In this document: positions 1 to 64,000 of the stretch, piece by piece
How positions within the stretch are numbered: position 1 is the first letter of the stretch
Layout: each line of letters opens with the position of its first letter
Source: Isosphaera sp.
GTDB taxonomy: Bacteria; Planctomycetota; Planctomycetia; Gemmatales; Gemmataceae
Assembly (NCBI GenBank): GCA_013822345.1
Contig: PNKH01000002.1
Coordinates: 1-64,000 of the forward strand
Length of the DNA: 64,000 bases
Reading direction: 5' to 3'
Program-made: the position numbers and the translations under genes
Notes under the pieces: generated by a model
What the model saw: the letters and a program-made list of their open reading frames with translations, nothing else
What the model was told of the DNA's origin: nothing
The model's database searches: none

Positions 1-20
1 CCCGGCTCGGCCCACCCTAC
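1..20. repeat. Right end of a GTAGGGTGGGC-type palindromic element (family R, truncated by window edge)
   Basis: The first 20 bases end in CGGCTCGGCCCACCCTAC, the same right-hand end found in the complete elements at 2409-2502, 8834-8925, 25945-26035, 26102-26193 and 51633-51724. Its terminal CTA, read on the minus strand, is the TAG stop codon of the DUF1559 gene. The other arm lies outside the window. Confidence 0.75.
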
Positions 21-865
21 TCCAGCGGCACCGACTCCCCGCCGTCCCGGGTCACGGCCGCCCAGAACGCGGCCGGCGACACCCCGCCGGCGACCGGCCG
101 GACCGACCCGTCGAAGAACAGCGCCGGCATCGCCCCGGTGTACCCGGTCTGGGGGATTGACGGGTCGCACTCCTCGGCAGGCGGCCGGACCTGGAACGTC
201 GCCCCGGGCCGGGACGGGCGGACCGCCCCCGGCCCGTCCGGGACCGGGAGCACGTCCCCGTGGTGGGCGTCGGCGAACGTCGCCCGCCGCTGCTCGTTCA
301 GCCGGACCCAGTTTGGCGGGGTGACGTTCACCTGCCGGAGTGAGTAGAAGAAGTTGAACCGCCCGGCCGGGCCGCACCGGCTGTAGTGCTCGGCCACCGC
401 GACCGTGGCCGCGGCCCCGTCCGGGAACCCGCCGGCGTCCGGCCGGCCCAGGAAGGCGACCATGTTCGCGGCGTAGCTGCTGTCCCCGGGGTCGAGCCGC
501 CGGCCGGTCGGGGTGAGGGCCGGCCGGACGGCGGTGGTCGGGTCGGCCGGGCCGACGTACAGGCCCGGCTTCTGGTCGTCCGGGACCTCGACGAACGGGA
601 GGACGGCGGACAGCGGCGGGGCGTCGTGCGGGTCCGGGCGGTCGGGGCGGGCGAACCCCGGGAACCGGCCCCGGGCGGACGCGTAGTGGTGCAGCCCGAC
701 CCCGACCTGGCGGAGCTGGTTCAGCCCCTTCGCCCGGGCCGCCGACTCCCGCACCTTCTGGACGGCCGGCAGGAGCAGCCCGACCAGCACGGCGACGATC
801 GCCGCCGCGACCAGCAGTTCGACCAGGGTGAACCCGCGGCGCGGGCGGGGGGGCTCGGGGGTCAT
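17..865 (-). CDS. DUF1559 family pseudopilin-like secreted protein
   Basis: This 282-residue protein opens with a type IV pilin-like prepilin motif: [11 protein letters not shown] around residues 9-19, a hydrophobic helix, then [17 protein letters not shown]. That is the start of the planctomycete DUF1559 family, which is massively amplified in these bacteria. A C-terminal [10 protein letters not shown] matches the usual conserved DUF1559 tail. The product is probably processed by a prepilin peptidase and sits at or outside the cytoplasmic membrane; the family's function is not established. The ATG at 865 overlaps the upstream gene's stop in an ATGA arrangement, so the two are translationally coupled. 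The stop TAG lies inside a palindromic repeat end. In-frame translation upstream of 865 is low-complexity and was not used. Confidence 0.88.
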
Positions 866-1257
866 TTGGTGGTCACCGTCTCTTCCAGGTCCCGGAACTC
901 GAACGCCGACCCGCTCTGGAACGTCGACATGGCGGTGACCCGGACCTTGACGTTGCTCCCCAGCCCGGTGTACGTCTTGGCGACGGTCCCGGTCGGGTCG
1001 GTGTACTCGTCCTCGGCCAGGGTCTTGCTGGTCGCGTCGTCGATCACCCGGACGGTCAGCTCGGTGCACGACCACCCCTTGGTGGCGGTGAGGACGACCG
1101 TCACCCCCACCCCGCCGGTCTCGGCGGACGGGGACCCGGCCCCCCACACCATCGAGTTGACCTTCCCCATGCCCGGCTGGGACCGGACCGGGGCGGACGC
1201 GGCGACCGCGACCGTGCACAGCAGGACGAACAACAGGGCCGGGCGGAAGAGTCGCAT
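862..1257 (-). CDS. Small secreted hypothetical protein coupled to the DUF1559 gene
   Basis: This 131-residue protein has an N-terminal signal peptide ([20 protein letters not shown], probable cleavage near ASA at 20-22). The rest is a mainly beta-strand-like domain of about 105 residues with alternating hydrophobics and no recognised motif. Its stop overlaps the ATG of the DUF1559 gene by four bases (ATGA), so they form a two-gene operon and the protein may be a partner of the pseudopilin. In other planctomycetes small exported proteins often sit beside DUF1559 genes, but no family could be named. The gene is divergent from the dehydrogenase at 1381, so the 123-bp gap must carry both promoters; no clear -10/-35 pair was seen. 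Confidence 0.7.
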
Positions 1258-1380
1258 CCGTGCGCCTCGGGTTCGGGTGGGTCCGGCGTCTCCTCGCCGG
1301 ATTTCGCGCGGATCGTAGTCTGACCCCCCGGCCCGCGCCAAGGCCAGTTTTCCCGCCCACCCCGGTCCGCCGAGGCCCGC

Positions 1381-2412
1381 ATGTCCCGCAGCCCGTCCGT
1401 GCTCATCACCGGGGCGTCGGGGGAGATCGGGCACGGGCTGATCGCCCGGCTCGCCGCCGGGGCCGCCCGCCCGGTCGTCACCCTCGACCTGAACCCGCTC
1501 CCGCCGGAGGTCGCCCCGCGGGTCCGCCAGCAGTTCGTCGGGTCGATCCTCGACACCGCCCTGCTCGAGCGCGTCCTGGCCGAGTACGAGGTCGACCGGG
1601 TGTACCACCTGGCCGCCCTGCTCAGCACCCGGAGCGAGTTCAGCCCGGCCCTGGCCCACAAGGTGAACGTCGAGGGGGCCCTGAACCTGCTCGAGTTCGC
1701 CCAGCGGCAGGGCGAGAGCCACGGCCGCCCGGTCGTCTTCTTCTACCCGTCGAGCATCGCCGCGTTCGGCCTGCCGGACCCCGCGACGAAGGCGAAGGCC
1801 GGGCGGGTGGCGGAGGACGAGTACAACGTCCCGACCACGATGTACGGGGCGAACAAGCTGTACTGCGAGCACCTCGGGCGGTACTACGCCCGGCACTACA
1901 AGCAACTGGCCGCCGGCCCGGCGACCGGGAGGGTGGACTTCCGGTGCGTCCGGTTCCCCGGGCTGATCTCGGCCGACACGGTGCCGAGCGGCGGGACGAG
2001 CGACTACGCCCCGGAGATGCTGCACGCCGCCGCCGCCGGCACGCCGTACGACTGCTTCGTCCGCCCGGACACCCGGATCCCGTTCATGGCGATGCCGGAC
2101 GCGGTCGACTGCATCCTCCGGCTGACCGCCGCCCCGCGGGCGGCGCTGACCCGGACGGTGTACAACGTGGGGGCGTTCGCCCCGACCGCGGCGGAGGTGG
2201 AGGCGGTGGCCCGGGCGGCGTTCCCGGCGGCCCGGCTCGGCACGAAGGTGGACGAGAAGCGGCAGGGGATCGTGGACTCGTGGCCGGCGGACGTGGACGA
2301 CGCGGCGGCCCGGCGGGACTGGGGCCACGCCCCGCGGTACGACTTCGCCGGGTGCTTCCGCGACTACCTGATCCCGCGGATCAAGACCCGGTACGCCGGG
2401 GCCACCTCGTAG
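1381..2412 (+). CDS. NAD-dependent epimerase/dehydratase-family L-threonine 3-dehydrogenase (SDR type)
   Basis: The 343-residue extended SDR has the Rossmann motif GASGEIGHG near residue 11 and the catalytic pair in YGANK around residues 156-160. The segment [19 protein letters not shown] followed by the proline-rich [13 protein letters not shown] is characteristic of the non-zinc, epimerase-like L-threonine dehydrogenases (threonine to 2-amino-3-ketobutyrate). The C-terminal [12 protein letters not shown] fits as well. Family members are usually about 310-320 residues, so this one is slightly long. It would act in cytosolic threonine catabolism. Another NAD-sugar epimerase activity cannot be excluded, but the PGLIS and TSDYA signatures argue against it. 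The stop TAG at 2410-2412 is contributed by the first bases of the palindromic repeat that follows. Confidence 0.82.
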
Positions 2413-2502
2413 GGTGGGCCGAGCCGGCGCCCCGCCGGCGAGTCCCACCGGCGCTCGGGGTGGTGGGACTCGCCGGCCGGGCGCCGGCTCGGCCCACCCT
2501 AC
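2409..2502. repeat. GTAGGGTGGGC palindromic element, family R copy 2
   Basis: A 94-bp inverted repeat begins GTAGGGTGGGCCGAGCCGGC and ends with its reverse complement, including CCACCCTAC. Each arm contains a smaller self-complementary stretch (GCCGGCGCCCCGCCGGC). It fills the gap between the dehydrogenase and uppP, and its first bases contain the dehydrogenase stop codon. There is no T-tract, so it is not a classical terminator. Confidence 0.9.
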
Positions 2503-2534
2503 AGAACCACAGAACCCGTTCGCCCGGAGGCGCC

Positions 2535-3413
2535 ATGCCGGTTTGGGAAGCCGTCCTGTTGGGGGTCGTCCAGGGGCTGACCGAGTTCCTGCCGATCAGC
2601 AGCACCGCCCACCTCCTGGTCACCCGCCAACTCCTCGGCCACGCCCACCCGGAGGACGCGTTCACCGTCGTCGTCCAGCTCGGGACGCTGGTCGCCGTGT
2701 TCGCGTACTTCCGCTCGGACATCGTCCGGCTGCTCGGCGGGCTCTGGGCCGACATCCGTTCGGCGAGGGTCGGGAGCACGCCGGAGTCGCGGCTCGGGTG
2801 GCTGATCGTCCTCGGCACCGTCCCGGCGGTGCTGGTCGGGTTCACCCTGAAGGACTGGCTGAAGGCGACGTTCTTCAACCTGCTGGCGGTGGCGGTGGTG
2901 TCGGTCGTGTTCGCCCTGCTGATGCTCGGGTCGGAGTGGTGGGCGGCGCGGCGGGCGCGGCGCGGCCTGGCCCCACGCGGTGAGGACGATCTGGGGTGGG
3001 CCGACGCCGTGTGGGTCGGGGTGTGGCAGGCGTTCGCGCTGATGCCGGGCGGGTCGCGGTCCGGGACGACGATCACCGGCGGGCTGTTCGCCGGGCTCAC
3101 CCGCCCGGCCGCCGCCCGGTTCTCGTTCCTCCTGTCGCTGCCGATCATCCTCGGGGCCGGGCTGAAGGAGCTGTCCGACGAGTCCAAGAAGCTGAAGAGC
3201 CCGAAGCCGGGCGAGCCGGCGAGCCTGTTCGCGTCCGGGGACGAGGTGACGGCGCTGCTGGTCGGGACGGCCGCGGCGGCGGTCGTCGGCTACCTGGCGA
3301 TCGCGTTCCTCTTGCGGTTCCTCCAGCGGTACACGACCGGGGTGTTCGTCGCTTACCGGCTGGTGATGGGGGCGGCGATCCTCGCACTGATCGCGGCCGG
3401 TATCGTGCGGTGA
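2535..3413 (+). CDS. uppP: Undecaprenyl-diphosphatase UppP (BacA family)
   Basis: The 292-residue integral membrane protein dephosphorylates C55-PP to C55-P, recycling the lipid carrier for peptidoglycan and other wall polymers. Near the N terminus it carries GVVQGLTEFLPISSTAHL (family motif E-F-L-P-[IV]-S-S-[ST]-[GA]-H). A second signature, MPGGSRSGTTITGG, lies near residue 172. Length and about seven to eight hydrophobic segments are normal for the family. A loop near residues 216-236 (SKKLKSPKPGE) is longer and more charged than usual, as is common in planctomycete copies. The ATG at 2535 follows CCCGGAGGCGCC, a suitable ribosome-binding site. The gene ends four bases before a palindromic element. 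Confidence 0.96.
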   Translation: MPVWEAVLLGVVQGLTEFLPISSTAHLLVTRQLLGHAHPEDAFTVVVQLGTLVAVFAYFRSDIVRLLGGLWADIRSARVGSTPESRLGWLIVLGTVPAVLVGFTLKDWLKATFFNLLAVAVVSVVFALLMLGSEWWAARRARRGLAPRGEDDLGWADAVWVGVWQAFALMPGGSRSGTTITGGLFAGLTRPAAARFSFLLSLPIILGAGLKELSDESKKLKSPKPGEPASLFASGDEVTALLVGTAAAAVVGYLAIAFLLRFLQRYTTGVFVAYRLVMGAAILALIAAGIVR

Positions 3414-3416
3414 CCC

Positions 3417-3486
3417 GGCGAACCGCGACCGTCAGGGAGCGGGTGTCCGTGGGTTGACACCCGCTCCCTGACGGTCGCGGTTCGCC
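3417..3486. repeat. NRDRQGAG-type palindromic element, family A copy 1
   Basis: A 70-bp hairpin with arms GGCGAACCGCGACCGTCAGG...GCGGGTGTC and the exact complement, separated by a short loop (CGTGGGTT). The same arms recur at 13512-13578, 37918-37986 (inside the megasynthase gene), 53173-53316 and 56935-57076. It lies between uppP and the sigma-factor gene, both on the plus strand. Confidence 0.93.
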
Positions 3487-3545
3487 AAAAAACTTGAGCA
3501 CCCGGCGGCCCGGGCGGACATGATTGGGGTAGAGGAGTGCCGCCG

Positions 3546-5183
3546 ATGCCCCGCGTCCGCCTGCCGGTCCGGCTGCCCGCCCCGTTCGCCGGGGACGACG
3601 ACCGCGCCCTGGTCGCCCGGTTCGCCGCCGCCCGGGACGAGGCGGCGTTCGCCGCGCTGGTCGGGCGGCACGCCCGGATGGTGTACGGGGTGTGCCGGCG
3701 GACCGTCCGGGACGGGCACCTCGCGGAGGACGCCTTCCAGGCGACGTTCCTGGTGCTGGCGAGGCACCCGGCCCGGGCGGCGTCGGCCGCGTCCGTCGGC
3801 GGGTGGCTGTTCGGGATCGCCCGCCGGGCCGGGTTGGCCTCCCGCCGGCACGAGGACCGCCGCTCCCGGCGAGCGTCGAGCCGTCAGGCCGACGTGCCTA
3901 CCCCACGCCCGGCCGACTTCGACGACCTGCTCCGGGTGCTCGACGAGCAACTGTCCGCCCTGCCCGACGACTGCCGGGCGGCGCTGGTCGCGTGCTTCCT
4001 CGAAGAGCGGACGCAGGACGAGGCGGCCCGGCAGCTCGGGTGGAGCCTGAGCACCCTCCGCCGCCGGCTCGACCGCGGGAAGGAACTCCTCCGCGCCCGC
4101 CTCACCCGCCGCGGGGTGACCCTCGCCGCCGGGCTGTTCGCCACCGGCCTGGCCCGGTCCGCGTCGGCCGCCGTCCCGGTCCGATTGCTGGACGCGACGA
4201 CCCCCGCCGCCGGCGGTTCGCCGCTCGCCGCCGCCCTCGCCGCGGAAGCCGCCCGGACGGCCGGCGTGGCGGTGTGGGTGTCGGCGGTCGCCGGGGTCGC
4301 GGTCGTGCTCGGCGGGCTGGCGGCGTTCGCCGGCGACCGCCCCCGGCCGGCGGCACTCGTCCCGCCGGCGCCGCAGTTCGTCGCCGCACCGATCCCGCAG
4401 GAGCGGAAGCCGTGGGCGACCGTGACCGGGCGGGTGGTGTACCCCGGTGACGGCGAGCTTCCGAAGCCGCGGCTCGTGCCGGCGGGGATGATCAAGGACG
4501 CCGACTTCTTCACGCCGGCGGGGGAGTTGACCTACGGCGACGTGGTGATCGACCCGAAGACCCGCGGGCTGGCGAACGCGGTGGTGTGGCTCCGCCCGGA
4601 CTCGGACGACCCGTCGGCCCCGTTCCCGGTCGACCGCATCCACACGACGTACCGCGACGCCAAGCCGCGGGAGCACCGGGTGGCGTGCGGCCGGGGCGGG
4701 TTCGCCCCGCGGGTGGTCGCCGCCCGGGCCGGGGACACCGTCCGGTTCGCCAACCCGACGGGGGTGTTCTTCAACGTCCACTACCAGCCGGCCGGCGGGG
4801 ACGACCCGACCCGGGAGTTCAACCTCGTGCTGCGGCGCGACCAGCGGCCCGGCGGCGAGGAGCAGACCTACGCCACCGGCCCGCTGCCGGTCCTGCGGAG
4901 CTTCGACCTGGTCCGCGACGCCATCCACCCGTGGGTGACCGGGTACGTCCGGGCGTTCGACCACCCGTACTTCGCGGTCACCGACGCCGAGGGGCGGTTC
5001 ACGATCCCGGACGCCCCGGCCGGGGCGTGGCGGCTGATGGCGTGGCACGAGAAGGTCGGGTGGCGGGACGGGGCGAAGGGCCGGCTCGGGGAGCGGGTCG
5101 TCGTCCCGGCCGGCGGCCGGCTCGAGTTCCCGGCCCTCGTCCACGACAGCGACCTGTGGGCCGGCCGGCCCGACGAACCCTGA
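3546..5183 (+). CDS. ECF-type RNA polymerase sigma factor fused to a membrane helix and a cupredoxin-like domain
   Basis: The 545-residue fusion has three parts. Residues about 18-100 are sigma region 2 (DEAAFAALVGRHARMVYGVC, then AEDAFQATFLVLAR). Residues about 133-190 are region 4 with a helix-turn-helix (TQDEAARQLGWSLSTLRRRL). A hydrophobic helix near residues 240-262 should span the membrane, and residues about 289-545 form a carboxypeptidase-regulatory/cupredoxin-like domain. That last part is paralogous to the protein encoded next door at 5228, but its copper site is degenerate: the C-x-x-H-x-x-M signature reads D458-x-x-H461-x-x-V464. The architecture suggests a membrane-tethered sigma factor with an outside sensor. 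The ATG at 3546 was preferred over the GTG at 3537 because GAGGAG at 3532-3537 is correctly spaced only for the ATG. Confidence 0.85.
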   Translation: MPRVRLPVRLPAPFAGDDDRALVARFAAARDEAAFAALVGRHARMVYGVCRRTVRDGHLAEDAFQATFLVLARHPARAASAASVGGWLFGIARRAGLASRRHEDRRSRRASSRQADVPTPRPADFDDLLRVLDEQLSALPDDCRAALVACFLEERTQDEAARQLGWSLSTLRRRLDRGKELLRARLTRRGVTLAAGLFATGLARSASAAVPVRLLDATTPAAGGSPLAAALAAEAARTAGVAVWVSAVAGVAVVLGGLAAFAGDRPRPAALVPPAPQFVAAPIPQERKPWATVTGRVVYPGDGELPKPRLVPAGMIKDADFFTPAGELTYGDVVIDPKTRGLANAVVWLRPDSDDPSAPFPVDRIHTTYRDAKPREHRVACGRGGFAPRVVAARAGDTVRFANPTGVFFNVHYQPAGGDDPTREFNLVLRRDQRPGGEEQTYATGPLPVLRSFDLVRDAIHPWVTGYVRAFDHPYFAVTDAEGRFTIPDAPAGAWRLMAWHEKVGWRDGAKGRLGERVVVPAGGRLEFPALVHDSDLWAGRPDEP

Positions 5184-5227
5184 CGCCCCACGCGGCTCTC
5201 TTCCAACCCTTACCACGAGGTCCTCCG

Positions 5228-6004
5228 ATGCGACTGCTGTCGTCCGTGCTCTGCTGCGCGCTGATCGGTATCGCCGCCCGCGGCGACGACCCGAAGGCGT
5301 GGGCCACCGTCAAGGGCCAGGTCGTGTACCCGGCCGACAAGCCGGTCCCGAAGCGGGCGGCCCTCGCCGTCACCAACGACAAGCCGCACTGCCTGTCGAA
5401 AGGCGACATCCTCGACGAGTCGGTGGTCGTCAACCCGAAGAATCGCGGCATCAAGAACGTCGTGGTCTGGCTGCGGCCGGACGACCTGAAGGACCCGAAG
5501 GCGAAGTTCGCCGCCGGCCAGATCCACCCGGCGGACGCGAAGCGGAAGCCGGTCGAGGTGGTCATCGACCAGCCGTGCTGCATGTTCGTCAGCCGGGTCA
5601 CCGTCGCCCGGGTCGGGGACACGGTGGTAGTGAAGAACCCGTCGCCGGTGGTCCACAACTTCTTCTGGGACAGCACGAACAACGGCGCGTTCAACGCGAA
5701 CATCCCGGCCGGGGCGCAGTGGAAGATGCCGGCCGCACTGGCCGCGGAGGCGGCGCCGATCCAGTACAAGTGCACCGTCCACCCGTGGATGACCGGGTAC
5801 GTCCGGATCTTCGACCACCCGTACTACGCGGTGACGGACGACGACGGGAAGTTCGAGATCAAGGACGCCCCGGCCGGGAAGTTCCGGATCGTCTACTGGC
5901 ACGAGAGCGGCCTCCGCGGCGGGAAGGACGGGCGGTTCGGCGAGCCGGTGGAGATCGCCGGGCCGGCGCTGCAACTGAAGCCGGTCGACTTCGAGGTGAA
6001 GTGA
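5228..6004 (+). CDS. Secreted cupredoxin-like (plastocyanin-type) protein
   Basis: The 258-residue protein has a short signal peptide (MRLLSSVLCCALIGIAARG). The mature part begins WATVKGQVVYPAD, a beta-sandwich start seen in planctomycete plastocyanin/azurin-like proteins. A plausible type-1 copper site is visible: H143 in NPSPVVHNFFW, then C182, H185 and M188 in KCTVHPWMTGYV (Cys-x2-His-x2-Met). The C-terminal part (AVTDDDGKFEIKDAPAGKFRIVYWHE) looks like a carboxypeptidase-regulatory domain. It lies 44 bp after the sigma-factor gene and is paralogous to that protein's outer domain, so the two probably act together, perhaps as copper or redox carrier and sensor. That functional link is inference. 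Confidence 0.8.
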   Translation: MRLLSSVLCCALIGIAARGDDPKAWATVKGQVVYPADKPVPKRAALAVTNDKPHCLSKGDILDESVVVNPKNRGIKNVVVWLRPDDLKDPKAKFAAGQIHPADAKRKPVEVVIDQPCCMFVSRVTVARVGDTVVVKNPSPVVHNFFWDSTNNGAFNANIPAGAQWKMPAALAAEAAPIQYKCTVHPWMTGYVRIFDHPYYAVTDDDGKFEIKDAPAGKFRIVYWHESGLRGGKDGRFGEPVEIAGPALQLKPVDFEVK

Positions 6005-6084
6005 CGCCGGCGGTTCCCGGAACTTTCCCCGCCCCGCCGGCTTCAATACCTGTAGCCGGCGGGTCACCACGGGGAGGGTGCGGG

Positions 6085-6753
6085 ATGTTACCACGGGTCG
6101 CGCGGGTCGTCGCCACGGTCGCCCTGGGGTGTGCCCTAACCCTGTCGCCGGGCCTGGCCGCCGACGAGAAACCCGCCTCCCCGGCCAAGGAGCCGCCGGC
6201 GAAGCCGACCGACTGGTCGCGGTACGTCGTCGTCGGGGACGTGGTCGGCGAGGTGGTGAAGGCGGACGACAAGAAGCTGACCCTGCGGGTGACGTGGTTC
6301 GTCCAGGAGGTGAAGGGCGGGAACAAGAACAACAATAACAACAACCGCCGGCCGCCGCTCGGGCAGAACAACCGGAACTTCAAGGGCGGCAACAACCGCC
6401 CGCCGCAGCAGCCGCAGGTCACGGTCAAGGAACAGCACCACGACTACGAGATCGAGTACGTCCCCGAGTCGCTGGTCCGGACCAAGCTCCTCCCGTTGAA
6501 GACGGACGACAAGGGGAAGCGGGTGAACCACACCCAGAAGGAGCTGGACGCCCTGCGGGCCCCGCCCGGGGCGCCGTGGTACGCCGCCTCGCCCGCCGAC
6601 CTCGAACCCGGCCACATCGTCGAGGTGATCTTCGTCCGCGAGAAGACGATCCCGGCCGCGAAGGCGACCGAGGACGACCTGCGGGTGAAGTACGCGATCA
6701 TCCTCGGCAAGGACTCGACCCCGCCGGTCGAGGACAAGAAGAAGAAGAATTGA
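6085..6753 (+). CDS. Secreted hypothetical protein with Asn-rich tract
   Basis: The 222-residue protein has a signal peptide (LPRVARVVATVALGCALTLSPGLAA, cleavage likely before DEK). The mature region starts with a strand-rich stretch (VVGDVVGEVVKADDKKLTLRVTW) and is interrupted by a low-complexity loop with a GNKNNNNNN run plus NNRRPP and GGNNRPPQQP. It ends in a lysine tail (EDKKKKN). No known domain was recognised. The ATG at 6085 follows GGGGAGGGTGCGGG. Related exported planctomycete proteins often carry such tracts, but no function can be given. It converges on the WD40 gene at 6840, with a perfect 25-bp hairpin between them. Confidence 0.72.
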   Translation: MLPRVARVVATVALGCALTLSPGLAADEKPASPAKEPPAKPTDWSRYVVVGDVVGEVVKADDKKLTLRVTWFVQEVKGGNKNNNNNNRRPPLGQNNRNFKGGNNRPPQQPQVTVKEQHHDYEIEYVPESLVRTKLLPLKTDDKGKRVNHTQKELDALRAPPGAPWYAASPADLEPGHIVEVIFVREKTIPAAKATEDDLRVKYAIILGKDSTPPVEDKKKKN

Positions 6754-6765
6754 CCGCCCGCAGTC

Positions 6766-6825
6766 GGGAGGGCGAGGCTCCTGCCGAGCCGAAGCGGTGC
6801 GGCTCGGCAGGAGCCTCGCCCTCCC
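6766..6825. repeat. Perfect 25-bp-arm hairpin between convergent genes (family F)
   Basis: The left arm at 6766-6790 (starting GGGAGGGCGAGGCTCCTGCC) pairs perfectly with 6801-6825 around a 10-base loop. It lies between two convergent genes and could terminate both transcripts, although it lacks a T-run on either side. Only one copy is present in this window. Confidence 0.9.
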
Positions 6826-6839
6826 AGACCGTCCCGCGC

Positions 6840-7877
6840 TCACTTCCCCTTCGGGACCAGCGCCGAGAACTCCCACACCTTCACCGCCCGGTCGTTCCCG
6901 CCGACCGCCAGCAGCTTCCCGTCCGGGCTGACCGCCATCGCGTGGATGCCCCGGCCGTTCGGCACGTTGTCCGGCTGGGCGGTGCGGACCAGCGGCTTGT
7001 ACCGCACCACCTCCTTGCCGGCCGCCACGTCCCACACCCGCAGCGTCTCGTCCATCCCGCCGGAGAGGAGGTGCCTGCCGTCCGGGCTGAACTCCAGCCC
7101 GCGGACCACCTCGGTGTGGCCGGCGAGGGCGTGCAACTCCTTCCCGGTGGCCGCGTCCCACAGCCGGACGGTGCTGTCGAGCCCGAACGGGGGGAGTTTG
7201 TCCACCCCGACCGAGGCGATCACCTTCCCGTCCGGCGAGTACGCGACCCGCCCCGCGCCGCGGGGGTGCCCGGACAGCCGGGCCGCCTCCTTGCCGGTCG
7301 CCAGGTCGAAGACCACCACATCCTTGCCGAGGGTGGTGACGAGCGTCTTCCCGTCCGGGGCGAACCTGGGCGGGGCGATGCCCTCCCACTGCGGGGCGAT
7401 CAGGTCCCGCTTGTTCGCCCCGGTGGCCGCGTCCACCGCCCGCAGCCACTGCTCCCGCCCGTACCCGATGAACGTGTTGTAGGTGTAGTACAGCGTCTTC
7501 CCGTCCGGCGAGAAGTACGCCGCCTCGGCGCGCGGCCGCGGGTGCTCCTTGCTCACGTCCGCGATCCGGTACAGTTCCTTCAGGCCGGCGTCCGTCACCA
7601 GGATCCCCTTCTCCGCCTCGACCCACGCCGCCAGCTTCCCGTCCGGGCTGATCGCGTCCGGCCACCGTACCGTCTTCGCCCGCGTCCCGGCCGGCAGGTC
7701 CCAGACGTGCGTCGACTCGGTCAGCTCGCCCCGGGCCGTCAGTTGCGTGCCGGTCGGGCTGAACCGCACCCGGGCGGTGCCGACCGGGTCGGCCGGGAGT
7801 TCGAGGAGCGGCTTCGGGGTCGGGTCGGCGGCCGCGGCGGGGGCCGTGAGGAGGAGCAGGACGGCCGAGCGGGTCAT
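6840..7877 (-). CDS. Secreted WD40-repeat protein
   Basis: The 345-residue protein has a short signal peptide (MTRSAVLLLLTAPAAAA) followed by WD40 beta-propeller blades. Clear blade motifs are FSPTGTQL, FSPDGKTLYY, FAPDGKTL, YSPDGKVIAS...STVRLWDAATGKELHAL, FSPDGRHLLSGGMDETLRVWDVAAGKEV and VSPDGKLLAVGGNDRAVKVWEF. About seven repeats fit the length of one propeller. It is probably a periplasmic scaffold; no enzymatic motif was seen. Its 5' end is 55 bp from the pyrF stop, so it could be co-transcribed downstream of pyrF on the minus strand. Confidence 0.9.
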   Translation of the reverse strand: MTRSAVLLLLTAPAAAADPTPKPLLELPADPVGTARVRFSPTGTQLTARGELTESTHVWDLPAGTRAKTVRWPDAISPDGKLAAWVEAEKGILVTDAGLKELYRIADVSKEHPRPRAEAAYFSPDGKTLYYTYNTFIGYGREQWLRAVDAATGANKRDLIAPQWEGIAPPRFAPDGKTLVTTLGKDVVVFDLATGKEAARLSGHPRGAGRVAYSPDGKVIASVGVDKLPPFGLDSTVRLWDAATGKELHALAGHTEVVRGLEFSPDGRHLLSGGMDETLRVWDVAAGKEVVRYKPLVRTAQPDNVPNGRGIHAMAVSPDGKLLAVGGNDRAVKVWEFSALVPKGK

Positions 7878-7932
7878 CGGGGACCTCCGGGCGACTGGGC
7901 GGGCACGGACCCGACGACCGGGGCGGCGGGAA

Positions 7933-8823
7933 CTAACCCCGCAGCTCGGCCTGGGCCTTGCGGGCGGCGGCCTCCACCTTCCCCTCCCAGTCCGGGTCGT
8001 CCGGGTGGAACGGGAACGTCACCCCGCGGGAGCTGTTCACCACCGCCCCCAGCCCGTCCGCCCGGTACGCGGCTTTCACGTCCGCGGCGGTCCCGCCCTG
8101 CGCCCCGTACCCCGGGACCAGGAACCACACCCCCGGCAACTCGGCCCGCAGCTCCGCCAGCTCCCGCGGGTGCGTCGCCCCGACCACCGCCCCCACGTCG
8201 CCGAGCCCACTCGCCCCGACCGTCGGCGCGTTCCATCCGGCCACCGCCGCCGCCACGTGCCGGTACAGCGGCTTCCCGTCGCACCGGAGGTCCTGGAACA
8301 GCCCGGCCCCGGGGTTGCTCGTCCGCACCAGCACGAACACCCCGCGGTCCGCCGCCTTCGCCGCCGCCAGGAACGGCTCGACCGCGTCCGCCCCGAGGTA
8401 CGGGTTGACGGTCAGGGCGTCGGCGTTCCAGACCGGGACGGTCTCGCCGTCGGCGGGGAGGCCGCCGAACGCGGCGTCGGCGTAGGCGGCGGCGGTCGAG
8501 GAGATGTCGCCGCGCTTGGCGTCGAGGATCGTGACGAACCCGAGCTCGCGGGCCCACTGGAGGAGGGTCTGGAGGGACCGCATCCCGTCCGGCCCGGCCA
8601 GCTCGAAGAACGCGGCCTGCGGCTTCACCACCCCGGCGGCCCCGCGGACCAGGTCGAGGACGCGGGCCCCGAACACCTCGAACGCCTTCGCCACCCCGGC
8701 CGGGCCGCGGCCGGTGTACGTCCGGCGGATGGCCGCCGGGAGCTGGTCCCACCGCGGGTCCAGCCCGACGCACAGCGGCCCGTCGCGGCGTACGGCGTCG
8801 GCGAGGCGGTCGGAAAAGGACAT
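7933..8823 (-). CDS. pyrF: Orotidine 5'-phosphate decarboxylase (type 2 family)
   Basis: The 296-residue cytosolic enzyme decarboxylates OMP to UMP in pyrimidine synthesis. The hallmark catalytic segment ILDAKRGDISSTAAAYA is present. CVGLDPRWDQLP at the N terminus and VPGYGAQGG with a phosphate-binding NSSRGVTFPF near the C terminus place it in the longer type 2 OMP decarboxylases (about 270-310 residues) of actinobacteria and planctomycetes. The ATG at 8823 (MSFSDRL) was chosen because the in-frame extension upstream is translated from a palindromic repeat and has no homology to the family. Confidence 0.95.
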   Translation of the reverse strand: MSFSDRLADAVRRDGPLCVGLDPRWDQLPAAIRRTYTGRGPAGVAKAFEVFGARVLDLVRGAAGVVKPQAAFFELAGPDGMRSLQTLLQWARELGFVTILDAKRGDISSTAAAYADAAFGGLPADGETVPVWNADALTVNPYLGADAVEPFLAAAKAADRGVFVLVRTSNPGAGLFQDLRCDGKPLYRHVAAAVAGWNAPTVGASGLGDVGAVVGATHPRELAELRAELPGVWFLVPGYGAQGGTAADVKAAYRADGLGAVVNSSRGVTFPFHPDDPDWEGKVEAAARKAQAELRG

Positions 8824-8833
8824 GGGCGTTCTC

Positions 8834-8925
8834 GTAGGGTGGGCCGAGCCGGCGCCTCGCCGGCGAGTCCCACCGCGAGCGGGGTGGCGGGACTCGGCCG
8901 CAACGCCGGCCTCGGCCCACCCTAC
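8834..8925. repeat. GTAGGGTGGGC palindromic element, family R copy 3
   Basis: A 92-bp element with the conserved ends GTAGGGTGGGCCGAG and CTCGGCCCACCCTAC. The interior is less symmetrical than in copy 2 (right side GGCCGCAACGCCGGCCTC). It fills the gap between the PPC-domain gene and pyrF and provides the stop TAG (8922-8924, minus strand) of the PPC-domain gene. Confidence 0.88.
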
Positions 8926-10997
8926 TTCTTCACGCTCACCCAGATGACGTCGGTCGCGTACCCGATCTTCACCACGAAGTTGATCGGGACGAACGCCTGG
9001 ACGCAGACCGGCACGTCGGTACACTCGGCCGCGTCCGGGGCGGCCTTCAGCACGACGTGCCCCGCACTCCCCGTGCCGAGCAGCGTCTTACTCTTCCCGT
9101 CCACCACCGTCACCCCCGGCGGCAGCGGGCTGGCATGGACCACCGTCAGGTGCCGGATCGGGACATCGAGCGTCACCGGCCCGGCGAACCCCGGCCCGCG
9201 CACCACCTCGACGTCGATCCTCACCTCCTCGCCCGGCTTCAGCACCACCCGGTCCTTCGACGCCTTCATCCGGGCGACGTCCGACCCGGCGGTCACCGCC
9301 ACGGCCTGCATCCCGACGTCGAACCGGCCGCGGCCGCCGCCCGGGAAGTAGATCTCCTCCACCGCCGCCGCCGCCCGCACCAGGCGGGCCGGCTTCCCGT
9401 CGGCCCCGACCGCGTCCGCCGTCCCGACCACCGTCACCGCCGCCGCCCCGACCTGCGCGTCCTCCGCCGCCGACACCACCAGGAGCCCGGTCGTCATGCT
9501 CGCCGGGATCGTCAGCGGGTTCACCGTCACCCCGGGCGGCAGCCCCTTCACCTCGACCGCGACCGGGCCGGCGAACCCGTTCAGCCGGGTCACCTGGGCG
9601 AACCACGCGGTCCGCCCGCCGGGCCCGACCATCGCCTTCGACGGGTCGCACTTCAGGGCGAAGTCCGGCCCGGCGTGGTCGCACTCCAGCAGGTACACGA
9701 ACCCGTCCCCGCCCTTGTTGTTCAGGTCGCGGACCCGGACCACGTAATCCCCGTCGGCCGGCGGGGCGAACACCAGGGCGCTGTCCTTCACCCCCGGGGC
9801 CTGGTCGTCGTTCGACGCCAGCACCTTCCCGTCCGGGCCGAGCACGTCGAGCTGGGCGTCGAGCTGGCTGCGGAGCGGGGTGCCGAACCGGCGGGCGAAT
9901 ACCTCCAGCCGGACCGGCTTCCCCTTCACCCCCGCGAACACGAAGTGGTCGAGGTCGCGCTTCACCCCGACCCGGCCGTTCACCGCACACGGGACGGCGA
10001 CCCGGGTCGCGGCCTTCGGGTCGTCGTTCGGCTCGACCTCCTCGGCCGGCGGCAGCGGGGTGACCACCACCGGGACGGGGTTCGTCTCGGCCTCGCCGGC
10101 CCGCAACGGGGCGGTGGTGACGCCGAGGGCCTTCGGGGCGGCGAGGGTCCAGCCGGCGGTCGCCCCCGCGCTGCCGACCGGGAACGCCTTTACCGTGGTG
10201 CCGGGGTTCACCCCGAGCGGGAAGGCGTGGGCGGCGTACGGCCCGTCGGTGACGGTGACGGCGTACGCCCAGCGGGGGTCGCCGTCGTACTTCGCGTCCC
10301 GCACCGCCAGCAGGTACTCCCCGTCCTTCGGGGCGGCGAACGCCAGCACCGGGTCGGCGAAGAACCCGTCGTCCGCGGCGGCCAGCTCCTTCCCGGCCGC
10401 GTCGTACACGGCGACCAGCGGGTCGGCGTGCTTCTGCAGGTCGTGGATCTTGTCCTGGATGCGGGCGCAGAACACCTCGAACGTGACCACCCGCCCGGCC
10501 TTCGCCGGGAACCGGTAGTAGTCGACGTTCTCGGCCGCCTCGACCCGCCCGCAGATCACGCCCGGCACCGGGACCGGCTGGGCCTTCTCCGGGGTGCCGA
10601 TCCCCGGCTGCTCCTTCACCACCGGGGCGTCGACCACGACGAGCTGGCCGAGCGACGAGACGCCGTGCCGGCAGGCGACGCGGAACTCGCGGACCCCGGG
10701 CCGGGCGTCGGCGGCGACCGTCACCTTGAGCGGCAGCGCGGCCAGCGCCGGGACCGGGGCTTTCGGGTCGGCCGGGGCGGCGTCCTTCGGCGGGACCGGC
10801 TCGATCGCCACCCCCTCCCCCTCGACGAGCACCCGGTACGCCCCGGCGAGGGAGCTGGTCCGGCACTCGACGACGACCTCGGCGGTCGTCCCGCGTTGCA
10901 CGGCGACCGGGGTGACGTGGGTGACCATCGGGAACGAGGTCTGGGCGGCCGCGGCGGCCGGGACGAGGGCCGCGAGGAGGGTGAGGAGGGAGCGCAT
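8922..10997 (-). CDS. Secreted protein with bacterial pre-peptidase C-terminal (PPC) domains
   Basis: The 691-residue exported protein has a signal peptide (MRSLLTLLAALVPAAAAAQ). Two PPC-like beta-sandwich regions are visible. The first contains AENVDYYRFPAKAGRVVTFEVFCARIQDKIHDLQKHADPLVAVYD, and the second EVEPNDDPKAATRVAVPCAVNGRV...DLDHFVFAGVKGKPVRLEV with SNDDQAP. The family signature E-x-N-D-x-x-x-A-x and the D-x-D-x-F/Y-x-F pattern are clear. No protease domain is present. Such long planctomycete proteins are probably cell-surface or periplasmic adhesion or scaffold proteins; the actual role is unknown. The stop codon lies in the adjacent repeat. Confidence 0.85.
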   Translation of the reverse strand: MRSLLTLLAALVPAAAAAQTSFPMVTHVTPVAVQRGTTAEVVVECRTSSLAGAYRVLVEGEGVAIEPVPPKDAAPADPKAPVPALAALPLKVTVAADARPGVREFRVACRHGVSSLGQLVVVDAPVVKEQPGIGTPEKAQPVPVPGVICGRVEAAENVDYYRFPAKAGRVVTFEVFCARIQDKIHDLQKHADPLVAVYDAAGKELAAADDGFFADPVLAFAAPKDGEYLLAVRDAKYDGDPRWAYAVTVTDGPYAAHAFPLGVNPGTTVKAFPVGSAGATAGWTLAAPKALGVTTAPLRAGEAETNPVPVVVTPLPPAEEVEPNDDPKAATRVAVPCAVNGRVGVKRDLDHFVFAGVKGKPVRLEVFARRFGTPLRSQLDAQLDVLGPDGKVLASNDDQAPGVKDSALVFAPPADGDYVVRVRDLNNKGGDGFVYLLECDHAGPDFALKCDPSKAMVGPGGRTAWFAQVTRLNGFAGPVAVEVKGLPPGVTVNPLTIPASMTTGLLVVSAAEDAQVGAAAVTVVGTADAVGADGKPARLVRAAAAVEEIYFPGGGRGRFDVGMQAVAVTAGSDVARMKASKDRVVLKPGEEVRIDVEVVRGPGFAGPVTLDVPIRHLTVVHASPLPPGVTVVDGKSKTLLGTGSAGHVVLKAAPDAAECTDVPVCVQAFVPINFVVKIGYATDVIWVSVKK

Positions 10998-11045
10998 GGC
11001 GGGGGTGGGGATGGGGTAGGGACGGTGGGAAGTGATTCCAGTACT

Positions 11046-11089
11046 GGTTAGCGACGCGTCGCAGACGCGTCTGCGACGCGTCGCTAACC
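11046..11089. repeat. Perfect 44-bp loopless palindrome
   Basis: GGTTAGCGACGCGTCGCAGACG is followed immediately by its exact reverse complement (22+22, no loop). It contains two GCGACGCGTCGC dodecamers, each also palindromic. It lies in the gap between two minus-strand genes, just past the stop of the small secreted protein at 11098. Confidence 0.95.
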
Positions 11090-11097
11090 GTGAACGC

Positions 11098-11754
11098 TCA
11101 GTTCGCCGCGGCCGGGGCGTCGAGCTTGGTCAGCTCCAGGACCGCGTCGGACGCGTCCTGCACCTTGTACGACAGCTTCACCACCCCCTTGTCCTTGACG
11201 AACCAGGTGCGGACGGTGGTCTTCGTCCCGGCCACGTCCAGGTCGGTCCCCTCGACCAGGACCGCCTTGAACTTCCCGGCCGGGGTGTCCACGTCCTCGG
11301 CCTCGGCCTTCACCCGGAACGTCCCCTTCACCGTCTGGGTCCCGACCTTGCTGTTCACCTCCCACGAGGCGTCCTTCTTGACCGGGACCTGGAGGACCTT
11401 GACCGGCGGCTCGATCTTGTCCTCCTTCACCTTCACCCGGTACACCCCGTCGGCCTTGAACGCGTACAGCTCGGACGCCACCACCTTGCCGTTCACCAGG
11501 GTGTCGACCTGGGTGCAGTCCGGGTACTCGGCGCTGAACTTCTCCCCGACCTTGGCGACCGCCACCTCGATGGTCGTGTCCTGCATCCGGTACGTCCACT
11601 TCATCTTGTCCCGGAGCGGGTAGTACCCGTCCGCGGACGCGGCCGCCTTGGCCGGCTCCTTGGGCGTGTCCTTCCCCTTGGGGGGCTGGGCGAGGACGAG
11701 CCCGCCGGCCAGCACCGCCAGGGCCCCGACCGTCAGACGGATCGCGCGCAACAT
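11098..11754 (-). CDS. Secreted hypothetical protein
   Basis: The 218-residue protein has a signal peptide (MLRAIRLTVGALAVLAGGLVLAQ) and a lysine- and proline-rich linker. The main domain is strand-rich, from YYPLRDKMKWTYRM to VLELTKLDAP. Phrases such as DTPAGKFKAVLVEG and TWFVKDKGVVKLSY resemble a recurrent planctomycete exported domain that often starts YYPL.G..W.Y, but no named family can be assigned securely. It lies downstream of the MlaFE-like transporter genes (90 bp gap) on the same strand and might share a transcript. Confidence 0.72.
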   Translation of the reverse strand: MLRAIRLTVGALAVLAGGLVLAQPPKGKDTPKEPAKAAASADGYYPLRDKMKWTYRMQDTTIEVAVAKVGEKFSAEYPDCTQVDTLVNGKVVASELYAFKADGVYRVKVKEDKIEPPVKVLQVPVKKDASWEVNSKVGTQTVKGTFRVKAEAEDVDTPAGKFKAVLVEGTDLDVAGTKTTVRTWFVKDKGVVKLSYKVQDASDAVLELTKLDAPAAAN

Positions 11755-11843
11755 CCGCGGCACTCCTGGGTTGAACGGGGGTTGTCGTACCGGACCAGTA
11801 TACGCCGGCCGGCCGCCGCGGGGAGAGAATCGGGCGCGGCCGT

Positions 11844-12632
11844 CTAGCCCCCGGCGATCCGGTCCCCGGCGTCGCCCTCGACGAACCGCCGGACCCGGGC
11901 GTCCGCCGCCGCCGCCAGGCCGGCCGGCGGGCCGTCGTACAGGATCTGCGGCTCGCCCGGGGCGAGGCCGGCGAGCGGGGACAGCATCACCACCCGGTCG
12001 GCGCACGTCCACACCGTCCGCAGCTCGTGGGTGACGACCACGCTGGTGACCGGGCGGCGGGCCCGGGTCCGCAGGATCAGCCCGTTGATCGCGTCGGTCA
12101 TGAGCGGGTCGAGGCCGGTGGTCGGCTCGTCGTACAGCATCACGTCCGGGTCGAGGGCCAGGGCCCGGGCCAGCCCGACCCGCTTCCGCATCCCGCCGGA
12201 CAGCTCGGCCGGCATCTTCCGCTCGGCCCCCGGCGGCAGCCCGACCTCGGCCAGCCGTTCCCGCACCCGGTCCGCCACCTCGGCCTCGGTCAGCCCGCCG
12301 CCGGCCCGCAGCCCGAACGCCACGTTGTCGAACACCGACAGGCTGTCGAACAGGGCGGCCTGCTGGAACAGGAACCCGACCCTCCGCCGCATCCGGGCCA
12401 GCTCGCGGTCGGGCCGGCCGTGGACCGCGGCCCCTTCGAACCGCACCTCGCCGGCGGTCGGCGCCAGCAGCCCGACGGCGAGCTTCAGCAGCACCGTCTT
12501 GCCGCACCCGCTCTCGCCGATGACGCACAGGGTCTGGTGCGCGGGGACGGCCAGGTCGATCCCGGCCAGCACCTCCTGCGGCCCGAACCGGACGCCGACC
12601 CCGCGGAACTCGATGACCGGAGCGTCGGACAT
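11844..12632 (-). CDS. mlaF: ABC transporter ATPase of the MlaF type (lipid transport)
   Basis: The 262-residue ATPase has Walker A GESGCGKT near residue 38, signature LSGGMRKRVGLARALAL, Walker B DVMLYDEPTTGLDP and the switch histidine in VVVTHEL. The GGMRKR form of the signature is typical of MlaF/Mkl ATPases, which power retrograde phospholipid transport between outer and inner membranes. The preceding gene is the matching MlaE permease, with stop and start sharing one base (TGATG), so the two are translationally coupled. No MlaD (MCE domain) gene follows within the window. The symbol rests on family and permease pairing, not on activity. Confidence 0.88.
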   Translation of the reverse strand: MSDAPVIEFRGVGVRFGPQEVLAGIDLAVPAHQTLCVIGESGCGKTVLLKLAVGLLAPTAGEVRFEGAAVHGRPDRELARMRRRVGFLFQQAALFDSLSVFDNVAFGLRAGGGLTEAEVADRVRERLAEVGLPPGAERKMPAELSGGMRKRVGLARALALDPDVMLYDEPTTGLDPLMTDAINGLILRTRARRPVTSVVVTHELRTVWTCADRVVMLSPLAGLAPGEPQILYDGPPAGLAAAADARVRRFVEGDAGDRIAGG

Positions 12633-13429
12633 CACGCCACCTTGGGCACGGCCCGCGGCCAGATCAGGTCGTGCAGCCCGTTGAACAGCATGGCGAGGAA
12701 GAAGTCGAGGACCAGGATGGCGACGAACGAGACCACGAACGCCCCGGTCGCGGCCCGGCCGACGCCCTCCGCCCCGGCCCGGCCGCGGAACCCGCGGTGG
12801 CAGGCGACCAGGGACAGCACCGCCCCGAACGCCACCGCCTTCGCCAGCCCGGTCAGCACGTCCCACGGCTTGACGAACTCCCGGGTGTGCCGCCAGTAGT
12901 GGTGCGCGTCGATCCCGTAGACGTGGAGGCAGATCAGCGAGCTGCCGGCCAGCCCGAGCAGGTCGGCGACCACGGTCAGGAGCGGCAGCAGCAGCACACA
13001 GGCGAGCACCCGCGGGGCGACCAGGTACTTGACCGGGTCGACCCCGAGGCAGGCGAGGGCGTCGAGCTGCTCGGTCACCCGCATGGTGGCCAGTTCCGCG
13101 GCCATCGCCGCCCCGACCCGCCCGGCCAGCATCACCGCCGCCAGCACCGGGCCGAGCTCCCGCACCACCGACATGTGGATGACGGCCCCGAGCGAGGTCT
13201 CCAGCCCGATCGTGCGGAACTGGCCGTACGCCTGGACGGCGAGCACCATCCCGATGAACAACCCGGTGACCGCGACGACGGCGGTACTGGCGTACCCGAC
13301 CTCGACCGCGACGCGGAGGAGTTCCCGGGCCGGGAACGCCCGGCCGACGACGCCGGACAGCGCCCGGGCCGAGAACAGGGCCCAGTCGCCGAGGCCGACC
13401 AGGGCGGGCGTGAGGGGGACGGACGCCAT
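12632..13429 (-). CDS. mlaE: MlaE/YrbE-type ABC permease
   Basis: The 265-residue membrane protein of the MlaE family has about five to six hydrophobic segments. Family landmarks are TGLFIGMVLAVQAYGQF, VVRELGPVLAAVMLAGRVGAAMAAELATMRVTEQLDAL (the highly conserved central signature) and the C-terminal FLAMLFNGL. It forms the transmembrane part of an ABC phospholipid transporter with the ATPase at 11844. The ATG at 13429 precedes MASVPLTP. The MlaD/MCE substrate-binding partner is not adjacent, which is unusual for this operon type. Confidence 0.9.
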   Translation of the reverse strand: MASVPLTPALVGLGDWALFSARALSGVVGRAFPARELLRVAVEVGYASTAVVAVTGLFIGMVLAVQAYGQFRTIGLETSLGAVIHMSVVRELGPVLAAVMLAGRVGAAMAAELATMRVTEQLDALACLGVDPVKYLVAPRVLACVLLLPLLTVVADLLGLAGSSLICLHVYGIDAHHYWRHTREFVKPWDVLTGLAKAVAFGAVLSLVACHRGFRGRAGAEGVGRAATGAFVVSFVAILVLDFFLAMLFNGLHDLIWPRAVPKVA

Positions 13430-13511
13430 GCCGGGTTGTAGCCGGCCGGCGGCGGGAGCGGAAGGGGAAGGCGTGGCGCGATCGGGGCGGTTCTGTTCGC
13501 GGGTTGTGGGT

Positions 13512-13578
13512 CACCCGCTCCCTGACGGTCGCGGTTCGCCTCGGTGCCGGGCGAACCGCGACCGTCAGGGAGCGGGTG
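13512..13578. repeat. NRDRQGAG-type palindromic element, family A copy 2
   Basis: A 67-bp hairpin has outer ends CACCCGCTCCCTGACGG and CCGTCAGGGAGCGGGTG and a loop of about 9 bases. The core arms match copy 1 but the element is in the opposite arrangement (the CACCC end is outermost). It sits eight bases before the stop codon of the methyltransferase pseudogene. Confidence 0.92.
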
Positions 13579-13586
13579 GCGGGCGT

Positions 13587-14221
13587 TCAGGCCGCCCTCG
13601 GCACCGCCGCGGCCGCCGGCTTCACCGGCTCCAGCTCGTACCGCACGTCGCTCACCGGCAGGAACCGGTACAGCCGCCGCTCGTACCAGTCGAGCCACCC
13701 GACCGACCGGTTGGCCAGCGGCTGGAGCACCGCCCGGAACGCCTTCTCGGCGAGCGACTCCTTCATCAGGTTGAACCGGACGCTCCGGACCCGGAACCGG
13801 AACGGGGCGTAGAACCCCGGCGCCTTCCGCCGCGGCTGGTCGGCCGCGGCGGCGAAGTAGTAGAAGGAGTACAGGCCGAAGAACCGGACGTGGGTCGGGT
13901 CGGAGTACCCGTACGGGTTCGAGAAGTGCTGGACGACCACCTCGATCGTGCCGCCGGGCTTCGTCACCCGGTGCAACTCCCCGAGCAGCTCGACCAGGCG
14001 GGCGACGTGCTCCAGGGTGTGCCGGGCGTACACCGTCTCGACGCTGTCGTCCGGCCGCTCGGTCAGCGGGTGGTTGAGGTCGGCGAGGATGTCCGGGTCG
14101 GTGGCGGCGACGCAGTCGAGGCTGAAGAACCCCGGCACCGGCGCTCCCCGCCGCCGAGGTTCAGCCGGAGCGGCCGGCCGGCGTCGATCGCCCGCCGCAC
14201 GTCCGGGTTGAGGATCTTCAC
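13587..14221 (-). pseudogene. Class I SAM-dependent methyltransferase, broken by a single-base frameshift
   Basis: Read from a GTG at 14221, the protein starts VKILNPDVRRAIDAGRPLRL and continues to NLGGGERR, the first half of SAM motif I. It then goes out of frame. In the next frame it continues VPGFFSLDCVAATDPDILADLNHPL, then DDSVETVYARHTLEHVARL and TKPGGTIEVVV, as expected for a small Methyltransf_11 protein of about 210 residues. One base is missing near 14138-14142: CGCCGGTGCCGG would need to be CGCCGGGTGCCGG. The change is in a G run, so it may be a sequencing or assembly error rather than a true lesion. The target is unknown; a polysaccharide or lipid modification role is common for this type. 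Confidence 0.72.
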
Positions 14222-14311
14222 GGCCCACCCCCCGGTTCGGACGCGGTCGCGCCGCCGGGAGTATCGGACCGCCGGGTTGTCCGAGTTGACGGGATCGCGC
14301 GGGCGGCCGGG

Positions 14312-14971
14312 TCAGAATACCCCGGCGACGAGCCGGTACCGGACCCGCCGGGCGTACTCCGCGTACCCCGGCAGCTCGGCCCGCAGCAGGCGGTCTTCGA
14401 GCACCGTCCGGCGGACGAAGAGGACGGCGAGCGCGAGCAGCGGGAGCACCGCCACCCACGACCCGAGCGCGAGGCCGCCGGCCACGGCGCCGGCGAGGGT
14501 GGCGGTGTACCCCGGGTGGCGGACGAGCCGGTACGGGCCGGCCGTCACCGGCCGGTGCCCGCGGTCCGCCTGCACCCGGACGACCGACGAGTAGAACGGG
14601 TTCGCGGACACCGCCCAGAGCAGCACGGCCGACGCGGCGACGTAGCCGACCAGGCCGGCGAGCTGCACGTCCGGCGGCACCGGGCTCCAGTGGAACCGGC
14701 CGACGTCCAGGCCGGCCAGCACCCAGTGGGCGACGAGCAGGGCGCCGCCGACCGGCCGGGTCACCCGGTCGCGGTTCCCCGGCCCCGGGGCGACCCGCTC
14801 GCGGACCAGGCCCGGGTCGGCGGTGGCGGCGACCGCGACCGAGAGGGTCGCCAGGACCGCGAGTACCCCCCACACGAACGGCAGGTCCCACCGCCCGGCC
14901 GACGCGAACACGATCAGCGCGACCCCGACGGGCATCGCCAGCGACCCGACCACCGTCGCGAACCGGGACAT
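14312..14971 (-). CDS. Isoprenylcysteine carboxyl methyltransferase-like (ICMT/PEMT) membrane protein
   Basis: The 219-residue integral membrane protein has about five hydrophobic segments. The C-terminal signature is that of the ICMT/phospholipid N-methyltransferase superfamily: GPYRLVRHPGYTATLAGAVAGGLALGSW, then a glutamate-containing helix (VLEDRLLRAELPGYAEYARRVRYRL). Bacterial members methylate lipids, quinone precursors or small molecules; the substrate here is unknown. It starts 11 bp after the stop of the metal ABC ATPase on the same strand, in the slot where a permease would normally be expected, but it is not a permease. Confidence 0.8.
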   Translation of the reverse strand: MSRFATVVGSLAMPVGVALIVFASAGRWDLPFVWGVLAVLATLSVAVAATADPGLVRERVAPGPGNRDRVTRPVGGALLVAHWVLAGLDVGRFHWSPVPPDVQLAGLVGYVAASAVLLWAVSANPFYSSVVRVQADRGHRPVTAGPYRLVRHPGYTATLAGAVAGGLALGSWVAVLPLLALAVLFVRRTVLEDRLLRAELPGYAEYARRVRYRLVAGVF

Positions 14972-14982
14972 CGGCCCTCCCC

Positions 14983-15816
14983 CTACGCGGTCCGGACCGC
15001 CGCCCCGTAGGTGCGGCGGAGGTTGTCCGGGGTGAACACCTCGGCGACCGGGCCGCTCGCCACCACCCGGACGTTCAGGAGCGTCACCCGGTCGAAGTAC
15101 TCGGGCACCGTCTGCAGGTCGTGGTGGACGACCAGCACCGTCCGCCCGCGGGTCCGCAGCTCGCGCAGGATGTCGACGATCGCCTTCTCGGTGACCGCGT
15201 CCACCCCCTGGAACGGCTCGTCCATCAGGTACACCGGGGCGTCCTGGACCAGCGCCCGGGCCAGGAACACCCGCTGCTGCTGCCCGCCCGAAAGCTGACT
15301 GATCTGCCGACCCGCGAACGCCGCCATCCCGACCCGGGCCAGGGCGTCGGCGGCGGCGGCCCGCTCGGCCTTCCCGGGCCGGCGGAACCACCCGAGCCGG
15401 CCGTAGGTGCCCATCGTCACCACGTCGAGGGCCGTCGTCGGGAAGTCCCAGTCGACGGTCCCGCGCTGCGGGACGTAGGCGACCTTCTGATTCCGCGGGG
15501 AGTACGGCTCGCCGTCGACCAGGACCCGCCCGGTCACCGGCGTGACGAGGCCGAGGACGGCCTTGATGAGGGTGGTCTTCCCGGCCCCGTTCGGCCCGAC
15601 CACCGCCATCAGCACGCCCGGCGGGACGACCAGGTCGACGTCCCACAGGACCGGGCTGTCCCGGTAGGCGACGGTCAGGTCGTGGACCTCGATGGCGGGG
15701 GTGGAAGAGAGGGGGTGAGGGGGTGAGGGGGTGAGGGGGTGAGAAGGCCCGACCGGGGTGCCGCGCATCCCCGGCTCGCGTGCCTGTTCGGCGCCCGGCT
15801 GTTCTGCGTTTGTCAC
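14983..15816 (-). CDS. Metal-type ABC transporter ATPase (ZnuC/MntB-like)
   Basis: The core from [21 protein letters not shown] onward is a typical zinc/manganese ABC ATPase, with Walker [10 protein letters not shown]-loop [14 protein letters not shown] (the PQR-x-x-[VI]-D-W form of this family), signature [15 protein letters not shown], Walker B VYLMDEPF and the VVHHDL switch. The N-terminal 40 residues ([14 protein letters not shown]) are translated from a G-rich inverted repeat and are not part of the family, so the true start is uncertain. The GTG at 15816 gives 277 residues; the ATG at 15768 gives 261. It lies downstream of the binding-protein gene, but no permease gene accompanies it. 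Confidence 0.85.
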
Positions 15817-15850
15817 CCCTTCACCCCCTCACCCGCTCACCCCCCTCTCT
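15707..15850. repeat. G-rich/C-rich inverted repeat overlapping the 5' end of the ABC ATPase gene (family M)
   Basis: Reiterated GGGGGTGA units at about 15707-15745 face reiterated CACCCCCTCACC units at about 15812-15850. They form an imperfect inverted repeat around a 65-bp loop. The left arm is translated as the unusual N-terminal [13 protein letters not shown] segment of the ATPase. The right arm ends next to the binding-protein stop codon. Confidence 0.7.
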
Positions 15851-16789
15851 TCACCGAGACAGGGCCGCCACGATCACGCCCACGTTGTGCCGGACCATCC
15901 CGGGGTACGTCGCCCCGGGGCTGCCCGGCCCGCCCAGGGCGTCGGAGTACAGGGCGTCGTCCCCGCCGACCAGCTTCACCTCGTGGCCGTAAGACTTCCG
16001 CACGTCGTCCAGCACCGCCTTCAGCCCGTCGTCCGGGACGGACGTCTCGGTGAACACGGCCGGGACCCGCTTGTCGCCCAGCAGCTTCGCCAGCTCCGCC
16101 CGCCGGGCCGTCCCGACCTCGCTCGCCGTGCTCACCCCCTGCAGCCCGACGACTTCGAACCCGTACGCCCGGCCGAAGTACCCGAACGCGTCGTGCGAGG
16201 TGACCAGCACCCGCCGGTCCGCCGGGACGGTGGCGAGTTGCTTCCGGATGTCGGCGTCGAGGGCGTCGAGCTCCTTCAGGTACGCCGCGGCGTTCGCCCG
16301 GTAGGTGTCGGCCCCGGGCGGGTCGAGGCCGGCCAAGCCGTCGCGGACCGCCTCCACCGCGTACTTCCAGAGTTGCACGTCGAACCAGACGTGCGGGTCG
16401 TGCTCGCCGCCGTCCGCGTCGGCGTTGAGGAGCTTCGCCGGGTCGATCCCGCCGGCGACCGCGTGCGCCCGCCACCGGTCCTTGTTCTTCTCGAACAGGT
16501 CGGCCATCTTCCCTTCCAAATGCAGGCCGCTGTAGAAGACGAGGTGGGCGTCGTCGAGCTTCCGCCGGTCGCTGGGGAACGGGATGTACTTGTGCGGGTC
16601 GACGCCCGGCCCCATGAGGGTGTCGACCCGGACCCGGTCGCCGCCGACCCGCTGGACCGCGTCGGCGACGATGGTGGTGGTGCAGGTGACCCGGACCGGC
16701 GGGCCGTCGAACGCCGGCGGCCCGTCCCGTCCGTTGCACCCGACCGACCCGAGTACCAGACACGCCAACACACACCGGTGCGGGATCAT
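15851..16789 (-). CDS. Metal ABC transporter substrate-binding lipoprotein (ZnuA/TroA/MntA-like)
   Basis: The 312-residue cluster A-I binding protein has a lipoprotein-type signal (VLGSVGCNG, Cys about 18). The metal ligands expected for zinc/manganese proteins are visible: His in GVDPHKYIP, His in EHDPHVWFDV, a His in VTSHDAFGYFGRAYG, and the acidic FTETSVPDDG. The repeated family phrase FEVVGLQGVSTASEVGTARRAEL is intact. It delivers Zn2+ or Mn2+ to an inner-membrane transporter. The ATG at 16789 was chosen because it places the lipobox correctly; the longer in-frame start adds a non-signal leader. Its partner ATPase follows, but the permease is missing from the locus. Confidence 0.88.
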   Translation of the reverse strand: MIPHRCVLACLVLGSVGCNGRDGPPAFDGPPVRVTCTTTIVADAVQRVGGDRVRVDTLMGPGVDPHKYIPFPSDRRKLDDAHLVFYSGLHLEGKMADLFEKNKDRWRAHAVAGGIDPAKLLNADADGGEHDPHVWFDVQLWKYAVEAVRDGLAGLDPPGADTYRANAAAYLKELDALDADIRKQLATVPADRRVLVTSHDAFGYFGRAYGFEVVGLQGVSTASEVGTARRAELAKLLGDKRVPAVFTETSVPDDGLKAVLDDVRKSYGHEVKLVGGDDALYSDALGGPGSPGATYPGMVRHNVGVIVAALSR

Positions 16790-16815
16790 CGCACACCCCA
16801 CGGATGAAGTCACGA

Positions 16816-16831
16816 CTAACTGCGTTGTTAG
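16816..16831. promoter_or_regulatory. Possible operator: CTAAC-N6-GTTAG inverted repeat upstream of the metal-binding lipoprotein gene
   Basis: A short dyad CTAAC TGCGTT GTTAG lies 27 bp upstream of the binding-protein ATG and 71 bp upstream of divergent purD. Metal uptake genes are usually controlled by Zur- or MntR/DtxR-type repressors that bind such dyads, but this does not match a known consensus exactly. It is a weak suggestion only. Confidence 0.25.
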
Positions 16832-16901
16832 CCTACACGAAGAGTAGACCGGTGGCAACCGGGATTGGGACGCCACGCGGTGCACGCCCTACAAATCCGC
16901 C

Positions 16902-18269
16902 ATGAACATCCTCGTGGTCGGCAAGGGCGGGCGGGAGCACGCCCTGGTGTGGAAGCTGAGGCAGTCGCCGCGGGCCGGGACGGTGTTCTGCACCCCGGGG
17001 AACGCCGGGACGGCCCGGGACGGGGCGACGAACGTGGCGATCGAGCCGGGCGAGACGGACCGCCTGACCCGGTTCGCGGTGCGGGAGCAGGTCGGCCTGG
17101 TGGTGATCGGGCCGGAGGACCCGCTGGCCGGCGGGCTGGCCGACTTCATGCGGGCGCGGGGGCTGAAGGTGTTCGGGCCGTCGAAGGACGCGGCCCGTGT
17201 CGAGGGGAGCAAGGTGTTCGCGAAGGAGCTGATGCGGCACGCCGACGTGCCGACCGCCGACTTCCAGGTGTTCGACCACCCGGCCCCGGCCCGCACCTAC
17301 GTCGAGACGCGCGACTACCCGGTGGTGGTGAAGGCGGACGGGCTGGCGGCGGGGAAGGGCGTGGTGGTGTGCCGGGACAACGCCGAGGCGCTGCAGGCGA
17401 TCCGGCGGATCATGACGGACGAGGAGTTCGGGAAGACGGCCGGGCGGAAGATCGTGGTCGAGAAGCGGCTCGACGGGGAGGAGTTGTCGGTGCTGGCGCT
17501 GGTGAGCGGGCGGACGATCCTGCCGCTGCCGGCGTGCCAGGACCACAAGGCGGCGCAGGACGGCGACAAGGGGCCGAACACCGGCGGGATGGGGGCGTAC
17601 TGCCCGGCCCCGGCCGGCACGCCGAAGCTGCTGGCCGACCTGGAGGAGGCGGTGTTCGTGCCGACGGTGCACACGATGAAGCGCGGCCGGTACCCGTTCC
17701 AGGGGGTGCTGTACGCGGGGGTGATGCTGACGAACCAGGGGCCGCGGGTGCTGGAGTTCAACTGCCGGTTCGGCGACCCGGAGACGCAGCCGCTCCTGAT
17801 GCGGCTGAAGACCGACCTGCTCGACCTGCTGGAGGCGGTGGCCGACGAGCGGCTGCACGAGTTCGACGGGAAGGTGGAGTGGGACCCGCGGCCGGCGGTG
17901 TGCGTGGTCCTGTGCTCGGGCGGCTACCCGGGGAAGTACGAGACGGGGAAGCCGATCGACGGGATCGCGGCGGCGGACGCGCTGCCGGGGGTGAAGGTGT
18001 TCCACGCCGGGACGCGGGTGGACGACCGGGACCGGGTGGTGACGGACGGCGGGCGGGTGCTGGGGGTGACGGCGTTGGGCGACGACCTGGCGGCGGCGAA
18101 GGCGCGGGCGTACGAGGCGGTGCGGCTGATCGGGTTCGCGGGGATGCACTACCGGACGGACATCGCGGACAAGGCGTTGAAGGCGAAGCCGCCGGCCCTA
18201 CCGGCGGAGCCGCCGAAGCTGCCGGCGAAGTTCCGCCGCCCCGGCGGGGACAAGCCGGCGGCGGGCTGA
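16902..18269 (+). CDS. purD: Phosphoribosylamine-glycine ligase (GAR synthetase)
   Basis: The 455-residue ATP-grasp enzyme ligates glycine to phosphoribosylamine (step 2 of purine synthesis). It begins MNILVVGKGGREHALVWKL, the canonical PurD start. The ATP-grasp region has VVVKADGLAAGKGVVVC, PACQDHKAAQDGDKGPNTGGMGAYCP and LEFNCRFGDPETQPLL, all family hallmarks. A proline-rich tail of about 30 residues follows the usual end (about 425 residues). The stop is one base from the convergent stop of the Uma2 gene. Confidence 0.97.
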   Translation: MNILVVGKGGREHALVWKLRQSPRAGTVFCTPGNAGTARDGATNVAIEPGETDRLTRFAVREQVGLVVIGPEDPLAGGLADFMRARGLKVFGPSKDAARVEGSKVFAKELMRHADVPTADFQVFDHPAPARTYVETRDYPVVVKADGLAAGKGVVVCRDNAEALQAIRRIMTDEEFGKTAGRKIVVEKRLDGEELSVLALVSGRTILPLPACQDHKAAQDGDKGPNTGGMGAYCPAPAGTPKLLADLEEAVFVPTVHTMKRGRYPFQGVLYAGVMLTNQGPRVLEFNCRFGDPETQPLLMRLKTDLLDLLEAVADERLHEFDGKVEWDPRPAVCVVLCSGGYPGKYETGKPIDGIAAADALPGVKVFHAGTRVDDRDRVVTDGGRVLGVTALGDDLAAAKARAYEAVRLIGFAGMHYRTDIADKALKAKPPALPAEPPKLPAKFRRPGGDKPAAG

Positions 18270-18270
18270 C

Positions 18271-18894
18271 CTACCCCATCACGTCCGCGACGGCGACGGT
18301 GCCGACGGTGGTGCCGTCGAGCACGACCGGGACGGCGGCGCCGACCGGGTAGTCCTGCCGGTGGGCGTAGGCGGGGTCGGCGGCCGGGCCGGACGGCTGG
18401 GTGTAGACCTCGATGACCTTATCCACGACGTTCACCACCCAGTAGACTGGGATGTTTTCCCGGGCGTAGATGCGGGCCTTGCCCGTCCGGTCGATCCGCA
18501 GCGAGCTGGCCGAGAACTCGATGACAAGGCCGATGTCCGGCGGCGTGGGGTGGCTTTCGCGGTACCGGCTCCGTGGCCCGCGGACGACGGCGTAATCCGG
18601 TTCGGGCTCGCTGTCGCTCAGGGTGACGGCCCGCTGGCAGCGGGCGAACCACTCGGGCGACAGTAGGCCCGGCAGCAGGCCCTCGATGGCGTCCATGGCG
18701 CTGTCGTGCGGGGTGCCGTGGGCCATCTTCTTCACCATCCAGCCTTCGAGGAGTTCGATCGGCTCGCCGTCGACGAGGATGCCGGCCCGGATCATTTGGT
18801 GGTACTCGTCGACCGTGAACCGGCGGAACCCGGCGTTCTCGAGGAACTCGGGCGCGGGCTGGTCCGCCACCGCGGGCGGAGTAGCTGTGGACAT
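18271..18894 (-). CDS. Uma2 family (DUF820) putative endonuclease
   Basis: The 207-residue protein of the Uma2/DUF820 group has a PD-(D/E)XK-like fold. Family landmarks are RRFTVDEYHQMIRAGIL..GEPIELLEGWMVKKM at the N terminus, PEPDYAVVRG in the middle and GLVIEFSASSLRIDRTGKARIYARENIPVYWVVN (catalytic E and the conserved K/YA..GI..YW) near residues 125-155. The family is strongly amplified in cyanobacteria and planctomycetes; its biological role is not established. The stop codons of this gene and purD are separated by one base, with no terminator-like hairpin between them. Confidence 0.9.
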   Translation of the reverse strand: MSTATPPAVADQPAPEFLENAGFRRFTVDEYHQMIRAGILVDGEPIELLEGWMVKKMAHGTPHDSAMDAIEGLLPGLLSPEWFARCQRAVTLSDSEPEPDYAVVRGPRSRYRESHPTPPDIGLVIEFSASSLRIDRTGKARIYARENIPVYWVVNVVDKVIEVYTQPSGPAADPAYAHRQDYPVGAAVPVVLDGTTVGTVAVADVMG

Positions 18895-18971
18895 GCGGGC
18901 ACCTCCTCGGCGGTGTTGTACCGCGCGGGGGTTCGGGGTCTCAACCCGGGTTGGGCGAGCGGGGGCGGGCG

Positions 18972-19487
18972 ATGGCGATCGAAGACCTGACGGCCGTGGT
19001 GCCGGTGCCGGCCGACCCGATCCACCCCGGCACCCCGGCCGAGTGGGAGCGGGTCCAGCGCATCCTCGGCCTGGCCCTGCCGGCGGACTACTACGGGTTC
19101 GCGGCGGCCTACGGCGACGGGAGGTTCTGCGGCAGCTTCTTCCGGTTCTTCAACTGGGCGTCGCCGGCGTACCCGGAGCGGGTCACCACGGAATGCCGGT
19201 GCGTCGAGGCGGCGGGGACAGGGTATGGCCGCTCGGTGCTCGTCCACCCCAGGGTCCCCGGGCTGCTCCCGTGGGGGAATGACGAGAACGGCACCTCGCT
19301 GTGCTGGCTGACCGGCGGCGACCCGGGGACGTGGCCGGTCGTCCTCCAATCTCGAGAGGGCGACTCGTACCGCGTCTACCGCCTCGACATGACGACGTTC
19401 CTGGCCCGGGTCTTCCGGAACGAGTTGCGGTGCCCCTGCTGGCACGAGCCGTTCACCGCGGACGAGTTGGTCTTCACCCCGGGGTGA
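18972..19487 (+). CDS. SMI1/KNR4 (SUKH) family protein
   Basis: The 171-residue protein has SUKH-superfamily features: GTPAEWERVQRILGLALPADYYGFAAAYGDGRF (L-P-x-D-Y/F-x-x-F pattern) and LLPWGNDENGTSLCWLTGGDPGTWPVVL with the central W-G-x-x-x-x-G. SUKH proteins are common immunity proteins in contact-dependent toxin systems, but many planctomycete copies stand alone; no toxin gene was recognised nearby. The ATG at 18972 was preferred over an upstream TTG. Its 3' end overlaps the last 14 bases of the convergent gene at 19474. Confidence 0.8.
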   Translation: MAIEDLTAVVPVPADPIHPGTPAEWERVQRILGLALPADYYGFAAAYGDGRFCGSFFRFFNWASPAYPERVTTECRCVEAAGTGYGRSVLVHPRVPGLLPWGNDENGTSLCWLTGGDPGTWPVVLQSREGDSYRVYRLDMTTFLARVFRNELRCPCWHEPFTADELVFTPG

Positions 19488-19794
19488 CGCCGCCGGCCGT
19501 TCCGGGGCGCGACGGGGGCGGGGGTTGGTGCTGCTCCGCCCGCGGCGGCACCGGGGTGGACGAGCCGCCAGGTTGCGCCTGCGGTCGGTCCGCCGCCGGG
19601 GCCGGGATGCAGACCTCGGTGAACACCCCGAGGAACACGTCCGCCGGCTCGCAGTCCGCCACCGGCCACGCCTTCTGTTCCTCCGTCAGGTGCGGCGTGC
19701 AGTCGTGGGTGAACACCCCCAGGAACACGTCCGCCGGCACCGCGTCGGCCACCGGCCAGGTGGTCGGGTCGTTCGGGTCGGGCTTCGCGCTCAC
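19474..19794 (-). CDS. Small protein with two tandem WPVAD...FLGVFT repeats
   Basis: The 106-residue protein has two copies of a roughly 30-residue unit. The first contains TWPVADAVPADVFLGVFT and DC; the second contains AWPVADCEPADVFLGVFT and VC. A proline-rich tail follows. It has no signal peptide and no recognised domain. The evidence that it is a gene is the ATGA overlap with the upstream gene's stop (19791-19794) plus the internal repeat, which random translation would not conserve. It has a 14-bp antisense overlap with the SMI1 gene. Function is unknown. Confidence 0.6.
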   Translation of the reverse strand: MSAKPDPNDPTTWPVADAVPADVFLGVFTHDCTPHLTEEQKAWPVADCEPADVFLGVFTEVCIPAPAADRPQAQPGGSSTPVPPRAEQHQPPPPSRPGTAGGVTPG

Positions 19795-20231
19795 GAGAAC
19801 TCCTCCAGGGTCAGCGGCTCGGTCGCGAGCAGTCGCCGCACGCCGCCGGTCACGGGTCGGCCGGCCGGGTCGCGGAGCATCCGCACGAACAGGCGGAACT
19901 CGTACAGCCCCGCCTCACGGAACGGGAGCCGGTCGAACCCGCGCAGGAACGTGAACACCGTGGACCGGTCCGGGAACGAGAAGTCGACATCCAAGGTCCC
20001 GGCGAGCACCTCGGGCTCGCCGGAGCGACACAACTCGACCGAGAACGCGAACGTGCCGCTCGCCCCCGACACCTGAACCAGGGTGTGCAGCTCGGGCAGA
20101 AGGAACGGGTACGGGACCGTCGGTCGGAGGACGAACACGACACGCAGCAACGCCTCGCGGTAGGCCGCGTCCACCGGGAACGGCCGGCGGCAGACGAGGA
20201 AGTGGCGGAGGACCGGGTACTGCCACTCCAT
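19791..20231 (-). CDS. Hypothetical protein, probable beta-sandwich, coupled to the tandem-repeat protein
   Basis: The 146-residue protein starts MEWQYPVLRHFLVCRRPF and is rich in alternating strands (VRLVVFVLRPTVPYPFLLPELHTLVQVSG-like pattern, then GTFAFSVELCR and AGLYEFRLFVRML). The last part, LPFREAGLYEFRLFV, resembles small C2-like planctomycete proteins that often accompany other short genes, but no family can be named. Its stop overlaps the next gene's ATG. The preceding 68 bp to putA contain no recognised promoter. Confidence 0.65.
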   Translation of the reverse strand: MEWQYPVLRHFLVCRRPFPVDAAYREALLRVVFVLRPTVPYPFLLPELHTLVQVSGASGTFAFSVELCRSGEPEVLAGTLDVDFSFPDRSTVFTFLRGFDRLPFREAGLYEFRLFVRMLRDPAGRPVTGGVRRLLATEPLTLEEFS

Positions 20232-20299
20232 CACCGCACCCCGGGCAACTGGCGCCGGTTTGAGAATACCGCATCCCGACGGCGAAGTCATCGCCCGAT

Positions 20300-23200
20300 C
20301 TACTCCCCCGCCCCGGTCTCGGGGGCGAAGCCGCGGCGCATCTGGTTCTCGGTCACCGTCCGCGGCAGCAGGAACTGCAACAGGTAGTCCGGGCCGCCGG
20401 CCTTGCTCCCGATCCCGCTCAGCTTGAACCCGCCGAACGGCTGACGGTCCACCAAGGCCCCCGTGCACTTCCGGTTCACGTACAGGTTCCCCACCCGGAA
20501 CCGCCGCTTCACCGCCTCCAGGTGCGTCGGGCTGCGGCTGAACACCCCGCCGGTCAGCGCGTACTTCGTCCCGTTCGCGATCCGCAACGCGTCGTCCAGG
20601 TCCTTCGCCCGCAGCACCGACAGCACCGGCCCGAAGATCTCCTCCTGCGCCAGCGACGCCCCCTCCGGCACGTCCGCGAAGATCGTCGGGCCGACGTAGA
20701 ACCCCTCGTCCGCCAGCGGCCCGAGGTCTGTCTGGTGGGCCAACTTCGCCTCCCGCTTCCCGGCCTCGATCGTCTTCAGGATGCGGTCGCGGGCCTCGCC
20801 GTCGATCACCGGCCCGAGCGAGCAGCCCGGGTCGTCCGCCGCCTTCACCGCCAGGCTCTTCGTCGCCTCCACCAGCCGCGACAGGAACTGGTCGTAGATG
20901 CCGTCCAGCACGATCGCCCGCGACCCGGCCGAGCACTTCTGCCCGCCGTACCCGAACGCCGAGTCCACCACCCCCTTCACCGCCTCGTCCAGGTCCGCGT
21001 CGGCGTCCACGATCACCGCGTTCTTCCCGCCCATCTCCGCGATCACCTTCTTCACGAAGTTCTGCCCGCCCGGCGTCTTCGCCGCCTGCTCGTTGATCGC
21101 CAGCGCCACCTTCAAGGAGCCGGTGAACGCGATCAGGGCCACGTCCGGGTGCGTCACCAGCGGCGGGCCGATCTCCTCCCCGACCCCCGGCACGAAGTTC
21201 ACCACCCCCGGCGGCAGCCCGGCCGCCTGCAGGCACTCCATCAATTTCGCCCCGACCACCCCCGACTGCTCCGCCGGCTTCATCACCACCGTGTTCCCGG
21301 CGACCACCGCCGCGGCCGTCATCCCGGTCAGGATCGCGAGCGGGAAGTTCCACGGGGCGATCACCACCGCCACCCCGCGCGGCTCGTAGAAGTACCGGTT
21401 GTCCTCGCCCGGCACGTCCCGCTTCTGCGGGGCGTCGAGCTTCTCCATCTCGGCCGCGTAGTAGTCGCAGAAGTCGATCGCCTCGGCCACGTCCGCGTCC
21501 GACTCCCGCCACGGCTTCCCGGTCTCGTACACGATCCACGCCGACAGCTCGAACCGCCGCCGGCGGAACTCGTCGGCGACGCGGCGCAGGAACGCCGCCC
21601 GCTCCGCCACCGGGGTGTCGCGCCACCCGTCGAACGCCCTCAGGCACGACGCCACCGCCGCGTTCGCCTGGTCCACCGACGCCGCCGCCACCTTCCCGAC
21701 CACCTCCGCCTTCCGCGACGGGTTGAGGCTGTCGAGCGTCTTGCCGACCGGCTGCGGGCGGTTGTCGATCACCACCGGGTAGGTGCGGCCGAACTGCGGG
21801 CGGACCTCCTTCAGCGCCGCAGCCATCCGGTCGCGGTTCTCCGCGCGGGCGAAGTCGGACAGCGGCTCGTTCGTGAACACCGAGCCGGAAGCGTGAGCGA
21901 CGGGTGGGGGTTTGCCGTCGCTCCCGCTTCCGGCTCGGGCGGACACCCCCGCCGACAACTTCTTCTCACCCTGCTCGTACTCGACCGGGTTCATCAGCAG
22001 CACCTCTTCCGAAAGGCCCTCGGCGAAGCCCTGCCGCAGGAACGAGTCGTTCGACGAGTTTTCCAGGAGCCGGCGGACGAGGTACGCCATCCCGGGCAGG
22101 AGCTGCCCGTACGGCGTGTAGATGCGGACGCGGTAGCCGAGCGACTGGATCGCCTCCTTGATCGGGTCGGCCATCCCGTACAGCATCTGGAACTCGAACT
22201 TCCGCGCCGGCACCCCGAGCTTCTCCGCCACCGCCATCGCGTGGGCGATGCTGCGGACGTTGTGCGATCCGAACGCCGGCGTCAGCCAGTCCGCGTTCGC
22301 CAGCAGGAAGTCGGTGCAGCGCTCGAAGCACGCGTCCGACTCCGGCTTCCGCGTCCACACCGGGACCGGCCAGTGGTTCTGGGCGGCGACCACCGTCTCG
22401 TAGTCCCAGTACGCCCCCTTCACCAGCCGCACCCACGCCGGGCACTTCCGCTCGTGGCGCACCCAGTCGAGCAGCTTCTTCAGGTCGTCCTCGGTGTCGC
22501 GCAGGTACGCCTGGATCGCGATCCCGACGTGCGGCCAGTCGCGGAACTCCGGCTCCGAGAGGATGTCGCGGAAGATGCGGAGGGTGGTGTCCTTGAAGCT
22601 GTACTGCTCCATGTCGAAGTTGACGAACGCCCCGGTCCGCTTCGCCAGCGACAGGATCGGGCGGAGCCGCCGGCACACCGCCCGGCTCGTCCCGTCCGGG
22701 TCGATCGGGTCGAACTGGCTGAATAGGGCCGACAGCTTCACCGACACGTTCACCCGCGGGATCGGCCCGCGGTCGTCGCGGTCGATCGTCGGCTCCTCCG
22801 GCCACCCGTTCACCTCCCGGGTCAGCCCGGCGAGCAGCTCGAGGTACTGCTTCTCGACGTGGGCCGCCTCGAGTTCCGTGACCGTCGCCTCACCGAGCAG
22901 GTCGATGGTGAACGCGAGCCGGCGGGTCCGCATGTCCCGGACCGCCTCGACCGCCTCGGCCACGTTCGACCCGGCGATGAACTTCCGGGCCATCCGCTCG
23001 GCGTTCGTCCGCGCCTGCCACGCGAGCAGCCGGCCGAGCGGCCCGCCGCCGGGGATCAGCCTCGCCCCCCACCGCGCCCACCACGGCAGGTCGCCGCCCG
23101 CCTCCCCGAGGTACTCGCGGAGGTGCCGGGTCACCTCGCCCGGCTCCTTCAGGTACGGCAGGGTGTCGACGAACCGGAACAGCTGCACCTTCAGGGCCGG

Positions 23201-23329
23201 GTCCTGCATCCCCAGGCCCATCAGCTTGTCTTCGAGCCACGGGCGGGTGAACAGGACCGGCCCCTGCCGGTCGAGCCGGGCGAAGATCTCCCGGCCGAAC
23301 TCCTTCGTGCGGGCGTCGAGGGTGGTCAT
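20300..23329 (-). CDS. putA: Bifunctional proline dehydrogenase / delta-1-pyrroline-5-carboxylate dehydrogenase (PutA)
   Basis: The 1009-residue fusion oxidises proline to glutamate in two steps (FAD, then NAD+). The N-terminal half is a proline dehydrogenase barrel with VNVSVKLSALFSQFDP and RLVKGAYWDYETV; the C-terminal half is an aldehyde dehydrogenase with PWNFPLAILTG, GEEIGPPL, AEMGGKNAVIVD and the nucleophile Cys in GGQKCSAGSR (about residue 799). A 19-residue foreign segment (residues about 465-483, SARAGSGSDGKPPPVAHAS) lies in the linker between the two enzymes and is the translation of a palindromic repeat. The ATG at 23329 (MTTLDARTKEF) was chosen because longer in-frame starts read through the divergent gap and kinase gene. 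Confidence 0.95.
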   Translation of the reverse strand: MTTLDARTKEFGREIFARLDRQGPVLFTRPWLEDKLMGLGMQDPALKVQLFRFVDTLPYLKEPGEVTRHLREYLGEAGGDLPWWARWGARLIPGGGPLGRLLAWQARTNAERMARKFIAGSNVAEAVEAVRDMRTRRLAFTIDLLGEATVTELEAAHVEKQYLELLAGLTREVNGWPEEPTIDRDDRGPIPRVNVSVKLSALFSQFDPIDPDGTSRAVCRRLRPILSLAKRTGAFVNFDMEQYSFKDTTLRIFRDILSEPEFRDWPHVGIAIQAYLRDTEDDLKKLLDWVRHERKCPAWVRLVKGAYWDYETVVAAQNHWPVPVWTRKPESDACFERCTDFLLANADWLTPAFGSHNVRSIAHAMAVAEKLGVPARKFEFQMLYGMADPIKEAIQSLGYRVRIYTPYGQLLPGMAYLVRRLLENSSNDSFLRQGFAEGLSEEVLLMNPVEYEQGEKKLSAGVSARAGSGSDGKPPPVAHASGSVFTNEPLSDFARAENRDRMAAALKEVRPQFGRTYPVVIDNRPQPVGKTLDSLNPSRKAEVVGKVAAASVDQANAAVASCLRAFDGWRDTPVAERAAFLRRVADEFRRRRFELSAWIVYETGKPWRESDADVAEAIDFCDYYAAEMEKLDAPQKRDVPGEDNRYFYEPRGVAVVIAPWNFPLAILTGMTAAAVVAGNTVVMKPAEQSGVVGAKLMECLQAAGLPPGVVNFVPGVGEEIGPPLVTHPDVALIAFTGSLKVALAINEQAAKTPGGQNFVKKVIAEMGGKNAVIVDADADLDEAVKGVVDSAFGYGGQKCSAGSRAIVLDGIYDQFLSRLVEATKSLAVKAADDPGCSLGPVIDGEARDRILKTIEAGKREAKLAHQTDLGPLADEGFYVGPTIFADVPEGASLAQEEIFGPVLSVLRAKDLDDALRIANGTKYALTGGVFSRSPTHLEAVKRRFRVGNLYVNRKCTGALVDRQPFGGFKLSGIGSKAGGPDYLLQFLLPRTVTENQMRRGFAPETGAGE
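21881..21937. repeat. Family B palindromic element inserted in frame within putA
   Basis: A 57-bp (19-codon) imperfect hairpin runs CGAGCCGGAAGCGTGAGCGA...TCGCTCCCGCTTCCGGCTCG. It is related to the intergenic elements at 23341-23407 and 30119-30221 (GAGCG..GAGCGACCGG type). It falls exactly in the linker between the proline dehydrogenase and aldehyde dehydrogenase parts and keeps the reading frame. Confidence 0.8.
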
Positions 23330-23340
23330 GGTGAAGTTCC

Positions 23341-23407
23341 CGGCGGGCCGGGAGCGCGAGCGCCCGGAGGTCGGCTTCCTCCGGTCGCTCGCGCTCCCGG
23401 CCCGCCG
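23341..23407. repeat. Family B palindromic element between divergent putA and kinase
   Basis: A 67-bp hairpin with ends CGGCGGGCCGGGAGCGCGAG and the complement CTCGCGCTCCCGGCCCGCCG. Inner parts CCGGAGG/CCTCCGG also pair. It lies 11 bp upstream of the putA start codon, between divergent genes, so it cannot act as a terminator for either. Confidence 0.9.
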
Positions 23408-23415
23408 CGTCGTGT

Positions 23416-23444
23416 TTGCCCGCCCGAATTGTACGGGGTAATAT
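23416..23444 (+). promoter_or_regulatory. Candidate sigma-70 promoter for the kinase gene
   Basis: TTGCCC at 23416-23421 and TAATAT at 23439-23444 are separated by 17 bases, 43 bp upstream of the kinase ATG. Both hexamers match the consensus in four of six positions, which is notable in DNA this GC-rich. Confidence 0.4.
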
Positions 23445-23486
23445 TGGTCCCGTGTCCGCACCCGCCTTCGGCCCACAGGCGCAGCG

Positions 23487-24338
23487 ATGGCCATCGACAA
23501 GATCGGCAAGTTCACCGTCCTGGGGACCCTCGGGAGCGGGGCCCACAGCAGCATCTTACTCGTCCGCCGGGCGGAGGATGACCGGGAGTACGCCCTGAAG
23601 ATGGTGCCGATCGAGGACAAGGACGACCTGAAGTACCTGGAGCAGGCGAGGCACGAGTTCCGCGTCGGGCAGATGCTCGACCACCCGAACCTGGTCAAGG
23701 TCTACGCCCTCGAGACCGAGGCCGGGTGGTTCTCCGGGCCGAAGAAGGCCAAGCTCCTGATCGAGTACGTCCCCGGCAAGACGATGGACAAGATCCCCTT
23801 GCTGCCGATGGCCAAGCTGGTCCGCGTCTTCGAGCGGATCGCCGACGGCCTCACCCACATGCACAAGCAGGGGGTGTGCCACGCCGACCTGAAGCCGGGC
23901 AACCTGATCTACGACCGCGGCACCCGGGTCAAGGTCATCGACTACGGGCTGGCCTGGGTCAAGGGCGAGGGGAAGGACCGGGTCCAGGGCACCCCGGAGT
24001 ACATGGCCCCCGAGACGGCCGGGCACAAGTTGGTCAACGAGCGGACCGACATCTACAACTTCGGGGCGACCATGTACCGCCTCACCACCCTCCAGCTCCC
24101 GCCCCCGTGGGTGGCCGACGGCCTGCCGATGACCCCGACCGTCTTCAAGCAGCAGTTGAAGCCGGTCCGGTCGGTCAACCCGCTCGTGCCGGAGGGGTTG
24201 GCCGAGTTGATCCACGAGTGCCTCCGCCCGAACGCGACCAAGCGGCCGGAGCGGATGAGCCACGTCCAGGGGCGACTCGACCAGCTCGCCGACGAGGAGG
24301 CCGCCAAGCTGGCGGACCCCGGGGCGCTGGAAGAGTGA
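23487..24338 (+). CDS. Serine/threonine protein kinase, non-RD type
   Basis: The 283-residue cytosolic Hanks-type kinase has a glycine-rich loop GTLGSGAHSSILLVR, the VAIK lysine in YALKMV, catalytic loop GVCHADLKPGNLIY, Mg-binding VIDYG and the APE motif in GTPEYMAPE. The catalytic loop has HAD where most kinases have HRD, and DYG where most have DFG. The Asp and Lys needed for catalysis remain, so it is probably active but regulated differently. It has no transmembrane segment or extra sensor domain, unlike most planctomycete kinases. Substrates are unknown. Confidence 0.92.
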   Translation: MAIDKIGKFTVLGTLGSGAHSSILLVRRAEDDREYALKMVPIEDKDDLKYLEQARHEFRVGQMLDHPNLVKVYALETEAGWFSGPKKAKLLIEYVPGKTMDKIPLLPMAKLVRVFERIADGLTHMHKQGVCHADLKPGNLIYDRGTRVKVIDYGLAWVKGEGKDRVQGTPEYMAPETAGHKLVNERTDIYNFGATMYRLTTLQLPPPWVADGLPMTPTVFKQQLKPVRSVNPLVPEGLAELIHECLRPNATKRPERMSHVQGRLDQLADEEAAKLADPGALEE

Positions 24339-24412
24339 GCGGGAAGGTTCGGCCGCGGCAGGCGAAGTGCTTGTTGTGCCCGTCGGGGGTGGCGGTCCGG
24401 CCACCCGGGTAG

Positions 24413-24648
24413 GCCGCCGGGGGTTGCGCTCCGGGCGTCTCGACGCCGCCAGGGGTTCCGGCCCCGCCCGGTGCGGGCGGGACCTCCACCCCTGGCTACC
24501 GTCGGTCGCCGCTCCGCGGCTGACACGAGGGCTTGTAGTCCCGGAGGGACGGCGGACGGTAGCCGGGGGTGGAGCGACGGGCCGCCAGGCCCGGAGCGCA
24601 ACCCCCGGCGGGCGTCGGCGGAGCAGACGCGGCGCAACCCCTGGCGGG
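24413..24648. repeat. Composite 235-bp inverted-repeat region (family E)
   Basis: Outer arms GCCGGGGGTTGCGCTCCGGGC-like and GCCCGGAGCGCAACCCCCGGC-like (near 24413-24437 and 24588-24612) enclose a second pair, CCACCCCTGGCTACCGTC and GACGGTAGCCGGGGGTGG. A central CTTGTAGTCCCGGAGGGAC block lies inside. A partial right-arm copy (GGCGCAACCCCTGGCGGGC) follows at 24630-24648. It accounts for most of the 347-bp gap before the DUF3754 gene; no ORF is supported there. Confidence 0.8.
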
Positions 24649-24685
24649 CGACACGGACCCCACCGGCGAGCGGTACCCCATCCCC

Positions 24686-25927
24686 ATGACCATCCCCGCC
24701 CGCGAGCACTTCATCCCGGTCCGGGTCGCCGACCTGGTCGAGTACCTGTGCCACGAGTCCGGGCCGCGCGCCGGGCAGACCCTGCCGGCCGCCGACCAGG
24801 CCGCGTTCCGGCGCCTCGCCCGGTCCGTCGTCGGGCACGTCCACACCACCTACCAGGCCGAGATCCGCCGGCTCAAGGAGGAGTACGCGGCGTTCGACCC
24901 GGACGCCGACCCGAAGCCGCTCACCCCGGTCCCGGAGGCCGACCGGCCGGCCCACCTCGCCGACCTGTTCCGCACCTTCGTCCACCTGATGGGCCGGGCG
25001 AACTACGTCCGCCTCACCCGGGAGGAGCTGGAGCGGGTGATGGCCGGGGCCAGCGACTGGGGCGTGGACATGGACATCGCCTGGGACGCGTTCGACCAGG
25101 TCGAGGTGTTCTACCGCGGCAGCGGGCTGGGCCGGCGGGTCAAGCGGCACTGGCTGCTGTGGTGGCGGAGGAAGGACGTGTCGGTCCCGACGTTCGCCCG
25201 GGTGGCGGTCATCTTCAAGCAGCGGCCGCACCCCCGGCTGGACGAGGCGGCCGACACCCGGAGCGTGTTCCTGAAGCTGTTCAAGGACATCCCCCGGATG
25301 GACATCGAGATGCTCCTCCCGGGCGGGCGGATCCGGATGCCGAAGCTGGCCCGGCTGAAGCTCGGCGGGTCGATCGCCGGGAGCGTCGGGTACGTGGTCT
25401 GGAAGCTGAGCACGTTCCCCCTCCTGTCCCTGCTCGGCGGGCTGGCCACCGCCACCCTGTGGACCCTGTACGCCCCGGTCGCCCTGGTCCTCGGGTACGG
25501 GTACAAGACGTGGTACAGCTTCCAGGTGACCAAGCAGACGTACTCGCTGCAGCTCACCCAGAGCCTGTACTACCAGAACCTGGACAACAACGGCGGGGTC
25601 CTGTTCCGCCTCCTCGACGAGGCCGAGGAGCAGGAGGTGCGGGAGGTCCTGTTGTCGTACTTCTACCTGTGGCGGTACGCCCCCGAGGACGGGTGGGCGG
25701 CGGCCGACCTGGACGCGTACGTCGAGCTCGACCTGGAGCGGCGGCTCGGGGTGGAGGTCGACTTCGAGGTCGGCGACGCGCTGGAGAAGCTGCGGAAGGC
25801 GGGGCTGGCGACGGAGGCCGGCGGGCGGTACCGGGCGGTCCCGATCGACCAGGCCCAGGACCGGTTGGATCACCTGTGGGAGCGGTACGCCCGGGCCGCC
25901 GACGAGGCCGCGACGGTGGCCGGGTGA
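24686..25927 (+). CDS. DUF3754 (TMEM143-like) membrane protein
   Basis: The 413-residue protein matches the DUF3754/TMEM143 family layout: a charged N-terminal region, the conserved [37 protein letters not shown] stretch (residues about 135-180), [18 protein letters not shown], then two adjacent transmembrane helices around residues 230-275, a [13 protein letters not shown] motif and a C-terminal helical tail. The family is widespread in bacteria and mitochondria, but its role is unknown. The ATG at 24686 is the first good start after the composite repeat. Confidence 0.82.
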
Positions 25928-25944
25928 GTCTGGTAGTGAGTCTG

Positions 25945-26035
25945 GTAGGGTGGGCCGAGGTCCGCTTCGGACCGAGTCCCACCGCGCCTGAGGAGGTGGG
26001 ACTCGCCGGCGAGGCGCCGGCCCGGCCCACCCTAC
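25945..26035. repeat. GTAGGGTGGGC palindromic element, family R copy 4
   Basis: A 91-bp element with ends GTAGGGTGGGCCGAGG and CGGCCCACCCTAC. The interior left part GGTCCGCTTCGGACC is itself a perfect hairpin, unlike copies 2 and 3, which have GCCGGCGCC..GCCGGC there. It is followed 66 bp later by copy 5. Confidence 0.88.
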
Positions 26036-26101
26036 GGAGGAGGTCCTCCTCGGACCGAGTCCCACCACCCCGCAGCCTGGTGTGAGGTGGGAGGGCGAGC
26101 A

Positions 26102-26193
26102 GTAGGGTGGGCCGAGGTCCGCTTCGGGCCGAGCCCCACCACCCCGCAGCCCCGGTGGGACTCGCCCGCAGAGCCGGGCTCGGCCCACCCTAC
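26102..26193. repeat. GTAGGGTGGGC palindromic element, family R copy 5
   Basis: A 92-bp element in the same orientation as copy 4, with ends GTAGGGTGGGCCGAGG and CTCGGCCCACCCTAC. The left interior GGTCCGCTTCGGGCC nearly repeats copy 4 and the right interior resembles copy 6 (GCAGAGCCGGGCTCGG). It ends 11 bp before the aminotransferase start codon. Confidence 0.88.
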
Positions 26194-26204
26194 GGAAGAC
26201 GATC

Positions 26205-27320
26205 ATGGTCCCCGAGTCGTGGCTGGCCGACCGCACCCGGGCCGTCGAGGTGTCGGGCGTCCGCAAGGTGTTCGAACTCGGCCGGTCGCTGAAGGACCCG
26301 ATCAACCTCAGCATCGGTCAGCCGCACTTCGACGTGCCGGACCCGGTCAAGGCGGCGGCCAAGGCCGCCATCGACGCCGGGCACAACGGGTACACCGTCA
26401 CCCAGGGGATTCCCGAGCTGCGCGAGCGGCTGCTCGCCGACGTGAACGCCCGGTTCCCCGGCCAGGACCGCGACGTGCTCGTCACCAGCGGGACCAGCGG
26501 TGCGCTGACGCTCGCCGCCCTCGCGGTCGTCAACCCCGGGGACGAGGTGGTCACCCCGGACCCGTACTTCGTCGCCTACCCGAACCTGGCGGCGATCGCC
26601 GGCGGCCGGCTCGTCACCGTCGACACCTACCCGGACTTCCGCCTCGACCCGGACCGGGTGAGGGCCGCCCTCACCCCGCGGACCAAGATGATCCTGCTGT
26701 CCACCCCGTCGAACCCGACCGGGGCGGTCGCCGACCGGGCCGCCGTGGAGGCGGTCGCCGGCCTGGCCCGGGACCGCGGCGTCCTGCTGGTGAGCGACGA
26801 GATCTACCGGGCGTTCAGCTACGACGGCCCGGCCGCCAGCCCGGCCGAGTTCGGCGAGGACGTGCTGGTGGTGGAGGGGTTCGGGAAGACGTACGGGATG
26901 ACCGGGTGGCGGCTCGGGTGGCTGCACGGCCCGCGGCGGCTGGTGCAGGAGATGGCGAAGCTCCAGCAGTTCACGTTCGTCTGCGCCCCGGCCCCCGTAC
27001 AATGGGCCGGGGTCGCGGCCGCCGGCCACGACGTGTCCGGGCTGGTCGCCGACTACCGGCGGAAGCGCGACCTGCTGGCCGCCGGGCTGCGGGACCGGTT
27101 CGAGTTCGCCCTCCCCGGCGGGGCGTTCTACCTGTTCCCGAAGGCCCCGTGGGGGACCGGCACCGCGTTCGCCACCGCGGCGGTCGAGCACAACCTGCTG
27201 GTCATCCCGGGCGGGACGTTCAGCCGCCGCGACACCCACCTCCGCATCTCCTACGCGGCGTCCGACGACACCCTCCGCCGCGGCGTCGAGGTGCTGAACC
27301 GGTTGGCGGAACGCGGGTGA
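26205..27320 (+). CDS. Class I/II PLP-dependent aminotransferase
   Basis: The 371-residue fold-type I enzyme transfers amino groups between amino acids and 2-oxo acids. Family motifs are LSIGQPHFDVPDPVK at the N terminus, STPSNPTGAV, VSDEIYRAFSYDG, the PLP-binding lysine K228 in EGFGKTYGMTGWRLGW, and the substrate-binding Arg in HLRISYA near the C terminus. The length is slightly short for aspartate aminotransferases of subgroup I-gamma (about 380-400). The substrate cannot be told from the sequence. It starts just after two tandem palindromic elements. Confidence 0.9.
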   Translation: MVPESWLADRTRAVEVSGVRKVFELGRSLKDPINLSIGQPHFDVPDPVKAAAKAAIDAGHNGYTVTQGIPELRERLLADVNARFPGQDRDVLVTSGTSGALTLAALAVVNPGDEVVTPDPYFVAYPNLAAIAGGRLVTVDTYPDFRLDPDRVRAALTPRTKMILLSTPSNPTGAVADRAAVEAVAGLARDRGVLLVSDEIYRAFSYDGPAASPAEFGEDVLVVEGFGKTYGMTGWRLGWLHGPRRLVQEMAKLQQFTFVCAPAPVQWAGVAAAGHDVSGLVADYRRKRDLLAAGLRDRFEFALPGGAFYLFPKAPWGTGTAFATAAVEHNLLVIPGGTFSRRDTHLRISYAASDDTLRRGVEVLNRLAERG

Positions 27321-27366
27321 GGCGTCGTATCGTCGTAGCACGACCGTAACGCCTCGGGAACTGCGG

Positions 27367-27396
27367 TTGACTGGGGAAGTGGCGCGGCCGCACAAT
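27367..27396 (+). promoter_or_regulatory. Candidate sigma-70 promoter for the S41 protease gene
   Basis: TTGACT at 27367-27372 (five of six consensus bases) and CACAAT at 27391-27396 (four of six) are 18 bp apart and 44 bp upstream of the chosen ATG. Confidence 0.45.
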
Positions 27397-27440
27397 AGAC
27401 CGGATCGGATTCGAACATGACCGGCACGGAGAAGGGGCAC

Positions 27441-30074
27441 ATGAGTACGCGCGCGTGGGTGTTCGGCCTGGTCGCGGCCGCGGCCGCGTGGGGGCCGTCG
27501 GCCGCCCGGGCCGCCGAGCCGGCCGACCCGTCGAACGGTCCGGGCAAGCCGTTCCTGGTGGCCGTCGGGGTCGGGCAGTTCAAGGACCCGGCCATCCACC
27601 CCCGGCCGACGGCCGACGCCGACGCCAAGGCCCTGGCCAAGCTCCTCGCAGACCCGAAGGTGCTCGGCGTCACCCCGGAGCGCACCCGCCTGCTCACCTC
27701 CGCCGACGCGTCCAAGGAGGCGATCGTCAAGGCGGTCGAGGCCGCCGCCGACGCCACCGGGAAGGACGACCTGGTCGTCCTGGCCCTGTTCGGCCGGGGG
27801 TCGGCGGTGGCCGAGAAGCCGTGCTTCTTCACACCCGAGTCGGTGTTCAAGGACCGGGCCAAGACCACCCTGACGGTCGCCGACCTGGAGCCGGCGTTCA
27901 AGAAGCTGAAGCAGCAGAAGTTGCTCGTCCTGATGGACGTGGCGTACAAGGGCGGGTTCGACGCCGGGACCGAGAAGGTGCTGGAGCCGAGCGTCGGGCC
28001 GTTCCTCAAGCTCGTCTACGGGGACGACGACCGGGACGACAACTCGCTCCCGACCGACCGGGTGCTGGTGTTCGGCAACCTGCCGTTCCGGGAGCCGCTG
28101 ACCAAGGGCGACCATGGGCTGTTCTACTCCGTCCTGGCCGACGCCCTGGCCGGCCGGGCCGACGCCAAGCCGCACTTCGCCGGGTACGAGCCGGACGGCC
28201 TGGTCACCCTCGCCGAGCTGGCCAAGTACCTCGACAAGGAGATCCCGAACGGGGCCCGCGAGGTCGGCAAGACGGACAAGGAGAAGGAACTCGTCCCGTA
28301 CGTCGTCGGGGCGGCGACGAGCCGGTTCTGGGTGTCCCGGAACGCGGCCGAGGCGGAGGGCGTGTCGAAGCGGCTGGCGGCGGTCGGACAGTTGGTGAAG
28401 GACGGCAAGCTGACGGCGGAGGACGCGAAGGAGGCCGGGGCGCTGCTGTTCCGGATGCCGAAGCTGAAGTGGCAGCAGGACCTCCGGAAGGCGTACCAGG
28501 ACCTGGCCGACGGGAAGACGACCCCGGACCAGGTGCTGGCGACCCGGAAGACGATCAAGGAGGGGCTGAAGCTGCAGGAGGCGGACGCCGCGGCTTACGC
28601 CGAGAAGGTGGCGGCCTGGACCCGGGAGCTGAGCGACAAGTACATCCGCCCGGTGACCACCGGGGAGCTGACCGCGGCCGCGATCCGGGGGATGTACGCC
28701 CGGGCCGAGGAGGTGCTGCCGGCCGACCTGGAGGACGAGTTGAAGAAGGCGAAGGACCTGCCCGCCGCCCGGCAGCGGGAGCTGCTGACCGAGGCCCGGC
28801 TGCGGCTCGGGAAGCGCGAGGACCTGGACGGGGACAAGGCGGTCGACCTGTCGCTGGTGACCGCGTCCGGGAGCCTGAACGACCGGTACTCGGTGTACAC
28901 CGACCGGGACGGGGTGCGGCGGATGCAGAGCCAGCTCCGCGGCCGGTTCCCCGGGGTCGGGATCCAGATCCGCCGGGACGCGGTCCGGGACGGGCTCTTG
29001 GTGGCGACCCCGATCAAGGGGAGCCCGGCGTACCGGGCCGGGATCCAGGCCGGGGACCTGATCACCGAGATCCGGCTGGAGGTGGACACGAAGGGGAAGC
29101 CGCTCGCCCCGGACGCCCAGCGGGTGTTCCCGACCAAGGGGATGAAGACCGAGGACGCGGTCAACCTGATCCTCGGGGAGCCGGAGAGCCCGGTCTCGCT
29201 GGTCGTCCAGCGGGAGGGGGAGAAGGACCCGAAGGTGTTCCGGCTGTTCCGCAACTTCGTCCTGGTGGAGACGGTGCACGGGGTGCAGCGGGACAAGAAC
29301 GCGGAGTGGAACTACTACCTCGACGAGAAGATGAAGGTCGGGTACGTGAACATCAGCCAGTTCATCGCGATCGACACGAACGAGGACGGGAAGGAGGACT
29401 TCGGGACGGTCACCGACCTGAAGAAGGTGATCGCGAGGCTGAAGAAGACCGGGCTGAACGGGCTGGTGATCGACCTGCGGGAGAACCCGGGCGGGTACCT
29501 GTCGAGCGCCTGGCACCTGTGCGAGCTGCTGATCGACAAGGGGGAGAAGATCGTGACGGTGCAGCCGCGCGGGGCGGCGGTCCGGGAGTACCGGGCGGAG
29601 GTGGCCGGGGACAAGAGCTTCGAGGTGGTGGTGCTGGTGAACGGGAACAGCGCCAGCGCCAGCGAGATCGTGGCGGCGTGCCTGCAGGACCACGGGCGGG
29701 CGACGGTGGTCGGGGAGAGGACGTTCGGGAAGGGGAGCGTGCAGGACGTGGTCCCGTTCCGGCCGACCGGCGGGGAGCTGAAGTACACGATCGCCCGGTA
29801 CTACCCGCCGACCATGCGGAACATCGACAAGCTGGCGACCGAGCAGGACCCGACGATCAAGGAGTGGGGGGTGAAGCCGGACTACGGGTTCGAGGTGAAG
29901 CTGACCCCGGAGGAGCTGAACGACTGGTACGAGTACATCCAGGACCTGCACGTGATCCCGGCCCCGGGGAAGCCGGCCCCGGCGGTCAACCCGGACAAGG
30001 ACAAGCAGCTGGCGAAGGGGCTGGACCTGCTCCGGGAGCTGATCAAGTCCGCCGGCAAGGGCCCGAAGGAGTGA
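27441..30074 (+). CDS. Carboxyl-terminal processing protease (S41) with N-terminal caspase-like domain
   Basis: The 877-residue exported protein has a signal peptide (to about residue 25). Residues about 38-300 form a caspase-like (C14) fold: FLVAVGVGQFKDPAIHPRPTADADAKALAKLL, LVVLALFGRGSA and LLVLMDVAYKGGF. The catalytic His is replaced by R119 and the Cys by A168, so it is a pseudo-caspase. A PDZ-like stretch follows (GVGIQIRR...SPAYRAGIQAGDLITEI), then the S41 protease with DLRENPGGYLSSA, NGNSASASEI and the Lys in GERTFGKGSVQ, an apparently intact Ser-Lys dyad. It is likely a periplasmic protease with a regulatory pseudo-caspase. The ATG at 27441 follows GGAGAAGGGGCAC; a further ATG at 27417 lacks a good ribosome-binding site. 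Confidence 0.9.
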   Translation: MSTRAWVFGLVAAAAAWGPSAARAAEPADPSNGPGKPFLVAVGVGQFKDPAIHPRPTADADAKALAKLLADPKVLGVTPERTRLLTSADASKEAIVKAVEAAADATGKDDLVVLALFGRGSAVAEKPCFFTPESVFKDRAKTTLTVADLEPAFKKLKQQKLLVLMDVAYKGGFDAGTEKVLEPSVGPFLKLVYGDDDRDDNSLPTDRVLVFGNLPFREPLTKGDHGLFYSVLADALAGRADAKPHFAGYEPDGLVTLAELAKYLDKEIPNGAREVGKTDKEKELVPYVVGAATSRFWVSRNAAEAEGVSKRLAAVGQLVKDGKLTAEDAKEAGALLFRMPKLKWQQDLRKAYQDLADGKTTPDQVLATRKTIKEGLKLQEADAAAYAEKVAAWTRELSDKYIRPVTTGELTAAAIRGMYARAEEVLPADLEDELKKAKDLPAARQRELLTEARLRLGKREDLDGDKAVDLSLVTASGSLNDRYSVYTDRDGVRRMQSQLRGRFPGVGIQIRRDAVRDGLLVATPIKGSPAYRAGIQAGDLITEIRLEVDTKGKPLAPDAQRVFPTKGMKTEDAVNLILGEPESPVSLVVQREGEKDPKVFRLFRNFVLVETVHGVQRDKNAEWNYYLDEKMKVGYVNISQFIAIDTNEDGKEDFGTVTDLKKVIARLKKTGLNGLVIDLRENPGGYLSSAWHLCELLIDKGEKIVTVQPRGAAVREYRAEVAGDKSFEVVVLVNGNSASASEIVAACLQDHGRATVVGERTFGKGSVQDVVPFRPTGGELKYTIARYYPPTMRNIDKLATEQDPTIKEWGVKPDYGFEVKLTPEELNDWYEYIQDLHVIPAPGKPAPAVNPDKDKQLAKGLDLLRELIKSAGKGPKE

Positions 30075-30086
30075 GATTACCTTTGC

Positions 30087-30111
30087 GGGGGCCGCGGCGG
30101 ACGCGGCCCCC
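30087..30111 (+). terminator. GC-rich hairpin after the S41 gene
   Basis: The stem GGGGGCCGC / GCGGCCCCC with a 7-base loop lies 12 bp after the stop codon and is followed by GACGTTTAG. The T-run is short, so termination may be weak. Confidence 0.5.
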
Positions 30112-30118
30112 GACGTTT

Positions 30119-30221
30119 AGAAGTGGTTTCAATGCCCGGCGAGCCGTGAGCGTGAGCGACCGGGGGGCGCCAACCTCCGGTCGCTCACGCTCCCGGCTCG
30201 CCGGGCATTGAAACCACTTCT
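30119..30221. repeat. Family B long palindromic element between convergent genes
   Basis: Outer arms AGAAGTGGTTTCAATGCCCG and CGGGCATTGAAACCACTTCT, plus inner arms GAGCGTGAGCGACCGG and CCGGTCGCTCACGCTC, make a 103-bp hairpin between the S41 and BON genes. The inner part is shared with 23341-23407 and, more distantly, with the in-gene copy at 21881-21937. Confidence 0.9.
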
Positions 30222-30263
30222 TAGCCGCGGCGCGGCTCAACGTTGCGTTGTGGGGGTCCCGGG

Positions 30264-30482
30264 TCAGTTCCCTCCGACCTCGACGTGGTTCAGCAGCCGC
30301 CGCGGCCCGAGCGTCGGGCGGACGGTCTCCTGGGCGAGCTGCTTCAGGTAGTAGGTCGGGACGCGGCCGGTGATCACCACCTCGTGGTCGGTGGCCGTGA
30401 CGACCAGGCGGCGGAGTTGCGGGAGCGGGCTGGCGGTCAGGGCCTCGGCCGGGTGGGCCGGCAGGACGGGACAGGCGTTCAT
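30264..30482 (-). CDS. Small BON-domain protein
   Basis: The 72-residue protein is essentially one BON domain: PLPQLRRLVVTATDHEVVITGRVPTYYLKQLAQETVRPTLGPRRLLNHVEV has the pattern of strand, G-x-V-x-S/T-x-x-x-x-x-x-A and final strand. BON domains bind phospholipid or small ligands and occur in osmotic-stress and secretin proteins. There is no signal peptide, so it is cytosolic or attached to another protein. AAGGAG lies upstream of the ATG at 30482 at normal spacing. The 288-bp gap to the next gene (30483-30770) has no repeat or ORF that can be supported; it presumably holds the promoters of this gene and the divergent GT-C gene. Confidence 0.78.
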   Translation of the reverse strand: MNACPVLPAHPAEALTASPLPQLRRLVVTATDHEVVITGRVPTYYLKQLAQETVRPTLGPRRLLNHVEVGGN

Positions 30483-30770
30483 CGCATCGCTCCTTCGGAT
30501 GCCGATCTCGGGGAGAGTACCGAGACGCCGGGGCCGCTACCCGAGGCGGGGCGGCCCGATTCCGGAACTCGCGGGCGGTCGAATGTCCGCCGTCGATGGC
30601 GTTGCGGATCCTTCCTACCCCGGAGAAGGGCGTGGCCCGGGGAGCGAGTCCGTTTCATCGCCATGGTAAGTATCGATCCGAACGATTGCAACGGTTAATC
30701 CCCGAAGACTCACCGTTTTCTCCCGGCCGGCTGTGCCGGCCGGCCGCCGCCCGTACACTCCCTCCGCACC

Positions 30771-32585
30771 ATGTCCGCCGCCCCGCCACCCGCCGGCCGA
30801 CGCCCCCCGTGGCGGTCCGCGGCCGTCGGGTGGGCCGCCGCCGCCCTGGCCCTGTTCGCCGGCGCCCCGCTGTTCCTGTGCATGCCCCCGTGGAACGATG
30901 TCACCCTGCACGACGCGGCCGTGCGGGCGATCCTCCGCGGCGGGGTCCACTACCGCGACGTGTTCGACACCAACCCGCCCGGGGTCGACTGGGCGATGGC
31001 CGCCGTCCGGGCCGCCTTCGGGTGGCGGTACGAGGTGCTGCGGGCGGTCGACCTGGTCGTGGTCGCGGCGGCGGCCGGGCTGCTCGCCGGGTGGGTGCGG
31101 CGGGCCGGCGGGACCGCGGCGGCGGCCGCCTGGCTGGCCGCCGCGGTCGCCCTGTGGTACCCGTTCGCGTCCGAGTTCTGTCACGTCCAGCGGGACGGGT
31201 GGATGCTCCTGCCGGCGCTGGCGGCGGCCCGGCTGCGGCTCGCCCGGGTGGGCGGGGCCGACGACCCGGGGTTCGGGCGGTCGGTCGGCGAGGGGCTGCT
31301 CTGGGGCGCGGCGGTGTGGGTGAAGCCGCACGTCGTCGTCCCGGCGTTCGCGGTGTGGGCGGTGTCGGCGGCGGTGCTCGCCCGGCGGGTGCCGGGCCGG
31401 CGGGTGCGGGCCGACCTGGCCGGGCTGCTCCTGGGCGGGCTGCTCGCGGGGGCGGCCGGGGTGGGGTGGCTGGTCGGGACCGGGGCGTGGCCGTACTTCC
31501 TCGACGTGTTCCTCCGGTGGAACCCGGAGTACGCGGCCGGGATCGTGTGGGGGGCCGGGGGCCGGTTCGAGTGGCTGTTCGTCGCGTTCCGCCCGTGGGG
31601 GCTGGTGCACGCCGCGGCGCTGCCGCTCGCGGTGCTGGGGCTGTGGGAGGGGCGGGCGTGGTCGCGCCGGCCGGGCGAACCCCGGCGGGTGTGGGGCGCC
31701 CCGTGGGCGTACGCCCCGGCCGGGACGGAGGCGGCGGCGAACGCCCGGGCTCTGCTGGCCGCCCTGTACCTCGGGTGGCTCGGCCAGGCGGTCGTCCTGC
31801 AGAAGGGGTTCGACTACGTCCAGGTGCCGGTGCTGCTGCTCGGCATGGCGGTGGTCGCGACCCACCGGTGGGCGGTCGGGTTCGGGTATCTGGTGTGGTT
31901 CGCCGTGCTCGGGGTGATGCTGAACGTCACCGACTGGGTGCCGGACCGGGAGCCGGCGCCGGGCGTCCCGGTCGTCCGGCTGGAGCCGCACCCGCTGACC
32001 GACCCGAAGGTGATGGCCCTGTGGCCGCGGTGCTGGCGCGAGGGCGGCTCGCCGGAGCTGCGGACGCGGCTCGGGCACTACACCGACATCCACTGCGGGA
32101 CGAACTGGGAGCAGCTCGACGACGTGGCCCGGTTCCTGCGCGGGCTCGACCCGCCCTTGGGACCGGGGGAGTTGAACTGCTGGCACGACAGCACCCACCC
32201 GCTGTACCTGATACTCGACCTCGACCCGGCGACCCGGTTCCTGCACTACGGGACGGTGCTCGGGATCGCGTCGGACGGCGACTGGGTGAAGAGGCAGGTA
32301 GCGGCGGAGGTGGCGGCGAGCCGGCAGCGGTACGTGGTGGCGGACCTGGCCCGGATGACGTGGGACCGGAAGCGGCCGCACGACCCGGGGGCCGGCGGGG
32401 ACCCGCGGCGGCTGCCGGCGTGGTTCCCGGTGTCGCAGCGGGGCAAGTTCCCGTGGAACCAGGACGTGGTGTACCGGTCCGGCCGGTACGTCGTGTACCG
32501 GGTGGCCCGGCCGCTCGGCGAGGTCGACATCCCGGACTGGCTGAAGTTGGACGAGTTGGGACCGGGCGAGGCGGGCGGGCCGTGA
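30771..32585 (+). CDS. GT-C fold glycosyltransferase-like multi-spanning membrane protein
   Basis: The 604-residue protein has about nine to ten hydrophobic helices in its first 400 residues and a soluble C-terminal part of about 200 residues. The first extracytoplasmic loop contains HYRDVFDTNPPGVDWAM, resembling the catalytic-Asp loop of ArnT/PMT-like GT-C enzymes (Y.D..D.NPP), which use polyprenyl-phosphate sugars. WHDSTHPLYLILDLDPATRFLHYG in the C-terminal part is typical of planctomycete members of this type. Donor and acceptor are unknown; a sugar transfer to envelope lipid or protein is the natural reading. Confidence 0.72.
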   Translation: MSAAPPPAGRRPPWRSAAVGWAAAALALFAGAPLFLCMPPWNDVTLHDAAVRAILRGGVHYRDVFDTNPPGVDWAMAAVRAAFGWRYEVLRAVDLVVVAAAAGLLAGWVRRAGGTAAAAAWLAAAVALWYPFASEFCHVQRDGWMLLPALAAARLRLARVGGADDPGFGRSVGEGLLWGAAVWVKPHVVVPAFAVWAVSAAVLARRVPGRRVRADLAGLLLGGLLAGAAGVGWLVGTGAWPYFLDVFLRWNPEYAAGIVWGAGGRFEWLFVAFRPWGLVHAAALPLAVLGLWEGRAWSRRPGEPRRVWGAPWAYAPAGTEAAANARALLAALYLGWLGQAVVLQKGFDYVQVPVLLLGMAVVATHRWAVGFGYLVWFAVLGVMLNVTDWVPDREPAPGVPVVRLEPHPLTDPKVMALWPRCWREGGSPELRTRLGHYTDIHCGTNWEQLDDVARFLRGLDPPLGPGELNCWHDSTHPLYLILDLDPATRFLHYGTVLGIASDGDWVKRQVAAEVAASRQRYVVADLARMTWDRKRPHDPGAGGDPRRLPAWFPVSQRGKFPWNQDVVYRSGRYVVYRVARPLGEVDIPDWLKLDELGPGEAGGP

Positions 32586-32626
32586 TCGCGAGGTCGGTCG
32601 CACCCGGACTTCGCCGGAGGTGGTTT

Positions 32627-32799
32627 CCCCTCACCCGCCCCGGCGAAGCGCCGGGGCGACCTCTCCCCAGCGGGGAGAGGTGGGGGCGGCTGACCACCTC
32701 GTCAGCTTTCCGAGTCGGGTCGGTCTGCGGTGGCCGCACCGGCCCCACCTCTCCCCGCTGGGGAGAGGTCGGCCGGCGCCTCGCCGGCCGGGTGAGGGG
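32627..32799. repeat. CTCTCCCC/GGGGAGAG inverted repeat region (family L)
   Basis: The left side CCCCTCACCCGCCCCGGCGA..GACCTCTCCCCAGCGGGGAGAGGT pairs with the right side ACCTCTCCCCGCTGGGGAGAGGTC..GCCGGGTGAGGGG. It lies between the convergent GT-C and S49 genes. The CTCTCCCC hairpins are themselves palindromic, so several alternative folds are possible. Confidence 0.8.
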
Positions 32800-32861
32800 C
32801 ACCACCTGCCGAGATCGCCCGTTACCTCCACACCTCCCCACCCCCGCCGCCTGACGGCGGG

Positions 32862-33929
32862 TCACTTCCCGGCGAGCCGCTCCAGCGTCAGCTCCGGCTG
32901 CCACACCGACAGGAACGTCGGCAGCTTGCTCCGCTCCAGCCCCGGCAGGTTCGGGAGCAGCCCGGCCCCCTGTAGCGGGACGTTCGCGCTCACCGCGTAC
33001 ACCGAGTGCGCCGGGTCGTTCACCCGCCGGTACAGCACCACCTCCGGCTTCCCCGCCGCGCCCCCCGGCGGGCACCCGAACCCGGCCGCCAACTGGATCG
33101 CGTCGTCCAGGTCGCCGAGCCGGTCGACCAGCCCGCGGTCGACCGCTTGGGCCCCGGTCAGGATGCGGCCGTCGAAAACCGTGGCGTCGGCCCGCGCCCG
33201 GGACCGGGACACGTCCGCCTTGATCCGCCCGTGGAAGTCGTCGGCCATCGCCTGCAGCAGCGCCTTCTCGTCCTCCGTCAGGGCCCGGGCGGAGGTGCCG
33301 ATGTCGGCCAGGGCCCCGGCCTTGATCCCCTGCGGGACGATGTTGAACTGGGCCATCAGGTCGCGCAGGTTGAACAGGTTCAGCACCACCCCGAGCCCGC
33401 CGGTCACCGTCGCCGGCCCGGCCACCACCACGTCCGCGGCGCTCGCCAGGTGGTACGCCCCGCCGGCCGACACGTCCATCAGGCAGGCGACCACCGGCAG
33501 GTTGGTCCGGGCCTTGAACCGCTCCAGGTCGCGCCGCATGGCGTTGCACGCCGCCACCCCGCCGCCCGGGCTGTTCACCCGCAGCACCACCGCCCTCACG
33601 CACCCCTCGGCCTCGACCGCGTCCAGCTTCTCCCGGAACAGCGCGACCGGGTTCTCGCCGAGCGACAGCGGGCCGGAGAACGGGGTGTTCAGGATCAGAC
33701 CGTCTACGTCGACCACCGCCACCCGCCCGGCCCCCGCCTGGACGGTCACCGGCTTGACCTTGCCGGCGGTCGGGCTGACCGGGGGCAGCTCGACCCGGGT
33801 GTCGACCGGGCCGAGGATCCGGGTCTCGACCGGGCCGGCCAGGGCGACCCGGTTGTCGGTCCGGACGGTGAACCGCTCGCACCCGCACGCCGGGGCGAGT
33901 GTCGCGAGAAGGAGGAGGGTGCCGCGCAT
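32862..33929 (-). CDS. S49 family signal peptide peptidase-like lipoprotein (SppA type)
   Basis: The 355-residue protein has a lipoprotein signal (LLLLATLAPAC, Cys at about 15). The S49 core begins VAVVDVDGLILNTPF and includes VLRVNSPGGGVAACNAMRRDL, the candidate nucleophile in DVSAGGAYHLASAADVVVAGPATVTGGLGV, and the candidate general-base Lys in QGIKAGALADIGTSAR. The SppA lysine is normally followed by GKYKD, which is altered here. It would cut residual signal peptides or small envelope proteins. The ATG at 33929 was chosen because it gives the lipobox; the longer start adds a non-signal leader. It is divergent from the megasynthase gene. Confidence 0.85.
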   Translation of the reverse strand: MRGTLLLLATLAPACGCERFTVRTDNRVALAGPVETRILGPVDTRVELPPVSPTAGKVKPVTVQAGAGRVAVVDVDGLILNTPFSGPLSLGENPVALFREKLDAVEAEGCVRAVVLRVNSPGGGVAACNAMRRDLERFKARTNLPVVACLMDVSAGGAYHLASAADVVVAGPATVTGGLGVVLNLFNLRDLMAQFNIVPQGIKAGALADIGTSARALTEDEKALLQAMADDFHGRIKADVSRSRARADATVFDGRILTGAQAVDRGLVDRLGDLDDAIQLAAGFGCPPGGAAGKPEVVLYRRVNDPAHSVYAVSANVPLQGAGLLPNLPGLERSKLPTFLSVWQPELTLERLAGK

Positions 33930-34126
33930 CGGGGCCTCGGGGTTGGCCGTGTTACCCAAAACACCCAGGGAATCGGCCCCGCCGGTCCCCCCGGATTAAC
34001 CTTCCCCCCCGGCACGCCGGGTGCGGCACGTCCGACCCGGCCGGCCGGTCGGGTCGGGTCGGACGGGTAAGACGGGTCCCGCGGCAAGTCGCGGCTATCA
34101 TGCCGCGAGTCCCCACCCTGCCTAAA

Positions 34127-34154
34127 TTGCCGTTTCGCGGCGGGGGGTGATAAT
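34127..34154 (+). promoter_or_regulatory. Candidate sigma-70 promoter for the synthase locus
   Basis: TTGCCG at 34127-34132 and GATAAT at 34149-34154 (five of six consensus bases) are separated by 16 bases. The expected transcript start near 34161 leaves a leader of about 60 bases before the ATG at 34223. The 293-bp gap 33930-34222 otherwise holds only a GC-rich stretch and the short dyad GCGGCA/TGCCGC near 34081-34106. Confidence 0.5.
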
Positions 34155-34222
34155 GACACGGGTCGGCCCGCAGGGCGGTCGGCCGCGCCACCGGGACAAG
34201 GAGGTCCGAGCCGAGGAGTGTG

Positions 34223-37200
34223 ATGGAGCCGTGTGACCTGATCGTGTTGACCCCCGCCGGGAGCACGGACCCGTCCCTCGCGGTCGCGGCCGGGCGGGCC
34301 GGGGCCGCCGGGGTGCTCGACCTCGAAGCCGCCACCCGGACCGAGGATGCGTCCGCCGCCCTGGCCCGCCTGGCCCGCTTCCTCCCCGGACGGTTCGGGG
34401 TGCAACTGCCGGCCGACGCCGACCACCTCTTCACCCTCCTCGGCGCGAACAGGCCGGCCCGCGTCATCCTCGCCGGCGGCGACCCCGCCCGGCTCGAAGC
34501 CCGCGTCCGCGACCTCCGGGCCGCCGGGGTCGAAGTCCTGGTGTCGGCCGTGAGCCCGGCGGAAGCCGTCGCGGCGGCCGGGTTTGGTGCGGACGGGCTG
34601 ATCCTGAAAGGGCACGAGGCCGGCGGCCGGGTCGGGGCCGACACGTCGTTCGTGCTGGTCCAGAAGTGGCGGCGGCACGCCGACCGGTCCGGGCTGGCGG
34701 TCCCGTTCTGGGTGCAGGGCGGGGTCGGGCCGAACACCGCCGCCGCGTGCCTCGCCGCCGGCGCCCGCGGCGTCGTCCTCGACTCGCACGTCCTCCTCGC
34801 CCGGGAGTCCCCGCTTTCCGACGCGGCCCGCCGCCGGGTCGCCGGGCTCGACGGCGGCGAGACGGCCGTGCTCGGGTTGCGGCTCGGCGAGGCGTACCGC
34901 GTCTACGCCCGCCCCGACAGCCCCGCGGCGGCCGAGCTGGCGAAGGAAGAAGAACGCCTCGTCGCGTCCGAGCTGCCGGCCGACGCCAGGCTCGCCGTGT
35001 GGCGGGGGGCGGTGCGGGCGCGGGTCGCCGCCGACCCGGCCGACGGCGTCTGGTTGGTCGGTCAGGACGTGGCCGTCGCGGCCGGCCTGGCGGCGGCCGG
35101 GGTGACGGTCGCCGGGATCGTGCAGGCGGTGTGCGAGCGGGCGACCGCCAACCTCGCCGCGGCCGGCCGACTCCGGCACCTGTCGGAGGGCGGACCGCTC
35201 GCACAGTCGCACGGGACGCGGTATCCGATCCTCCAGGGCCCGATGACCCGGGTCAGCGACACGGCCGCGTTCGCCGCAGCGGTCGCCGACGGCGGGGCTC
35301 TGCCGTTCCTCGCGCTCGCCCTGCTCCGCAAGGCCGAGACGGAAGCCCTGCTGAAGGAGACGAAAGCGAAGCTGGGGTCGAAGCCGTGGGGCGTCGGCGT
35401 CCTCGGGTTCGTGCCGAACGAGATCCGGTCGGAGCAACTCGCGGCGATCCGCCAGACGAAGCCGCCCTTCGCGGTCATCGCCGGCGGCCGTCCGGACCAG
35501 GCGAAGGAACTCGAGGCCGTGGGCATCCCGACGTACCTGCACGTCCCGTCGCCGGGGCTGCTGCGGATGTTCCTGAAGGACGGGGCGAAGCGGTTCATCT
35601 TCGAGGGGCAGGAGTGCGGCGGGCACGTCGGCCCGCGGGCGAGTTTCGCCCTGTGGGAGACGATGGTCGGGGTGCTGACCGAGCACGTCGGGGCGAAGCC
35701 GGCCGACGACCTGCACGTCGTGTTCGCCGGCGGCATCCACGACAAGCTGTCGGCCGGGATGGTGGCGGCGCTGAGCGCCGGCCTGGCCGAGAAGGGGGTG
35801 AAGGTCGGGGTGCTGCTCGGCACCGCGTACCTGTTCACGCGGGAGGCGGTGGAGGCCGGGGCGATCACCGCCCGGTTCCAGAAGGAAGCCCTGGCGTGCG
35901 GCGACACGGTGCTCCTGGAGACCGGCCCGGGGCACGCGATCCGGTGCATCCCGACGCCGTACGCGGAGGCGTTCGAGGCGGAGAAGCGGCGGCTCCGGGC
36001 GGAGGGGAAGTCGCCGCTGGAGGTCGGCATCGCGCTGGAGCGGATGAACCTCGGCCGGCTCCGGGTGGCGAGCAAGGGCGTCGACCGGCCGGCCGGCGGG
36101 GGGGCGAACGGGACCGGCCTTGCGGCGGTGGCGGACGACGACCAGTTCGCCCGCGGGATGTACATGATCGGCCAGGTGGCGGCCCTGCGGGACACGGTCA
36201 CCACCGTCCCGGAGCTGCACGCCGACGTCTGCTCCGGTCTTCCCGCCTCCCGCCTCACGACTCCCGGCTCCCGGCTCCCGGCCCCGCCGCCGTGTGACGT
36301 GGCGATCGTCGGGCTGAGCTGCTTCTACCCGAAGGCCGGCGGGCTGTGGCCGTACTGGGAGAACATCCTCGCGAAGGCGAACGCGGTGGTCGAGATCCCG
36401 CCGACCCACTGGGACTGGCGGCCGTACTACGACCCGGACCCGCGGGCCAAGGACAAGATGGTGTCGAAGTGGGGCGGGTTCATGTCGGACGTCCCGTTCG
36501 ACCCGCTGAAGTTCGGCATCACCCCGAGGTCGATCCCGAACATCGAGCCGCTGCAGTTACTGCTGCTGGAGGCCGTCCACCAGGCGCTCGGGGACGCCGG
36601 CTACCTCGACCGTCCGTTCGCGCGCGAACGGACGTGCGCGATCCTGGGGGTGGGCGGCGGCGGGATGCCGCTGTCGGTCGCGTACGGGTTCCGCTCCTGC
36701 ATGCCGCTCATCGACTCGATCGGGGGCGTGCCGATCACCGGCGCGGAGATCGTCGAGCTGGGCAAGGACATGCTGCCCGAGTGGACCGAGGACTCGTTCC
36801 CCGGGATCCTGCTGAACGTGGCCGCCGGGCGGGTGTCGAACCGGTTCAACCTCGGCGGCCCGAACATGGCGATCGACGCCGCGTGCGGGTCGAGCCTGGC
36901 GGCACTGTACGCCGGGGTGCGGGAGCTGAACGACGGGACCAGCGACGTGGCGGTGGTGATGGGCGGGGACGCGGTGCAGACCCCCTACGCCTACGTCGCG
37001 TTCTCGAAGACGCACGCGCTCAGCCCGAAGGGCCGGTGCCGCCCGTTCGACGCCGGGGCCGACGGGATCGCGCTGGCCGAGGGCGTCGGGGTGGCGGTGC
37101 TGAAGCGGCTGGCCGACGCCGAGCGCGACGGCGACCGGATCTACGCCGTGGTGAAGGGCGTCGGGGCGAGTAGCGACGGGCGGGACAAGGGGCTGACGGC

Positions 37201-40200
37201 CCCGCGGGCGGAGGGGCAACTGCGGGCGCTGGAGCGGGCGTACGCCCAGGCCCGGGTGTCGCCGGCGCGGGTCGGGCTGGTCGAGGCGCACGGCACCGGC
37301 ACGGTGGTCGGCGACCAGACCGAGGCGCGGGCGATCGGGCAGCTGTTCCGCGACGCCGGCGGGCAGGCGCAGTCGTGCGCCCTCGGGTCGGTGAAGTCGA
37401 TGATCGGGCACTCGAAGTGCGCCGCCGGCCTGGCCGGGCTGATCAAGGCGGCATTCGCCCTGCACCACAAGGTGCTCCCGCCGACGCTGGTGGAGTCGCC
37501 GAACCCGCGGGCGAACCTGGACGGCGGGCCCCTGTACCTGAACACCGAGGCCCGGCCGTGGGTCCACGGGGCCGACCACCCGCGGACCGCCGGGGTGAGC
37601 GCGTTCGGGTTCGGCGGGACGAACTTCCACACCGTGCTGGAGGAGTATACCGGCGACTACCTGGACCGGCCGGCGACCGGGTTCCGCCGCTGGCCGGCGG
37701 AGCTGTTCGTGTGGCGGCGGGCGGACGTGGTCGGGCTGACATCCGACGTGAAGGCTTGCCGCGACGCGCTGGCCGCCGGGGCGTCGCCGGAGCTGCCTGA
37801 CCTCGCCGCCGCGGTGTGGCAGTCGAGCAAGGGCGGGGCCGGCCGGCCGACGCTGGCGGTGGTCGCGACCTCGCTCGACGACCTGCGCGACAAGCTCGAC
37901 GCCGCCCTGCAACTCCTGGCGAACCGCGACCGTCAGGGAGCGGGTGTCGGCGCCCCACACCCGCTCCCTGACGGTCGCGGTTCGCCGGTGCACTTCGCCG
38001 ACCCCCGCGGCGTCTATTACGCGCCGAAGCCCGAGGCCGCCCCGAAGGTCGCGTTCCTGTTCCCGGGCCAGGGGTCGCAGTACCCGGACATGCTGGCCCA
38101 GCAGGCGATGGCGTTCCCGGAGGTGCGGGCCGTCCTCGACCGGGCCGAGCGGACCCTCGCCCCCGACCTCGACAAGCCGCTCGGCCGGTTCGTCTACCCG
38201 CCGTCGGCGTTCACCCCGGAGCAGGAGGCCGCGAACCGGCACGCGCTGCAGCGGACGGAGGTGGCCCAGCCGGCGGTCGGGGCGGCGAGCCTCGGCATGT
38301 TCCGGCTGCTCGCCGCGCTCGGGGTAGAGGCCGATTACTTCGCCGGGCACAGCTACGGCGAGTACGCGGCGCTGGCGGCCGCCGGGGCGCTGTCCGAGGA
38401 CGACCTGGTCCGCTTGTCGCACCGGCGCGGGCGGGTGATCCGCGACGCGGCCGCCGCGGCGCCCGGCGGGATGCTCGCCGCCGACGCCGCCCCGGGCGCC
38501 CTGGAGCCGGTGCTGGCCGGCGTCGCCGGGGTGTGGGTGGCGAACCACAACTCGCCGACCCAGACGGTGCTCGCCGGGACCGAGGACGGGCTGAAGGCGG
38601 CGGCCGGGAAGCTGCAGGCGGCGGGCGTCCGGGCGCAGCGGATCCCGGTGGCGTGCGGGTTCCACTCGCCGCTGATCGCCGCGGCGAAGGAGCCGCTCGC
38701 CGCCGCGCTGGCCGAGGTGACGTTCGCGGCGCCGGCCAAGCCGGTGTTCTCGAACACGACCGCCACCCCTCACGACCCCGCGACGGTCGCCCGCCAGCTC
38801 GCCGACCACCTCGTCTCGCCGGTCCGGTTCGCGGACGAGGTCGCGGCGATGCACGCGGCCGGGGCGCGGGTGTTCGTGGAGGTCGGGCCGCAGGCGGTGC
38901 TGACCGGCCTCGCGGCGCAGACCCTCGCCGGCAAGCCGCACCTCGCGGTCGCGTCCGACATCAAGTCGCGGCCGGGGCTGGTGCAGTTGGCCCACCTGCT
39001 CGGACAGTTGCTCGCCGCCGGGGTGCCGGCCGACCTCGACCGGCTGTTCCGCGGCCGCGGGGTGCGGCCGCTCGACCTGGCGAAGCTCGGGCCGGACACC
39101 GGCAAGCCGAAGCACACCGCGACGACGTGGGTGGTGAACGGGGTGCGGAGCCGGCCGGTGAACGGCCCGGAGCCGCGGCTGCTCGGCCAGGCGCGGCCGG
39201 AGGGCGCGAAGCCGGCCGCGCTGAAGCCCGCCCCCGCCCCGGCGAACGGCACACCGCCCGGTCCCGCCACCCCGCCGAGCGTCCCGACCTCCCCCGTCGC
39301 CCCGCGAGCGAAGATGACCCCACCCGAGACACACCCGCTCCCGGCCCCGTCCGCGAACGGCGCCCACGCCCCGGCCCCGGACGGCGCGGCCGCCGTCATG
39401 GCCCGGTTCCAGGACGTGATGGCCAAGTTCCTCGACACCCAGCGGGGCGTCATGATGGCGTACCTCGGGGCCGGCGGCACGGCCCCGGCGGCCGCACCAC
39501 TGCCCGCCCCCGCCCGGCCGGCGTACCCGCTGAACGGCACCGCCAACGGGCACCCGGTCGTCCCGCCGGCAGTCGCGAACCGACTGGTCGTCCCCGAGCC
39601 GGCCGCCCGCCCGGTCGTCGCGGCGCCTCCGCCGGCCCCGGTCGCGCCGGTCGTCGCGGCGGCGGTGGCGAAGCCCGCCGCCCGGCTCGACCGCGACACG
39701 CTGCTCGCCAAGCTCCTCGACCTCGTCAGCGAGCGGACCGGATACCCGAAGGAGGCCCTCAGCATCGACCTCGACCTCGAGGCCGACCTCGGGGTCGATT
39801 CGATCAAGCGGGTCGAGATCCTCGGGACGCTGGCCGAGGGGATCGGGACCGGGGCGGACGGGAAGGCGCCGGCCCTGGAGATGGAGAAGCTGTCGGTCCT
39901 CAAGACCCTCCGGACGATCGCCGACTACGTCGTGGAGGTGCTGGAGGCCGGCCCCGCGGACGAACCGCCGGCCGCCCTTCCCGCCCCCGCCCGCAACGGC
40001 GACTTCCACCCCGGGGCGCGGGAAGGCGAGGTGCAGCGGCTCGTCGTCCGCCTGGTCGACGCCCCGCCGCCGGTCCGCCCGCGGTTCGCCCCGCCGGCCG
40101 GGGCGGTCGTCCTGACCGACGACGGCCGCGGCACCGCCCGCGAGCTGGCCGACCGCCTCGCCGACCTCGACGTGAAGACCGTCCTCCTCCGCCCCGACGC

Positions 40201-41641
40201 CGACCTCACCGACCCCGCCACCGTGACGGAGCTGCTCGGCCGGTTGCGCGACGAGCACGGCCCGGTGTCCGGGCTGATCCACCTGCTGCCGCTCGCCGAG
40301 CCGCCGGACGGCGAGTCGCCGAACGACCGGGCGCGGCGCGAGGTGAAGTCGCTGTACCTGCTGGCCCGCGGGCTGGAGGCGGACATCCGCGCCGCCGGGA
40401 AGGACAGCCCGGCGGTGCTGCTGGCGGTCACCGGGATGGGCGGGCGGATGGGGTTCGGCGGCGACCGGCCGGCCGACTTCTCCGCCGGCCACGGCGGGGT
40501 CGCCGGGTTCACCAAGTGCCTCGGGTACGAGTGGCCGGAGGTCACCGTCCGGGTGGTGGACGTGGACCCCGAGACCCCGGCGACGCACCTGGCCGAGGAC
40601 CTGCTGGCGGAGCTCGGCGACGCCGACGGGCCGTTCGAGGTCGGCCGGGCCGCCGGCCGGCGGACGACGTGGCAGGTCGAGCCCGGCCCGCTCACCACCG
40701 ACGCCCCGGCGGTCGAGCTCGGCCCGGACTCGACGGTGCTGATCACCGGCGGGGCGCGCGGCATCACGGCGAAGATCGCGCTCGAACTCGCCACGCGGTA
40801 CAAGCCGCGGCTGGTGCTGGTCGGCAGCTCCCCGGAGCCGGCGGCCGAGCACCCCGACACCACCCCGCTGACCACCCCGGCCGAGCTGAAGGCGGCGCTG
40901 ACCAAGCTGCTCGGGGCGGACGGGAAGCCGGCGGCGGTCGAGGCGGCGTACCGGCGGCTCCTGAAGGACCGCGAGATTCGGGCCAACCTCGACGCGATCC
41001 GGGCCGCCGGGTCGGTGGTCGATTACCGCGCCGTGGACGTGCGCGACGCGGCGTTCGGGGCGCTGATCGACGAGTTGCAGGCGGCCGGCGGGATCGCCGG
41101 GGTGATCCACGGGGCCGGGGTGATCGAGGACAAGCTGCTGAAGGACAAGACGCCGGAGTCGTTCGACCGGGTGTTCGGAACGAAGGTGGACAGCGCGCTG
41201 ACACTGGCCGCGAAGCTCGACCCGGCGAAGGTGAAGTTCCTGGCCCTGTTCGCCTCCATCACGAGCAGGTACGGGAACCGCGGGCAGTCGGACTACGCCG
41301 CCGCGAACGAGGTGCTGAGCAAGCTGGCGTGCGACCTCGACCGGCGGTGGCCGGGGCGGGTGGTGTCGGTCGCGTGGGGGCCGTGGGCCGAGGTCGGGAT
41401 GGTGGCCGAGTTGGAGAAGCACCTGGTCGCCCGCGGGCTGAAGCTGATCGCCCCGGCGGTCGGGGCCGGGTTCGCGGTGGACGAGGTGGTGTACGGGGCG
41501 AAGGGCGAGCCGGAGGTGGTGGTGGCCGGCGGGACGGAGGCCCCGGCCCGCGGGGCGAAGGTGCCGCCCGCCCCCGGCGCCGACACCCCGGTCCCGACCG
41601 GCCCGAACGGCTACCCGATCGCCGCCGGCGCCGGCGGCTGA
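34223..41641 (+). CDS. Type I polyketide/secondary-lipid megasynthase: NMO-NMO-KS-AT-ACP-KR (Pfa-like)
   Basis: This 2472-residue multidomain synthase has, in order: two nitronate-monooxygenase/PfaD-like enoylreductase barrels (about 1-310, GHEAGGRVG; about 325-660, QGPMTR and EGQECGGHVGP); a ketosynthase (about 691-1135) with C888 in DAACGSSLAA, H1023 in EAHGTGT and H1063 in KSMIGHSK; an acyltransferase (about 1275-1600) with S1377 in GHSYGEY; a proline/alanine-rich linker; one ACP with S1860 in DLGVDSIKRVE; and a ketoreductase (about 2165-2440) with LITGGARGI and Y2358 in GQSDYAAANE. Two linkers carry repeat-derived peptides, at about 1232-1255 and before the KS. Classical PfaA has several ACPs and a separate PfaD; here the reductases are fused and duplicated. 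The ATG at 34223 follows GAGGAG. The product is unknown. Confidence 0.93.
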   Translation: MEPCDLIVLTPAGSTDPSLAVAAGRAGAAGVLDLEAATRTEDASAALARLARFLPGRFGVQLPADADHLFTLLGANRPARVILAGGDPARLEARVRDLRAAGVEVLVSAVSPAEAVAAAGFGADGLILKGHEAGGRVGADTSFVLVQKWRRHADRSGLAVPFWVQGGVGPNTAAACLAAGARGVVLDSHVLLARESPLSDAARRRVAGLDGGETAVLGLRLGEAYRVYARPDSPAAAELAKEEERLVASELPADARLAVWRGAVRARVAADPADGVWLVGQDVAVAAGLAAAGVTVAGIVQAVCERATANLAAAGRLRHLSEGGPLAQSHGTRYPILQGPMTRVSDTAAFAAAVADGGALPFLALALLRKAETEALLKETKAKLGSKPWGVGVLGFVPNEIRSEQLAAIRQTKPPFAVIAGGRPDQAKELEAVGIPTYLHVPSPGLLRMFLKDGAKRFIFEGQECGGHVGPRASFALWETMVGVLTEHVGAKPADDLHVVFAGGIHDKLSAGMVAALSAGLAEKGVKVGVLLGTAYLFTREAVEAGAITARFQKEALACGDTVLLETGPGHAIRCIPTPYAEAFEAEKRRLRAEGKSPLEVGIALERMNLGRLRVASKGVDRPAGGGANGTGLAAVADDDQFARGMYMIGQVAALRDTVTTVPELHADVCSGLPASRLTTPGSRLPAPPPCDVAIVGLSCFYPKAGGLWPYWENILAKANAVVEIPPTHWDWRPYYDPDPRAKDKMVSKWGGFMSDVPFDPLKFGITPRSIPNIEPLQLLLLEAVHQALGDAGYLDRPFARERTCAILGVGGGGMPLSVAYGFRSCMPLIDSIGGVPITGAEIVELGKDMLPEWTEDSFPGILLNVAAGRVSNRFNLGGPNMAIDAACGSSLAALYAGVRELNDGTSDVAVVMGGDAVQTPYAYVAFSKTHALSPKGRCRPFDAGADGIALAEGVGVAVLKRLADAERDGDRIYAVVKGVGASSDGRDKGLTAPRAEGQLRALERAYAQARVSPARVGLVEAHGTGTVVGDQTEARAIGQLFRDAGGQAQSCALGSVKSMIGHSKCAAGLAGLIKAAFALHHKVLPPTLVESPNPRANLDGGPLYLNTEARPWVHGADHPRTAGVSAFGFGGTNFHTVLEEYTGDYLDRPATGFRRWPAELFVWRRADVVGLTSDVKACRDALAAGASPELPDLAAAVWQSSKGGAGRPTLAVVATSLDDLRDKLDAALQLLANRDRQGAGVGAPHPLPDGRGSPVHFADPRGVYYAPKPEAAPKVAFLFPGQGSQYPDMLAQQAMAFPEVRAVLDRAERTLAPDLDKPLGRFVYPPSAFTPEQEAANRHALQRTEVAQPAVGAASLGMFRLLAALGVEADYFAGHSYGEYAALAAAGALSEDDLVRLSHRRGRVIRDAAAAAPGGMLAADAAPGALEPVLAGVAGVWVANHNSPTQTVLAGTEDGLKAAAGKLQAAGVRAQRIPVACGFHSPLIAAAKEPLAAALAEVTFAAPAKPVFSNTTATPHDPATVARQLADHLVSPVRFADEVAAMHAAGARVFVEVGPQAVLTGLAAQTLAGKPHLAVASDIKSRPGLVQLAHLLGQLLAAGVPADLDRLFRGRGVRPLDLAKLGPDTGKPKHTATTWVVNGVRSRPVNGPEPRLLGQARPEGAKPAALKPAPAPANGTPPGPATPPSVPTSPVAPRAKMTPPETHPLPAPSANGAHAPAPDGAAAVMARFQDVMAKFLDTQRGVMMAYLGAGGTAPAAAPLPAPARPAYPLNGTANGHPVVPPAVANRLVVPEPAARPVVAAPPPAPVAPVVAAAVAKPAARLDRDTLLAKLLDLVSERTGYPKEALSIDLDLEADLGVDSIKRVEILGTLAEGIGTGADGKAPALEMEKLSVLKTLRTIADYVVEVLEAGPADEPPAALPAPARNGDFHPGAREGEVQRLVVRLVDAPPPVRPRFAPPAGAVVLTDDGRGTARELADRLADLDVKTVLLRPDADLTDPATVTELLGRLRDEHGPVSGLIHLLPLAEPPDGESPNDRARREVKSLYLLARGLEADIRAAGKDSPAVLLAVTGMGGRMGFGGDRPADFSAGHGGVAGFTKCLGYEWPEVTVRVVDVDPETPATHLAEDLLAELGDADGPFEVGRAAGRRTTWQVEPGPLTTDAPAVELGPDSTVLITGGARGITAKIALELATRYKPRLVLVGSSPEPAAEHPDTTPLTTPAELKAALTKLLGADGKPAAVEAAYRRLLKDREIRANLDAIRAAGSVVDYRAVDVRDAAFGALIDELQAAGGIAGVIHGAGVIEDKLLKDKTPESFDRVFGTKVDSALTLAAKLDPAKVKFLALFASITSRYGNRGQSDYAAANEVLSKLACDLDRRWPGRVVSVAWGPWAEVGMVAELEKHLVARGLKLIAPAVGAGFAVDEVVYGAKGEPEVVVAGGTEAPARGAKVPPAPGADTPVPTGPNGYPIAAGAGG
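37918..37986. repeat. Family A palindromic element inserted in frame inside the megasynthase gene
   Basis: A 69-bp (23-codon) hairpin, GGCGAACCGCGACCGTCAGG...CCTGACGGTCGCGGTTCGCC, is the same as the intergenic copy at 3417-3486. It encodes NRDRQGAG and HPLPDGRGSP in the linker between the ketosynthase and acyltransferase and leaves the frame open. Confidence 0.9.
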
Positions 41642-41751
41642 CCTGGAGCGCGGCCGTCCCGGCCGCTCCACCTGCCCAACCCCGGTCGCCCCGGGGTCAC
41701 CGTGTTGCACCCCGACCTGGGTAGCAGCGGCCGGGACGGCCGCGCTCCAGG
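41642..41751. repeat. Family C palindromic element between the two synthase genes
   Basis: Arms CCTGGAGCGCGGCCGTCCCG and the complement CGGGACGGCCGCGCTCCAGG enclose about 60 bp that is not self-complementary. The inner parts GCTCCACCTGCCC and ACCTGGGTAGCAGC reappear, inverted, in the in-gene copy at 43142-43252, so the whole element is a conserved unit, not just a hairpin. Confidence 0.9.
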
Positions 41752-41766
41752 AAGCGGACCCGGCCC

Positions 41767-44700
41767 ATGCCCACCACCCTGACCGACCCCGCCGCGCCCC
41801 CCGCCCCACCGGCTTCCGGGTGGGACACCGAGGTCTTCGTCCTCCGCGGCGACGACCGGGCCGACCTCCGCGGCCGGGCCCTCGCCCTGGCCGACCGCGT
41901 CGAGCGACAACCGGGTGTCACTCTCTCCGAGGTCGCCGCCGGCCTCGCGGCCGACCTCGCCCCCGGCGGGTCGCGGCTGGGGGCGGTGTCGGGGTCGGCG
42001 GCCGACCTGGCGAAGAAGCTCCGCCGCACCGCCGACCGCCTCGCCGACCCGAACTGCAAGCAGATCCGCGACGCCGCCGGAGTCTACTTCTTCGACCAAC
42101 CCCTGTACGCCGCCCCGGGGTCGCTCGCCCTGCTGTTCCCCGGTGAAGGGGCGCAGTACCCCGGCATGCTCGCCGACCTGTGCGGCGTCTTCCCGGAGGT
42201 CGAGGAGACGTTCGCGTGGTGCGACCAACTGGCCGCGGAGGCCGGCCGGCCGTCGCTCCGCGCCGTCCTGCACCCGGCGCCCGAGGACCGGGCCGCGGCC
42301 GAGGCGGAGCTGCGGAAGCTCGGGCCGTCGATCTTCGGGGTGCTGGTCGCCGACCAGGCCGTCATCCGGGTGCTCTGGAACTTGCACCTCCCGGTCGGGG
42401 CGGTGGCCGGGCACAGCGCCGGGGAGATCGCGGCCCTGCTGGCGTCCGGGGCGATGGGGGCCGAGAAGGTGCTCGGCCCGCGGCTCGCCGACACCATGGA
42501 CCTGATGCAGCGGCAGGAGGAGCAGGCCGGCGGACCGGACGTGACCCTGCTGGCGGTCGGGGCCGGGCGGGCGGCGGTGGAAGAAGTCGCGGCCGGCGGG
42601 GTGGTGGTGGCGATGGACAACTGCCCGCACCAGTGCGTCGCGGTCGGCCCGACCCCGGCGGTGGCGGCGGTCGAGGCGGCGCTGCTGGCCCGCGGCTTGG
42701 TGTGCGAGCGGCTGCCGTTCCGCCGGCCGTACCACACCCCGCTGTTCGAGCCGTGGATGGGGCCGTTCCGCGACCTGTTCGCCCCGGTCCCGTTCGAGCG
42801 GCCGCACACCCCCGTCTACTCGTGCTCGACCGGGGCGCGGTTCCCCGACGACCCGGACGCGGTCCGCGACCTGGCGGTGAACCACTGGGTGTCGCCGGTC
42901 GAGTTCGCGCGCATGATCGAGACGATGTACGCGGACGGGGTGCGGCTGTTCGTCGAGGCCGGGCCGCGCGGGAACCTGTCGGCGTTCGTCGAGGACGTGT
43001 TGCGCGGCCGGCCGTTCGCCGCGCTCCCGGCGAACGTCGCCCGGAAGAGCGGCCCGACGCAGATCAACCACCTCGTCGCGCAGCTGGCGGCGCACCACGT
43101 CCCGCTGAACCTCGGCCACCTGTACGCGGGGCGGGTCGCGTCCTGGACCGCGGCCGTCCCGGCCGCTGCTACCGAGATCGAGGTGGCGTCCGGTCCGCCG
43201 CAAAGCGACCCGATCCGGGCAGGTGGAGCGGCCGGGACGGCCGCGGTCCAGGCGGCACTGGCCGACCACCTCGCGGTGATGGAGCGGTTCCTCGACGTGC
43301 AGCGCGAGGTGATGACGGCGTTCCTGTCCGGCCGCGCCGGACCCGCCGAACTGCCGCCGGAACTCCTCGCGTTCTCCGACTTCGACTGCCCACCGCCCGA
43401 GCCGCTCTGCCTCGTCGGCGATGTCGTCCGCCACGACCCCGGCCGGGAGATCGTGTTCCGCCGCCCGCTGGACGAGCGCGAGGACCTGTACGCCGACGAC
43501 CACACCCTCGGCGGCCGCGGGGTCAGCCGCGCCGACCCGGGGCAGAACGGGCTGCCGGTCCTGCCGATGACGTTCAGCCTGGAGGCGATGGCCGAGGCCG
43601 CAACCCTCCTCGCCCCCGGCAAGGTCGTCACCGCGGTCCGCGATGTCCGGCTGTACCGCTGGCTCCCGTTCGACCCCGACCCGACCACCCTCGAAGTCCG
43701 CGCCGCGGTCACGGCGGTCGACCCGGCGGCCGGCACGGTCGAGGTGCGGGCGAACGTCCGCGACCTCGGCAACACGTTCCTCAAGGACGCCGCGGACAAG
43801 CCGGCGTGCGAGGCGGTCGTCGTCCTCGCCGACCGCTACCCCGACCCGCCGGACCCGCTGCCGTTCCGCCTCACCGACGAGGCGCCGTGCAGGTCCACCG
43901 TCGAGGACCTGCGGCGGAACATGTTCCACGGGCCGCTGTTCCAGATGCTCCGGACGCTCGACCGGGTCGGCCGTGAGGGGATCCAAGGAACCCTGGAAGT
44001 GCAGCCGCGGGATCGGTGGTTCCGATCGAACCCGGACCCGGCCGTGGTGATCGACCCGGTGCTGGTGGACGCCGCAATGCACCTCCTCGGGGCCTGGCAC
44101 CTGGAGCAGCCGGACTGGACCGGCCGGATCCTGCTGCCGATCGGGATGAAGGCGCTGGAGTTCTTCGGCCCGCCGCCGCCGGTCGGCAGTCGCTGCGTGG
44201 TCCGCGGGCACAACGAGGAGGAGACGGCCCGGCAGGCCCGGCACGGGCTGGAGGTGTTCGGGCCGGACGGGCGGCTCTGGTACCGGCTCACGTCGGCCGG
44301 GTACTGGCGGTTCTACCTGCCGTTCGGGCACGTCAACTTCTTCGGCCCGAAGGACGAGTACTACCTGAGCCGCCGGCTCGCCGACGCCGAGGCGGCGGTG
44401 ACAGGCCGCTGTCACTTTCTCGAACCGCCGGTCGATCTCACGCAGCCGGTGCTCCGGGCGGCGGGGGCGCGGGTCACGATGACGCCGGCCGAGCAGGCGG
44501 CGTTCAACGGGTGGGCCGGGACCGACGCGGAACTGACCGACTGGTTCTTCGGCCGGATGCTGGCGAAGGACGCGGTCCGGGCGGCGTGGGCGGCGCGGCA
44601 CGGGGAGGCGGTGTTCCCGGCCGACATCGAGACGGAGGCCGTGAACGGGCGGGTGGTGTGCCGGCCGCGCGGCGGGCCGAAGGCGGAGCCGTTCCCGCCG

Positions 44701-44925
44701 GTCGCGGTGGCGGCGGCGAAGGGGAAGGTGGCGGCGTTCGCGGCGTTCGCCGACCGGGTCGGGGTCGCGCTGGTGCCGGTGCCGAAGGGCGGGGACGAGG
44801 CCGAGGCGCGGGCGGCGGCGGCCGAACTCGCGGTCGCCGACGCGGGAGGGGGTAAACTGCGGGTGCGGACCGCCCGGCACAAGGACGTGGTGGTCGCCAC
44901 CGCCGCGAGCGAGGTCGACCCGTGA
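41767..44925 (+). CDS. Multidomain synthase protein: acyltransferase - dehydratase - phosphopantetheinyl transferase-like
   Basis: The 1052-residue protein has an acyltransferase-like domain (about 115-440: LFPGEGAQYPGM, S217 in GHSAGEI). A double-hotdog dehydratase follows (about 550-870), with H579 in YADDHTLGGRGV and D768 in DPVLVDAAMH as the likely catalytic pair. The C-terminal region (about 905-990) has WFFGRMLAKDAVRAAWAARHG and ADIETEAVNGR, the pattern of Sfp/AcpS-type 4'-phosphopantetheinyl transferases (W.x.xKDAvr), so the protein probably activates the carrier domains of this locus itself. Residues about 459-495 (WTAAVPAAATE...GTAAVQAA) come from an inserted repeat. It is the counterpart of PfaB plus the PfaC dehydratase plus PfaE. 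Its end overlaps the ACP gene (GTGA). Confidence 0.85.
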   Translation: MPTTLTDPAAPPAPPASGWDTEVFVLRGDDRADLRGRALALADRVERQPGVTLSEVAAGLAADLAPGGSRLGAVSGSAADLAKKLRRTADRLADPNCKQIRDAAGVYFFDQPLYAAPGSLALLFPGEGAQYPGMLADLCGVFPEVEETFAWCDQLAAEAGRPSLRAVLHPAPEDRAAAEAELRKLGPSIFGVLVADQAVIRVLWNLHLPVGAVAGHSAGEIAALLASGAMGAEKVLGPRLADTMDLMQRQEEQAGGPDVTLLAVGAGRAAVEEVAAGGVVVAMDNCPHQCVAVGPTPAVAAVEAALLARGLVCERLPFRRPYHTPLFEPWMGPFRDLFAPVPFERPHTPVYSCSTGARFPDDPDAVRDLAVNHWVSPVEFARMIETMYADGVRLFVEAGPRGNLSAFVEDVLRGRPFAALPANVARKSGPTQINHLVAQLAAHHVPLNLGHLYAGRVASWTAAVPAAATEIEVASGPPQSDPIRAGGAAGTAAVQAALADHLAVMERFLDVQREVMTAFLSGRAGPAELPPELLAFSDFDCPPPEPLCLVGDVVRHDPGREIVFRRPLDEREDLYADDHTLGGRGVSRADPGQNGLPVLPMTFSLEAMAEAATLLAPGKVVTAVRDVRLYRWLPFDPDPTTLEVRAAVTAVDPAAGTVEVRANVRDLGNTFLKDAADKPACEAVVVLADRYPDPPDPLPFRLTDEAPCRSTVEDLRRNMFHGPLFQMLRTLDRVGREGIQGTLEVQPRDRWFRSNPDPAVVIDPVLVDAAMHLLGAWHLEQPDWTGRILLPIGMKALEFFGPPPPVGSRCVVRGHNEEETARQARHGLEVFGPDGRLWYRLTSAGYWRFYLPFGHVNFFGPKDEYYLSRRLADAEAAVTGRCHFLEPPVDLTQPVLRAAGARVTMTPAEQAAFNGWAGTDAELTDWFFGRMLAKDAVRAAWAARHGEAVFPADIETEAVNGRVVCRPRGGPKAEPFPPVAVAAAKGKVAAFAAFADRVGVALVPVPKGGDEAEARAAAAELAVADAGGGKLRVRTARHKDVVVATAASEVDP
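43142..43252. repeat. Family C palindromic element inserted in frame inside the AT-DH gene
   Basis: A 111-bp (37-codon) element has ends CCTGGACCGCGGCCGTCCCG and CGGGACGGCCGCGGTCCAGG. It is inverted relative to the copy at 41642-41751, as shown by the order of the inner blocks (GCTGCTACC.. then GGGCAGGTGGAGC). It lies in the linker between the acyltransferase and dehydratase domains and contains no stop in the gene's frame. Confidence 0.9.
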
Positions 44926-45191
44926 GCCCCGACCAACTGTACCGTGACCTCTCCACCGTGATGGCGGCCGCGTTCCCGGACCGCGACCCGCCGGAGGCGG
45001 TCGGCCCGGACACCCGGGTGTTCGCCGACCTCGGGATGGCGTCGATCGAGTTGGTCGTGCTCGGCGAGCGGCTGGAGCAGTTCTACGGGCGGAAGCTGCC
45101 GTTCGGCCCGTTCCTGGCCGGCCTCCGGAGCCGCGGGGCGGACGACCTCTCCCTCGGCGAGTTGGTCGCGTTTTTGCAGCAACACGTTTAG
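44922..45191 (+). CDS. Free-standing acyl carrier protein
   Basis: The 89-residue ACP-like four-helix protein has phosphopantetheine attachment site S41 in FADLGMASIELVVLGERLEQFYG (the usual D-S-L is A-S-I here, Ser conserved). The start GTG overlaps the previous stop (GTGA), so it is translationally coupled to the AT-DH-PPTase protein. It probably carries a starter or the finished chain to the hydrolase or to a lipid acceptor. It ends just before a hairpin repeat. Confidence 0.88.
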   Translation: MSPDQLYRDLSTVMAAAFPDRDPPEAVGPDTRVFADLGMASIELVVLGERLEQFYGRKLPFGPFLAGLRSRGADDLSLGELVAFLQQHV

Positions 45192-45194
45192 CAC

Positions 45195-45248
45195 GGTGGG
45201 GCAGACATTCCTGTCTGCCGCCCGGCAGGCAAGAATGCCTGCCCCACC
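45195..45248. repeat. GGTGGGGCAGGCATTC-type inverted repeat (family H)
   Basis: The left arm GGTGGGGCAGACATTCCTGT and right arm ACAAGAATGCCTGCCCCACC-like sequence pair with three mismatches over 26 bases. It lies between the ACP and hydrolase genes on the same strand, ending 11 bp before the hydrolase ATG. Confidence 0.8.
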
Positions 45249-45259
45249 GGGGGGGACCG

Positions 45260-46126
45260 ATGCCCGACGTGGTGGCGAACGGGGTGCGGCTGTTCTACCA
45301 GCAGACCGGCGCCGGGCCGGACGTGGTGCTGGTCCACGCGGTCACCAGCAACCAGGCGGTGTGGGTGTTCGCCGGGCTGCCGGAGGCGATCGCGGCCGAC
45401 GGGTTCCGGGTCACCACCTACGACCTGCGCGGGCACGGGGCGAGCGACCGGCCGCCGACCGGGTACACCTCGGCCGACATGGCCGCCGACTTCGCCGCCC
45501 TCCACGCCGCCCTCGGCCTCGGGCCGGCGCTCGTGGTCGGGCACAGCTTCGGCGGGGTGGTCGCCTTGCACGCCGCCCTGCTCCACCCGGACCGGGTCGC
45601 CGGCGTGATCCTGTCCGACTCGTTCTTCCCGGGGCTGCGGCACGTCGAGCCGAACTACGGCCGGCCGAACGTGTGGGTCGACCTGCGGGAGACGTTCGGC
45701 AAGGTCGGCGTCGAGCTCGGCGAGACGGTGGACTTCGCCCACCTGTTCCGGTCCGCCGTCGACCTCACCCCGGACCAGGCGAAGGCGCTGGACGACATCT
45801 ACGGGGCGGTCGGCCGGGGGTGGTTGCGGCAGTTGCCGAGGCTGGCCGAGACGACGTGCGGGGCCGAGGTGCTGGCCGAGGCCGGGCTGACCGCCGACCG
45901 GGTCGCCGCCGTCGGCCGGCCGGTCGTCGCCCTGTACGACGAGTTCTCCCCGTTCCTGGCGACATCCCGGTGGCTAGAACAGCACCTGCCGGGGTGCGCG
46001 GCGGAGGTGATCCCGGCGGCGAAGCACCTGGCGGTGGTGGAGAACACGCCCGCGTTCACCGCCGCCGTCCGCCGCCACCTGGCCCGGCTGGCCGGCCGGG
46101 CCGATGGCGGGGCCGCCCGGGGTTGA
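45260..46126 (+). CDS. Alpha/beta hydrolase (possible releasing thioesterase/esterase)
   Basis: The 288-residue alpha/beta-hydrolase-fold protein has oxyanion region LVHAVTSNQAVW, TTYDLRGHGASDRP, nucleophile elbow VVGHSFGGVVAL (Ser about 96), and late acidic and His residues (VVALYDEFSPF, PAAKHLAVVENTPAF). The position after the ACP suggests release or transfer of the acyl product, but the substrate cannot be read from the sequence. The stop TGA is formed within the start of the palindromic element that follows, as the GGTTGA of CCGGGGTTGAAACCCCGG. Confidence 0.85.
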   Translation: MPDVVANGVRLFYQQTGAGPDVVLVHAVTSNQAVWVFAGLPEAIAADGFRVTTYDLRGHGASDRPPTGYTSADMAADFAALHAALGLGPALVVGHSFGGVVALHAALLHPDRVAGVILSDSFFPGLRHVEPNYGRPNVWVDLRETFGKVGVELGETVDFAHLFRSAVDLTPDQAKALDDIYGAVGRGWLRQLPRLAETTCGAEVLAEAGLTADRVAAVGRPVVALYDEFSPFLATSRWLEQHLPGCAAEVIPAAKHLAVVENTPAFTAAVRRHLARLAGRADGGAARG

Positions 46127-46220
46127 AACCCCGGGCTAATACCGGTGACCCCGTCGGGGTCAACAAACCTCGTGACCTCGACAGGGTCACCACCAATAGA
46201 CCGGGGTTTCAACCCGGGCG
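46115..46220. repeat. GGGGTTGAAACCCCGGG-type element (family D copy 1)
   Basis: The element begins CCCGGGGTTGAAACCCCGGG and ends CGGGGTTTCAACCCGGGCG, with internal GACCCCGTCGGGGTC and GACCTCGACAGGGTC hairpins. It lies between the hydrolase and exporter permease genes. A second copy is at 53057-53163. Confidence 0.88.
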
Positions 46221-46230
46221 CGGTTCGAGC

Positions 46231-47400
46231 ATGCACTTCGCCACCTTCATCCTGAAGAACCTGACCCGGCGGCGGGTGCGGACCGCTCTGACCGTGGTCG
46301 GCCTGGGGGTCGCGGTCGGCAGCATGATCGCCCTGCTCGGGGTGAGCCACAACGTCGAGCGGTCAGTCGAGTCGGCGTTCGACATCCGCCGGGTCGACCT
46401 GGTGGTGATGCAGAAGGGCAAGCCGCTGATGACGGACAGCCACATCACCGAGTACCTGGTCGAGCAGGTACGGAAGATGCCCGAGGTGGAGAGGGTGTCG
46501 GAGGGGGTCGTGTCCAGCGCCAACGCCGTGCGGAGCGACGGGAAGACCGGCGACCCCTTCCTGGTCCAGGGGTGGAAGCCGGACAACTTCGGGTTCGAGG
46601 ACATGACGGTGACCGCCGGCCGCCGGCTCCGGCCCGGGGACCGGCACAAGGTGATGCTCGGCCGCATCCTCGCCGGGAACCTGGGGATGGTGGTGGGGGA
46701 CACGGTCGCGTTCGTCGGGGTCGGCGACCCGTACGAGGTGGTCGGGGTGTTCGACAGCCCGGTGGTGTTCGAGGCCGGGGGGGCGGTCGTCCCGTTCGCC
46801 GAGTGGCAGGCGCTGGCGTACGGGTCGGAGAAGCTGGTGACCGGGTTCTCGGTCCGGGTCCGGAAGGCGTCCCCGGACTCGGCCGCCGAGGTCGCGGCGG
46901 CGAAGGCCAAGATCGAGGCCCTGCGGGACCCGGAGCGGTCGCGGCTGGAGCTAACCGCCCTGTCCCCCGACAAGTACGTCGACTCCGTCTCCCAGCTCCA
47001 GCTCATCCGGGCGGTGTCGTGGCTGGTGACGGCCATCGCCCTGGCGGTCGGGGTGATCAGCCTGCTGAACACGATGACCATGTCGGTGCTGGAGCGGACG
47101 CAGGAGATCGGCATCCTCCGGGCGGTCGGGTGGCCGCGGGGGCGCGTGGTCCGGATGATCATGGGCGAGACCCTGGTGCTGGCGGCGGCGGCGGCGGCCG
47201 CGGGCGCCGTCCTGGCGCTCGCCGCGATGCGGACCCTGACCCTGATGCCGGCGGTGAACGGGTTCATCGAGCCGGACCTGGCCCCGGGGGTGGTCGCCCG
47301 GGGGTTCGCCCTGACCGTGCTGGTCGGGCTCCTCGGCGGGGCGTACCCGGCGTACCGGGCCGCCCGGCTGCTGCCGACCGAGGCGATCCGCCATGACTGA
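46231..47400 (+). CDS. MacB/FtsX-type ABC transporter permease
   Basis: The 389-residue membrane protein has one N-terminal helix (TALTVVGLGVAVGSMIALL), a large periplasmic MacB-PCD-like domain (about 45-260), then three C-terminal helices around residues 265-380. The FtsX signature is SLLNTMTMSVLERTQEIGILRAVGWPRGRVVRMIMGE, and the end is GGAYPAYRAARLLPTEAIRHD, as in lipoprotein- and lipid-exporting MacB/LolC-type permeases. Its last eight bases overlap the ATPase start, so the pair is translated together. Its place after the synthase genes suggests export or insertion of the product, but this is inference. Confidence 0.88.
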   Translation: MHFATFILKNLTRRRVRTALTVVGLGVAVGSMIALLGVSHNVERSVESAFDIRRVDLVVMQKGKPLMTDSHITEYLVEQVRKMPEVERVSEGVVSSANAVRSDGKTGDPFLVQGWKPDNFGFEDMTVTAGRRLRPGDRHKVMLGRILAGNLGMVVGDTVAFVGVGDPYEVVGVFDSPVVFEAGGAVVPFAEWQALAYGSEKLVTGFSVRVRKASPDSAAEVAAAKAKIEALRDPERSRLELTALSPDKYVDSVSQLQLIRAVSWLVTAIALAVGVISLLNTMTMSVLERTQEIGILRAVGWPRGRVVRMIMGETLVLAAAAAAAGAVLALAAMRTLTLMPAVNGFIEPDLAPGVVARGFALTVLVGLLGGAYPAYRAARLLPTEAIRHD

Positions 47401-48088
47401 CCCGGCCGACCACCTGCTGTATGCCGCGGACGTCCGGAAGACGTACCGGGACGGGGACGTGCACGCGGTGAACGGGGTGACGCTCGGGGTGCGGGACGGG
47501 GAGTCGGTGGCGATCACCGGGCCGAGCGGGTGCGGGAAGTCGACGCTCCTGAACCTACTCGGGGCGCTCGACCGGCCGGACGCCGGGGAGGTGTACTTCC
47601 GGGGCGAGCCGCTGTCCGGGCGGCGCGACCTGGACCGGTTCCGGGCGCGGCAGGTCGGGTTCGTGTTCCAGTCGTTCTTCCTGCTGCCGACGCTGACCGC
47701 CCGGGAGAACGTGCAGGTGCCGATGTTCGAGGGGCCGCGGCTGTCGGCGCGGGAGCGGGCGCGGAAGGCGGACGGGCTGTTGGAACTGGTGGGGATGGGG
47801 GGCCGGTCGGGGCACCGGCCGTCGCAGCTGTCGGTGGGGGAGCGGCAGCGGGTGGCGCTGGCCCGGGCGCTGGCGAACGACCCGGTGTTGCTGCTGGCGG
47901 ACGAGCCGACCGGGAACCTGGACTCGGCGAACGCGGCGAAGGTGCTGGACCTGCTGACGCAGCTGCGGAAGGAGCGGAACCTGGCGCTGCTGGTGGTGAC
48001 GCACAGCCCGGACGTGGCGGAGCGGGCGGACCGGGTGGTGCGGATGCGCGACGGGCGGGTGGTCGACGACGGCACCCGCCCGGCATGA
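47393..48088 (+). CDS. ABC transporter ATPase (MacB/LolD type)
   Basis: The 231-residue ATPase has Walker A GPSGCGKS, Q-loop FVFQSFFLLPTLTARENV, signature LSVGERQRVALARAL (LSGGE in most relatives), Walker B VLLLADEPTGNLDS and the switch VVTHSPD. The FQSF..LPTLTA..NV context is typical of LolD/MacB ATPases that drive extraction or export from the inner membrane. It pairs with the permease at 46231. It converges on a small hypothetical gene, with only five bases between the stop codons. Confidence 0.92.
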   Translation: MTDPADHLLYAADVRKTYRDGDVHAVNGVTLGVRDGESVAITGPSGCGKSTLLNLLGALDRPDAGEVYFRGEPLSGRRDLDRFRARQVGFVFQSFFLLPTLTARENVQVPMFEGPRLSARERARKADGLLELVGMGGRSGHRPSQLSVGERQRVALARALANDPVLLLADEPTGNLDSANAAKVLDLLTQLRKERNLALLVVTHSPDVAERADRVVRMRDGRVVDDGTRPA

Positions 48089-48093
48089 GGCGA

Positions 48094-48453
48094 CTACTGC
48101 TTCTTGGGCAGCGGAGCGAACGTCCACCGCACGACCGGGCTGGGGCCAGTGCTGACGACGGTGACGTTCGTCACCCGCGCCTTGCCAAGCGAGCGGAGGG
48201 TGATCTTTAACCCGTCCCTTTCCATCACCCAAGGATGGTCTTCGAGGGAATTAGTGAGGGCGTTAGCCACGTCCTCCGGATTGGCAGCCGCGCCGATACC
48301 ACACTTCACCACCTCCGGCGGCAGGCCGTCGAGCCCGATGGTGATCGTCAGCGAGTACCCCGGGACGGTGTTGGCCGGGGGCAAGCCGCTGTAGTCGAGG
48401 ACCGGGGCCGGCGGTGTGCCGTTCAGGACCAGGAGCAGTACGTACCAGTTCAT
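48094..48453 (-). CDS. Hypothetical protein with short hydrophobic N terminus
   Basis: The 119-residue protein starts MNWYVLLLVLNGTPPAP, a very short hydrophobic leader, followed by a strand-rich domain (YSLTITIGLDGLPPEVV; GLKITLRSLGKARVTNVTVVSTG). Codon use is somewhat less GC-rich than in its neighbours. No family was recognised. It is followed on the same strand by nothing but the convergent ATPase, and preceded by the FEDRVVP protein gene 44 bp upstream. Confidence 0.55.
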   Translation of the reverse strand: MNWYVLLLVLNGTPPAPVLDYSGLPPANTVPGYSLTITIGLDGLPPEVVKCGIGAAANPEDVANALTNSLEDHPWVMERDGLKITLRSLGKARVTNVTVVSTGPSPVVRWTFAPLPKKQ

Positions 48454-48497
48454 AAGCGCGCCTCACCGAGAAATAATTAAGATGAGCGTATCGGTTG

Positions 48498-49556
48498 TCA
48501 GTCGATACGATCGACCCTGACGCCGTTCACCTTTACGCTGTTCATCTGCGTCTTCGTCTTGAACGTAGGCCCGTCCGGATGAGTACCGTTCGCTCGCGTC
48601 GCCACGTACTCGAACCTCCTGAACCCGGTCTTCGAAGGCGTCGTGATGGTGAGCACGTTGTCGACGACTTTGGTCTTGAAATCCGTGCCTTCGAGGGTGT
48701 CCACGATAGCCTGAACGAGTTGGGCCCGCGTCGCAGTTGCACCCACGGTGATGGTCAGGGTCTCGCCGATGAGCGTGCCGTCGTCCTTCTTCATGTCGAT
48801 CGTGATGATGTAGGCTTCCCCGATCGTCACCTGCGAGAAGTCCAGGGTCAGGGCTGAGGTTGAAGCCGCGGCGTTGACGTTGAACGTCTGACCGGCGGAC
48901 TGCGCGGCGCCGGTCAGCCCGTTCAGCGAGAGGGACGTGTACGGGAAATCGGCCAGCGCCGAGGTGTCGGCGGCGAACGTCACGCCCTGGAACACGCCGA
49001 AGGCGAACAGCGCCGTCGGCGCGGTGGCGAAGACACCGGAGGTCGAGGTGGTCAGGTTCCGGCCGGCGATGTTCAGCTTGAAGTCCGTTAGCGTCACCGT
49101 CTGGTTGGCCAGCGTCGGGTCCACCGTGTGGTAGGGGACATCGTACGAGACGGCCCCCCGGTCCACCACCGCACTCGACCCCGAGGCGGTCAGGTCGAAC
49201 GTGATCTGGGTCGCGGCCCCGTCGAACATGATCGTGGCGGCGCCCACCCCGCTGACCTCCGCCTCGTCCGCATTCAGCGCGATGTCCGGACCCGCCCCTG
49301 CGGCCGTCGCGGTCAGCCCGACAAGACGCCCGTCCTCGTAGTCGACGAGCACATCGGGACCCATCACGTACACCACGCCAGCATACGTCAGCGTCATGTC
49401 GTCGATGACGAACGTGCCGACTCCCGTCGGGTTCACCCCAGCAGGCGTCGCGAAGTGCCCGGACCCGACCGTCCCGTCCGCCAGCCGGAACGAGAACGCC
49501 GCCGGCACCACCCGGTCCTCGAACGACTGCAGTTGCGGTCTGAACTTGAGCGACAT
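48498..49556 (-). CDS. Exported protein with planctomycete FEDRVVP-type N-terminal motif
   Basis: The 352-residue protein starts MSLKFRPQLQSFEDRVVPAAF. The LE/FEDR-x-x-P motif within the first 20 residues marks a large class of planctomycete exported or surface proteins in place of an ordinary signal peptide. The rest is beta-rich, alanine/threonine-rich and almost free of Cys, consistent with a secreted or surface protein. GEAYIITIDMKKDDGTLIGETLTITVGATATRAQLVQAIVDTL resembles a flagellin-hook IN-like fold, but weakly. Its promoter region is unusually AT-rich with a perfect TTGACA, and AGGAGG is well placed before the ATG at 49556, so expression may be high. Confidence 0.72.
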   Translation of the reverse strand: MSLKFRPQLQSFEDRVVPAAFSFRLADGTVGSGHFATPAGVNPTGVGTFVIDDMTLTYAGVVYVMGPDVLVDYEDGRLVGLTATAAGAGPDIALNADEAEVSGVGAATIMFDGAATQITFDLTASGSSAVVDRGAVSYDVPYHTVDPTLANQTVTLTDFKLNIAGRNLTTSTSGVFATAPTALFAFGVFQGVTFAADTSALADFPYTSLSLNGLTGAAQSAGQTFNVNAAASTSALTLDFSQVTIGEAYIITIDMKKDDGTLIGETLTITVGATATRAQLVQAIVDTLEGTDFKTKVVDNVLTITTPSKTGFRRFEYVATRANGTHPDGPTFKTKTQMNSVKVNGVRVDRID

Positions 49557-49616
49557 GCGGCCGACCTCCTGTGCTGTTTTGATGACATGCGTCCGTGTTG
49601 TCCAACGGTCATCGTC

Positions 49617-49645
49617 ATAATCTTACGGGTGGTGGTGAATGTCAA
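49617..49645 (-). promoter_or_regulatory. Strong-looking sigma-70 promoter for the FEDRVVP protein gene
   Basis: On the minus strand TTGACA (49645-49640, perfect consensus) is followed after 17 bases by GATTAT (49622-49617, four of six). The expected leader is about 55 bases, with CCTCCT (AGGAGG) at 49565-49570 as ribosome-binding site. This 100-bp stretch is far more AT-rich than the window average. Confidence 0.6.
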
Positions 49646-49727
49646 TCTTTTTCCGAGCGATTTCTCTGACTTCTTTCCGGGCACTCGTCCCGGGTCACGG
49701 GTTTCCACCGCCGTCTACAATTCCCAC

Positions 49728-50462
49728 ATGACGCCCCGCCTCCGCCTCCTGCCGCTCGCGGCCGCCGACGGGCCGACCAACATGGCCGCCGACGAGGCCC
49801 TGCTCGGGGCCGCCGACCGCGGCGCCGCGTCCTTCCGCTTCTACACCTGGTCAGAACCCACCCTCTCCCTCGGGTACTTCCAGCCGTCCGCCGGCCGCGA
49901 CCACCCGCCCCTCGCCGCCCTGCCGTGGGTCCGCCGCCCGACCGGCGGCGCCGGCATCGTCCACCACCACGAACTCACCTACTGCTTCGCCCTCCCGGCC
50001 GAGGCGGCCCGGGCGTCGGCGGACTCGTGGGTGTGCCGGTTCCACCGGCTCGTCCGGGCGGCCCTCGCGGACCGCGGGGTCGCGTCGCGGCTGGTGGTGT
50101 GCGGCGAGGAACAGAAGCTCGGCGACGTGCTCTGCTTCCTCCACCACACCCCCGGCGACCTCGCGGTCGGCGGGTCAAAGATCGCCGGCAGCGCCCAGCG
50201 GAAGTTCCGCGGGGCGCTCCTCCAGCACGGCAGCATCCTCCTGCGGCGGAGCCTGTCCGCCCCGGAGCTGCCGGGCGTCTGCGACCTCGCCGGCACGGAC
50301 GTGGTCACCGCCGAAGAGCTGGCCGCCGACCTCGGGCCGCGGTTCGCCGCCGACCTCGGCGCCGCCCTCGAATCCGACGACTGGACGGCCGACGAGTTGG
50401 CCCGCATCCCGACGATCCGTACCGAGAAGTACGCGAACCCCGCCTGGAACGACCGACGGTGA
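49728..50462 (+). CDS. Lipoate-protein ligase A / octanoyltransferase family protein
   Basis: The 244-residue protein is of the BPL/LPL fold. Motifs are NMAADEALL near the N terminus, FYTWSEPTLSLGYFQ, RRPTGGAGIVHHHELTYCFAL (acyl-AMP/octanoyl pocket) and KIAGSAQRKFRGALLQHGSILL, the LplA/LipM K-x-x-G signature. It attaches lipoyl or octanoyl groups to the lipoyl domains of oxo-acid dehydrogenases or GcvH. Whether it acts as a ligase (LplA) or octanoyltransferase (LipM) cannot be decided; a candidate Cys lies in LCFLHHTPGDLAVGG. It is divergent from the FEDRVVP protein gene. Confidence 0.87.
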   Translation: MTPRLRLLPLAAADGPTNMAADEALLGAADRGAASFRFYTWSEPTLSLGYFQPSAGRDHPPLAALPWVRRPTGGAGIVHHHELTYCFALPAEAARASADSWVCRFHRLVRAALADRGVASRLVVCGEEQKLGDVLCFLHHTPGDLAVGGSKIAGSAQRKFRGALLQHGSILLRRSLSAPELPGVCDLAGTDVVTAEELAADLGPRFAADLGAALESDDWTADELARIPTIRTEKYANPAWNDRR

Positions 50463-50485
50463 ACGCACCACACCGGAGGACTCCG

Positions 50486-50962
50486 ATGGCCGCCGCTCCG
50501 TCCCGGTCGTACCTCCGCCGGCACGGCGCCCCGATGCTCCTGGCCGCCGTCGTGTCGTCCGCCGCCACGGCCGCGGTGATCGTCGGGGTGCAGCACTACC
50601 GGCCCGGGAGTGCGGACGCCCGGGAGCGGGACCACCTCCGGCAAGCCCTGCTCGGCAAGTGGGAGCTGATCGAACCCCTCAGCCCGGGGGTCGAGCCGGG
50701 CGACAGGTGGTTCGAAGCCCGGCCCGACGGGACCATGCAGTTCGCGACCGTCAGCGTCGTCCGCGTCGACGGGAGGTTGGCGAGCAAGGCCGTGCGGCTC
50801 GAGACCCACGCCTACGAGGTCAAGGACGGGAGCCACTTCCTGCTCAACCCCGGCGGGGCGGAGCACCTGATGCGGGTCGTCCTCGACGGCGACCGGCTCA
50901 CCCTGTTCAAGATGTACGGGGCGGTCGAGAGGTACCGGCAGGCGGCGGGGCCCGACAAATGA
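50486..50962 (+). CDS. Hypothetical membrane-anchored protein, coupled to the MOSC gene
   Basis: The 158-residue protein has an N-terminal transmembrane anchor (APMLLAAVVSSAATAAVIVGV) and a C-terminal strand-rich domain: LLGKWELIEPLSPGVEPGDRWFEARPDGTMQF...LDGDRLTLFKMYGAVERYRQ. The LLGKWEL..G.W.F..DGT pattern resembles lipocalin-like planctomycete proteins, but the match is loose. GGAGGA precedes the ATG. It ends in an ATGA overlap with the MOSC gene. Confidence 0.65.
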   Translation: MAAAPSRSYLRRHGAPMLLAAVVSSAATAAVIVGVQHYRPGSADARERDHLRQALLGKWELIEPLSPGVEPGDRWFEARPDGTMQFATVSVVRVDGRLASKAVRLETHAYEVKDGSHFLLNPGGAEHLMRVVLDGDRLTLFKMYGAVERYRQAAGPDK

Positions 50963-51615
50963 CCGCCGCACGACTCGTCTCGATCCAGGTCGGGCTGCCG
51001 CGGTTCCACGGCACCCCCGGCGCCGCCGACCCGCACGACCGGCCGTGGAGCACCGGGTTCTTCAAGGAGCCGGTCGCCGGCCCGGTCCGCGTCGGGTTCA
51101 CCAACCTCGCCGGCGACGGCCAGGCCGACCTCGCCAACCACGGCGGCGTCGACAAGGCCGTCCTCGCGTACGCCGCCGGCCACTACCCCGGGTGGCGCGA
51201 CGAACTCGGGATGCCGGACCTGCCGTTCGGGGCGTTCGGCGAGAACCTGACGCTGTCCGGGCTGACCGAGGCGGACGTGTGCGTCGGCGACCGGTGGCGG
51301 GTCGGGCCGGTGCTGTTCGAGGTGTCGCAGCCGCGGCAGCCGTGCTGGAAGTTGGCCCGGCGGTGGCGGGTGAAGGACCTGCCGGCCCGGGTCGTCGCGA
51401 CCGGGCGGTGCGGGTGGTACCTGCGGGTACTGGAAGAAGGCGAGGTCGTCGCCGGACTGGCGGCGGAGTTGGTCGGCCGGCCGAACCCGGACTGGACGGT
51501 CGCCCGGGCGCACCGGGTGATGTACTTCGGGAAGTTCGACGCGGCCGAGTCCGGCGCGCTGGCGGCCGTCCCCGAGCTGTCGCTCAGTTGGCGGGAGGAG
51601 CTGTCGGGCCGGTGA
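50959..51615 (+). CDS. MOSC domain protein (YiiM-like)
   Basis: The 218-residue MOSC (molybdenum cofactor sulfurase C-terminal) protein has the family order FKEPVAGPVRVGFTNLAGDGQADLANHGGVDKAVLAYAAGHYPGWRDEL, FGENLTLSGLTEADVCVGDRWRVG and VSQPRQPCWKLARRW with the conserved Cys that binds sulfur or cofactor. YiiM-type proteins reduce N-hydroxylated bases and compounds with molybdenum cofactor; a function in sulfur or cofactor handling is expected. It is translationally coupled to the preceding anchored protein and followed by a palindromic element. Confidence 0.9.
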   Translation: MTAARLVSIQVGLPRFHGTPGAADPHDRPWSTGFFKEPVAGPVRVGFTNLAGDGQADLANHGGVDKAVLAYAAGHYPGWRDELGMPDLPFGAFGENLTLSGLTEADVCVGDRWRVGPVLFEVSQPRQPCWKLARRWRVKDLPARVVATGRCGWYLRVLEEGEVVAGLAAELVGRPNPDWTVARAHRVMYFGKFDAAESGALAAVPELSLSWREELSGR

Positions 51616-51632
51616 CCGCGGCGACGGACGGG

Positions 51633-51724
51633 GTAGGGTGAGCCGAGCGGGCGCTTCGCCCGCGAGTCCCACCGTCCACCGCCCGGTGGGACTCGTCCGC
51701 AGAGCCGGGCTCGGCCCACCCTAC
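51633..51724. repeat. GTAGGGTGGGC palindromic element, family R copy 6
   Basis: A 92-bp element starting GTAGGGTGAGCCGAGC (one base differs from the other copies) and ending CTCGGCCCACCCTAC. Its left interior GCGGGCGCTTCGCCCGC is a hairpin different from those in the other copies. It lies between the convergent MOSC and zinc-ribbon genes. Confidence 0.88.
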
Positions 51725-51737
51725 GGGTGGCGCGGCG

Positions 51738-52025
51738 TCAGGCCCGCGGCCCGAGGAGCAGGGTTTGGATCAGCCACCCGGCGGACAGGATGCCGACCGC
51801 CGCCAGCACCCCGGCCCGGGCCGGGGCCTTCGGGGGCGGGGCGGACTCGATCTCGGCCTGGCACCCCGAGCAGACCGGCACCGGGCGGCCCCGGCGGGTC
51901 GGCAGCCGGCGGATGCGGGCCAGGAAGGACGGGCTGTCGAGGGACTCGGTCTCGACCAGGAACCGGAGTTGCTGGGCCGGTTCGAGCGGGCCCGAGCAGC
52001 ACGCGCAGCGGCGGAAGTTGGTCAC
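51738..52025 (-). CDS. Small membrane protein with a zinc-ribbon-like Cys pattern
   Basis: The 95-residue protein has CACC near the N terminus and CSGC after a basic stretch, a C-x2-C ... C-x2-C pattern that could bind zinc. A C-terminal hydrophobic helix (GVLAAVGILSAGWLIQTLLL) should anchor it in the membrane. The start is a GTG at 52025 preceded by GCGAGG. No function was recognised. The gene is close to the dihydrodipicolinate-synthase-like gene, 125 bp upstream on the same strand. Confidence 0.55.
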   Translation of the reverse strand: MTNFRRCACCSGPLEPAQQLRFLVETESLDSPSFLARIRRLPTRRGRPVPVCSGCQAEIESAPPPKAPARAGVLAAVGILSAGWLIQTLLLGPRA

Positions 52026-52149
52026 GGCGACCTCGCGCCAGGGCAGGGCCGGAAGGCGGGGGGGCGCCCGGCTGGTGGTAATGTGCTGAACTGGGGAGTG
52101 CGGTAACCCTACGTCGGACCGGCACGGGTGTCAACTCCGAGTCCCGCCC

Positions 52150-53037
52150 TCACCCCATCAACCCCGCCCCCTCCAGGACGGACCGCAGCTTCGCCCGCTT
52201 CTCGTCGCCCAGCGGGCCGATCGGGAGCCGGTTCGGGCCGCACGGCCGGCCGAGCAGGGCCAGCCCCTCCTTGATCGCCCCGTTCCCGGTGCCCAGCGCC
52301 ATCGCCGTCCGCACCGGGTGGAGTCGGGCCTGGTGCTCGCGGGCCGCGGCCATGTCGCCCCTCGCGAACGCCTCGTAGATCCCGACGCACAGGTCCGGCG
52401 CCACATTACACGACGCCGGGATCGCCCCTTGCGCGCCGGCCTGCAGCGCGGCCAGGATGAGGGTGTCCCGGCCGTTCAGCACCGCGAACGTCTCGCGCGG
52501 CGTGCTGCGGATGATCTCGATCGTGTTCTGCAGGTCGCCGGACGAGTCCTTGATGCCGATCACGTTCGGCACCCGGGCCAGCTTCGACGCGGTGTCCGGC
52601 TCGATGCTCAGCCCGCCGCAGGTGGCCGGGTTGTTGTACAGCACGACCGGCAGCGTCGTGCCCTCGGCGACGCGGCGGAAGTGCTCGACCAACTCGGCCT
52701 GGCTCGGCTTGAGGAAGTACGGGGTGATGACGGACACCCCGCTGGCCCCTTCCTTCTCGGCCATCTTGGTGAGGCGGACGACCTCGCGGGTGGTCTCGGC
52801 CCCGGTCCCGACGAACACCGGCGACCGCCCGCGGCAGTGCTCGACGGCCGCCGCGGCGACCGCCTGCTTCTCCGCCTCGTCGAGGGCGTAGAACTCGCCC
52901 GTGGTCCCCAGCACGAAGATGCCGTGGACGCCGCGGGAGAGTTGCCAGTCGATGTGCCGGCGGAGTTGGGGGAGGTCGAGTTCCTGGTCGGCGGTGAACG
53001 GGGTGACGACCGGCGGGATGATGCCGCGGAGTTGCAT
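52150..53037 (-). CDS. Dihydrodipicolinate synthase / N-acetylneuraminate lyase family aldolase
   Basis: The 295-residue class I aldolase has the family pattern IPPVVTPFTADQELD at the start, GTTGEFYALDEAEK (phosphate or carboxylate binding), VVLYNNPATCGG with catalytic Tyr, and the Schiff-base Lys in NVIGIKDSSGD (about residue 161). GTTGE with E rather than GTTGES, and a single such gene here, leave open DapA (lysine/peptidoglycan pathway), another keto-acid aldolase or a sialic-acid lyase. The ATG at 53037 begins MQLRGIIPP; the longer in-frame start reads through a palindromic repeat and was rejected. Confidence 0.85.
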   Translation of the reverse strand: MQLRGIIPPVVTPFTADQELDLPQLRRHIDWQLSRGVHGIFVLGTTGEFYALDEAEKQAVAAAAVEHCRGRSPVFVGTGAETTREVVRLTKMAEKEGASGVSVITPYFLKPSQAELVEHFRRVAEGTTLPVVLYNNPATCGGLSIEPDTASKLARVPNVIGIKDSSGDLQNTIEIIRSTPRETFAVLNGRDTLILAALQAGAQGAIPASCNVAPDLCVGIYEAFARGDMAAAREHQARLHPVRTAMALGTGNGAIKEGLALLGRPCGPNRLPIGPLGDEKRAKLRSVLEGAGLMG

Positions 53038-53056
53038 GGGGCACCCGGGGGGTTCC

Positions 53057-53163
53057 GCCCGGGGTTGAAACCCCGGGCTATTCTCGGCGACCCCTTCGGG
53101 GTCCAAGGCATTTTGACCCCGAAGGGGTCACCGGCAATAGCCCGGGGTTTCAACCCCGGGTGC
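53057..53163. repeat. GGGGTTGAAACCCCGGG-type element (family D copy 2)
   Basis: The left part CCGGGGTTGAAACCCCGGGC and right part GCCCGGGGTTTCAACCCCGG make the outer pair. Two internal hairpins, GACCCCTTCGGGGTC and GACCCCGAAGGGGTC, are mirror partners of each other. It is directly followed by a family A long element. Confidence 0.9.
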
Positions 53164-53172
53164 CCGACCAAT

Positions 53173-53316
53173 CAGGGCCGTTCGGTGTGGGGGTTTGGGT
53201 CGGTGTCACCCGCTCCCGGACGGTCGCGGTTCGCCGAGCGGTTGGCGAACCGCGACCGTCCGGGAGCGGGTGCGACGCCGCCCAGACCGCCCAACCCCCC
53301 ACACCGAACGGCCCTG
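53173..53316. repeat. Family A long palindromic element, copy 4
   Basis: Outer arms CAGGGCCGTTCGGTGTGGGG and CCCCACACCGAACGGCCCTG flank the family A core (CACCCGCTCCCGGACGG...CCGTCCGGGAGCGGGTG). Compared with copies 1-3, both arms carry CCGGG/CCCGG in place of CAGGG/CCCTG. The PQQ-propeller gene starts 91 bp downstream. Confidence 0.92.
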
Positions 53317-53407
53317 CCCGACCAATGTACCGGAGGCTCACTCACCGCCGCTTCATCGCCCGTCCCGGATGATCTCCCGTGCGTCCTTCCCGAACCGGAG
53401 GTCTGTC

Positions 53408-54823
53408 ATGGCGGCGCGTGCGGTGCTGGCGGTCGGGCTGTGCGGGCTCCTTTCCGCCGCCGGGCGGGGCGGCGACTGGCCGCAGTTCCGCGGGGACGGG
53501 ACCGGCGTCATGGACGCCGCCAAGGTCGCGGACGTGTGGGACGCCAAGAAGAACGTCGCCTGGAAGGCCGCCGTCCCCGGCGTCGCCTGGTCCTGCCCGA
53601 TCGTCGTCGGCGACAAGGTGTTCGTCACCACCGCCTTCTCCGAGAAGCAGCAGAAGCCGAAGGGCGGGTTCGGCAGCTTCGGGGGCGGCGGGGGCGGGCC
53701 GGGCGGCGGGTTCGGGTCGAAGAAGGGCCCGGACGCGACGTACCAGTTCAAGGTGATCTGCCTCGACGCCGGCACCGGCAAGCAGGTGTGGGAGAAGACG
53801 GCGGTCGAGGCGAAGCCGAAGGTCCCGACCCACGCCAGCAACACCTACGCGACCGAGACCCCGGTGTCCGACGGCGAGCGGGTGTACGCGTACTTCGGCA
53901 TGACTGGCCTGTTCTGCTTCGACCTCACCGGCAAGGAACTCTGGAAGAAGGACCTCGGGGCGTTCTCGATGCAGTTCGGGTGGGGCACCGCCAGCTCGCC
54001 GGTGCTCCACAACGGCAAGCTGTTCGTCCAGTGCGACAACGAGGAGAAGTCGTTCCTCGTCGCGCTCGACGGCAAGACCGGGAACGAGGTGTGGAGGGAG
54101 TCCCGTGCGGAGCGGTCCGGGTGGAGCACCCCGTTCGTGTGGAAGACCAAGGACCGGACCGACCTGGTGGTCGGCGGGAGCCAGAAGGTCCGCGGGTACG
54201 ACCCGGCGACCGGCAAGGTGGTGTGGGAGCTGGCGGTCGGCGGCGGGCAGTGCTCGGCGTCCCCGACCGGCGACGCGGACATGCTGTACTTCGGCCTCGG
54301 TGGCGGGGGGGGTGGGTTCGGCGGCCGGCCGGGCGGGCCGGGTGGTGGGGGCGGTCAGCCCGGCCCCGGCGGGCGGACGGGCGGGGGCGGGCTGTTCGCG
54401 GTCAAGGCCGGGGCGACCGGGGACATCACCCCGAAGGCCGGCGAGACGACCAGCGCCGGCGTCGCGTGGTCGGCGAAGTCCGGGCCGTCGGCCCCGTCCC
54501 CGCTGCTGTACCAGGGGCACCTGTACGTCCTCGACCGGAACGGCGGGATGGTCACCTGCTACGACGCGAAGTCCGGGAAGGCGGAGTACAGCCGGGAGCG
54601 GATCCCGCAGGCGAAGGCGTTCTGGGCGTCCCCGTGGGCGGCGAACGGGAAGGTGTTCTGCCTGGACGAGGACGGGGTGACGCACGTCCTGAAGGCCGGG
54701 CCGGAGTTCGAGGTGGTCGGGAAGAACTCGCTCGGCCGGGAGATGTACTGGTCGACCCCGGCGGCCGCCGACGGGAAGCTGTTCGTCCGCGGGGTGGACA
54801 GCCTGTACTGCATCAAGCCGTGA
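53408..54823 (+). CDS. Secreted PQQ-like beta-propeller protein
   Basis: The 471-residue protein has a signal peptide (AARAVLAVGLCGLLSAAGRGG). Its propeller blades read DWPQFRGDGTGV, NVAWKAAVPGVAWSCPIVVGDKVFVTTAF, VICLDAGTGKQVWEK, LFCFDLTGKELWKKDL, LVALDGKTGNEVWRE, GYDPATGKVVWEL and TCYDAKSGKAEY, the W-x-x-x-x-G-K-x-x-W pattern of PQQ enzyme-type propellers. Two glycine-rich loops ([15 protein letters not shown] and GGFGGRPGGPGGGGG) interrupt blades. Such proteins are very common in Gemmataceae and are probably periplasmic scaffolds, not dehydrogenases. CGGAGG precedes the ATG at 53408. Confidence 0.9.
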   Translation: MAARAVLAVGLCGLLSAAGRGGDWPQFRGDGTGVMDAAKVADVWDAKKNVAWKAAVPGVAWSCPIVVGDKVFVTTAFSEKQQKPKGGFGSFGGGGGGPGGGFGSKKGPDATYQFKVICLDAGTGKQVWEKTAVEAKPKVPTHASNTYATETPVSDGERVYAYFGMTGLFCFDLTGKELWKKDLGAFSMQFGWGTASSPVLHNGKLFVQCDNEEKSFLVALDGKTGNEVWRESRAERSGWSTPFVWKTKDRTDLVVGGSQKVRGYDPATGKVVWELAVGGGQCSASPTGDADMLYFGLGGGGGGFGGRPGGPGGGGGQPGPGGRTGGGGLFAVKAGATGDITPKAGETTSAGVAWSAKSGPSAPSPLLYQGHLYVLDRNGGMVTCYDAKSGKAEYSRERIPQAKAFWASPWAANGKVFCLDEDGVTHVLKAGPEFEVVGKNSLGREMYWSTPAAADGKLFVRGVDSLYCIKP

Positions 54824-54835
54824 CGGATCGGGGAA

Positions 54836-54961
54836 CGAAGCGATCGGAACGCGGATGAAGAGGATGAAAGGCGGGATGCAGAGGATCAGACGGGACGTTG
54901 ATTTTGTCCGATCCTCTGCATCCGGTTATTGATCCTCTTCATCCGCGTTCCGATCGCTTCG
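54836..54961. repeat. GGATGAAGAGGAT-type inverted repeat (family I)
   Basis: The left part CGAAGCGATCGGAACGCGGA followed by TGAAGAGGAT pairs with the right part ATCCTCTTCATCCGCGTTCCGATCGCTTCG-type sequence at 54931-54961. An inner pair, GGATGCAGAGGATC/GATCCTCTGCATCC, lies at 54874-54923. It fills the gap between the PQQ-propeller and beta-helix genes. Confidence 0.9.
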
Positions 54962-55027
54962 TCTGCGGACCCTTCGCGCGGGGCCGGCCGGCGGGTACGC
55001 TCGGGCCACCCCGCACGGAGACCGCGC

Positions 55028-56476
55028 ATGACCCGCCGCGTCACCCTCCCCCTCGCCGCCGTCGGCCTCGCCGCCGTCCTCGCGGTCGCCGCCCGCCAGC
55101 TGCCGGATGCAAAGCCGCCGACCGGGAACGTCCGCGACCACGGGGCGAAAGGCGACGGGGCGGCCGACGACTGGAAAGCCATCCAATCCGCCGTCGACGC
55201 CGGCACCGGGATCGTTCACCTCCCGCCCGGCACCTACCGCATCACGAAACCGGTCGTGATCGACCTCGCGAAGGTCGGGTTCACCGCCGTCCGCGGCGAG
55301 GGGAGCCGGGTGGTGATGGCCGGGGACGGGCCGGCGTTCCGGTTCGTCGGCACCCACGCCGGCACCGCCGCCCCGGCCACCGTCAAGGACGCCGTCTGGG
55401 CGAAGGAGCGGATGCCGACGCTCGACGGGGTCGAGGTGGTCGGCGCCCACGAGACGGCGGACGGGGTCGAGGCGACCGGTACGATGCAGCTGACGATCAC
55501 CCGGGTGCTGGTCCGGAAGTGCCGGCACGGCATCCGCCTCACCGGCCGGAACCGCAACGTCACGATCTCCGACTGCCACGTCTACGAGAACCGCGGGGTC
55601 GGCATCTACCTCGACGCGGTCAACCTCCACCAGATCAACGTGACCGGCTGCCACGTCAGTTACAACGACGACGGCGGGGTCGTCTGCCGGGCCGGCCAGG
55701 TGCGGAACCTGCAGATCACCGGCTGCGACATCGAGAGCAACCAGGGGGTGAACCGGCCGCCGACCGCGAACGTCCTGGTCGACAGCACCGGCGGGTCGAA
55801 CGCCGAGGTGGCGATCACCGGCTGCACGATCCAGCACAACCACACCGCCGCCGGCGGGGCGAACATCCGCGTCAAGGGGCCGAGCGCGAACCCGGTCAAG
55901 ACGACGGACGAGCTGCGCGACGGGCACGTCACGATCACCGGGAACGTGGTCAGCGACGTGAAGGTGAACGTCCACCTCGAGCACGCCCGCGGGGTCGTGA
56001 TCGCCGGGAACACGTTCTGGACCGCCTACGAGCACAACCTGCTCGCCGAGCACTGCGCGGCGGTCACCGTCGGCCCGAACAACTTCGACCGGAACCCGCG
56101 GTACGCCGGCGAGGAGAAGCCGGACACGGCGAACGCGATCGTCTTCCGGGACTGCCGCGACTGCACGCTCACCGGGTTCACCCTCACCGGCACCCGCGCC
56201 GCCCCCGCCGGCCTCACCCTGGAGCGGTGCGACCGGTTCAACGTCGGCAACCTCACGATCCTCGACTGCGACGGGGTCGGGCTGCTCCTGAAGGACGTGA
56301 CCCACTCGCGGGTCGGCGGGTGCCTGGTGCGGGACGACCGGGCGGGGGCGAAGGGCGTGTCGGTGCGGGCGGCCGGCGGGCGGGGGAATATGATCGTCGG
56401 CAACCACCTCGGCCGGCCGACCGACATCGCGAAGGACATCGGGCTGGTCGAGCGGAACCACGAGACCCGTCCGTGA
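55028..56476 (+). CDS. Exported right-handed parallel beta-helix (pectate-lyase-like) protein
   Basis: The 482-residue protein has a signal peptide or N-terminal anchor (LPLAAVGLAAVLAVAA). The mature part starts VRDHGAKGDGAADDWKAIQSAVDAGTGIVHLPPGTYRI, the standard opening of pectate-lyase-3/right-handed parallel beta-helix proteins. Many short rungs follow (NVTISDCHVYENRGVGIYLD; NVTGCHVSYNDDGGVVC; QITGCDIESNQGV; VTITGNVVSD). A glycan-binding or -cleaving role is plausible, but no catalytic residue set was recognised. Its stop overlaps the GTG start of the next gene. Confidence 0.85.
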   Translation: MTRRVTLPLAAVGLAAVLAVAARQLPDAKPPTGNVRDHGAKGDGAADDWKAIQSAVDAGTGIVHLPPGTYRITKPVVIDLAKVGFTAVRGEGSRVVMAGDGPAFRFVGTHAGTAAPATVKDAVWAKERMPTLDGVEVVGAHETADGVEATGTMQLTITRVLVRKCRHGIRLTGRNRNVTISDCHVYENRGVGIYLDAVNLHQINVTGCHVSYNDDGGVVCRAGQVRNLQITGCDIESNQGVNRPPTANVLVDSTGGSNAEVAITGCTIQHNHTAAGGANIRVKGPSANPVKTTDELRDGHVTITGNVVSDVKVNVHLEHARGVVIAGNTFWTAYEHNLLAEHCAAVTVGPNNFDRNPRYAGEEKPDTANAIVFRDCRDCTLTGFTLTGTRAAPAGLTLERCDRFNVGNLTILDCDGVGLLLKDVTHSRVGGCLVRDDRAGAKGVSVRAAGGRGNMIVGNHLGRPTDIAKDIGLVERNHETRP

Positions 56477-56910
56477 TCCGCCTCGTCACCACCCCGCTCG
56501 GGTACTTGTGGGCGCTGCCGAACACCGTCCTGGGGGTGTTCTGCCTGCCGCCGACGCTCCTGTCCGGCGGGCGGGTGCGGTTCGAGCGCGGGGCGATGGA
56601 GGTGTACGGCGGGTTCGCGGCCTGGTTCCTCCGCCGGGTCTGCGGCGGGGTCGGGGCGATGACCCTGGGGCACGTCATCCTGGCCCAGAAGCGGGACGAC
56701 CTGAACTTCACCCGGGACCACGAGCACGTCCACGTCGGGCAGTACATGCGGTGGGGGCCGTTCTTCCTCCCGATGTACGGGCTGTCGAGCTTCCTGTGCT
56801 GGCGGAAGGGGCTCAACTGGTATCTGGAGAACCGGTTCGAGAAGGTGGCGTACGCCCTGTTCCCGTGCGGGGTGGAGCTGCCCAACCGCGACGGGTCGAA
56901 GCCGGCGTAG
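56473..56910 (+). CDS. Small membrane protein with HEHVH motif
   Basis: The 145-residue protein starts at a GTG (GTGATCCG) overlapping the stop of the beta-helix gene by four bases. It has an N-terminal helix (TTPLGYLWALPNTVLGVFCLPPTLL) and one or two more hydrophobic stretches. DLNFTRDHEHVHVGQYMRWGPFFLPMYG contains HEHVH, which fits the HExxH zinc-metalloprotease pattern. Other proteins with such a pattern in a membrane context include M50- or M56-like peptidases, but it is too short for those, so the catalytic role is uncertain. A long family A repeat follows. Confidence 0.65.
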   Translation: MIRLVTTPLGYLWALPNTVLGVFCLPPTLLSGGRVRFERGAMEVYGGFAAWFLRRVCGGVGAMTLGHVILAQKRDDLNFTRDHEHVHVGQYMRWGPFFLPMYGLSSFLCWRKGLNWYLENRFEKVAYALFPCGVELPNRDGSKPA

Positions 56911-56934
56911 CGCGGGCGGCCGCCGCCCCCGCGC

Positions 56935-57076
56935 CAGGGCCGTCCGGTGTGGGGGGTTGGGTCGGTGTCACCCGCTCCCGGACGGTCGCGGTTCGCCCCG
57001 GCGCCCGGCGAACCGCGACCGTCCGGGAGCGGGTGCGACGCCCAGACCGCCCACACCCCCACACCGAACGGCCCTG
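56935..57076. repeat. Family A long palindromic element, copy 5
   Basis: It has the same outer/inner organisation as copy 4 (outer CCAGGGCCGTCCGGTGTGGG against CACACCGAACGGCCCTGG, inner CCCGCTCCCGGACGG against CCGTCCGGGAGCGGG). As in copy 4, both inner arms have the CCGGG/CCCGG form. The TolC-like gene follows. Confidence 0.92.
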
Positions 57077-57171
57077 GTCCCCGCGCCGGTTGCGGTTGCG
57101 TCCGCGTTCGGCCGCCGGTATTCCCCGCCCGACGCCGCGCCTTCCCGCGGCGCTCCGACAGGGGGAGTCGG

Positions 57172-58905
57172 ATGGGGGGGGGAGTCCGCCGCGCCGCCGC
57201 GCTCTGCGCCGCCGGGTTGACCGCCGCCGGGTGCGCCCACCGCGACCCGCCGCCGCCGGCCGCCCGCGCCCAGGCGACGGCCAAGGCCGCCACCCCCGAC
57301 GCCCCGCCGCGCGGGTACGCCCCGCCGGCCGCGTCGAACCCGTTCCCGGACGGCCCGCCGGCCCCCGACCCGACCGACACCCCGCTCCCGATCAACCTCG
57401 CCACCGCCCTCCAGCTCGCCAACGCCCGCCCGCTCGACGTGCAGATCGCCGCCAAGCAGGTCGAGGCCGCCGCCGCCCGGTACGACCGCGCCCGCCTCCT
57501 CTGGGTGCCGAGCATCACCACCGGCGTCGACTACTTCCGCCACGCCGGGCTGCAGCAGAACTTCGAGGGGCGGCTCCCCGAGTCGGACCGGGCGACGTTC
57601 ATGGCCGGGTTCGGGCCGAACGTCGTGTTCGGGTTCTCCGACGCCTTCTACGGCCCGCTCGCCGCCCGGCAGGAGCTGACCGCCCGCCGGGCCGACCAGC
57701 AGGCGGCCGCGAACGACGCGACCCGGGACGTGGCCGAGGCGTACTTCACGGTCCAGCAGGCGCGCGGCGAGCTGGCGGTCGCGCTGGTCGCCGTCCGTCA
57801 GGCGGAGGAGCTGACCCGCAAGACCGCGGCACTGGCGAAGGGCCTCGCCCCGCCGGCCGAGGCGAACCGGGCGAACGCCGAACTCGGGCGGCGGAAGCAG
57901 GTCGCGGCGGCCGCCCGGGAGCGGTGGCGGACCGCCGCGGCGGAGCTGGCACGGCTGTTGCGTCTCGACCCGGCGGCGGTCGTCGAGCCGGCCGAGCCGC
58001 CGTCGCTCCCGGTGACGGTGATCGACCCGTCCGCGACCGTCGACGACCTGATCCCGGTCGCCCTCGGGACGCGGCCGGAACTCGCCGGCAACCAGGCCGT
58101 CGTCCAGGCCACCCTCGCCCGGCTGAAGACCGAGAAGCTCCGCCCGTTGGTCCCGAGCCTGGCGGTCCGGAGCGTGTCGACCAACCCGAGCGGGACGCTG
58201 GGGTACGGGGCGTTCGGCGGCGGGCGGAACGGCGACCTGCGGGACTTCGGGAGCCGGTTCGACATCGACATCCAGCTGCTCTGGGAGTTCCAGGCGCTCG
58301 GGTTCGGGAACCGGGCCCGGGTGGCGGAGCGGCGGGCCGAGTACGAGGCCGCGACCCTCGACCTGTTCCGCACCCAGGACCGGGTGGCGGCCGAGGTGGC
58401 GGACGGGTTCGCCCGGGTGCGGGCGGCGGCCGAGCGGGTGAACGCGGCCGAGCCGGCCCTGCGGGAGGCGACCGAGCTGGCGGCGAAGACGGTCGAGGGG
58501 CTGGGCCAGACGCGGCGGACCGGGGACGTGCTGTCGCTGGTCGTCCGGCCGCAGGAGGCGGTGGCCGCGGTCCAGGCGTACGCCCAGGCCGGGGCCGACT
58601 TCTACGGGGCGGTCGCCGACTACAACCGGGCCCAGTTCCGGCTGTACCGGGCGCTCGGGCACCCGGCCCAGTACCTGGCCGCGGCCGCCCCGCCCCCGCC
58701 GGCGGATTCCGACCGGAAGCCGGCGCAACCGCCCGACCGCCTCCCCGTTCCGGACATGGGGGAGCTGGGGCCGCCGCCCGCGGTCCCCGCCCCGCTCCCG
58801 GTGGTCCCGGCGGCGCCGGTGGTGAAGCCGGCCGCGGCCGGGGAGCCGGCGTGGGCGCCGGCCGCCCGGCGGCCGACGGTGGTCACCGAGCGGGACTCCC
58901 CTTGA
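57172..58905 (+). CDS. TolC-family outer-membrane efflux-like lipoprotein
   Basis: The 577-residue protein has a lipoprotein signal (ALCAAGLTAAGCAH, Cys about 19), a proline-rich stretch, then the two-repeat helical organisation of TolC: LATALQLANARPLDVQIAAKQVEAAAARYDRARLLWVPSI, NDATRDVAEAYFTVQQARGELAVALVAVRQAEEL, VALGTRPELAGNQAVVQATLARLKTEK and RVAAEVADGFARVRAAAERVNAAE. The C-terminal 90 residues are Pro/Ala-rich and disordered. It probably forms the outer-membrane channel of an efflux or secretion system; no membrane-fusion or RND gene is adjacent. GGGGGAGTCGG precedes the ATG at 57172. Confidence 0.85.
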   Translation: MGGGVRRAAALCAAGLTAAGCAHRDPPPPAARAQATAKAATPDAPPRGYAPPAASNPFPDGPPAPDPTDTPLPINLATALQLANARPLDVQIAAKQVEAAAARYDRARLLWVPSITTGVDYFRHAGLQQNFEGRLPESDRATFMAGFGPNVVFGFSDAFYGPLAARQELTARRADQQAAANDATRDVAEAYFTVQQARGELAVALVAVRQAEELTRKTAALAKGLAPPAEANRANAELGRRKQVAAAARERWRTAAAELARLLRLDPAAVVEPAEPPSLPVTVIDPSATVDDLIPVALGTRPELAGNQAVVQATLARLKTEKLRPLVPSLAVRSVSTNPSGTLGYGAFGGGRNGDLRDFGSRFDIDIQLLWEFQALGFGNRARVAERRAEYEAATLDLFRTQDRVAAEVADGFARVRAAAERVNAAEPALREATELAAKTVEGLGQTRRTGDVLSLVVRPQEAVAAVQAYAQAGADFYGAVADYNRAQFRLYRALGHPAQYLAAAAPPPPADSDRKPAQPPDRLPVPDMGELGPPPAVPAPLPVVPAAPVVKPAAAGEPAWAPAARRPTVVTERDSP

Positions 58906-58990
58906 CGCGGCCGGGTTGAATCCGTACCGACCGCGTGCCAGACTGAACTCGGGGGCACGCCCGCCCCCGCCCGACGCGAGGACGACGACC

Positions 58991-59521
58991 ATGTGGGACC
59001 CGCCCGACGGGCATCCGCTCCGGCGGCTGTTCGCGGGGCTGGCCGAGCACGCCTTCTTCTCCCACCTCGGCGTGGCCGACCCGCCCCTCACCGACTACCT
59101 GTCCGGACTGCTCGCCCGGTTCCTCCACTTCGACGCCGTCTACCGCCTCCGGGACGGGGCCGGCCGGCCGATCACCGAACTCGCCGGCATGGTGGTCGAG
59201 GCCGGGCAGCTGCCGGCCGGCGGCCGGGCCCGGCGGGAGTACTACCGGCACATCGGCGACTTCGCCCTGTTCTGGACCGGGGTGTACCCGGAGGCGGTGG
59301 AGCGGCTCCGGAACCGGGCGTGCAAGGACGCGCTGGTGAGTTACACCGCCCAGGGGAAGCGCGGGTACCTGATCACCAGCCGGATCGAGGAGGAGGAGCA
59401 CCACGACGCCGAGGCCGACCTGTTCCGCCGGCTGAGCGACCAGTTCGAGCTGTGCGCGGTCGGGCTGCGGAAGGTGCGCGAGGAGTGGGAGCACCCGACC
59501 GACGGCCGGCTGGTGTCGTAG
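58991..59521 (+). CDS. Hypothetical protein, helical, planctomycete type
   Basis: The 176-residue protein has no signal peptide and predicted helices throughout. Landmarks are PLRRLFAGLAEHAFFSHLGVADPPLTDYLSGLLARFLHFDAVYRLRD, ARREYYRHIGDFALFWTGVYPEAVERLR and RIEEEEHHDAEADLFRRLSDQFELCAVGLRKVREEWE. It may be one of the small cytosolic proteins widely conserved in planctomycetes, but no function is known. It starts 85 bp after the TolC-like gene on the same strand. Confidence 0.75.
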   Translation: MWDPPDGHPLRRLFAGLAEHAFFSHLGVADPPLTDYLSGLLARFLHFDAVYRLRDGAGRPITELAGMVVEAGQLPAGGRARREYYRHIGDFALFWTGVYPEAVERLRNRACKDALVSYTAQGKRGYLITSRIEEEEHHDAEADLFRRLSDQFELCAVGLRKVREEWEHPTDGRLVS

Positions 59522-59530
59522 CAACCCGGG

Positions 59531-59590
59531 TCCGAGCCCGAGCGCCAGCGAGGGTCCGGCCGACAACCCTCGCTGGCGCTCGGGCTCGGA
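59531..59590. repeat. Perfect 24-bp-arm hairpin (family J) between convergent genes
   Basis: TCCGAGCCCGAGCGCCAGCG..AGGG at 59531-59554 pairs perfectly with 59567-59590 around a 12-base loop. It lies between convergent genes and could serve as a bidirectional terminator, although it lacks T-tracts. Confidence 0.93.
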
Positions 59591-59597
59591 CGCAGCC

Positions 59598-61880
59598 TCA
59601 GCGCGACAGCCCCTTCTCGTCGAGCTTCAGGACGTGGAGCGCGCTGCCGGCCAGGGCGTCCTGGCGGATGTCCAGCGTCTCCCCCGGGGGCCACGCCAGC
59701 GGCAGCAGCAGCGACCCGCCCGGGCGGGTCGGGTCCGGGACCAGGTACCAGTGCCGCTCGGTCGCGGCGTGCACCGCCTTCCCGTCCGGCACCCCCGCGA
59801 AGGCGAACGGGTACAGCCGCTTCGCCTCCGGCTCGAACTCCACCCACACCACCCCCTTCGTGGTCGCGACGACGGCCAGCCGGTCCCCGGCCCAGTCGAC
59901 CGCGGCCGCCTCCCCGGCGGCGTCCGCCCAGCGGTAGAACTCCGGGGCCGGCTTGGCCGGGTCCCCCTTCCCGTTCACCAGCATCAGCCCCTTCTCCTTC
60001 CGGCCGTTCGCGTCCGTCTCGAACAGGAAGGCGAGGTGCCCGGGCGACCCGGCCGACACCCCCAGGGCCAGCGGCCGGGTCACCTCGCCCCCGAGGGTGA
60101 TCTTCCCCGGCAGCTCCCGGAGCGTGGCGGTGTCGTACCGGTACACCGCCCCGTACGCGGCCAGCACCAGGACCGACCGCGACTCGTCCGCCGCCACGTT
60201 CCGCCCGCGGGTCACCTTCCCGGCCGTCAGCACCCCGGACGGCCCGGTCGCCTGCTTCTTCCGCTCCCCCTTCGGGGCGGCCGGGTCGAACAGGTGGACC
60301 ACCCCGGCCGAGGTCACGGTCAGCAGGTGGCCCGGGGTCTTGGTGAAGTACACCGCCGCCAACCCGTCGTCCTTGTGCCGCTTCCCGTCCGGCCCCAGCT
60401 CCCCGTACGGGTCGAACCCGTCCACCACCTTGGCCCCGTCGGCCAGGCCCCAGACGGTCACCTTCCCGTCCGGCCCGGCGGCCACGAACTGCTTCCCGTC
60501 CGGGGACACGTCGCACTTCACCGCCGCCGACCCGTCCCCGTCGAACTCGAACCCCTTCCCCTTGGCCCCGGTCTTCGGGTCGTAGGTGTCGACCGCCACC
60601 CGCTGCCCCTTCCCCCCGGTCCCGGGGTTGGACACCCAGACGACGACGGTGTCCCGGTCGCCGCCGTCCGACGGGAACACCTGGCGGACCTTGTCGGCCG
60701 GGGCCTCGACCGCCACCTTCGGGTCGCCGGGGGTCTGGAGGACCCCGCCCCCCGGCGGGGCGAGCGGGTTGACCGTCAGTGGCTTCGCCGCCGCCGGGAT
60801 GGCGAACGCCGGGGCGGCCGGCTCCTTCTTCGCCGGCTCCTTCGGCTCCTTGTCCTTCTTCGGCGGCTCCTTCTCCTTCCCCTTCGGGTCGACCTTCCCC
60901 TTCCCGTCGTCCTTCGGCGGCTCGGGCGGCGGCTCCTCCTTCTTCCGCTTCTCCTCCTCGGCCTTCAGCCGGGCCTGCTCCTCCTCCCGCTTCGCCTTCA
61001 CGTACACGACCACCGCCGCGACCGCCGCCCCGACCGCGAGCACCCCCAGGATGACCGCGTACCGCATCGCGTTGCCGGACTTCTCCGCCCCCTTCCGATA
61101 CCGGGGGGCCTCGCGGTCCCGGTCCTCGTCGTCCCGCCGCCGGTCCCGGTCCCGGCCGCGTGGGCGGTCGTCCTCGTCGTACCGGTCGTCCCGGCGGCGC
61201 GACCGGGGGCGGTCGTCCTCGTCGTCCTCGTCCCGGTCGCGCCGGCCGCGCGGCTCCGCCCGGACATCTGCCGGGCCGCCGAAGGCGAACGGGTCGGCGG
61301 CCTTGGCGGGCCGGGTGTCGGTGTCCGGCGCCGCGTCCTCCTCGTCGTCGAGCGGGAGGAGTTCGGCCTCGAGCGGGGCGGGGTCCGGGGCGGGGGCCGG
61401 CTTCGGCTTCGCGGCGGACGGCCGGGCCGGGGCGGGGGTCGCCTTCGGGGCGGGGGTGGGCTCGGGCGGGGCAGCGGGCGGGGCCACGGCGGCGGCGGCC
61501 CGCGCGGCCCCGAACGCCGGGCGGGAGCCCGGGGGCGGCGGGGCCGGCTTGGGCGACGCGGCCGGCTTCGGCGGGGCGGGGGCCGGCTTCGGGGCGGGCG
61601 GCGGGGGGGCGGGCCGGGCGGCCGGGGCGTCGAAGTCGAACGGGTCGGCGGACGGGAGGGAGCCGACGTCCCGGGCCGCCGGGGGGGCGTCGAAGTCGAA
61701 CGGCGACGGCAGGGCCATCGCGCTGAGCAGCGGCTCGTCCCCGTTGCTGTCGCCCGCCGCGGCCGCACCGGGGACCCGGAACGAGGTCGCGCACTTCTTG
61801 CACTTGGCCTTCTTCCCCGTCATGGCGTCGGGGGCCTTCAGCTTCAGCCCGCAACCCGGGCACGACACTTCGACGGGCAT
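59598..61880 (-). CDS. Zinc-ribbon / disordered / transmembrane / WD-like repeat protein
   Basis: The 760-residue protein has four parts: an N-terminal zinc ribbon (CPGCGLKLKAP...AKCKKC, residues about 8-34); a proline/alanine-rich linker with repeated FDFDAP; a highly charged stretch of DRDEDDEDDRPRSRRRDD type (residues about 225-270); and one transmembrane helix (YAVILGVLAVGAAVAAVVVYV) followed by a lysine-rich region. A C-terminal propeller-like part of about 380 residues follows (VSPDGKQFVAAGPDGKVTVWGLADG). The zinc ribbon (CxxC..CxxC, MJ0042-like) should be cytosolic and the propeller periplasmic. It resembles planctomycete zinc-finger-plus-WD proteins of unknown function. Confidence 0.85.
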   Translation of the reverse strand: MPVEVSCPGCGLKLKAPDAMTGKKAKCKKCATSFRVPGAAAAGDSNGDEPLLSAMALPSPFDFDAPPAARDVGSLPSADPFDFDAPAARPAPPPPAPKPAPAPPKPAASPKPAPPPPGSRPAFGAARAAAAVAPPAAPPEPTPAPKATPAPARPSAAKPKPAPAPDPAPLEAELLPLDDEEDAAPDTDTRPAKAADPFAFGGPADVRAEPRGRRDRDEDDEDDRPRSRRRDDRYDEDDRPRGRDRDRRRDDEDRDREAPRYRKGAEKSGNAMRYAVILGVLAVGAAVAAVVVYVKAKREEEQARLKAEEEKRKKEEPPPEPPKDDGKGKVDPKGKEKEPPKKDKEPKEPAKKEPAAPAFAIPAAAKPLTVNPLAPPGGGVLQTPGDPKVAVEAPADKVRQVFPSDGGDRDTVVVWVSNPGTGGKGQRVAVDTYDPKTGAKGKGFEFDGDGSAAVKCDVSPDGKQFVAAGPDGKVTVWGLADGAKVVDGFDPYGELGPDGKRHKDDGLAAVYFTKTPGHLLTVTSAGVVHLFDPAAPKGERKKQATGPSGVLTAGKVTRGRNVAADESRSVLVLAAYGAVYRYDTATLRELPGKITLGGEVTRPLALGVSAGSPGHLAFLFETDANGRKEKGLMLVNGKGDPAKPAPEFYRWADAAGEAAAVDWAGDRLAVVATTKGVVWVEFEPEAKRLYPFAFAGVPDGKAVHAATERHWYLVPDPTRPGGSLLLPLAWPPGETLDIRQDALAGSALHVLKLDEKGLSR

Positions 61881-62180
61881 GGCGGACCCCGCGACACGGT
61901 GATCGGGCGGTGCGACGGCGGCGTGACTTTTCAGACTACCGCCGGCGGCCGGAGGCCGCAACCGCCTCCCGGCCGCGGGCCCGAGTCCGGCGCGGGCGGT
62001 AACCGTTCTTTACACCATACAACACGGGCGGCCGGCGGTCACCGGATCGCCGCCCCGGGCGGGCCGCCGGCCGCCGTTACCAACCCGTTACCCACCTCCG
62101 TCGTCTGAGTGGGTAGACTGCACGCCGCGGGCGCGGGAGCCCGCCGGCCCTTTCCCTCTCCGGTTCGCGGAGGCACGACG
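61881..62180. other. 300-bp divergent gap, no gene or repeat recognised
   Basis: The gap separates two divergent genes and so must carry both promoters. It contains one AT-richer patch, GTTCTTTACACCATACAACA near 62005-62025, but no convincing -10/-35 pair could be defined. Unlike most gaps in the window, it has no long inverted repeat. Confidence 0.5.
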
Positions 62181-63761
62181 ATGACCGCGCTGACCCGTCC
62201 GCTGTACCTGGCCGCGGCCCTGGCCGCCGGCGGGGTCCTCGGGACGAACTACCTGCTGGCCGACGAGAAGCCGGCGAAGCCGACCCCGGACGAGATCAAG
62301 CGACTGCTGGAGGAGGCGGCCAAGTCCGCCGGCCGGCTCGACAAGGAGCCGGTCCCGGTCGCCCCGGGCCTGCCCGGGCGGGCCGAGGGCCGCGGCCCGG
62401 CGGTCCCGGGCGGGCCGGCCGCCGGGGACTCGAAGCCGGACAACACGGTGGCGGCGGTCAAGGTCACCGACGCGATCGCCAAGACCGAGTTCGCGGTGAA
62501 GCCGAAGGAGCTGAGCCCGGCGGTCAAGAAGGGGCTGGAGTACCTGGTCAAGGGGCAGCAGGACGACGGCGGGTGGAACCAGGGCGGGGGCTGGCGGAAC
62601 AACACCGGCGGCGGGCGGGTCGAGGGGAAGAACGTCGAGGACCCGTCGGACATCGGGAACACCTGCTTCGTGCTGCTCGCGCTGCTCCGGGCCGGGAACA
62701 CCGCGACCGAGGGGGAGTACAAGGACGCGGTGAAGAAGGGGCTGAAGTTCGTCATCACCAAGGTGGGGAAGGCGGACACCGAGTCGCTGTACGTGACCGA
62801 CGTCCGCGGGACGCAGCTGCAGAGCAAGATCGGGAACTACGTCGACACGTTCCTGGTGAACCTGGTGCTGGCCGAGTACCGGGGCAAGAGCGGGGACCAG
62901 GAGAAGGAGCTGGTCGCGGCCCTGGAGAAGACGATGACCAAGATCGTCCGCCACCAGACGGCCGACGGCGGGTTCGCCGGGAACCAGGGGTGGGCGACGA
63001 CGCTGTCGATGGGGATCTGCAACAAGGGCCTGGTGCGGGCGCGGGAGCGCGGGGCGGTGGTCGACGACAAGGCCCTGGAGCGAGTCCGGGCCCAGGCCAA
63101 GGGCGCGGCGACCGGGGCCGCCCCGGTCGCCGTCGCCCCGGCCGTCCCGGCCGGGCCGGTCGACCCGAAGGCCCCGCCGGCCCCCGTCCCGGCCGCCGGC
63201 CGGCTGGCCGGAGCCGCCGGGGACGCCGGGGTGACCCTGTACCGGGCCAGCCAGGGGGCCGGCAACTACCAGGACGTGGTGAACAGCCTGCGGGTGGACG
63301 CGGAGAAGGCCCGGGAGGTGCTGAAGGACGCCAAGGCCAGCAAGGAGGACAAGCAGAAGGCCGAGGGGAAGCTGGAGGAGGTGAAGAAGGCCGAGGCGGA
63401 GAACGACAAGGTGCAGCAGGACCTGGCCAAGAACGTCCGGAACGAGCAGTTCGTCGCCGGGTTCGGGAACAACGGCGGGGAGGAGTTCCTGAGCTTCATG
63501 AACATCAGCGAGACGCTGGTGCTGATCGGCGGGAAGGACTGGGACGACTGGGACGCGAAGATGGTGAAGGGGATGGAGAAGGCCCAGGACAAGGACGGCA
63601 GCTGGCAGGGCCACCACTGCATCACCGGGCGGACGTTCTGCACCGCCGGGGCGCTGCTGGTCCTGATGGCCGACCGCACCCCGTTCCCGGTCGAGGTGAT
63701 CAAGGCCGCCAAGGAGAAGCGCGAGGCGAAGCCCGAGCCGAAGCCCGAGCCGAAGAAGTAA
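62181..63761 (+). CDS. Exported terpene-cyclase-like (squalene-hopene fold) alpha/alpha toroid protein
   Basis: The 526-residue protein has a signal peptide (TALTRPLYLAAALAAGGVLG). Helical repeats of the squalene-cyclase/prenyltransferase toroid fold are visible: VKKGLEYLVKGQQDDGGWNQGGGW, SDIGNTCFVLLALLRAG, VRHQTADGGFAGNQGWATTLSMGICNKGLVRA and EKAQDKDGSWQGHHCITGRTFCTAGALLVLMADR. The QxxDGxW motifs are the classical QW repeats. A low-complexity Ala/Pro/Gly and Lys/Glu-rich insert (about 310-420) breaks the domain. It has an export signal and lacks a DxDD motif, so it is more likely a secreted toroid protein than a cyclase. Confidence 0.8.
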   Translation: MTALTRPLYLAAALAAGGVLGTNYLLADEKPAKPTPDEIKRLLEEAAKSAGRLDKEPVPVAPGLPGRAEGRGPAVPGGPAAGDSKPDNTVAAVKVTDAIAKTEFAVKPKELSPAVKKGLEYLVKGQQDDGGWNQGGGWRNNTGGGRVEGKNVEDPSDIGNTCFVLLALLRAGNTATEGEYKDAVKKGLKFVITKVGKADTESLYVTDVRGTQLQSKIGNYVDTFLVNLVLAEYRGKSGDQEKELVAALEKTMTKIVRHQTADGGFAGNQGWATTLSMGICNKGLVRARERGAVVDDKALERVRAQAKGAATGAAPVAVAPAVPAGPVDPKAPPAPVPAAGRLAGAAGDAGVTLYRASQGAGNYQDVVNSLRVDAEKAREVLKDAKASKEDKQKAEGKLEEVKKAEAENDKVQQDLAKNVRNEQFVAGFGNNGGEEFLSFMNISETLVLIGGKDWDDWDAKMVKGMEKAQDKDGSWQGHHCITGRTFCTAGALLVLMADRTPFPVEVIKAAKEKREAKPEPKPEPKK

Positions 63762-63772
63762 TCGACCCCGTT

Positions 63773-63851
63773 TAGCCGCGACGCGGAGTCGGCGGGGCGG
63801 AGCGCGGCTGTATGGCCCGCGCTCCGCCCCGCCGACTCCGCGTCGCGGCTA
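63773..63851. repeat. Perfect 35-bp-arm hairpin (family K)
   Basis: TAGCCGCGACGCGGAGTCGG..CGGGGCGGAGCGCGG pairs perfectly with its complement around a 9-base loop (CTGTATGGC). The arm end TAGCCGCG also occurs next to the family B element at 30221. It lies between two plus-strand genes. Confidence 0.95.
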
Positions 63852-63886
63852 CACCGTTCCCTGTCGCCCGCCGCCGGAACCTCCCC

Positions 63887-64000
63887 ATGCCCCGCACGGC
63901 CGCCCTCGTCGCCCTGACCCTCCTGGCCGGCTGCTCCCGCCCGACCCCGGAGCCGCCCGTTGTCGTCGTCGCACCCGCCGACGACACCGTCCCGGCCCCG
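63887..64000 (+). CDS. Start of a lipoprotein gene, cut by the window end
   Basis: From the ATG at 63887 there are 38 codons to the window edge. The protein begins PRTAALVALTLLAGCSRPTPEP, a clear lipoprotein signal with Cys at about 16, followed by a proline-rich linker. The function lies beyond the window. Confidence 0.65.
   Translation, partial: MPRTAALVALTLLAGCSRPTPEPPVVVVAPADDTVPAP

Follow-up and report, generated by a model that had tools for sequence, protein, structure and literature searches.

What does a sigma factor read when the domain that it displays outside the membrane looks like a copper protein with its copper site gone? The locus described here raises this question: an ECF sigma factor with a predicted transmembrane segment and an outer cupredoxin-like domain (SIG) is encoded directly upstream of a secreted-type amicyanin-like cupredoxin (SEC). 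Both genes lie in the first 64,000 nt of contig 2 of a 7.5 Mb draft planctomycete genome, a stretch that we call the window. Working throughout from sequence and predicted structure, we show the architecture of SIG, the conservation of the pair, the secondary nature of the ligand loss, and a conserved upstream motif unique to SIG, and we weigh what the outer domain may respond to.

The genus of the window (g1) is represented by 19 genomes, G000 to G018, with the window genome being G000. For comparison we used 99 relatives, many of them draft assemblies, together with 95 genomes of the family.

Architecture of the tethered sigma factor and its neighbour

SIG has regions 2 and 4 only, as expected of an ECF sigma factor (Pfam Sigma70_r2, E 6.7e-11; Sigma70_r4_2, E 3.2e-10), followed by a membrane segment and, beyond it, a folded outer domain (Table 1). 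The segment between the sigma part and the outer domain has a Kyte-Doolittle mean of 2.27 over 19 residues, and a hydrophobic segment with a mean of at least 1.79 is present in 19/19 uncut fusions examined; this topology would place the outer domain outside the membrane. An artificial fusion or frameshift is excluded by a single open frame in 13 genus genomes—outer domains without a sigma part were seen in genus genomes only at contig ends.

Table 1. Features of the SIG-SEC locus, in window positions.
Feature	Position	Strand	Remarks
TGAGCA, -35-like box of the SIG promoter-like motif	3495..3500	+	Conserved, fixed 15 bases from second box
GGACATGAT, -10-like box of the SIG promoter-like motif	3516..3524	+	1.97 bits/base over 18 loci
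AGAGGAG, ribosome-binding-site-like, 8 bases before ATG 3546	3531..3537	+	Read from sequence
SIG: ECF sigma factor, transmembrane segment and outer pseudo-cupredoxin domain, 545 aa	3546..5183	+	ATG at 3546, stop ends at 5183
Sigma regions 2 and 4, residues 38-182	3657..4091	+	Pfam PF04542, PF08281 above cut-offs
Predicted transmembrane segment, residues 241-259	4266..4322	+	Hydropathy 2.27; low AF2 confidence
Outer cupredoxin-like domain, about residues 290-535	4413..5150	+	39% identity to SEC; AF2; Foldseek amicyanin/plastocyanin
SEC: secreted-type amicyanin-like cupredoxin, 258 aa	5228..6004	+	H143, C182, H185, M188 intact

The AF2 model of SIG has a mean pLDDT of 81.4; both globular parts are mostly above 85, and residues 196-274, which include the membrane segment, are mostly below 50. 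Foldseek matches the model best to ECF sigma factors (SigK, SigW, SigL) and to amicyanin and plastocyanin. The outer domain resembles SEC with an E-value of 3e-47 at the identity given in Table 1, and the tethered domain on its own gave no significant sequence match in the PDB (best E 0.41). The SEC profile, in contrast, finds amicyanin by sequence (E 1.4e-7), and its His and Cys-x-x-His-Pro-x-Met loop line up with those of amicyanin. SEC is modelled by AF2 at a mean pLDDT of 92.1, and its top Foldseek match is amicyanin (E 1.1e-6). The cupredoxin-like character that an initial annotation of this DNA gave to both domains is thus borne out by the models, which have a cupredoxin-type fold in SEC as well as in the SIG outer domain.

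SEC combines the cupredoxin fold with the His/Cys/His/Met ligands of an amicyanin-like type-1 protein; H143, C182, H185, and M188 are invariant in 31/31 free homologues (alignment A2) and stand at amicyanin spacing. Its signal peptide is predicted from the sequence, and SEC may bind copper in the cell. The window genome also encodes a second, lone SEC-like protein (G000:C71:35521-36249; L002, L053), 68% identical to SEC and with 4/4 ligands present, in a neighbourhood that appears to include a CTP-synthase-like frame; this second protein could be the partner of SIG instead of SEC.

Conservation of the pair

The fusion is found in 17/19 genus genomes—whole in 13 and partial on its contig in 4, with the outer domain alone in G007, G015, and G018 and the sigma part alone in G011. 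SEC lies directly downstream of SIG in 16/16 genus loci with a readable outer domain and adjoins the fusion in 2/2 loci of the nearest genus, g32 (G132, G130), where the downstream flank is covered; the two remaining members of the window's genus, G012 and G017 (98 and 97% complete), have neither SIG nor a paired SEC. The expectation of the initial annotation that the pair would co-occur in relatives therefore holds, down to joint absence. G012 and G017 have one strong SEC-like gene, of another branch, besides a weak fragment match. In the other five fusions outside the genus, no SEC was present in the flanking stretch examined, and free copies or pieces lie elsewhere in the genome. Among the matches listed for 297 class genomes (best four candidates per genome), no full-length fusion appeared outside the family, which is a weak negative.

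The flanks of the pair are less well kept within the genus: uppP is present in 4/15 other loci, three of which begin inside SIG so that uppP could not show, and the gene after SEC is present in 3/15. The product of that gene (window 6085-6753) is 222 aa long, begins like a signal peptide, includes a run rich in Asn, and gave no Pfam or NCBIfam match. As a separate observation, the G008 and G010 loci (L041 5604-6413, L042 5729-6616) differ with a dS of 0.46 for SEC vs 0.18-0.19 for SIG; the higher SEC value suggests that SEC of one of these two genomes was replaced by recombination.

Loss of the copper ligands

SIG has F409, D458, H461, and V464 at the positions of SEC H143, C182, H185, and M188. 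The initial annotation had listed the first, second, and last of these replacements, and alignment by position confirms all three; absent from its list was the fourth ligand, H185, which is kept in the window protein as H461. Across the genus, H143 and C182 are each lost in 16/16 readable tethered domains, H185 is kept in 8/16 (Tyr in 7/16, Gln in 1/16), and M188 is kept in 11/16; since these 16 domains descend from one shared ancestor, the counts describe one inherited event and not 16 independent ones. Cys 55, 117, and 118 are also lost in 16/16. Loss on this genus-wide scale excludes a quirk of a single genome. It is not chance either, because H143 and C182 are kept in 0/16 while 11 other columns, invariant in the 31 free homologues, are kept in 14-16 of 16.

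The SIG outer domain thus lacks the type-1 ligand set, genus tethered domains being without two to four ligands; judging from its residues and model, it can hardly hold type-1 copper but keeps the fold. Both parts of the original observation—ligand loss in the outer domain and an intact amicyanin-like protein beside it—are supported. A domain that still binds copper or another metal through a changed ligand set, and so acts as a direct metal sensor, would fit the partial retention of H185 and M188, and ligand-intact fusions elsewhere suggest copper as the older signal; however, the complete loss of H143 and C182, the Tyr and Gln at the second His, and the fact that no replacement ligand set is common across the genus make this reading very improbable.

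Origin, order of events, and selection

Outside the genus, 7/7 fusions keep 4/4 ligands (G050, G055, G056, G107, G108, G132, and the split G130), with G128 and G011, which are cut by contig ends, not counted for ligand state. Because all seven keep His, Cys, His, and Met, the ligand loss is secondary, and the older tethered sensor probably bound copper itself. This bears on the overall model of the initial annotation, in which the secreted protein binds copper or electrons and the tethered, ligand-free copy senses it or its partner: the ligand loss, the intact neighbour, and the co-occurrence stand, but the ligand-free form is derived and not original.

An in-between state is seen in G130, where the tethered domain has lost the Cys 55/117/118 set and keeps the ligands. 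In a tree of tethered and free cupredoxins (68/78 rows, 10 short or distant rows having been dropped), the ligand-lost domains form one clade (100/99) with the G132 fusion as sister (100/99), and the SEC clade (100/100) stands apart from the tethered-domain clade. These separate clades (100/99 vs 100/100) rule out that the tethered domain arose from SEC by a recent tandem duplication. A tree of the sigma part, built from the best-scoring 72 of 94 rows, agrees in placing the genus, G132, and G128 together (100/99). The likely order is that an intact domain was fused first, that SEC then became the neighbour and the Cys set disappeared, and that the ligands went last. Contact with SEC was not a founding feature of the fusion family, because 5/7 outside fusions have no adjacent SEC and pairing preceded loss. 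A single origin for all fusions is improbable, G056 being probably separate (AU p 0.027); G050, G055/G107, and G108 may or may not share an origin with the genus fusion (support 51/75).

In seven pairs, Nei-Gojobori dN/dS lies between 0.12 and 0.60 for the tethered domain, compared with 0.07-0.34 in the sigma part and 0.15-0.45 in SEC. The tethered domain evolves faster than the sigma part in 7/7 pairs with dN/dS below 1 in 7/7, and by this measure is under purifying selection. The faster evolution, and the loss of all Cys of the fold in the genus, would suit an outer domain that is a leftover anchor decaying after copper loss, with SIG activity set by how much of the protein there is or by a different regulator; such decay is improbable, however, given the dN/dS values below 1, the kept structural columns, the well-folded AF2 model, and the presence of the domain in 16/16 readable genus members.

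A tandem of two free cupredoxins occurs in G106 of genus g38 (L259 1374-2366 and 1877-3331, same record as L069): the first keeps His, Cys, His, and Met; in the second, Ile replaces the first His and Leu replaces Met, with Cys and the second His kept. The tandem may be a parallel case, without fusion, of an intact copy beside a degenerate one.

A promoter-like motif in front of SIG

Directly upstream of SIG lies a motif with the consensus TGARCA-N15-GGACATSAT, its first box preceded by an A/T-rich tract. Over 18 loci the boxes are conserved at 1.79 and 1.97 bits/base, compared with 0.29 for the preceding 60 bases. A search of 37 genomes (19 + 18) for the exact motif gave 17 sites, one in each of 17 genomes and all in front of SIG; the 20 other genomes have no SIG, an upstream region off the contig, a one-mismatch site (G128), or distant fusions. 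A three-mismatch site is present in G108, and no convincing site was found for the G055, G107, and G056 fusions.

Sites with one mismatch exceed a reversed-pattern control, with 30 vs 6 in the first 19 genomes and 29 (one being the SIG site of G128) vs 11 in the other 18, and several are the same stretch in different genomes; they may belong to a regulon larger than the SIG operon or be chance matches in coding sequence. In its layout the motif is like ECF promoters, with their GAAC-type -35 and spaced -10 elements. We infer, with good support from this placement and conservation, that SIG drives its own operon via the motif at 3495-3524, both promoter use and recognition by SIG being predicted; a conserved upstream motif alone is insufficient proof that SIG reads it.

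Just before the motif lies a perfect 30-base inverted repeat (window 3417-3486). Its arms recur at 13514-13576, 37925-37979, 53209-53270, and 56971-57033, so that the window has 10 matches, arranged as five inverted pairs, vs 0.15 expected; genome-wide the arm occurs 304 times at one mismatch or fewer, 152 per strand, with 0 in the control. The repeat looked like a terminator, but a terminator or specific regulator site is therefore ruled out in favour of a high-copy palindromic repeat.

Comparison with known systems

Extended ECF sigma factors are common in the window genome, where 34/77 region-4 matches lie in frames of at least 400 aa—frames that may include bases before the true start. The architecture of SIG alone is ordinary, because its host is a Gemmataceae-type planctomycete with many extended ECFs. 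The initial annotation had regarded a sigma factor with its own outer sensor as unusual outside planctomycetes; the host is itself a planctomycete, where such forms are usual, and tethered forms occur elsewhere too (IutY, ECF52; PMC8999054). A Pfam scan of nine extended ECFs of the window genome gave one clear WD40 propeller, one weaker propeller signal, three with an outer-membrane efflux piece, and four with sigma/helix-turn-helix matches only. The three with the efflux piece, a C-terminal match to Pfam OEP, are L153 955-2382 (G000:C4), L157 1018-2382 (G000:C96), and L158 772-2163 (G000:C83). The OEP-bearing ECF on contig 96 sits between HlyD-type and AcrB/RND-type efflux genes, and may be a second sigma factor carrying a homologue of adjacent machinery.

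C-terminally extended planctomycete ECFs include ECF-WD40 proteins (PMC8567305). SIG is like these in combining an ECF sigma part and a long extension in one protein, but its extension is amicyanin-like, has lost its ligands, and has an intact homologue encoded next door. No description of a sigma-cupredoxin fusion was found in the literature searched, which was mostly outside subscription journals (including PMC8103513).

Among metal-responsive ECFs, CorE and CorE2 of Myxococcus xanthus (ECF238, formerly ECF44) likewise have a C-terminal extension, which answers to metals (PMC8999054). In CorE, a known copper ECF, the Cys-rich extension is cytoplasmic and the linker contains a CxC (PMC8999054, PMC10141476). 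SIG, unlike CorE, spans the membrane with its predicted segment, its outer domain contains 0-2 Cys (genus members counted), and there is no CxC between residues 105 and 130, in the sigma2-sigma4 linker; neither CorE-type feature was thus found in SIG. IutY (ECF243) and the ECF52 member SCO4117 share with SIG the order of sigma factor, membrane segment, and outer region, and PMC8999054 describes proteolytic activation as shown for IutY and proposed for SCO4117. According to the same paper these proteins carry an anti-sigma domain (zinc-finger type in ECF52); in contrast, SIG matched no anti-sigma family in a Pfam scan that listed hits up to E 0.1.

SEC is like amicyanin and type-1 cupredoxins in sequence, fold, and Cys-x-x-His-Pro-x-Met loop, and differs in its length of 258 aa, an added carboxypeptidase-regulatory-like part (weak Pfam match), and extra conserved Cys residues. 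What appears to be new here is the conserved pair, the secondary ligand loss, the structural constraint, and the exact motif specific to SIG.

What the outer domain may read

With the fold and structural residues kept and the copper site lost, protein contact is the most likely input. We tentatively favour an autoregulated one-component sigma system in which the metal-free outer domain of SIG reads a partner, most likely SEC. The sigma part would be held at the membrane by an outer domain that descends from a copper-binding, amicyanin-like sensor, its ligands having presumably been lost once, in the genus ancestor, after SEC had become its neighbour. The outer domain would most likely act by protein-protein contact, and SEC might be its ligand, the signal being how much SEC is present or what its copper or redox state is. 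That signal would free or activate the sigma part, perhaps by cleavage or by conformational change, and the freed sigma part would read its own promoter, leading to more SIG and SEC.

Nearly as likely is that the tethered domain has been repurposed for another signal (a small molecule, an envelope protein, or a redox partner) and that SEC is output only, a copper or electron carrier; we regard this as a real possibility on three grounds. The replacement residues form two sets kept within sub-clades: G000, G005, G009, and G014 have F/D/H/V, and the remaining 12 mostly have T/S/(H or Y)/M, a pattern that a site with a newly gained role would be expected to show. Ligand-intact fusions work without an adjacent SEC, and an operon order of sigma factor then target is usual for ECFs. 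The gene that is always kept beside SIG is, however, a homologue of the sensor itself, which output alone explains less directly.

Implications

Reading the locus as an autoregulated system in which SIG responds to SEC leads to a broader proposal, one that is possible and that we put forward with reserve: a one-component copper sensor may have become a two-part one, the metal being passed to a secreted paralogue and SIG becoming a metal-free receptor—a pseudo-cupredoxin—for that paralogue. If so, transcription would follow the state of a copper or electron-transfer protein and not free metal, and the ligand-intact fusions of relatives, unpaired and paired, would be present-day versions of the earlier steps.

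Planctomycete genomes carry dozens of extended, membrane-tethered ECF sigma factors; to our knowledge, neither signals nor promoters have been established for any of them. The SIG-SEC family offers a tractable case: its predicted promoter is present a single time per genome, its predicted ligand is the product of the adjacent gene, and living relatives provide a natural series of sensor states (ligands intact without an adjacent SEC, intact with one, and lost with one). Two questions thereby become directly testable: what switches a tethered sigma factor on, and by what route a metal sensor may come to sense a metalloprotein.

Follow-up and report, generated by a model that had tools for sequence, protein, structure and literature searches.

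We found that a near-perfect palindrome lies in frame within a megasynthase gene in the window (the whole 64,000-nucleotide stretch of Isosphaera sp. DNA that was analysed), and that it belongs to a repeat family, here called family A, that is abundant in the same genome. This family very probably represents a mobile palindrome of the REP/RAYT class that is tolerated as a flexible loop in proteins, resembling the Rickettsia palindromic elements (RPEs) in behaviour without being one of them; we infer its translation, neutrality and transposition, and the enzyme responsible.

The host gene (34220–41641, forward strand, from a predicted start codon) encodes a protein of 2,473 aa. Profile matches detected ketosynthase, acyltransferase, ACP and ketoreductase domains (KS-AT-ACP-KR) together with an N-terminal NMO-like region, on the basis of which we classify the protein as a PfaA-like synthase. 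The ketosynthase domain (PF00109 + PF02801) spans 36296–37489 and the acyltransferase domain (PF00698) spans 38054–38932, both on the forward strand, the latter beginning about 70 bp past the element. The initial annotation had described an in-frame 69-bp palindrome in this KS-AT gene, and our analysis confirmed it as a stop-free element of family A, in the 'out' arrangement, with exact limits at 37918–37986 of the forward strand. Palindrome detection gave a left arm, GGCGAACCGCGACCGTCAGGGAGCGGGTGTCGG, at 37918–37950 (forward strand) and a right arm, the left arm inverted, at 37954–37986 (reverse strand); the arms, of 33 nt each, are 97% complementary and separated by a 3-nt spacer. Folded as single-stranded DNA, the element reached -48 kcal/mol, compared with -18.2 ± 2.6 kcal/mol for shuffled sequences (z = -11.4). 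Its 69 bp contain no stop in the megasynthase frame and encode ANRDRQGAGVGAPHPLPDGRGSP, with the translated reading LANRDRQGAGVGAPHPLPDGRGSP within the 2,473-aa open reading frame. The element had also been called a near-exact copy of the one at 3417–3486, which holds for the arm sequence, identical in both, and not for the loop, which differs in that 70-bp copy. Although the assembly is a draft in 226 contigs, an assembly artefact or a pseudogene can scarcely be entertained: about 1,200 codons of open frame, normal in codon usage, extend to either side, the element is short, and many genes contain copies whose loops are distinct.

Using a 500-aa piece of the megasynthase as query, we aligned the KS-AT region of 16 same-genus orthologues, a comparison that the initial annotation had suggested. 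The NRDRQGAG/PLPDGRGSP peptide was absent from all 16 and so, as judged from this alignment, the megasynthase element is a lineage-specific gain. A contig scan for further KS-AT orthologues returned mainly distant proteins and no additional close set. Relative to its congeners the megasynthase has gained a net 57 nt in the KS-AT alignment, not 69 nt; the shortfall of about 12 nt means that native sequence was replaced or lost, or that it overlaps the element ends. The net gain in ThrC, of about 66 nt, is likewise unequal to the element length. Where the element starts with GGCGAACC, two of the closest relatives have CTAGCGAAGCC and CTGGCGAAACC, and the native megasynthase sequence TGGCGAA(G/A)CC resembles this element end. 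A similar native match to the element end was sought at the HisF empty site and not found, and a target-site rule drawn from empty sites was dropped because the megasynthase resemblance is unmatched in HisF. No target-site duplication, as would mark a MITE moved by a DDE transposase, was recognizable in the megasynthase and ThrC comparisons, among which no closely related empty site shows an exact junction. A structure model of the KS-AT region, of low confidence and read for secondary structure only, places the insert between helix 259–277 and strands 299–308, directly before the acyltransferase. The earlier placement in an interdomain linker needs correcting: going by this model, the insert probably occupies the last helix–strand loop of the KS-AT linker (adaptor) domain and not a free tether.

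The 17-nt arm start GGCGAACCGCGACCGTC, allowing at most one mismatch, gave 331 matches in the 7.47-Mb genome (73% G+C), which correspond to about 165 elements; the reversed control gave none, and family A is far beyond chance. Its members are mostly 66–72 bp long. Deviations from the consensus that are common to both arms numbered 37, compared with 2.6 in shuffles (maximum 13), and the loops are hypervariable, with 68 of 69 'out' loops distinct. This co-variation of the arms, together with the distinct loops, is consistent with the whole palindrome being copied as one, as REPINs are (PMC3116915). The window copy at 3417–3486 is intergenic, in the 'out' arrangement, 6 nt past the end of the preceding coding sequence. 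Inside-out ('in') copies, which carry CACCCGCTCC on the outside and GGCGAACC at the loop, lie in an intergenic position at 13510–13580, between divergent genes at 53205–53274 and upstream of a gene at 56967–57037. The 'in' copies mostly precede genes, at distances from tens of nt to about 200 nt; some stand between divergent genes, their flanking bases are shared, and none of 15 was intragenic. The 'out' copies often lie 5–40 nt behind stop codons. Palindromes of many families share this DNA: across the window and 20 regions of the same genome (426 kb), hairpins with arms of at least 20 nt numbered 103, about one per 4 kb, and several have outer GGCGAACC or GAGCC ends in common around different inner stems. 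Long palindromes of other families, with arms of 38–73 nt, lie in the window at 2409–2502, 30110–30230, 53058–53160, 54819–54978 and 63770–63854.

We sampled 84 of the roughly 165 family A elements by region of the genome, calling genes with a purpose-built codon model trained on this genome from the megasynthase and naming hosts by profile. Under this model the genome is 84.5% coding, with a GC3 of 0.98. Fourteen of the sampled copies (17%) were intragenic (9 of 63 in the first round), compared with about 84% expected if insertion were random, so most genic insertions are lost or avoided. No gene was disrupted by family A among the 84 sampled copies: all 14 intragenic copies are in frame and open, and none uses the phase of the element that contains TGA. 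The hosts named by profile are HisF, ThrC, GltB, an ArgD-like aminotransferase, a RarA-like ATPase, a ModF-like tandem ABC protein, a YdiJ/GlcD-like FAD oxidase, TreY (malto-oligosyltrehalose synthase), PurL, QueG and a TIGR03936 protein; the remaining hosts are the megasynthase, one protein with a weak match alone and a probable membrane protein. The first half of the insert reads NRDRQGAG or a near variant in 10 of the 14 and the second half PLPDGRGSP or a near variant in 12, with these peptides or close variants in both halves in 9. The initial annotation had also proposed looking for these peptides in unrelated proteins, and the outcome was positive: NRDRQGAG/PLPDGRGSP or the other open phase of the element recurs, always in frame, in at least 13 more genes of the genome.

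These counts bear on whether the mature protein lacks the insert, the element having been eliminated ahead of translation or in its course (at the RNA level, by bypass or as a self-removing peptide). A very stable hairpin in a coding frame and conserved enzymes as hosts would suit removal. We nevertheless consider it very unlikely, since a removed element would need neither to keep the frame nor to be free of stops, as all 14 copies are despite the TGA-containing phase, and since an apparent half-element is still in frame in GltB of genome G003. The strong preference for one peptide phase, and the recurrence of inserts in the same loops of sister species, could also mean that the inserts are selected for a function, such as mRNA folding, pausing at domain boundaries or a useful loop, and are not merely tolerated. 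Such selection is improbable, however, given that the host functions are unrelated, that unrelated palindromes occur at the same site and that many congeners are insert-free, and the phase preference is equally explained by survival of the more hydrophilic peptide.

If family A is instead tolerated as a flexible loop, genic copies would survive only where the frame is kept, no stop is introduced and the insertion falls in a surface loop or linker. Surviving copies would be translated as a Gly/Pro-rich, hydrophilic and probably disordered loop (NRDRQGAG...PLPDGRGSP), and the megasynthase copy of the window would be one of these, probably situated in the final KS-AT linker-domain loop. HisF has a single match in the genome, so the tagged HisF is probably the working protein. 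In its structure model (mean pLDDT 84.5) the barrel is preserved and residues 140–171 score below 50, so the insert probably forms a disordered loop. The earlier proposal that family A can be translated as a harmless linker is supported, its presumed harmlessness being suggested by the intact core enzymes.

Each of the four host genes tested carries different palindromes in congeners, in most cases at the loop where family A sits. At the ThrC loop, palindromes occur in G003, G011 and G005, with fold z-scores of -10.5, -9.6 and -6.2 (simple shuffles), and at the HisF loop a palindrome occurs in G003 (fold z = -9.8). The GltB loop has palindromes in the genome of the window (G000) and in G001 and G010, those of G001 and G010 detected as hairpins. 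In the megasynthase, G014 has a palindrome at the same loop and G003 has one about 35 residues upstream. On a three-protein tree, insert-free species are placed between several carriers: G009 and G005 are empty at the KS-AT site beside G014, and G006, the sister of G011, is insert-free at this ThrC loop. Because carriers are separated by insert-free species, the tree pattern favours repeated insertion. A single ancestral insertion at each loop, whose sequence was afterwards replaced through gene conversion among palindrome families, would account for the ThrC inserts of G000, G003 and G011, which have common GGCGAACC ends at the same point, and the same two readings have been proposed for Rickettsia (PMC3767692). 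The insert-free species between carriers argue against an ancestral insertion, as do the palindromes of G005 ThrC and G003 HisF, which have no ends in common with family A; we regard it as rather unlikely, with an appreciable chance of being correct.

At the GltB loop, G003 (L365) apparently retains one leftover arm, GGCGAACCCCGCCCGCAAGGGCGGGTG, and G011 (L366) retains GGCGAACC alone, which may reflect a possible in-frame decay to half-elements. Other ThrC loops hold in-frame, repeat-like inserts in L142 (G011), L149 (G002) and L147 (G006), for example GRGSQGEPAGGSPSQGG and GAGGGIGGNPRGVPPTGG. We consider it about as likely as not that RAYT-class palindromes keep supplying the core enzymes of this genus with new loops. 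Unrelated palindromes would repeatedly have entered the same permissive loops (ThrC, GltB, HisF and KS-AT) in sister species and then decayed in frame to half-elements, and much of the variation in loop length among orthologues would be mobile-element debris.

Y1 (RAYT/TIRYT-type) transposase genes that belong to a single clade have family-A-like sister palindromes at their flanks in G031, G004, G003 and G013. In G031, one such gene (L167, 1276–1851) has ACCGAGCCGCGACCGTAAGGGAGCGG hairpins on both sides; for its relatives in G004, G003 and G013 the flanking palindromes are of the ACGAGCCGCGACCGCAAGGGAGCGG type. None of the five Y1 genes in the genome that carries the window (assembly 95% complete), all examined as candidate cognate transposases, is flanked by family A (GGCGAACCGCGACCGTCAGGGAGCGG). 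The only Y1 gene of that clade in this genome (L187) has another palindrome family on both sides, a member of which, GTCCGAGCCCGAGCGCCAGCGAGGGT, lies at 59530–59591 of the window; a further Y1 gene adjoins GTAG-containing palindromes (GGTAGCCAGGGGTGGAG; L061, 1257–1383), the typical arrangement of tagged REPs. Family A is therefore probably best regarded as related to a RAYT/TIRYT system and as either non-autonomous or orphaned, and its cognate enzyme could be hidden in the approximately 5% missing from the assembly. Beyond this genome, where a 15-nt arm piece has 338 matches, most congeners are at background, with 57 matches in G015 and 94 in G031, a member of another genus of the same family. 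Among 392 genomes of the phylum, about 10 show amplification of the core CGCGACCGTCAGGGAGCG, in a patchy pattern, with 311, 124 and 89 matches in three of them and controls near 0.

We propose that family A is a short, non-autonomous REP/RAYT palindrome (REPIN- or TIRtron-like) consisting of two inverted arms of about 30 nt and a hypervariable loop. It would most likely have moved as a single-stranded hairpin on which a Y1 HUH transposase acts, a suggestion prompted by the sister palindromes that lie beside genes of this type in related genomes.

In-frame insertion of palindromes is best known from Rickettsia, an obligate intracellular bacterium, where relaxed selection can be blamed. Here the genome is large and G+C-rich, the hosts include core enzymes, copies number about 165 and many close relatives are available for comparison, which makes possible direct tests of the tolerance of proteins to mobile elements, of permissive loops and of the origin of new protein segments from selfish DNA. 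A selfish DNA element can, on this account, ride inside proteins as a floppy extra loop. For annotation, segments reading NRDRQGAG, PLPDGRGSP, RTATVRERV or SLTVAVR should be treated as repeat-derived and not as domains.

RPEs (RPE-1 to RPE-7) are palindromes that have inserted, with the frame preserved, into numerous unrelated protein genes, often conserved ones, and orthologues can carry different types at the same locus; they are 105–146 bp (or 100–150 bp) long and known from Rickettsia and Wolbachia (PMC2229807, PMC3767692). The RPE-like behaviour noted in the initial annotation fits these descriptions (PMC2229807, PMC3767692), as the 14 intragenic copies are all in frame in unrelated genes and differing palindromes occur at orthologous loci. 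Family A differs in length (about 69 bp), in sequence, in its host, a planctomycete-type genome of 73% G+C, and in having sister palindromes that flank Y1 genes. We therefore rejected its assignment as an RPE on grounds of sequence, length, host and apparent transposase association, and its core is patchy across the same phylum.

GTAG/CGTC-tagged REPs are short palindromes, arranged as head-to-head or tail-to-tail dimers and mostly near gene 3′ ends, with a minority in open reading frames, often as dimers encoding 20–30 aa; several bacteria have such intragenic REPs, Opitutus terrae and R. conorii among them (PMC3733652). Family A likewise comprises short palindromes, many near gene 3′ ends and a minority inside open reading frames. 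However, GTAG and GTGG are absent from both strands of its consensus arm GGCGAACCGCGACCGTCAGGGAGCGGGTG, and its CGTC sits within a stem of about 30 bp (compared with 5–13 bp) and is not terminal and unpaired. It was accordingly rejected as a CGTC-tagged REP, defined by an unpaired terminal CGTC, a stem of 8–9 bp and a loop of 4–5 nt.

REPINs consist of two inverted units with a poorly conserved spacer, show compensatory arm changes and are linked to a Y1 transposase (PMC3116915). Family A shares the inverted pair, the variable spacer and the compensatory changes, whereas REPINs are reported from extragenic space, family A lacks the GT[AG]G foot, and a cognate RAYT was not found in its own 95%-complete assembly. 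TIRYT/TIRtron systems comprise Y1 genes flanked by long inverted repeats, many of which contain a GGGGWSAS motif (PMC3733652). Y1 genes of the relevant clade similarly have long self-complementary palindromes next to them, in most cases on both sides and with matching families, although GGGGWSAS is absent from the family A consensus arm. Our search of the open-access literature found no report of intragenic palindromes in this bacterial family. The kind of element is already known; against that literature, what appear to be new are family A itself, its range of core-enzyme hosts and the density of same-loop insertion within one genus.
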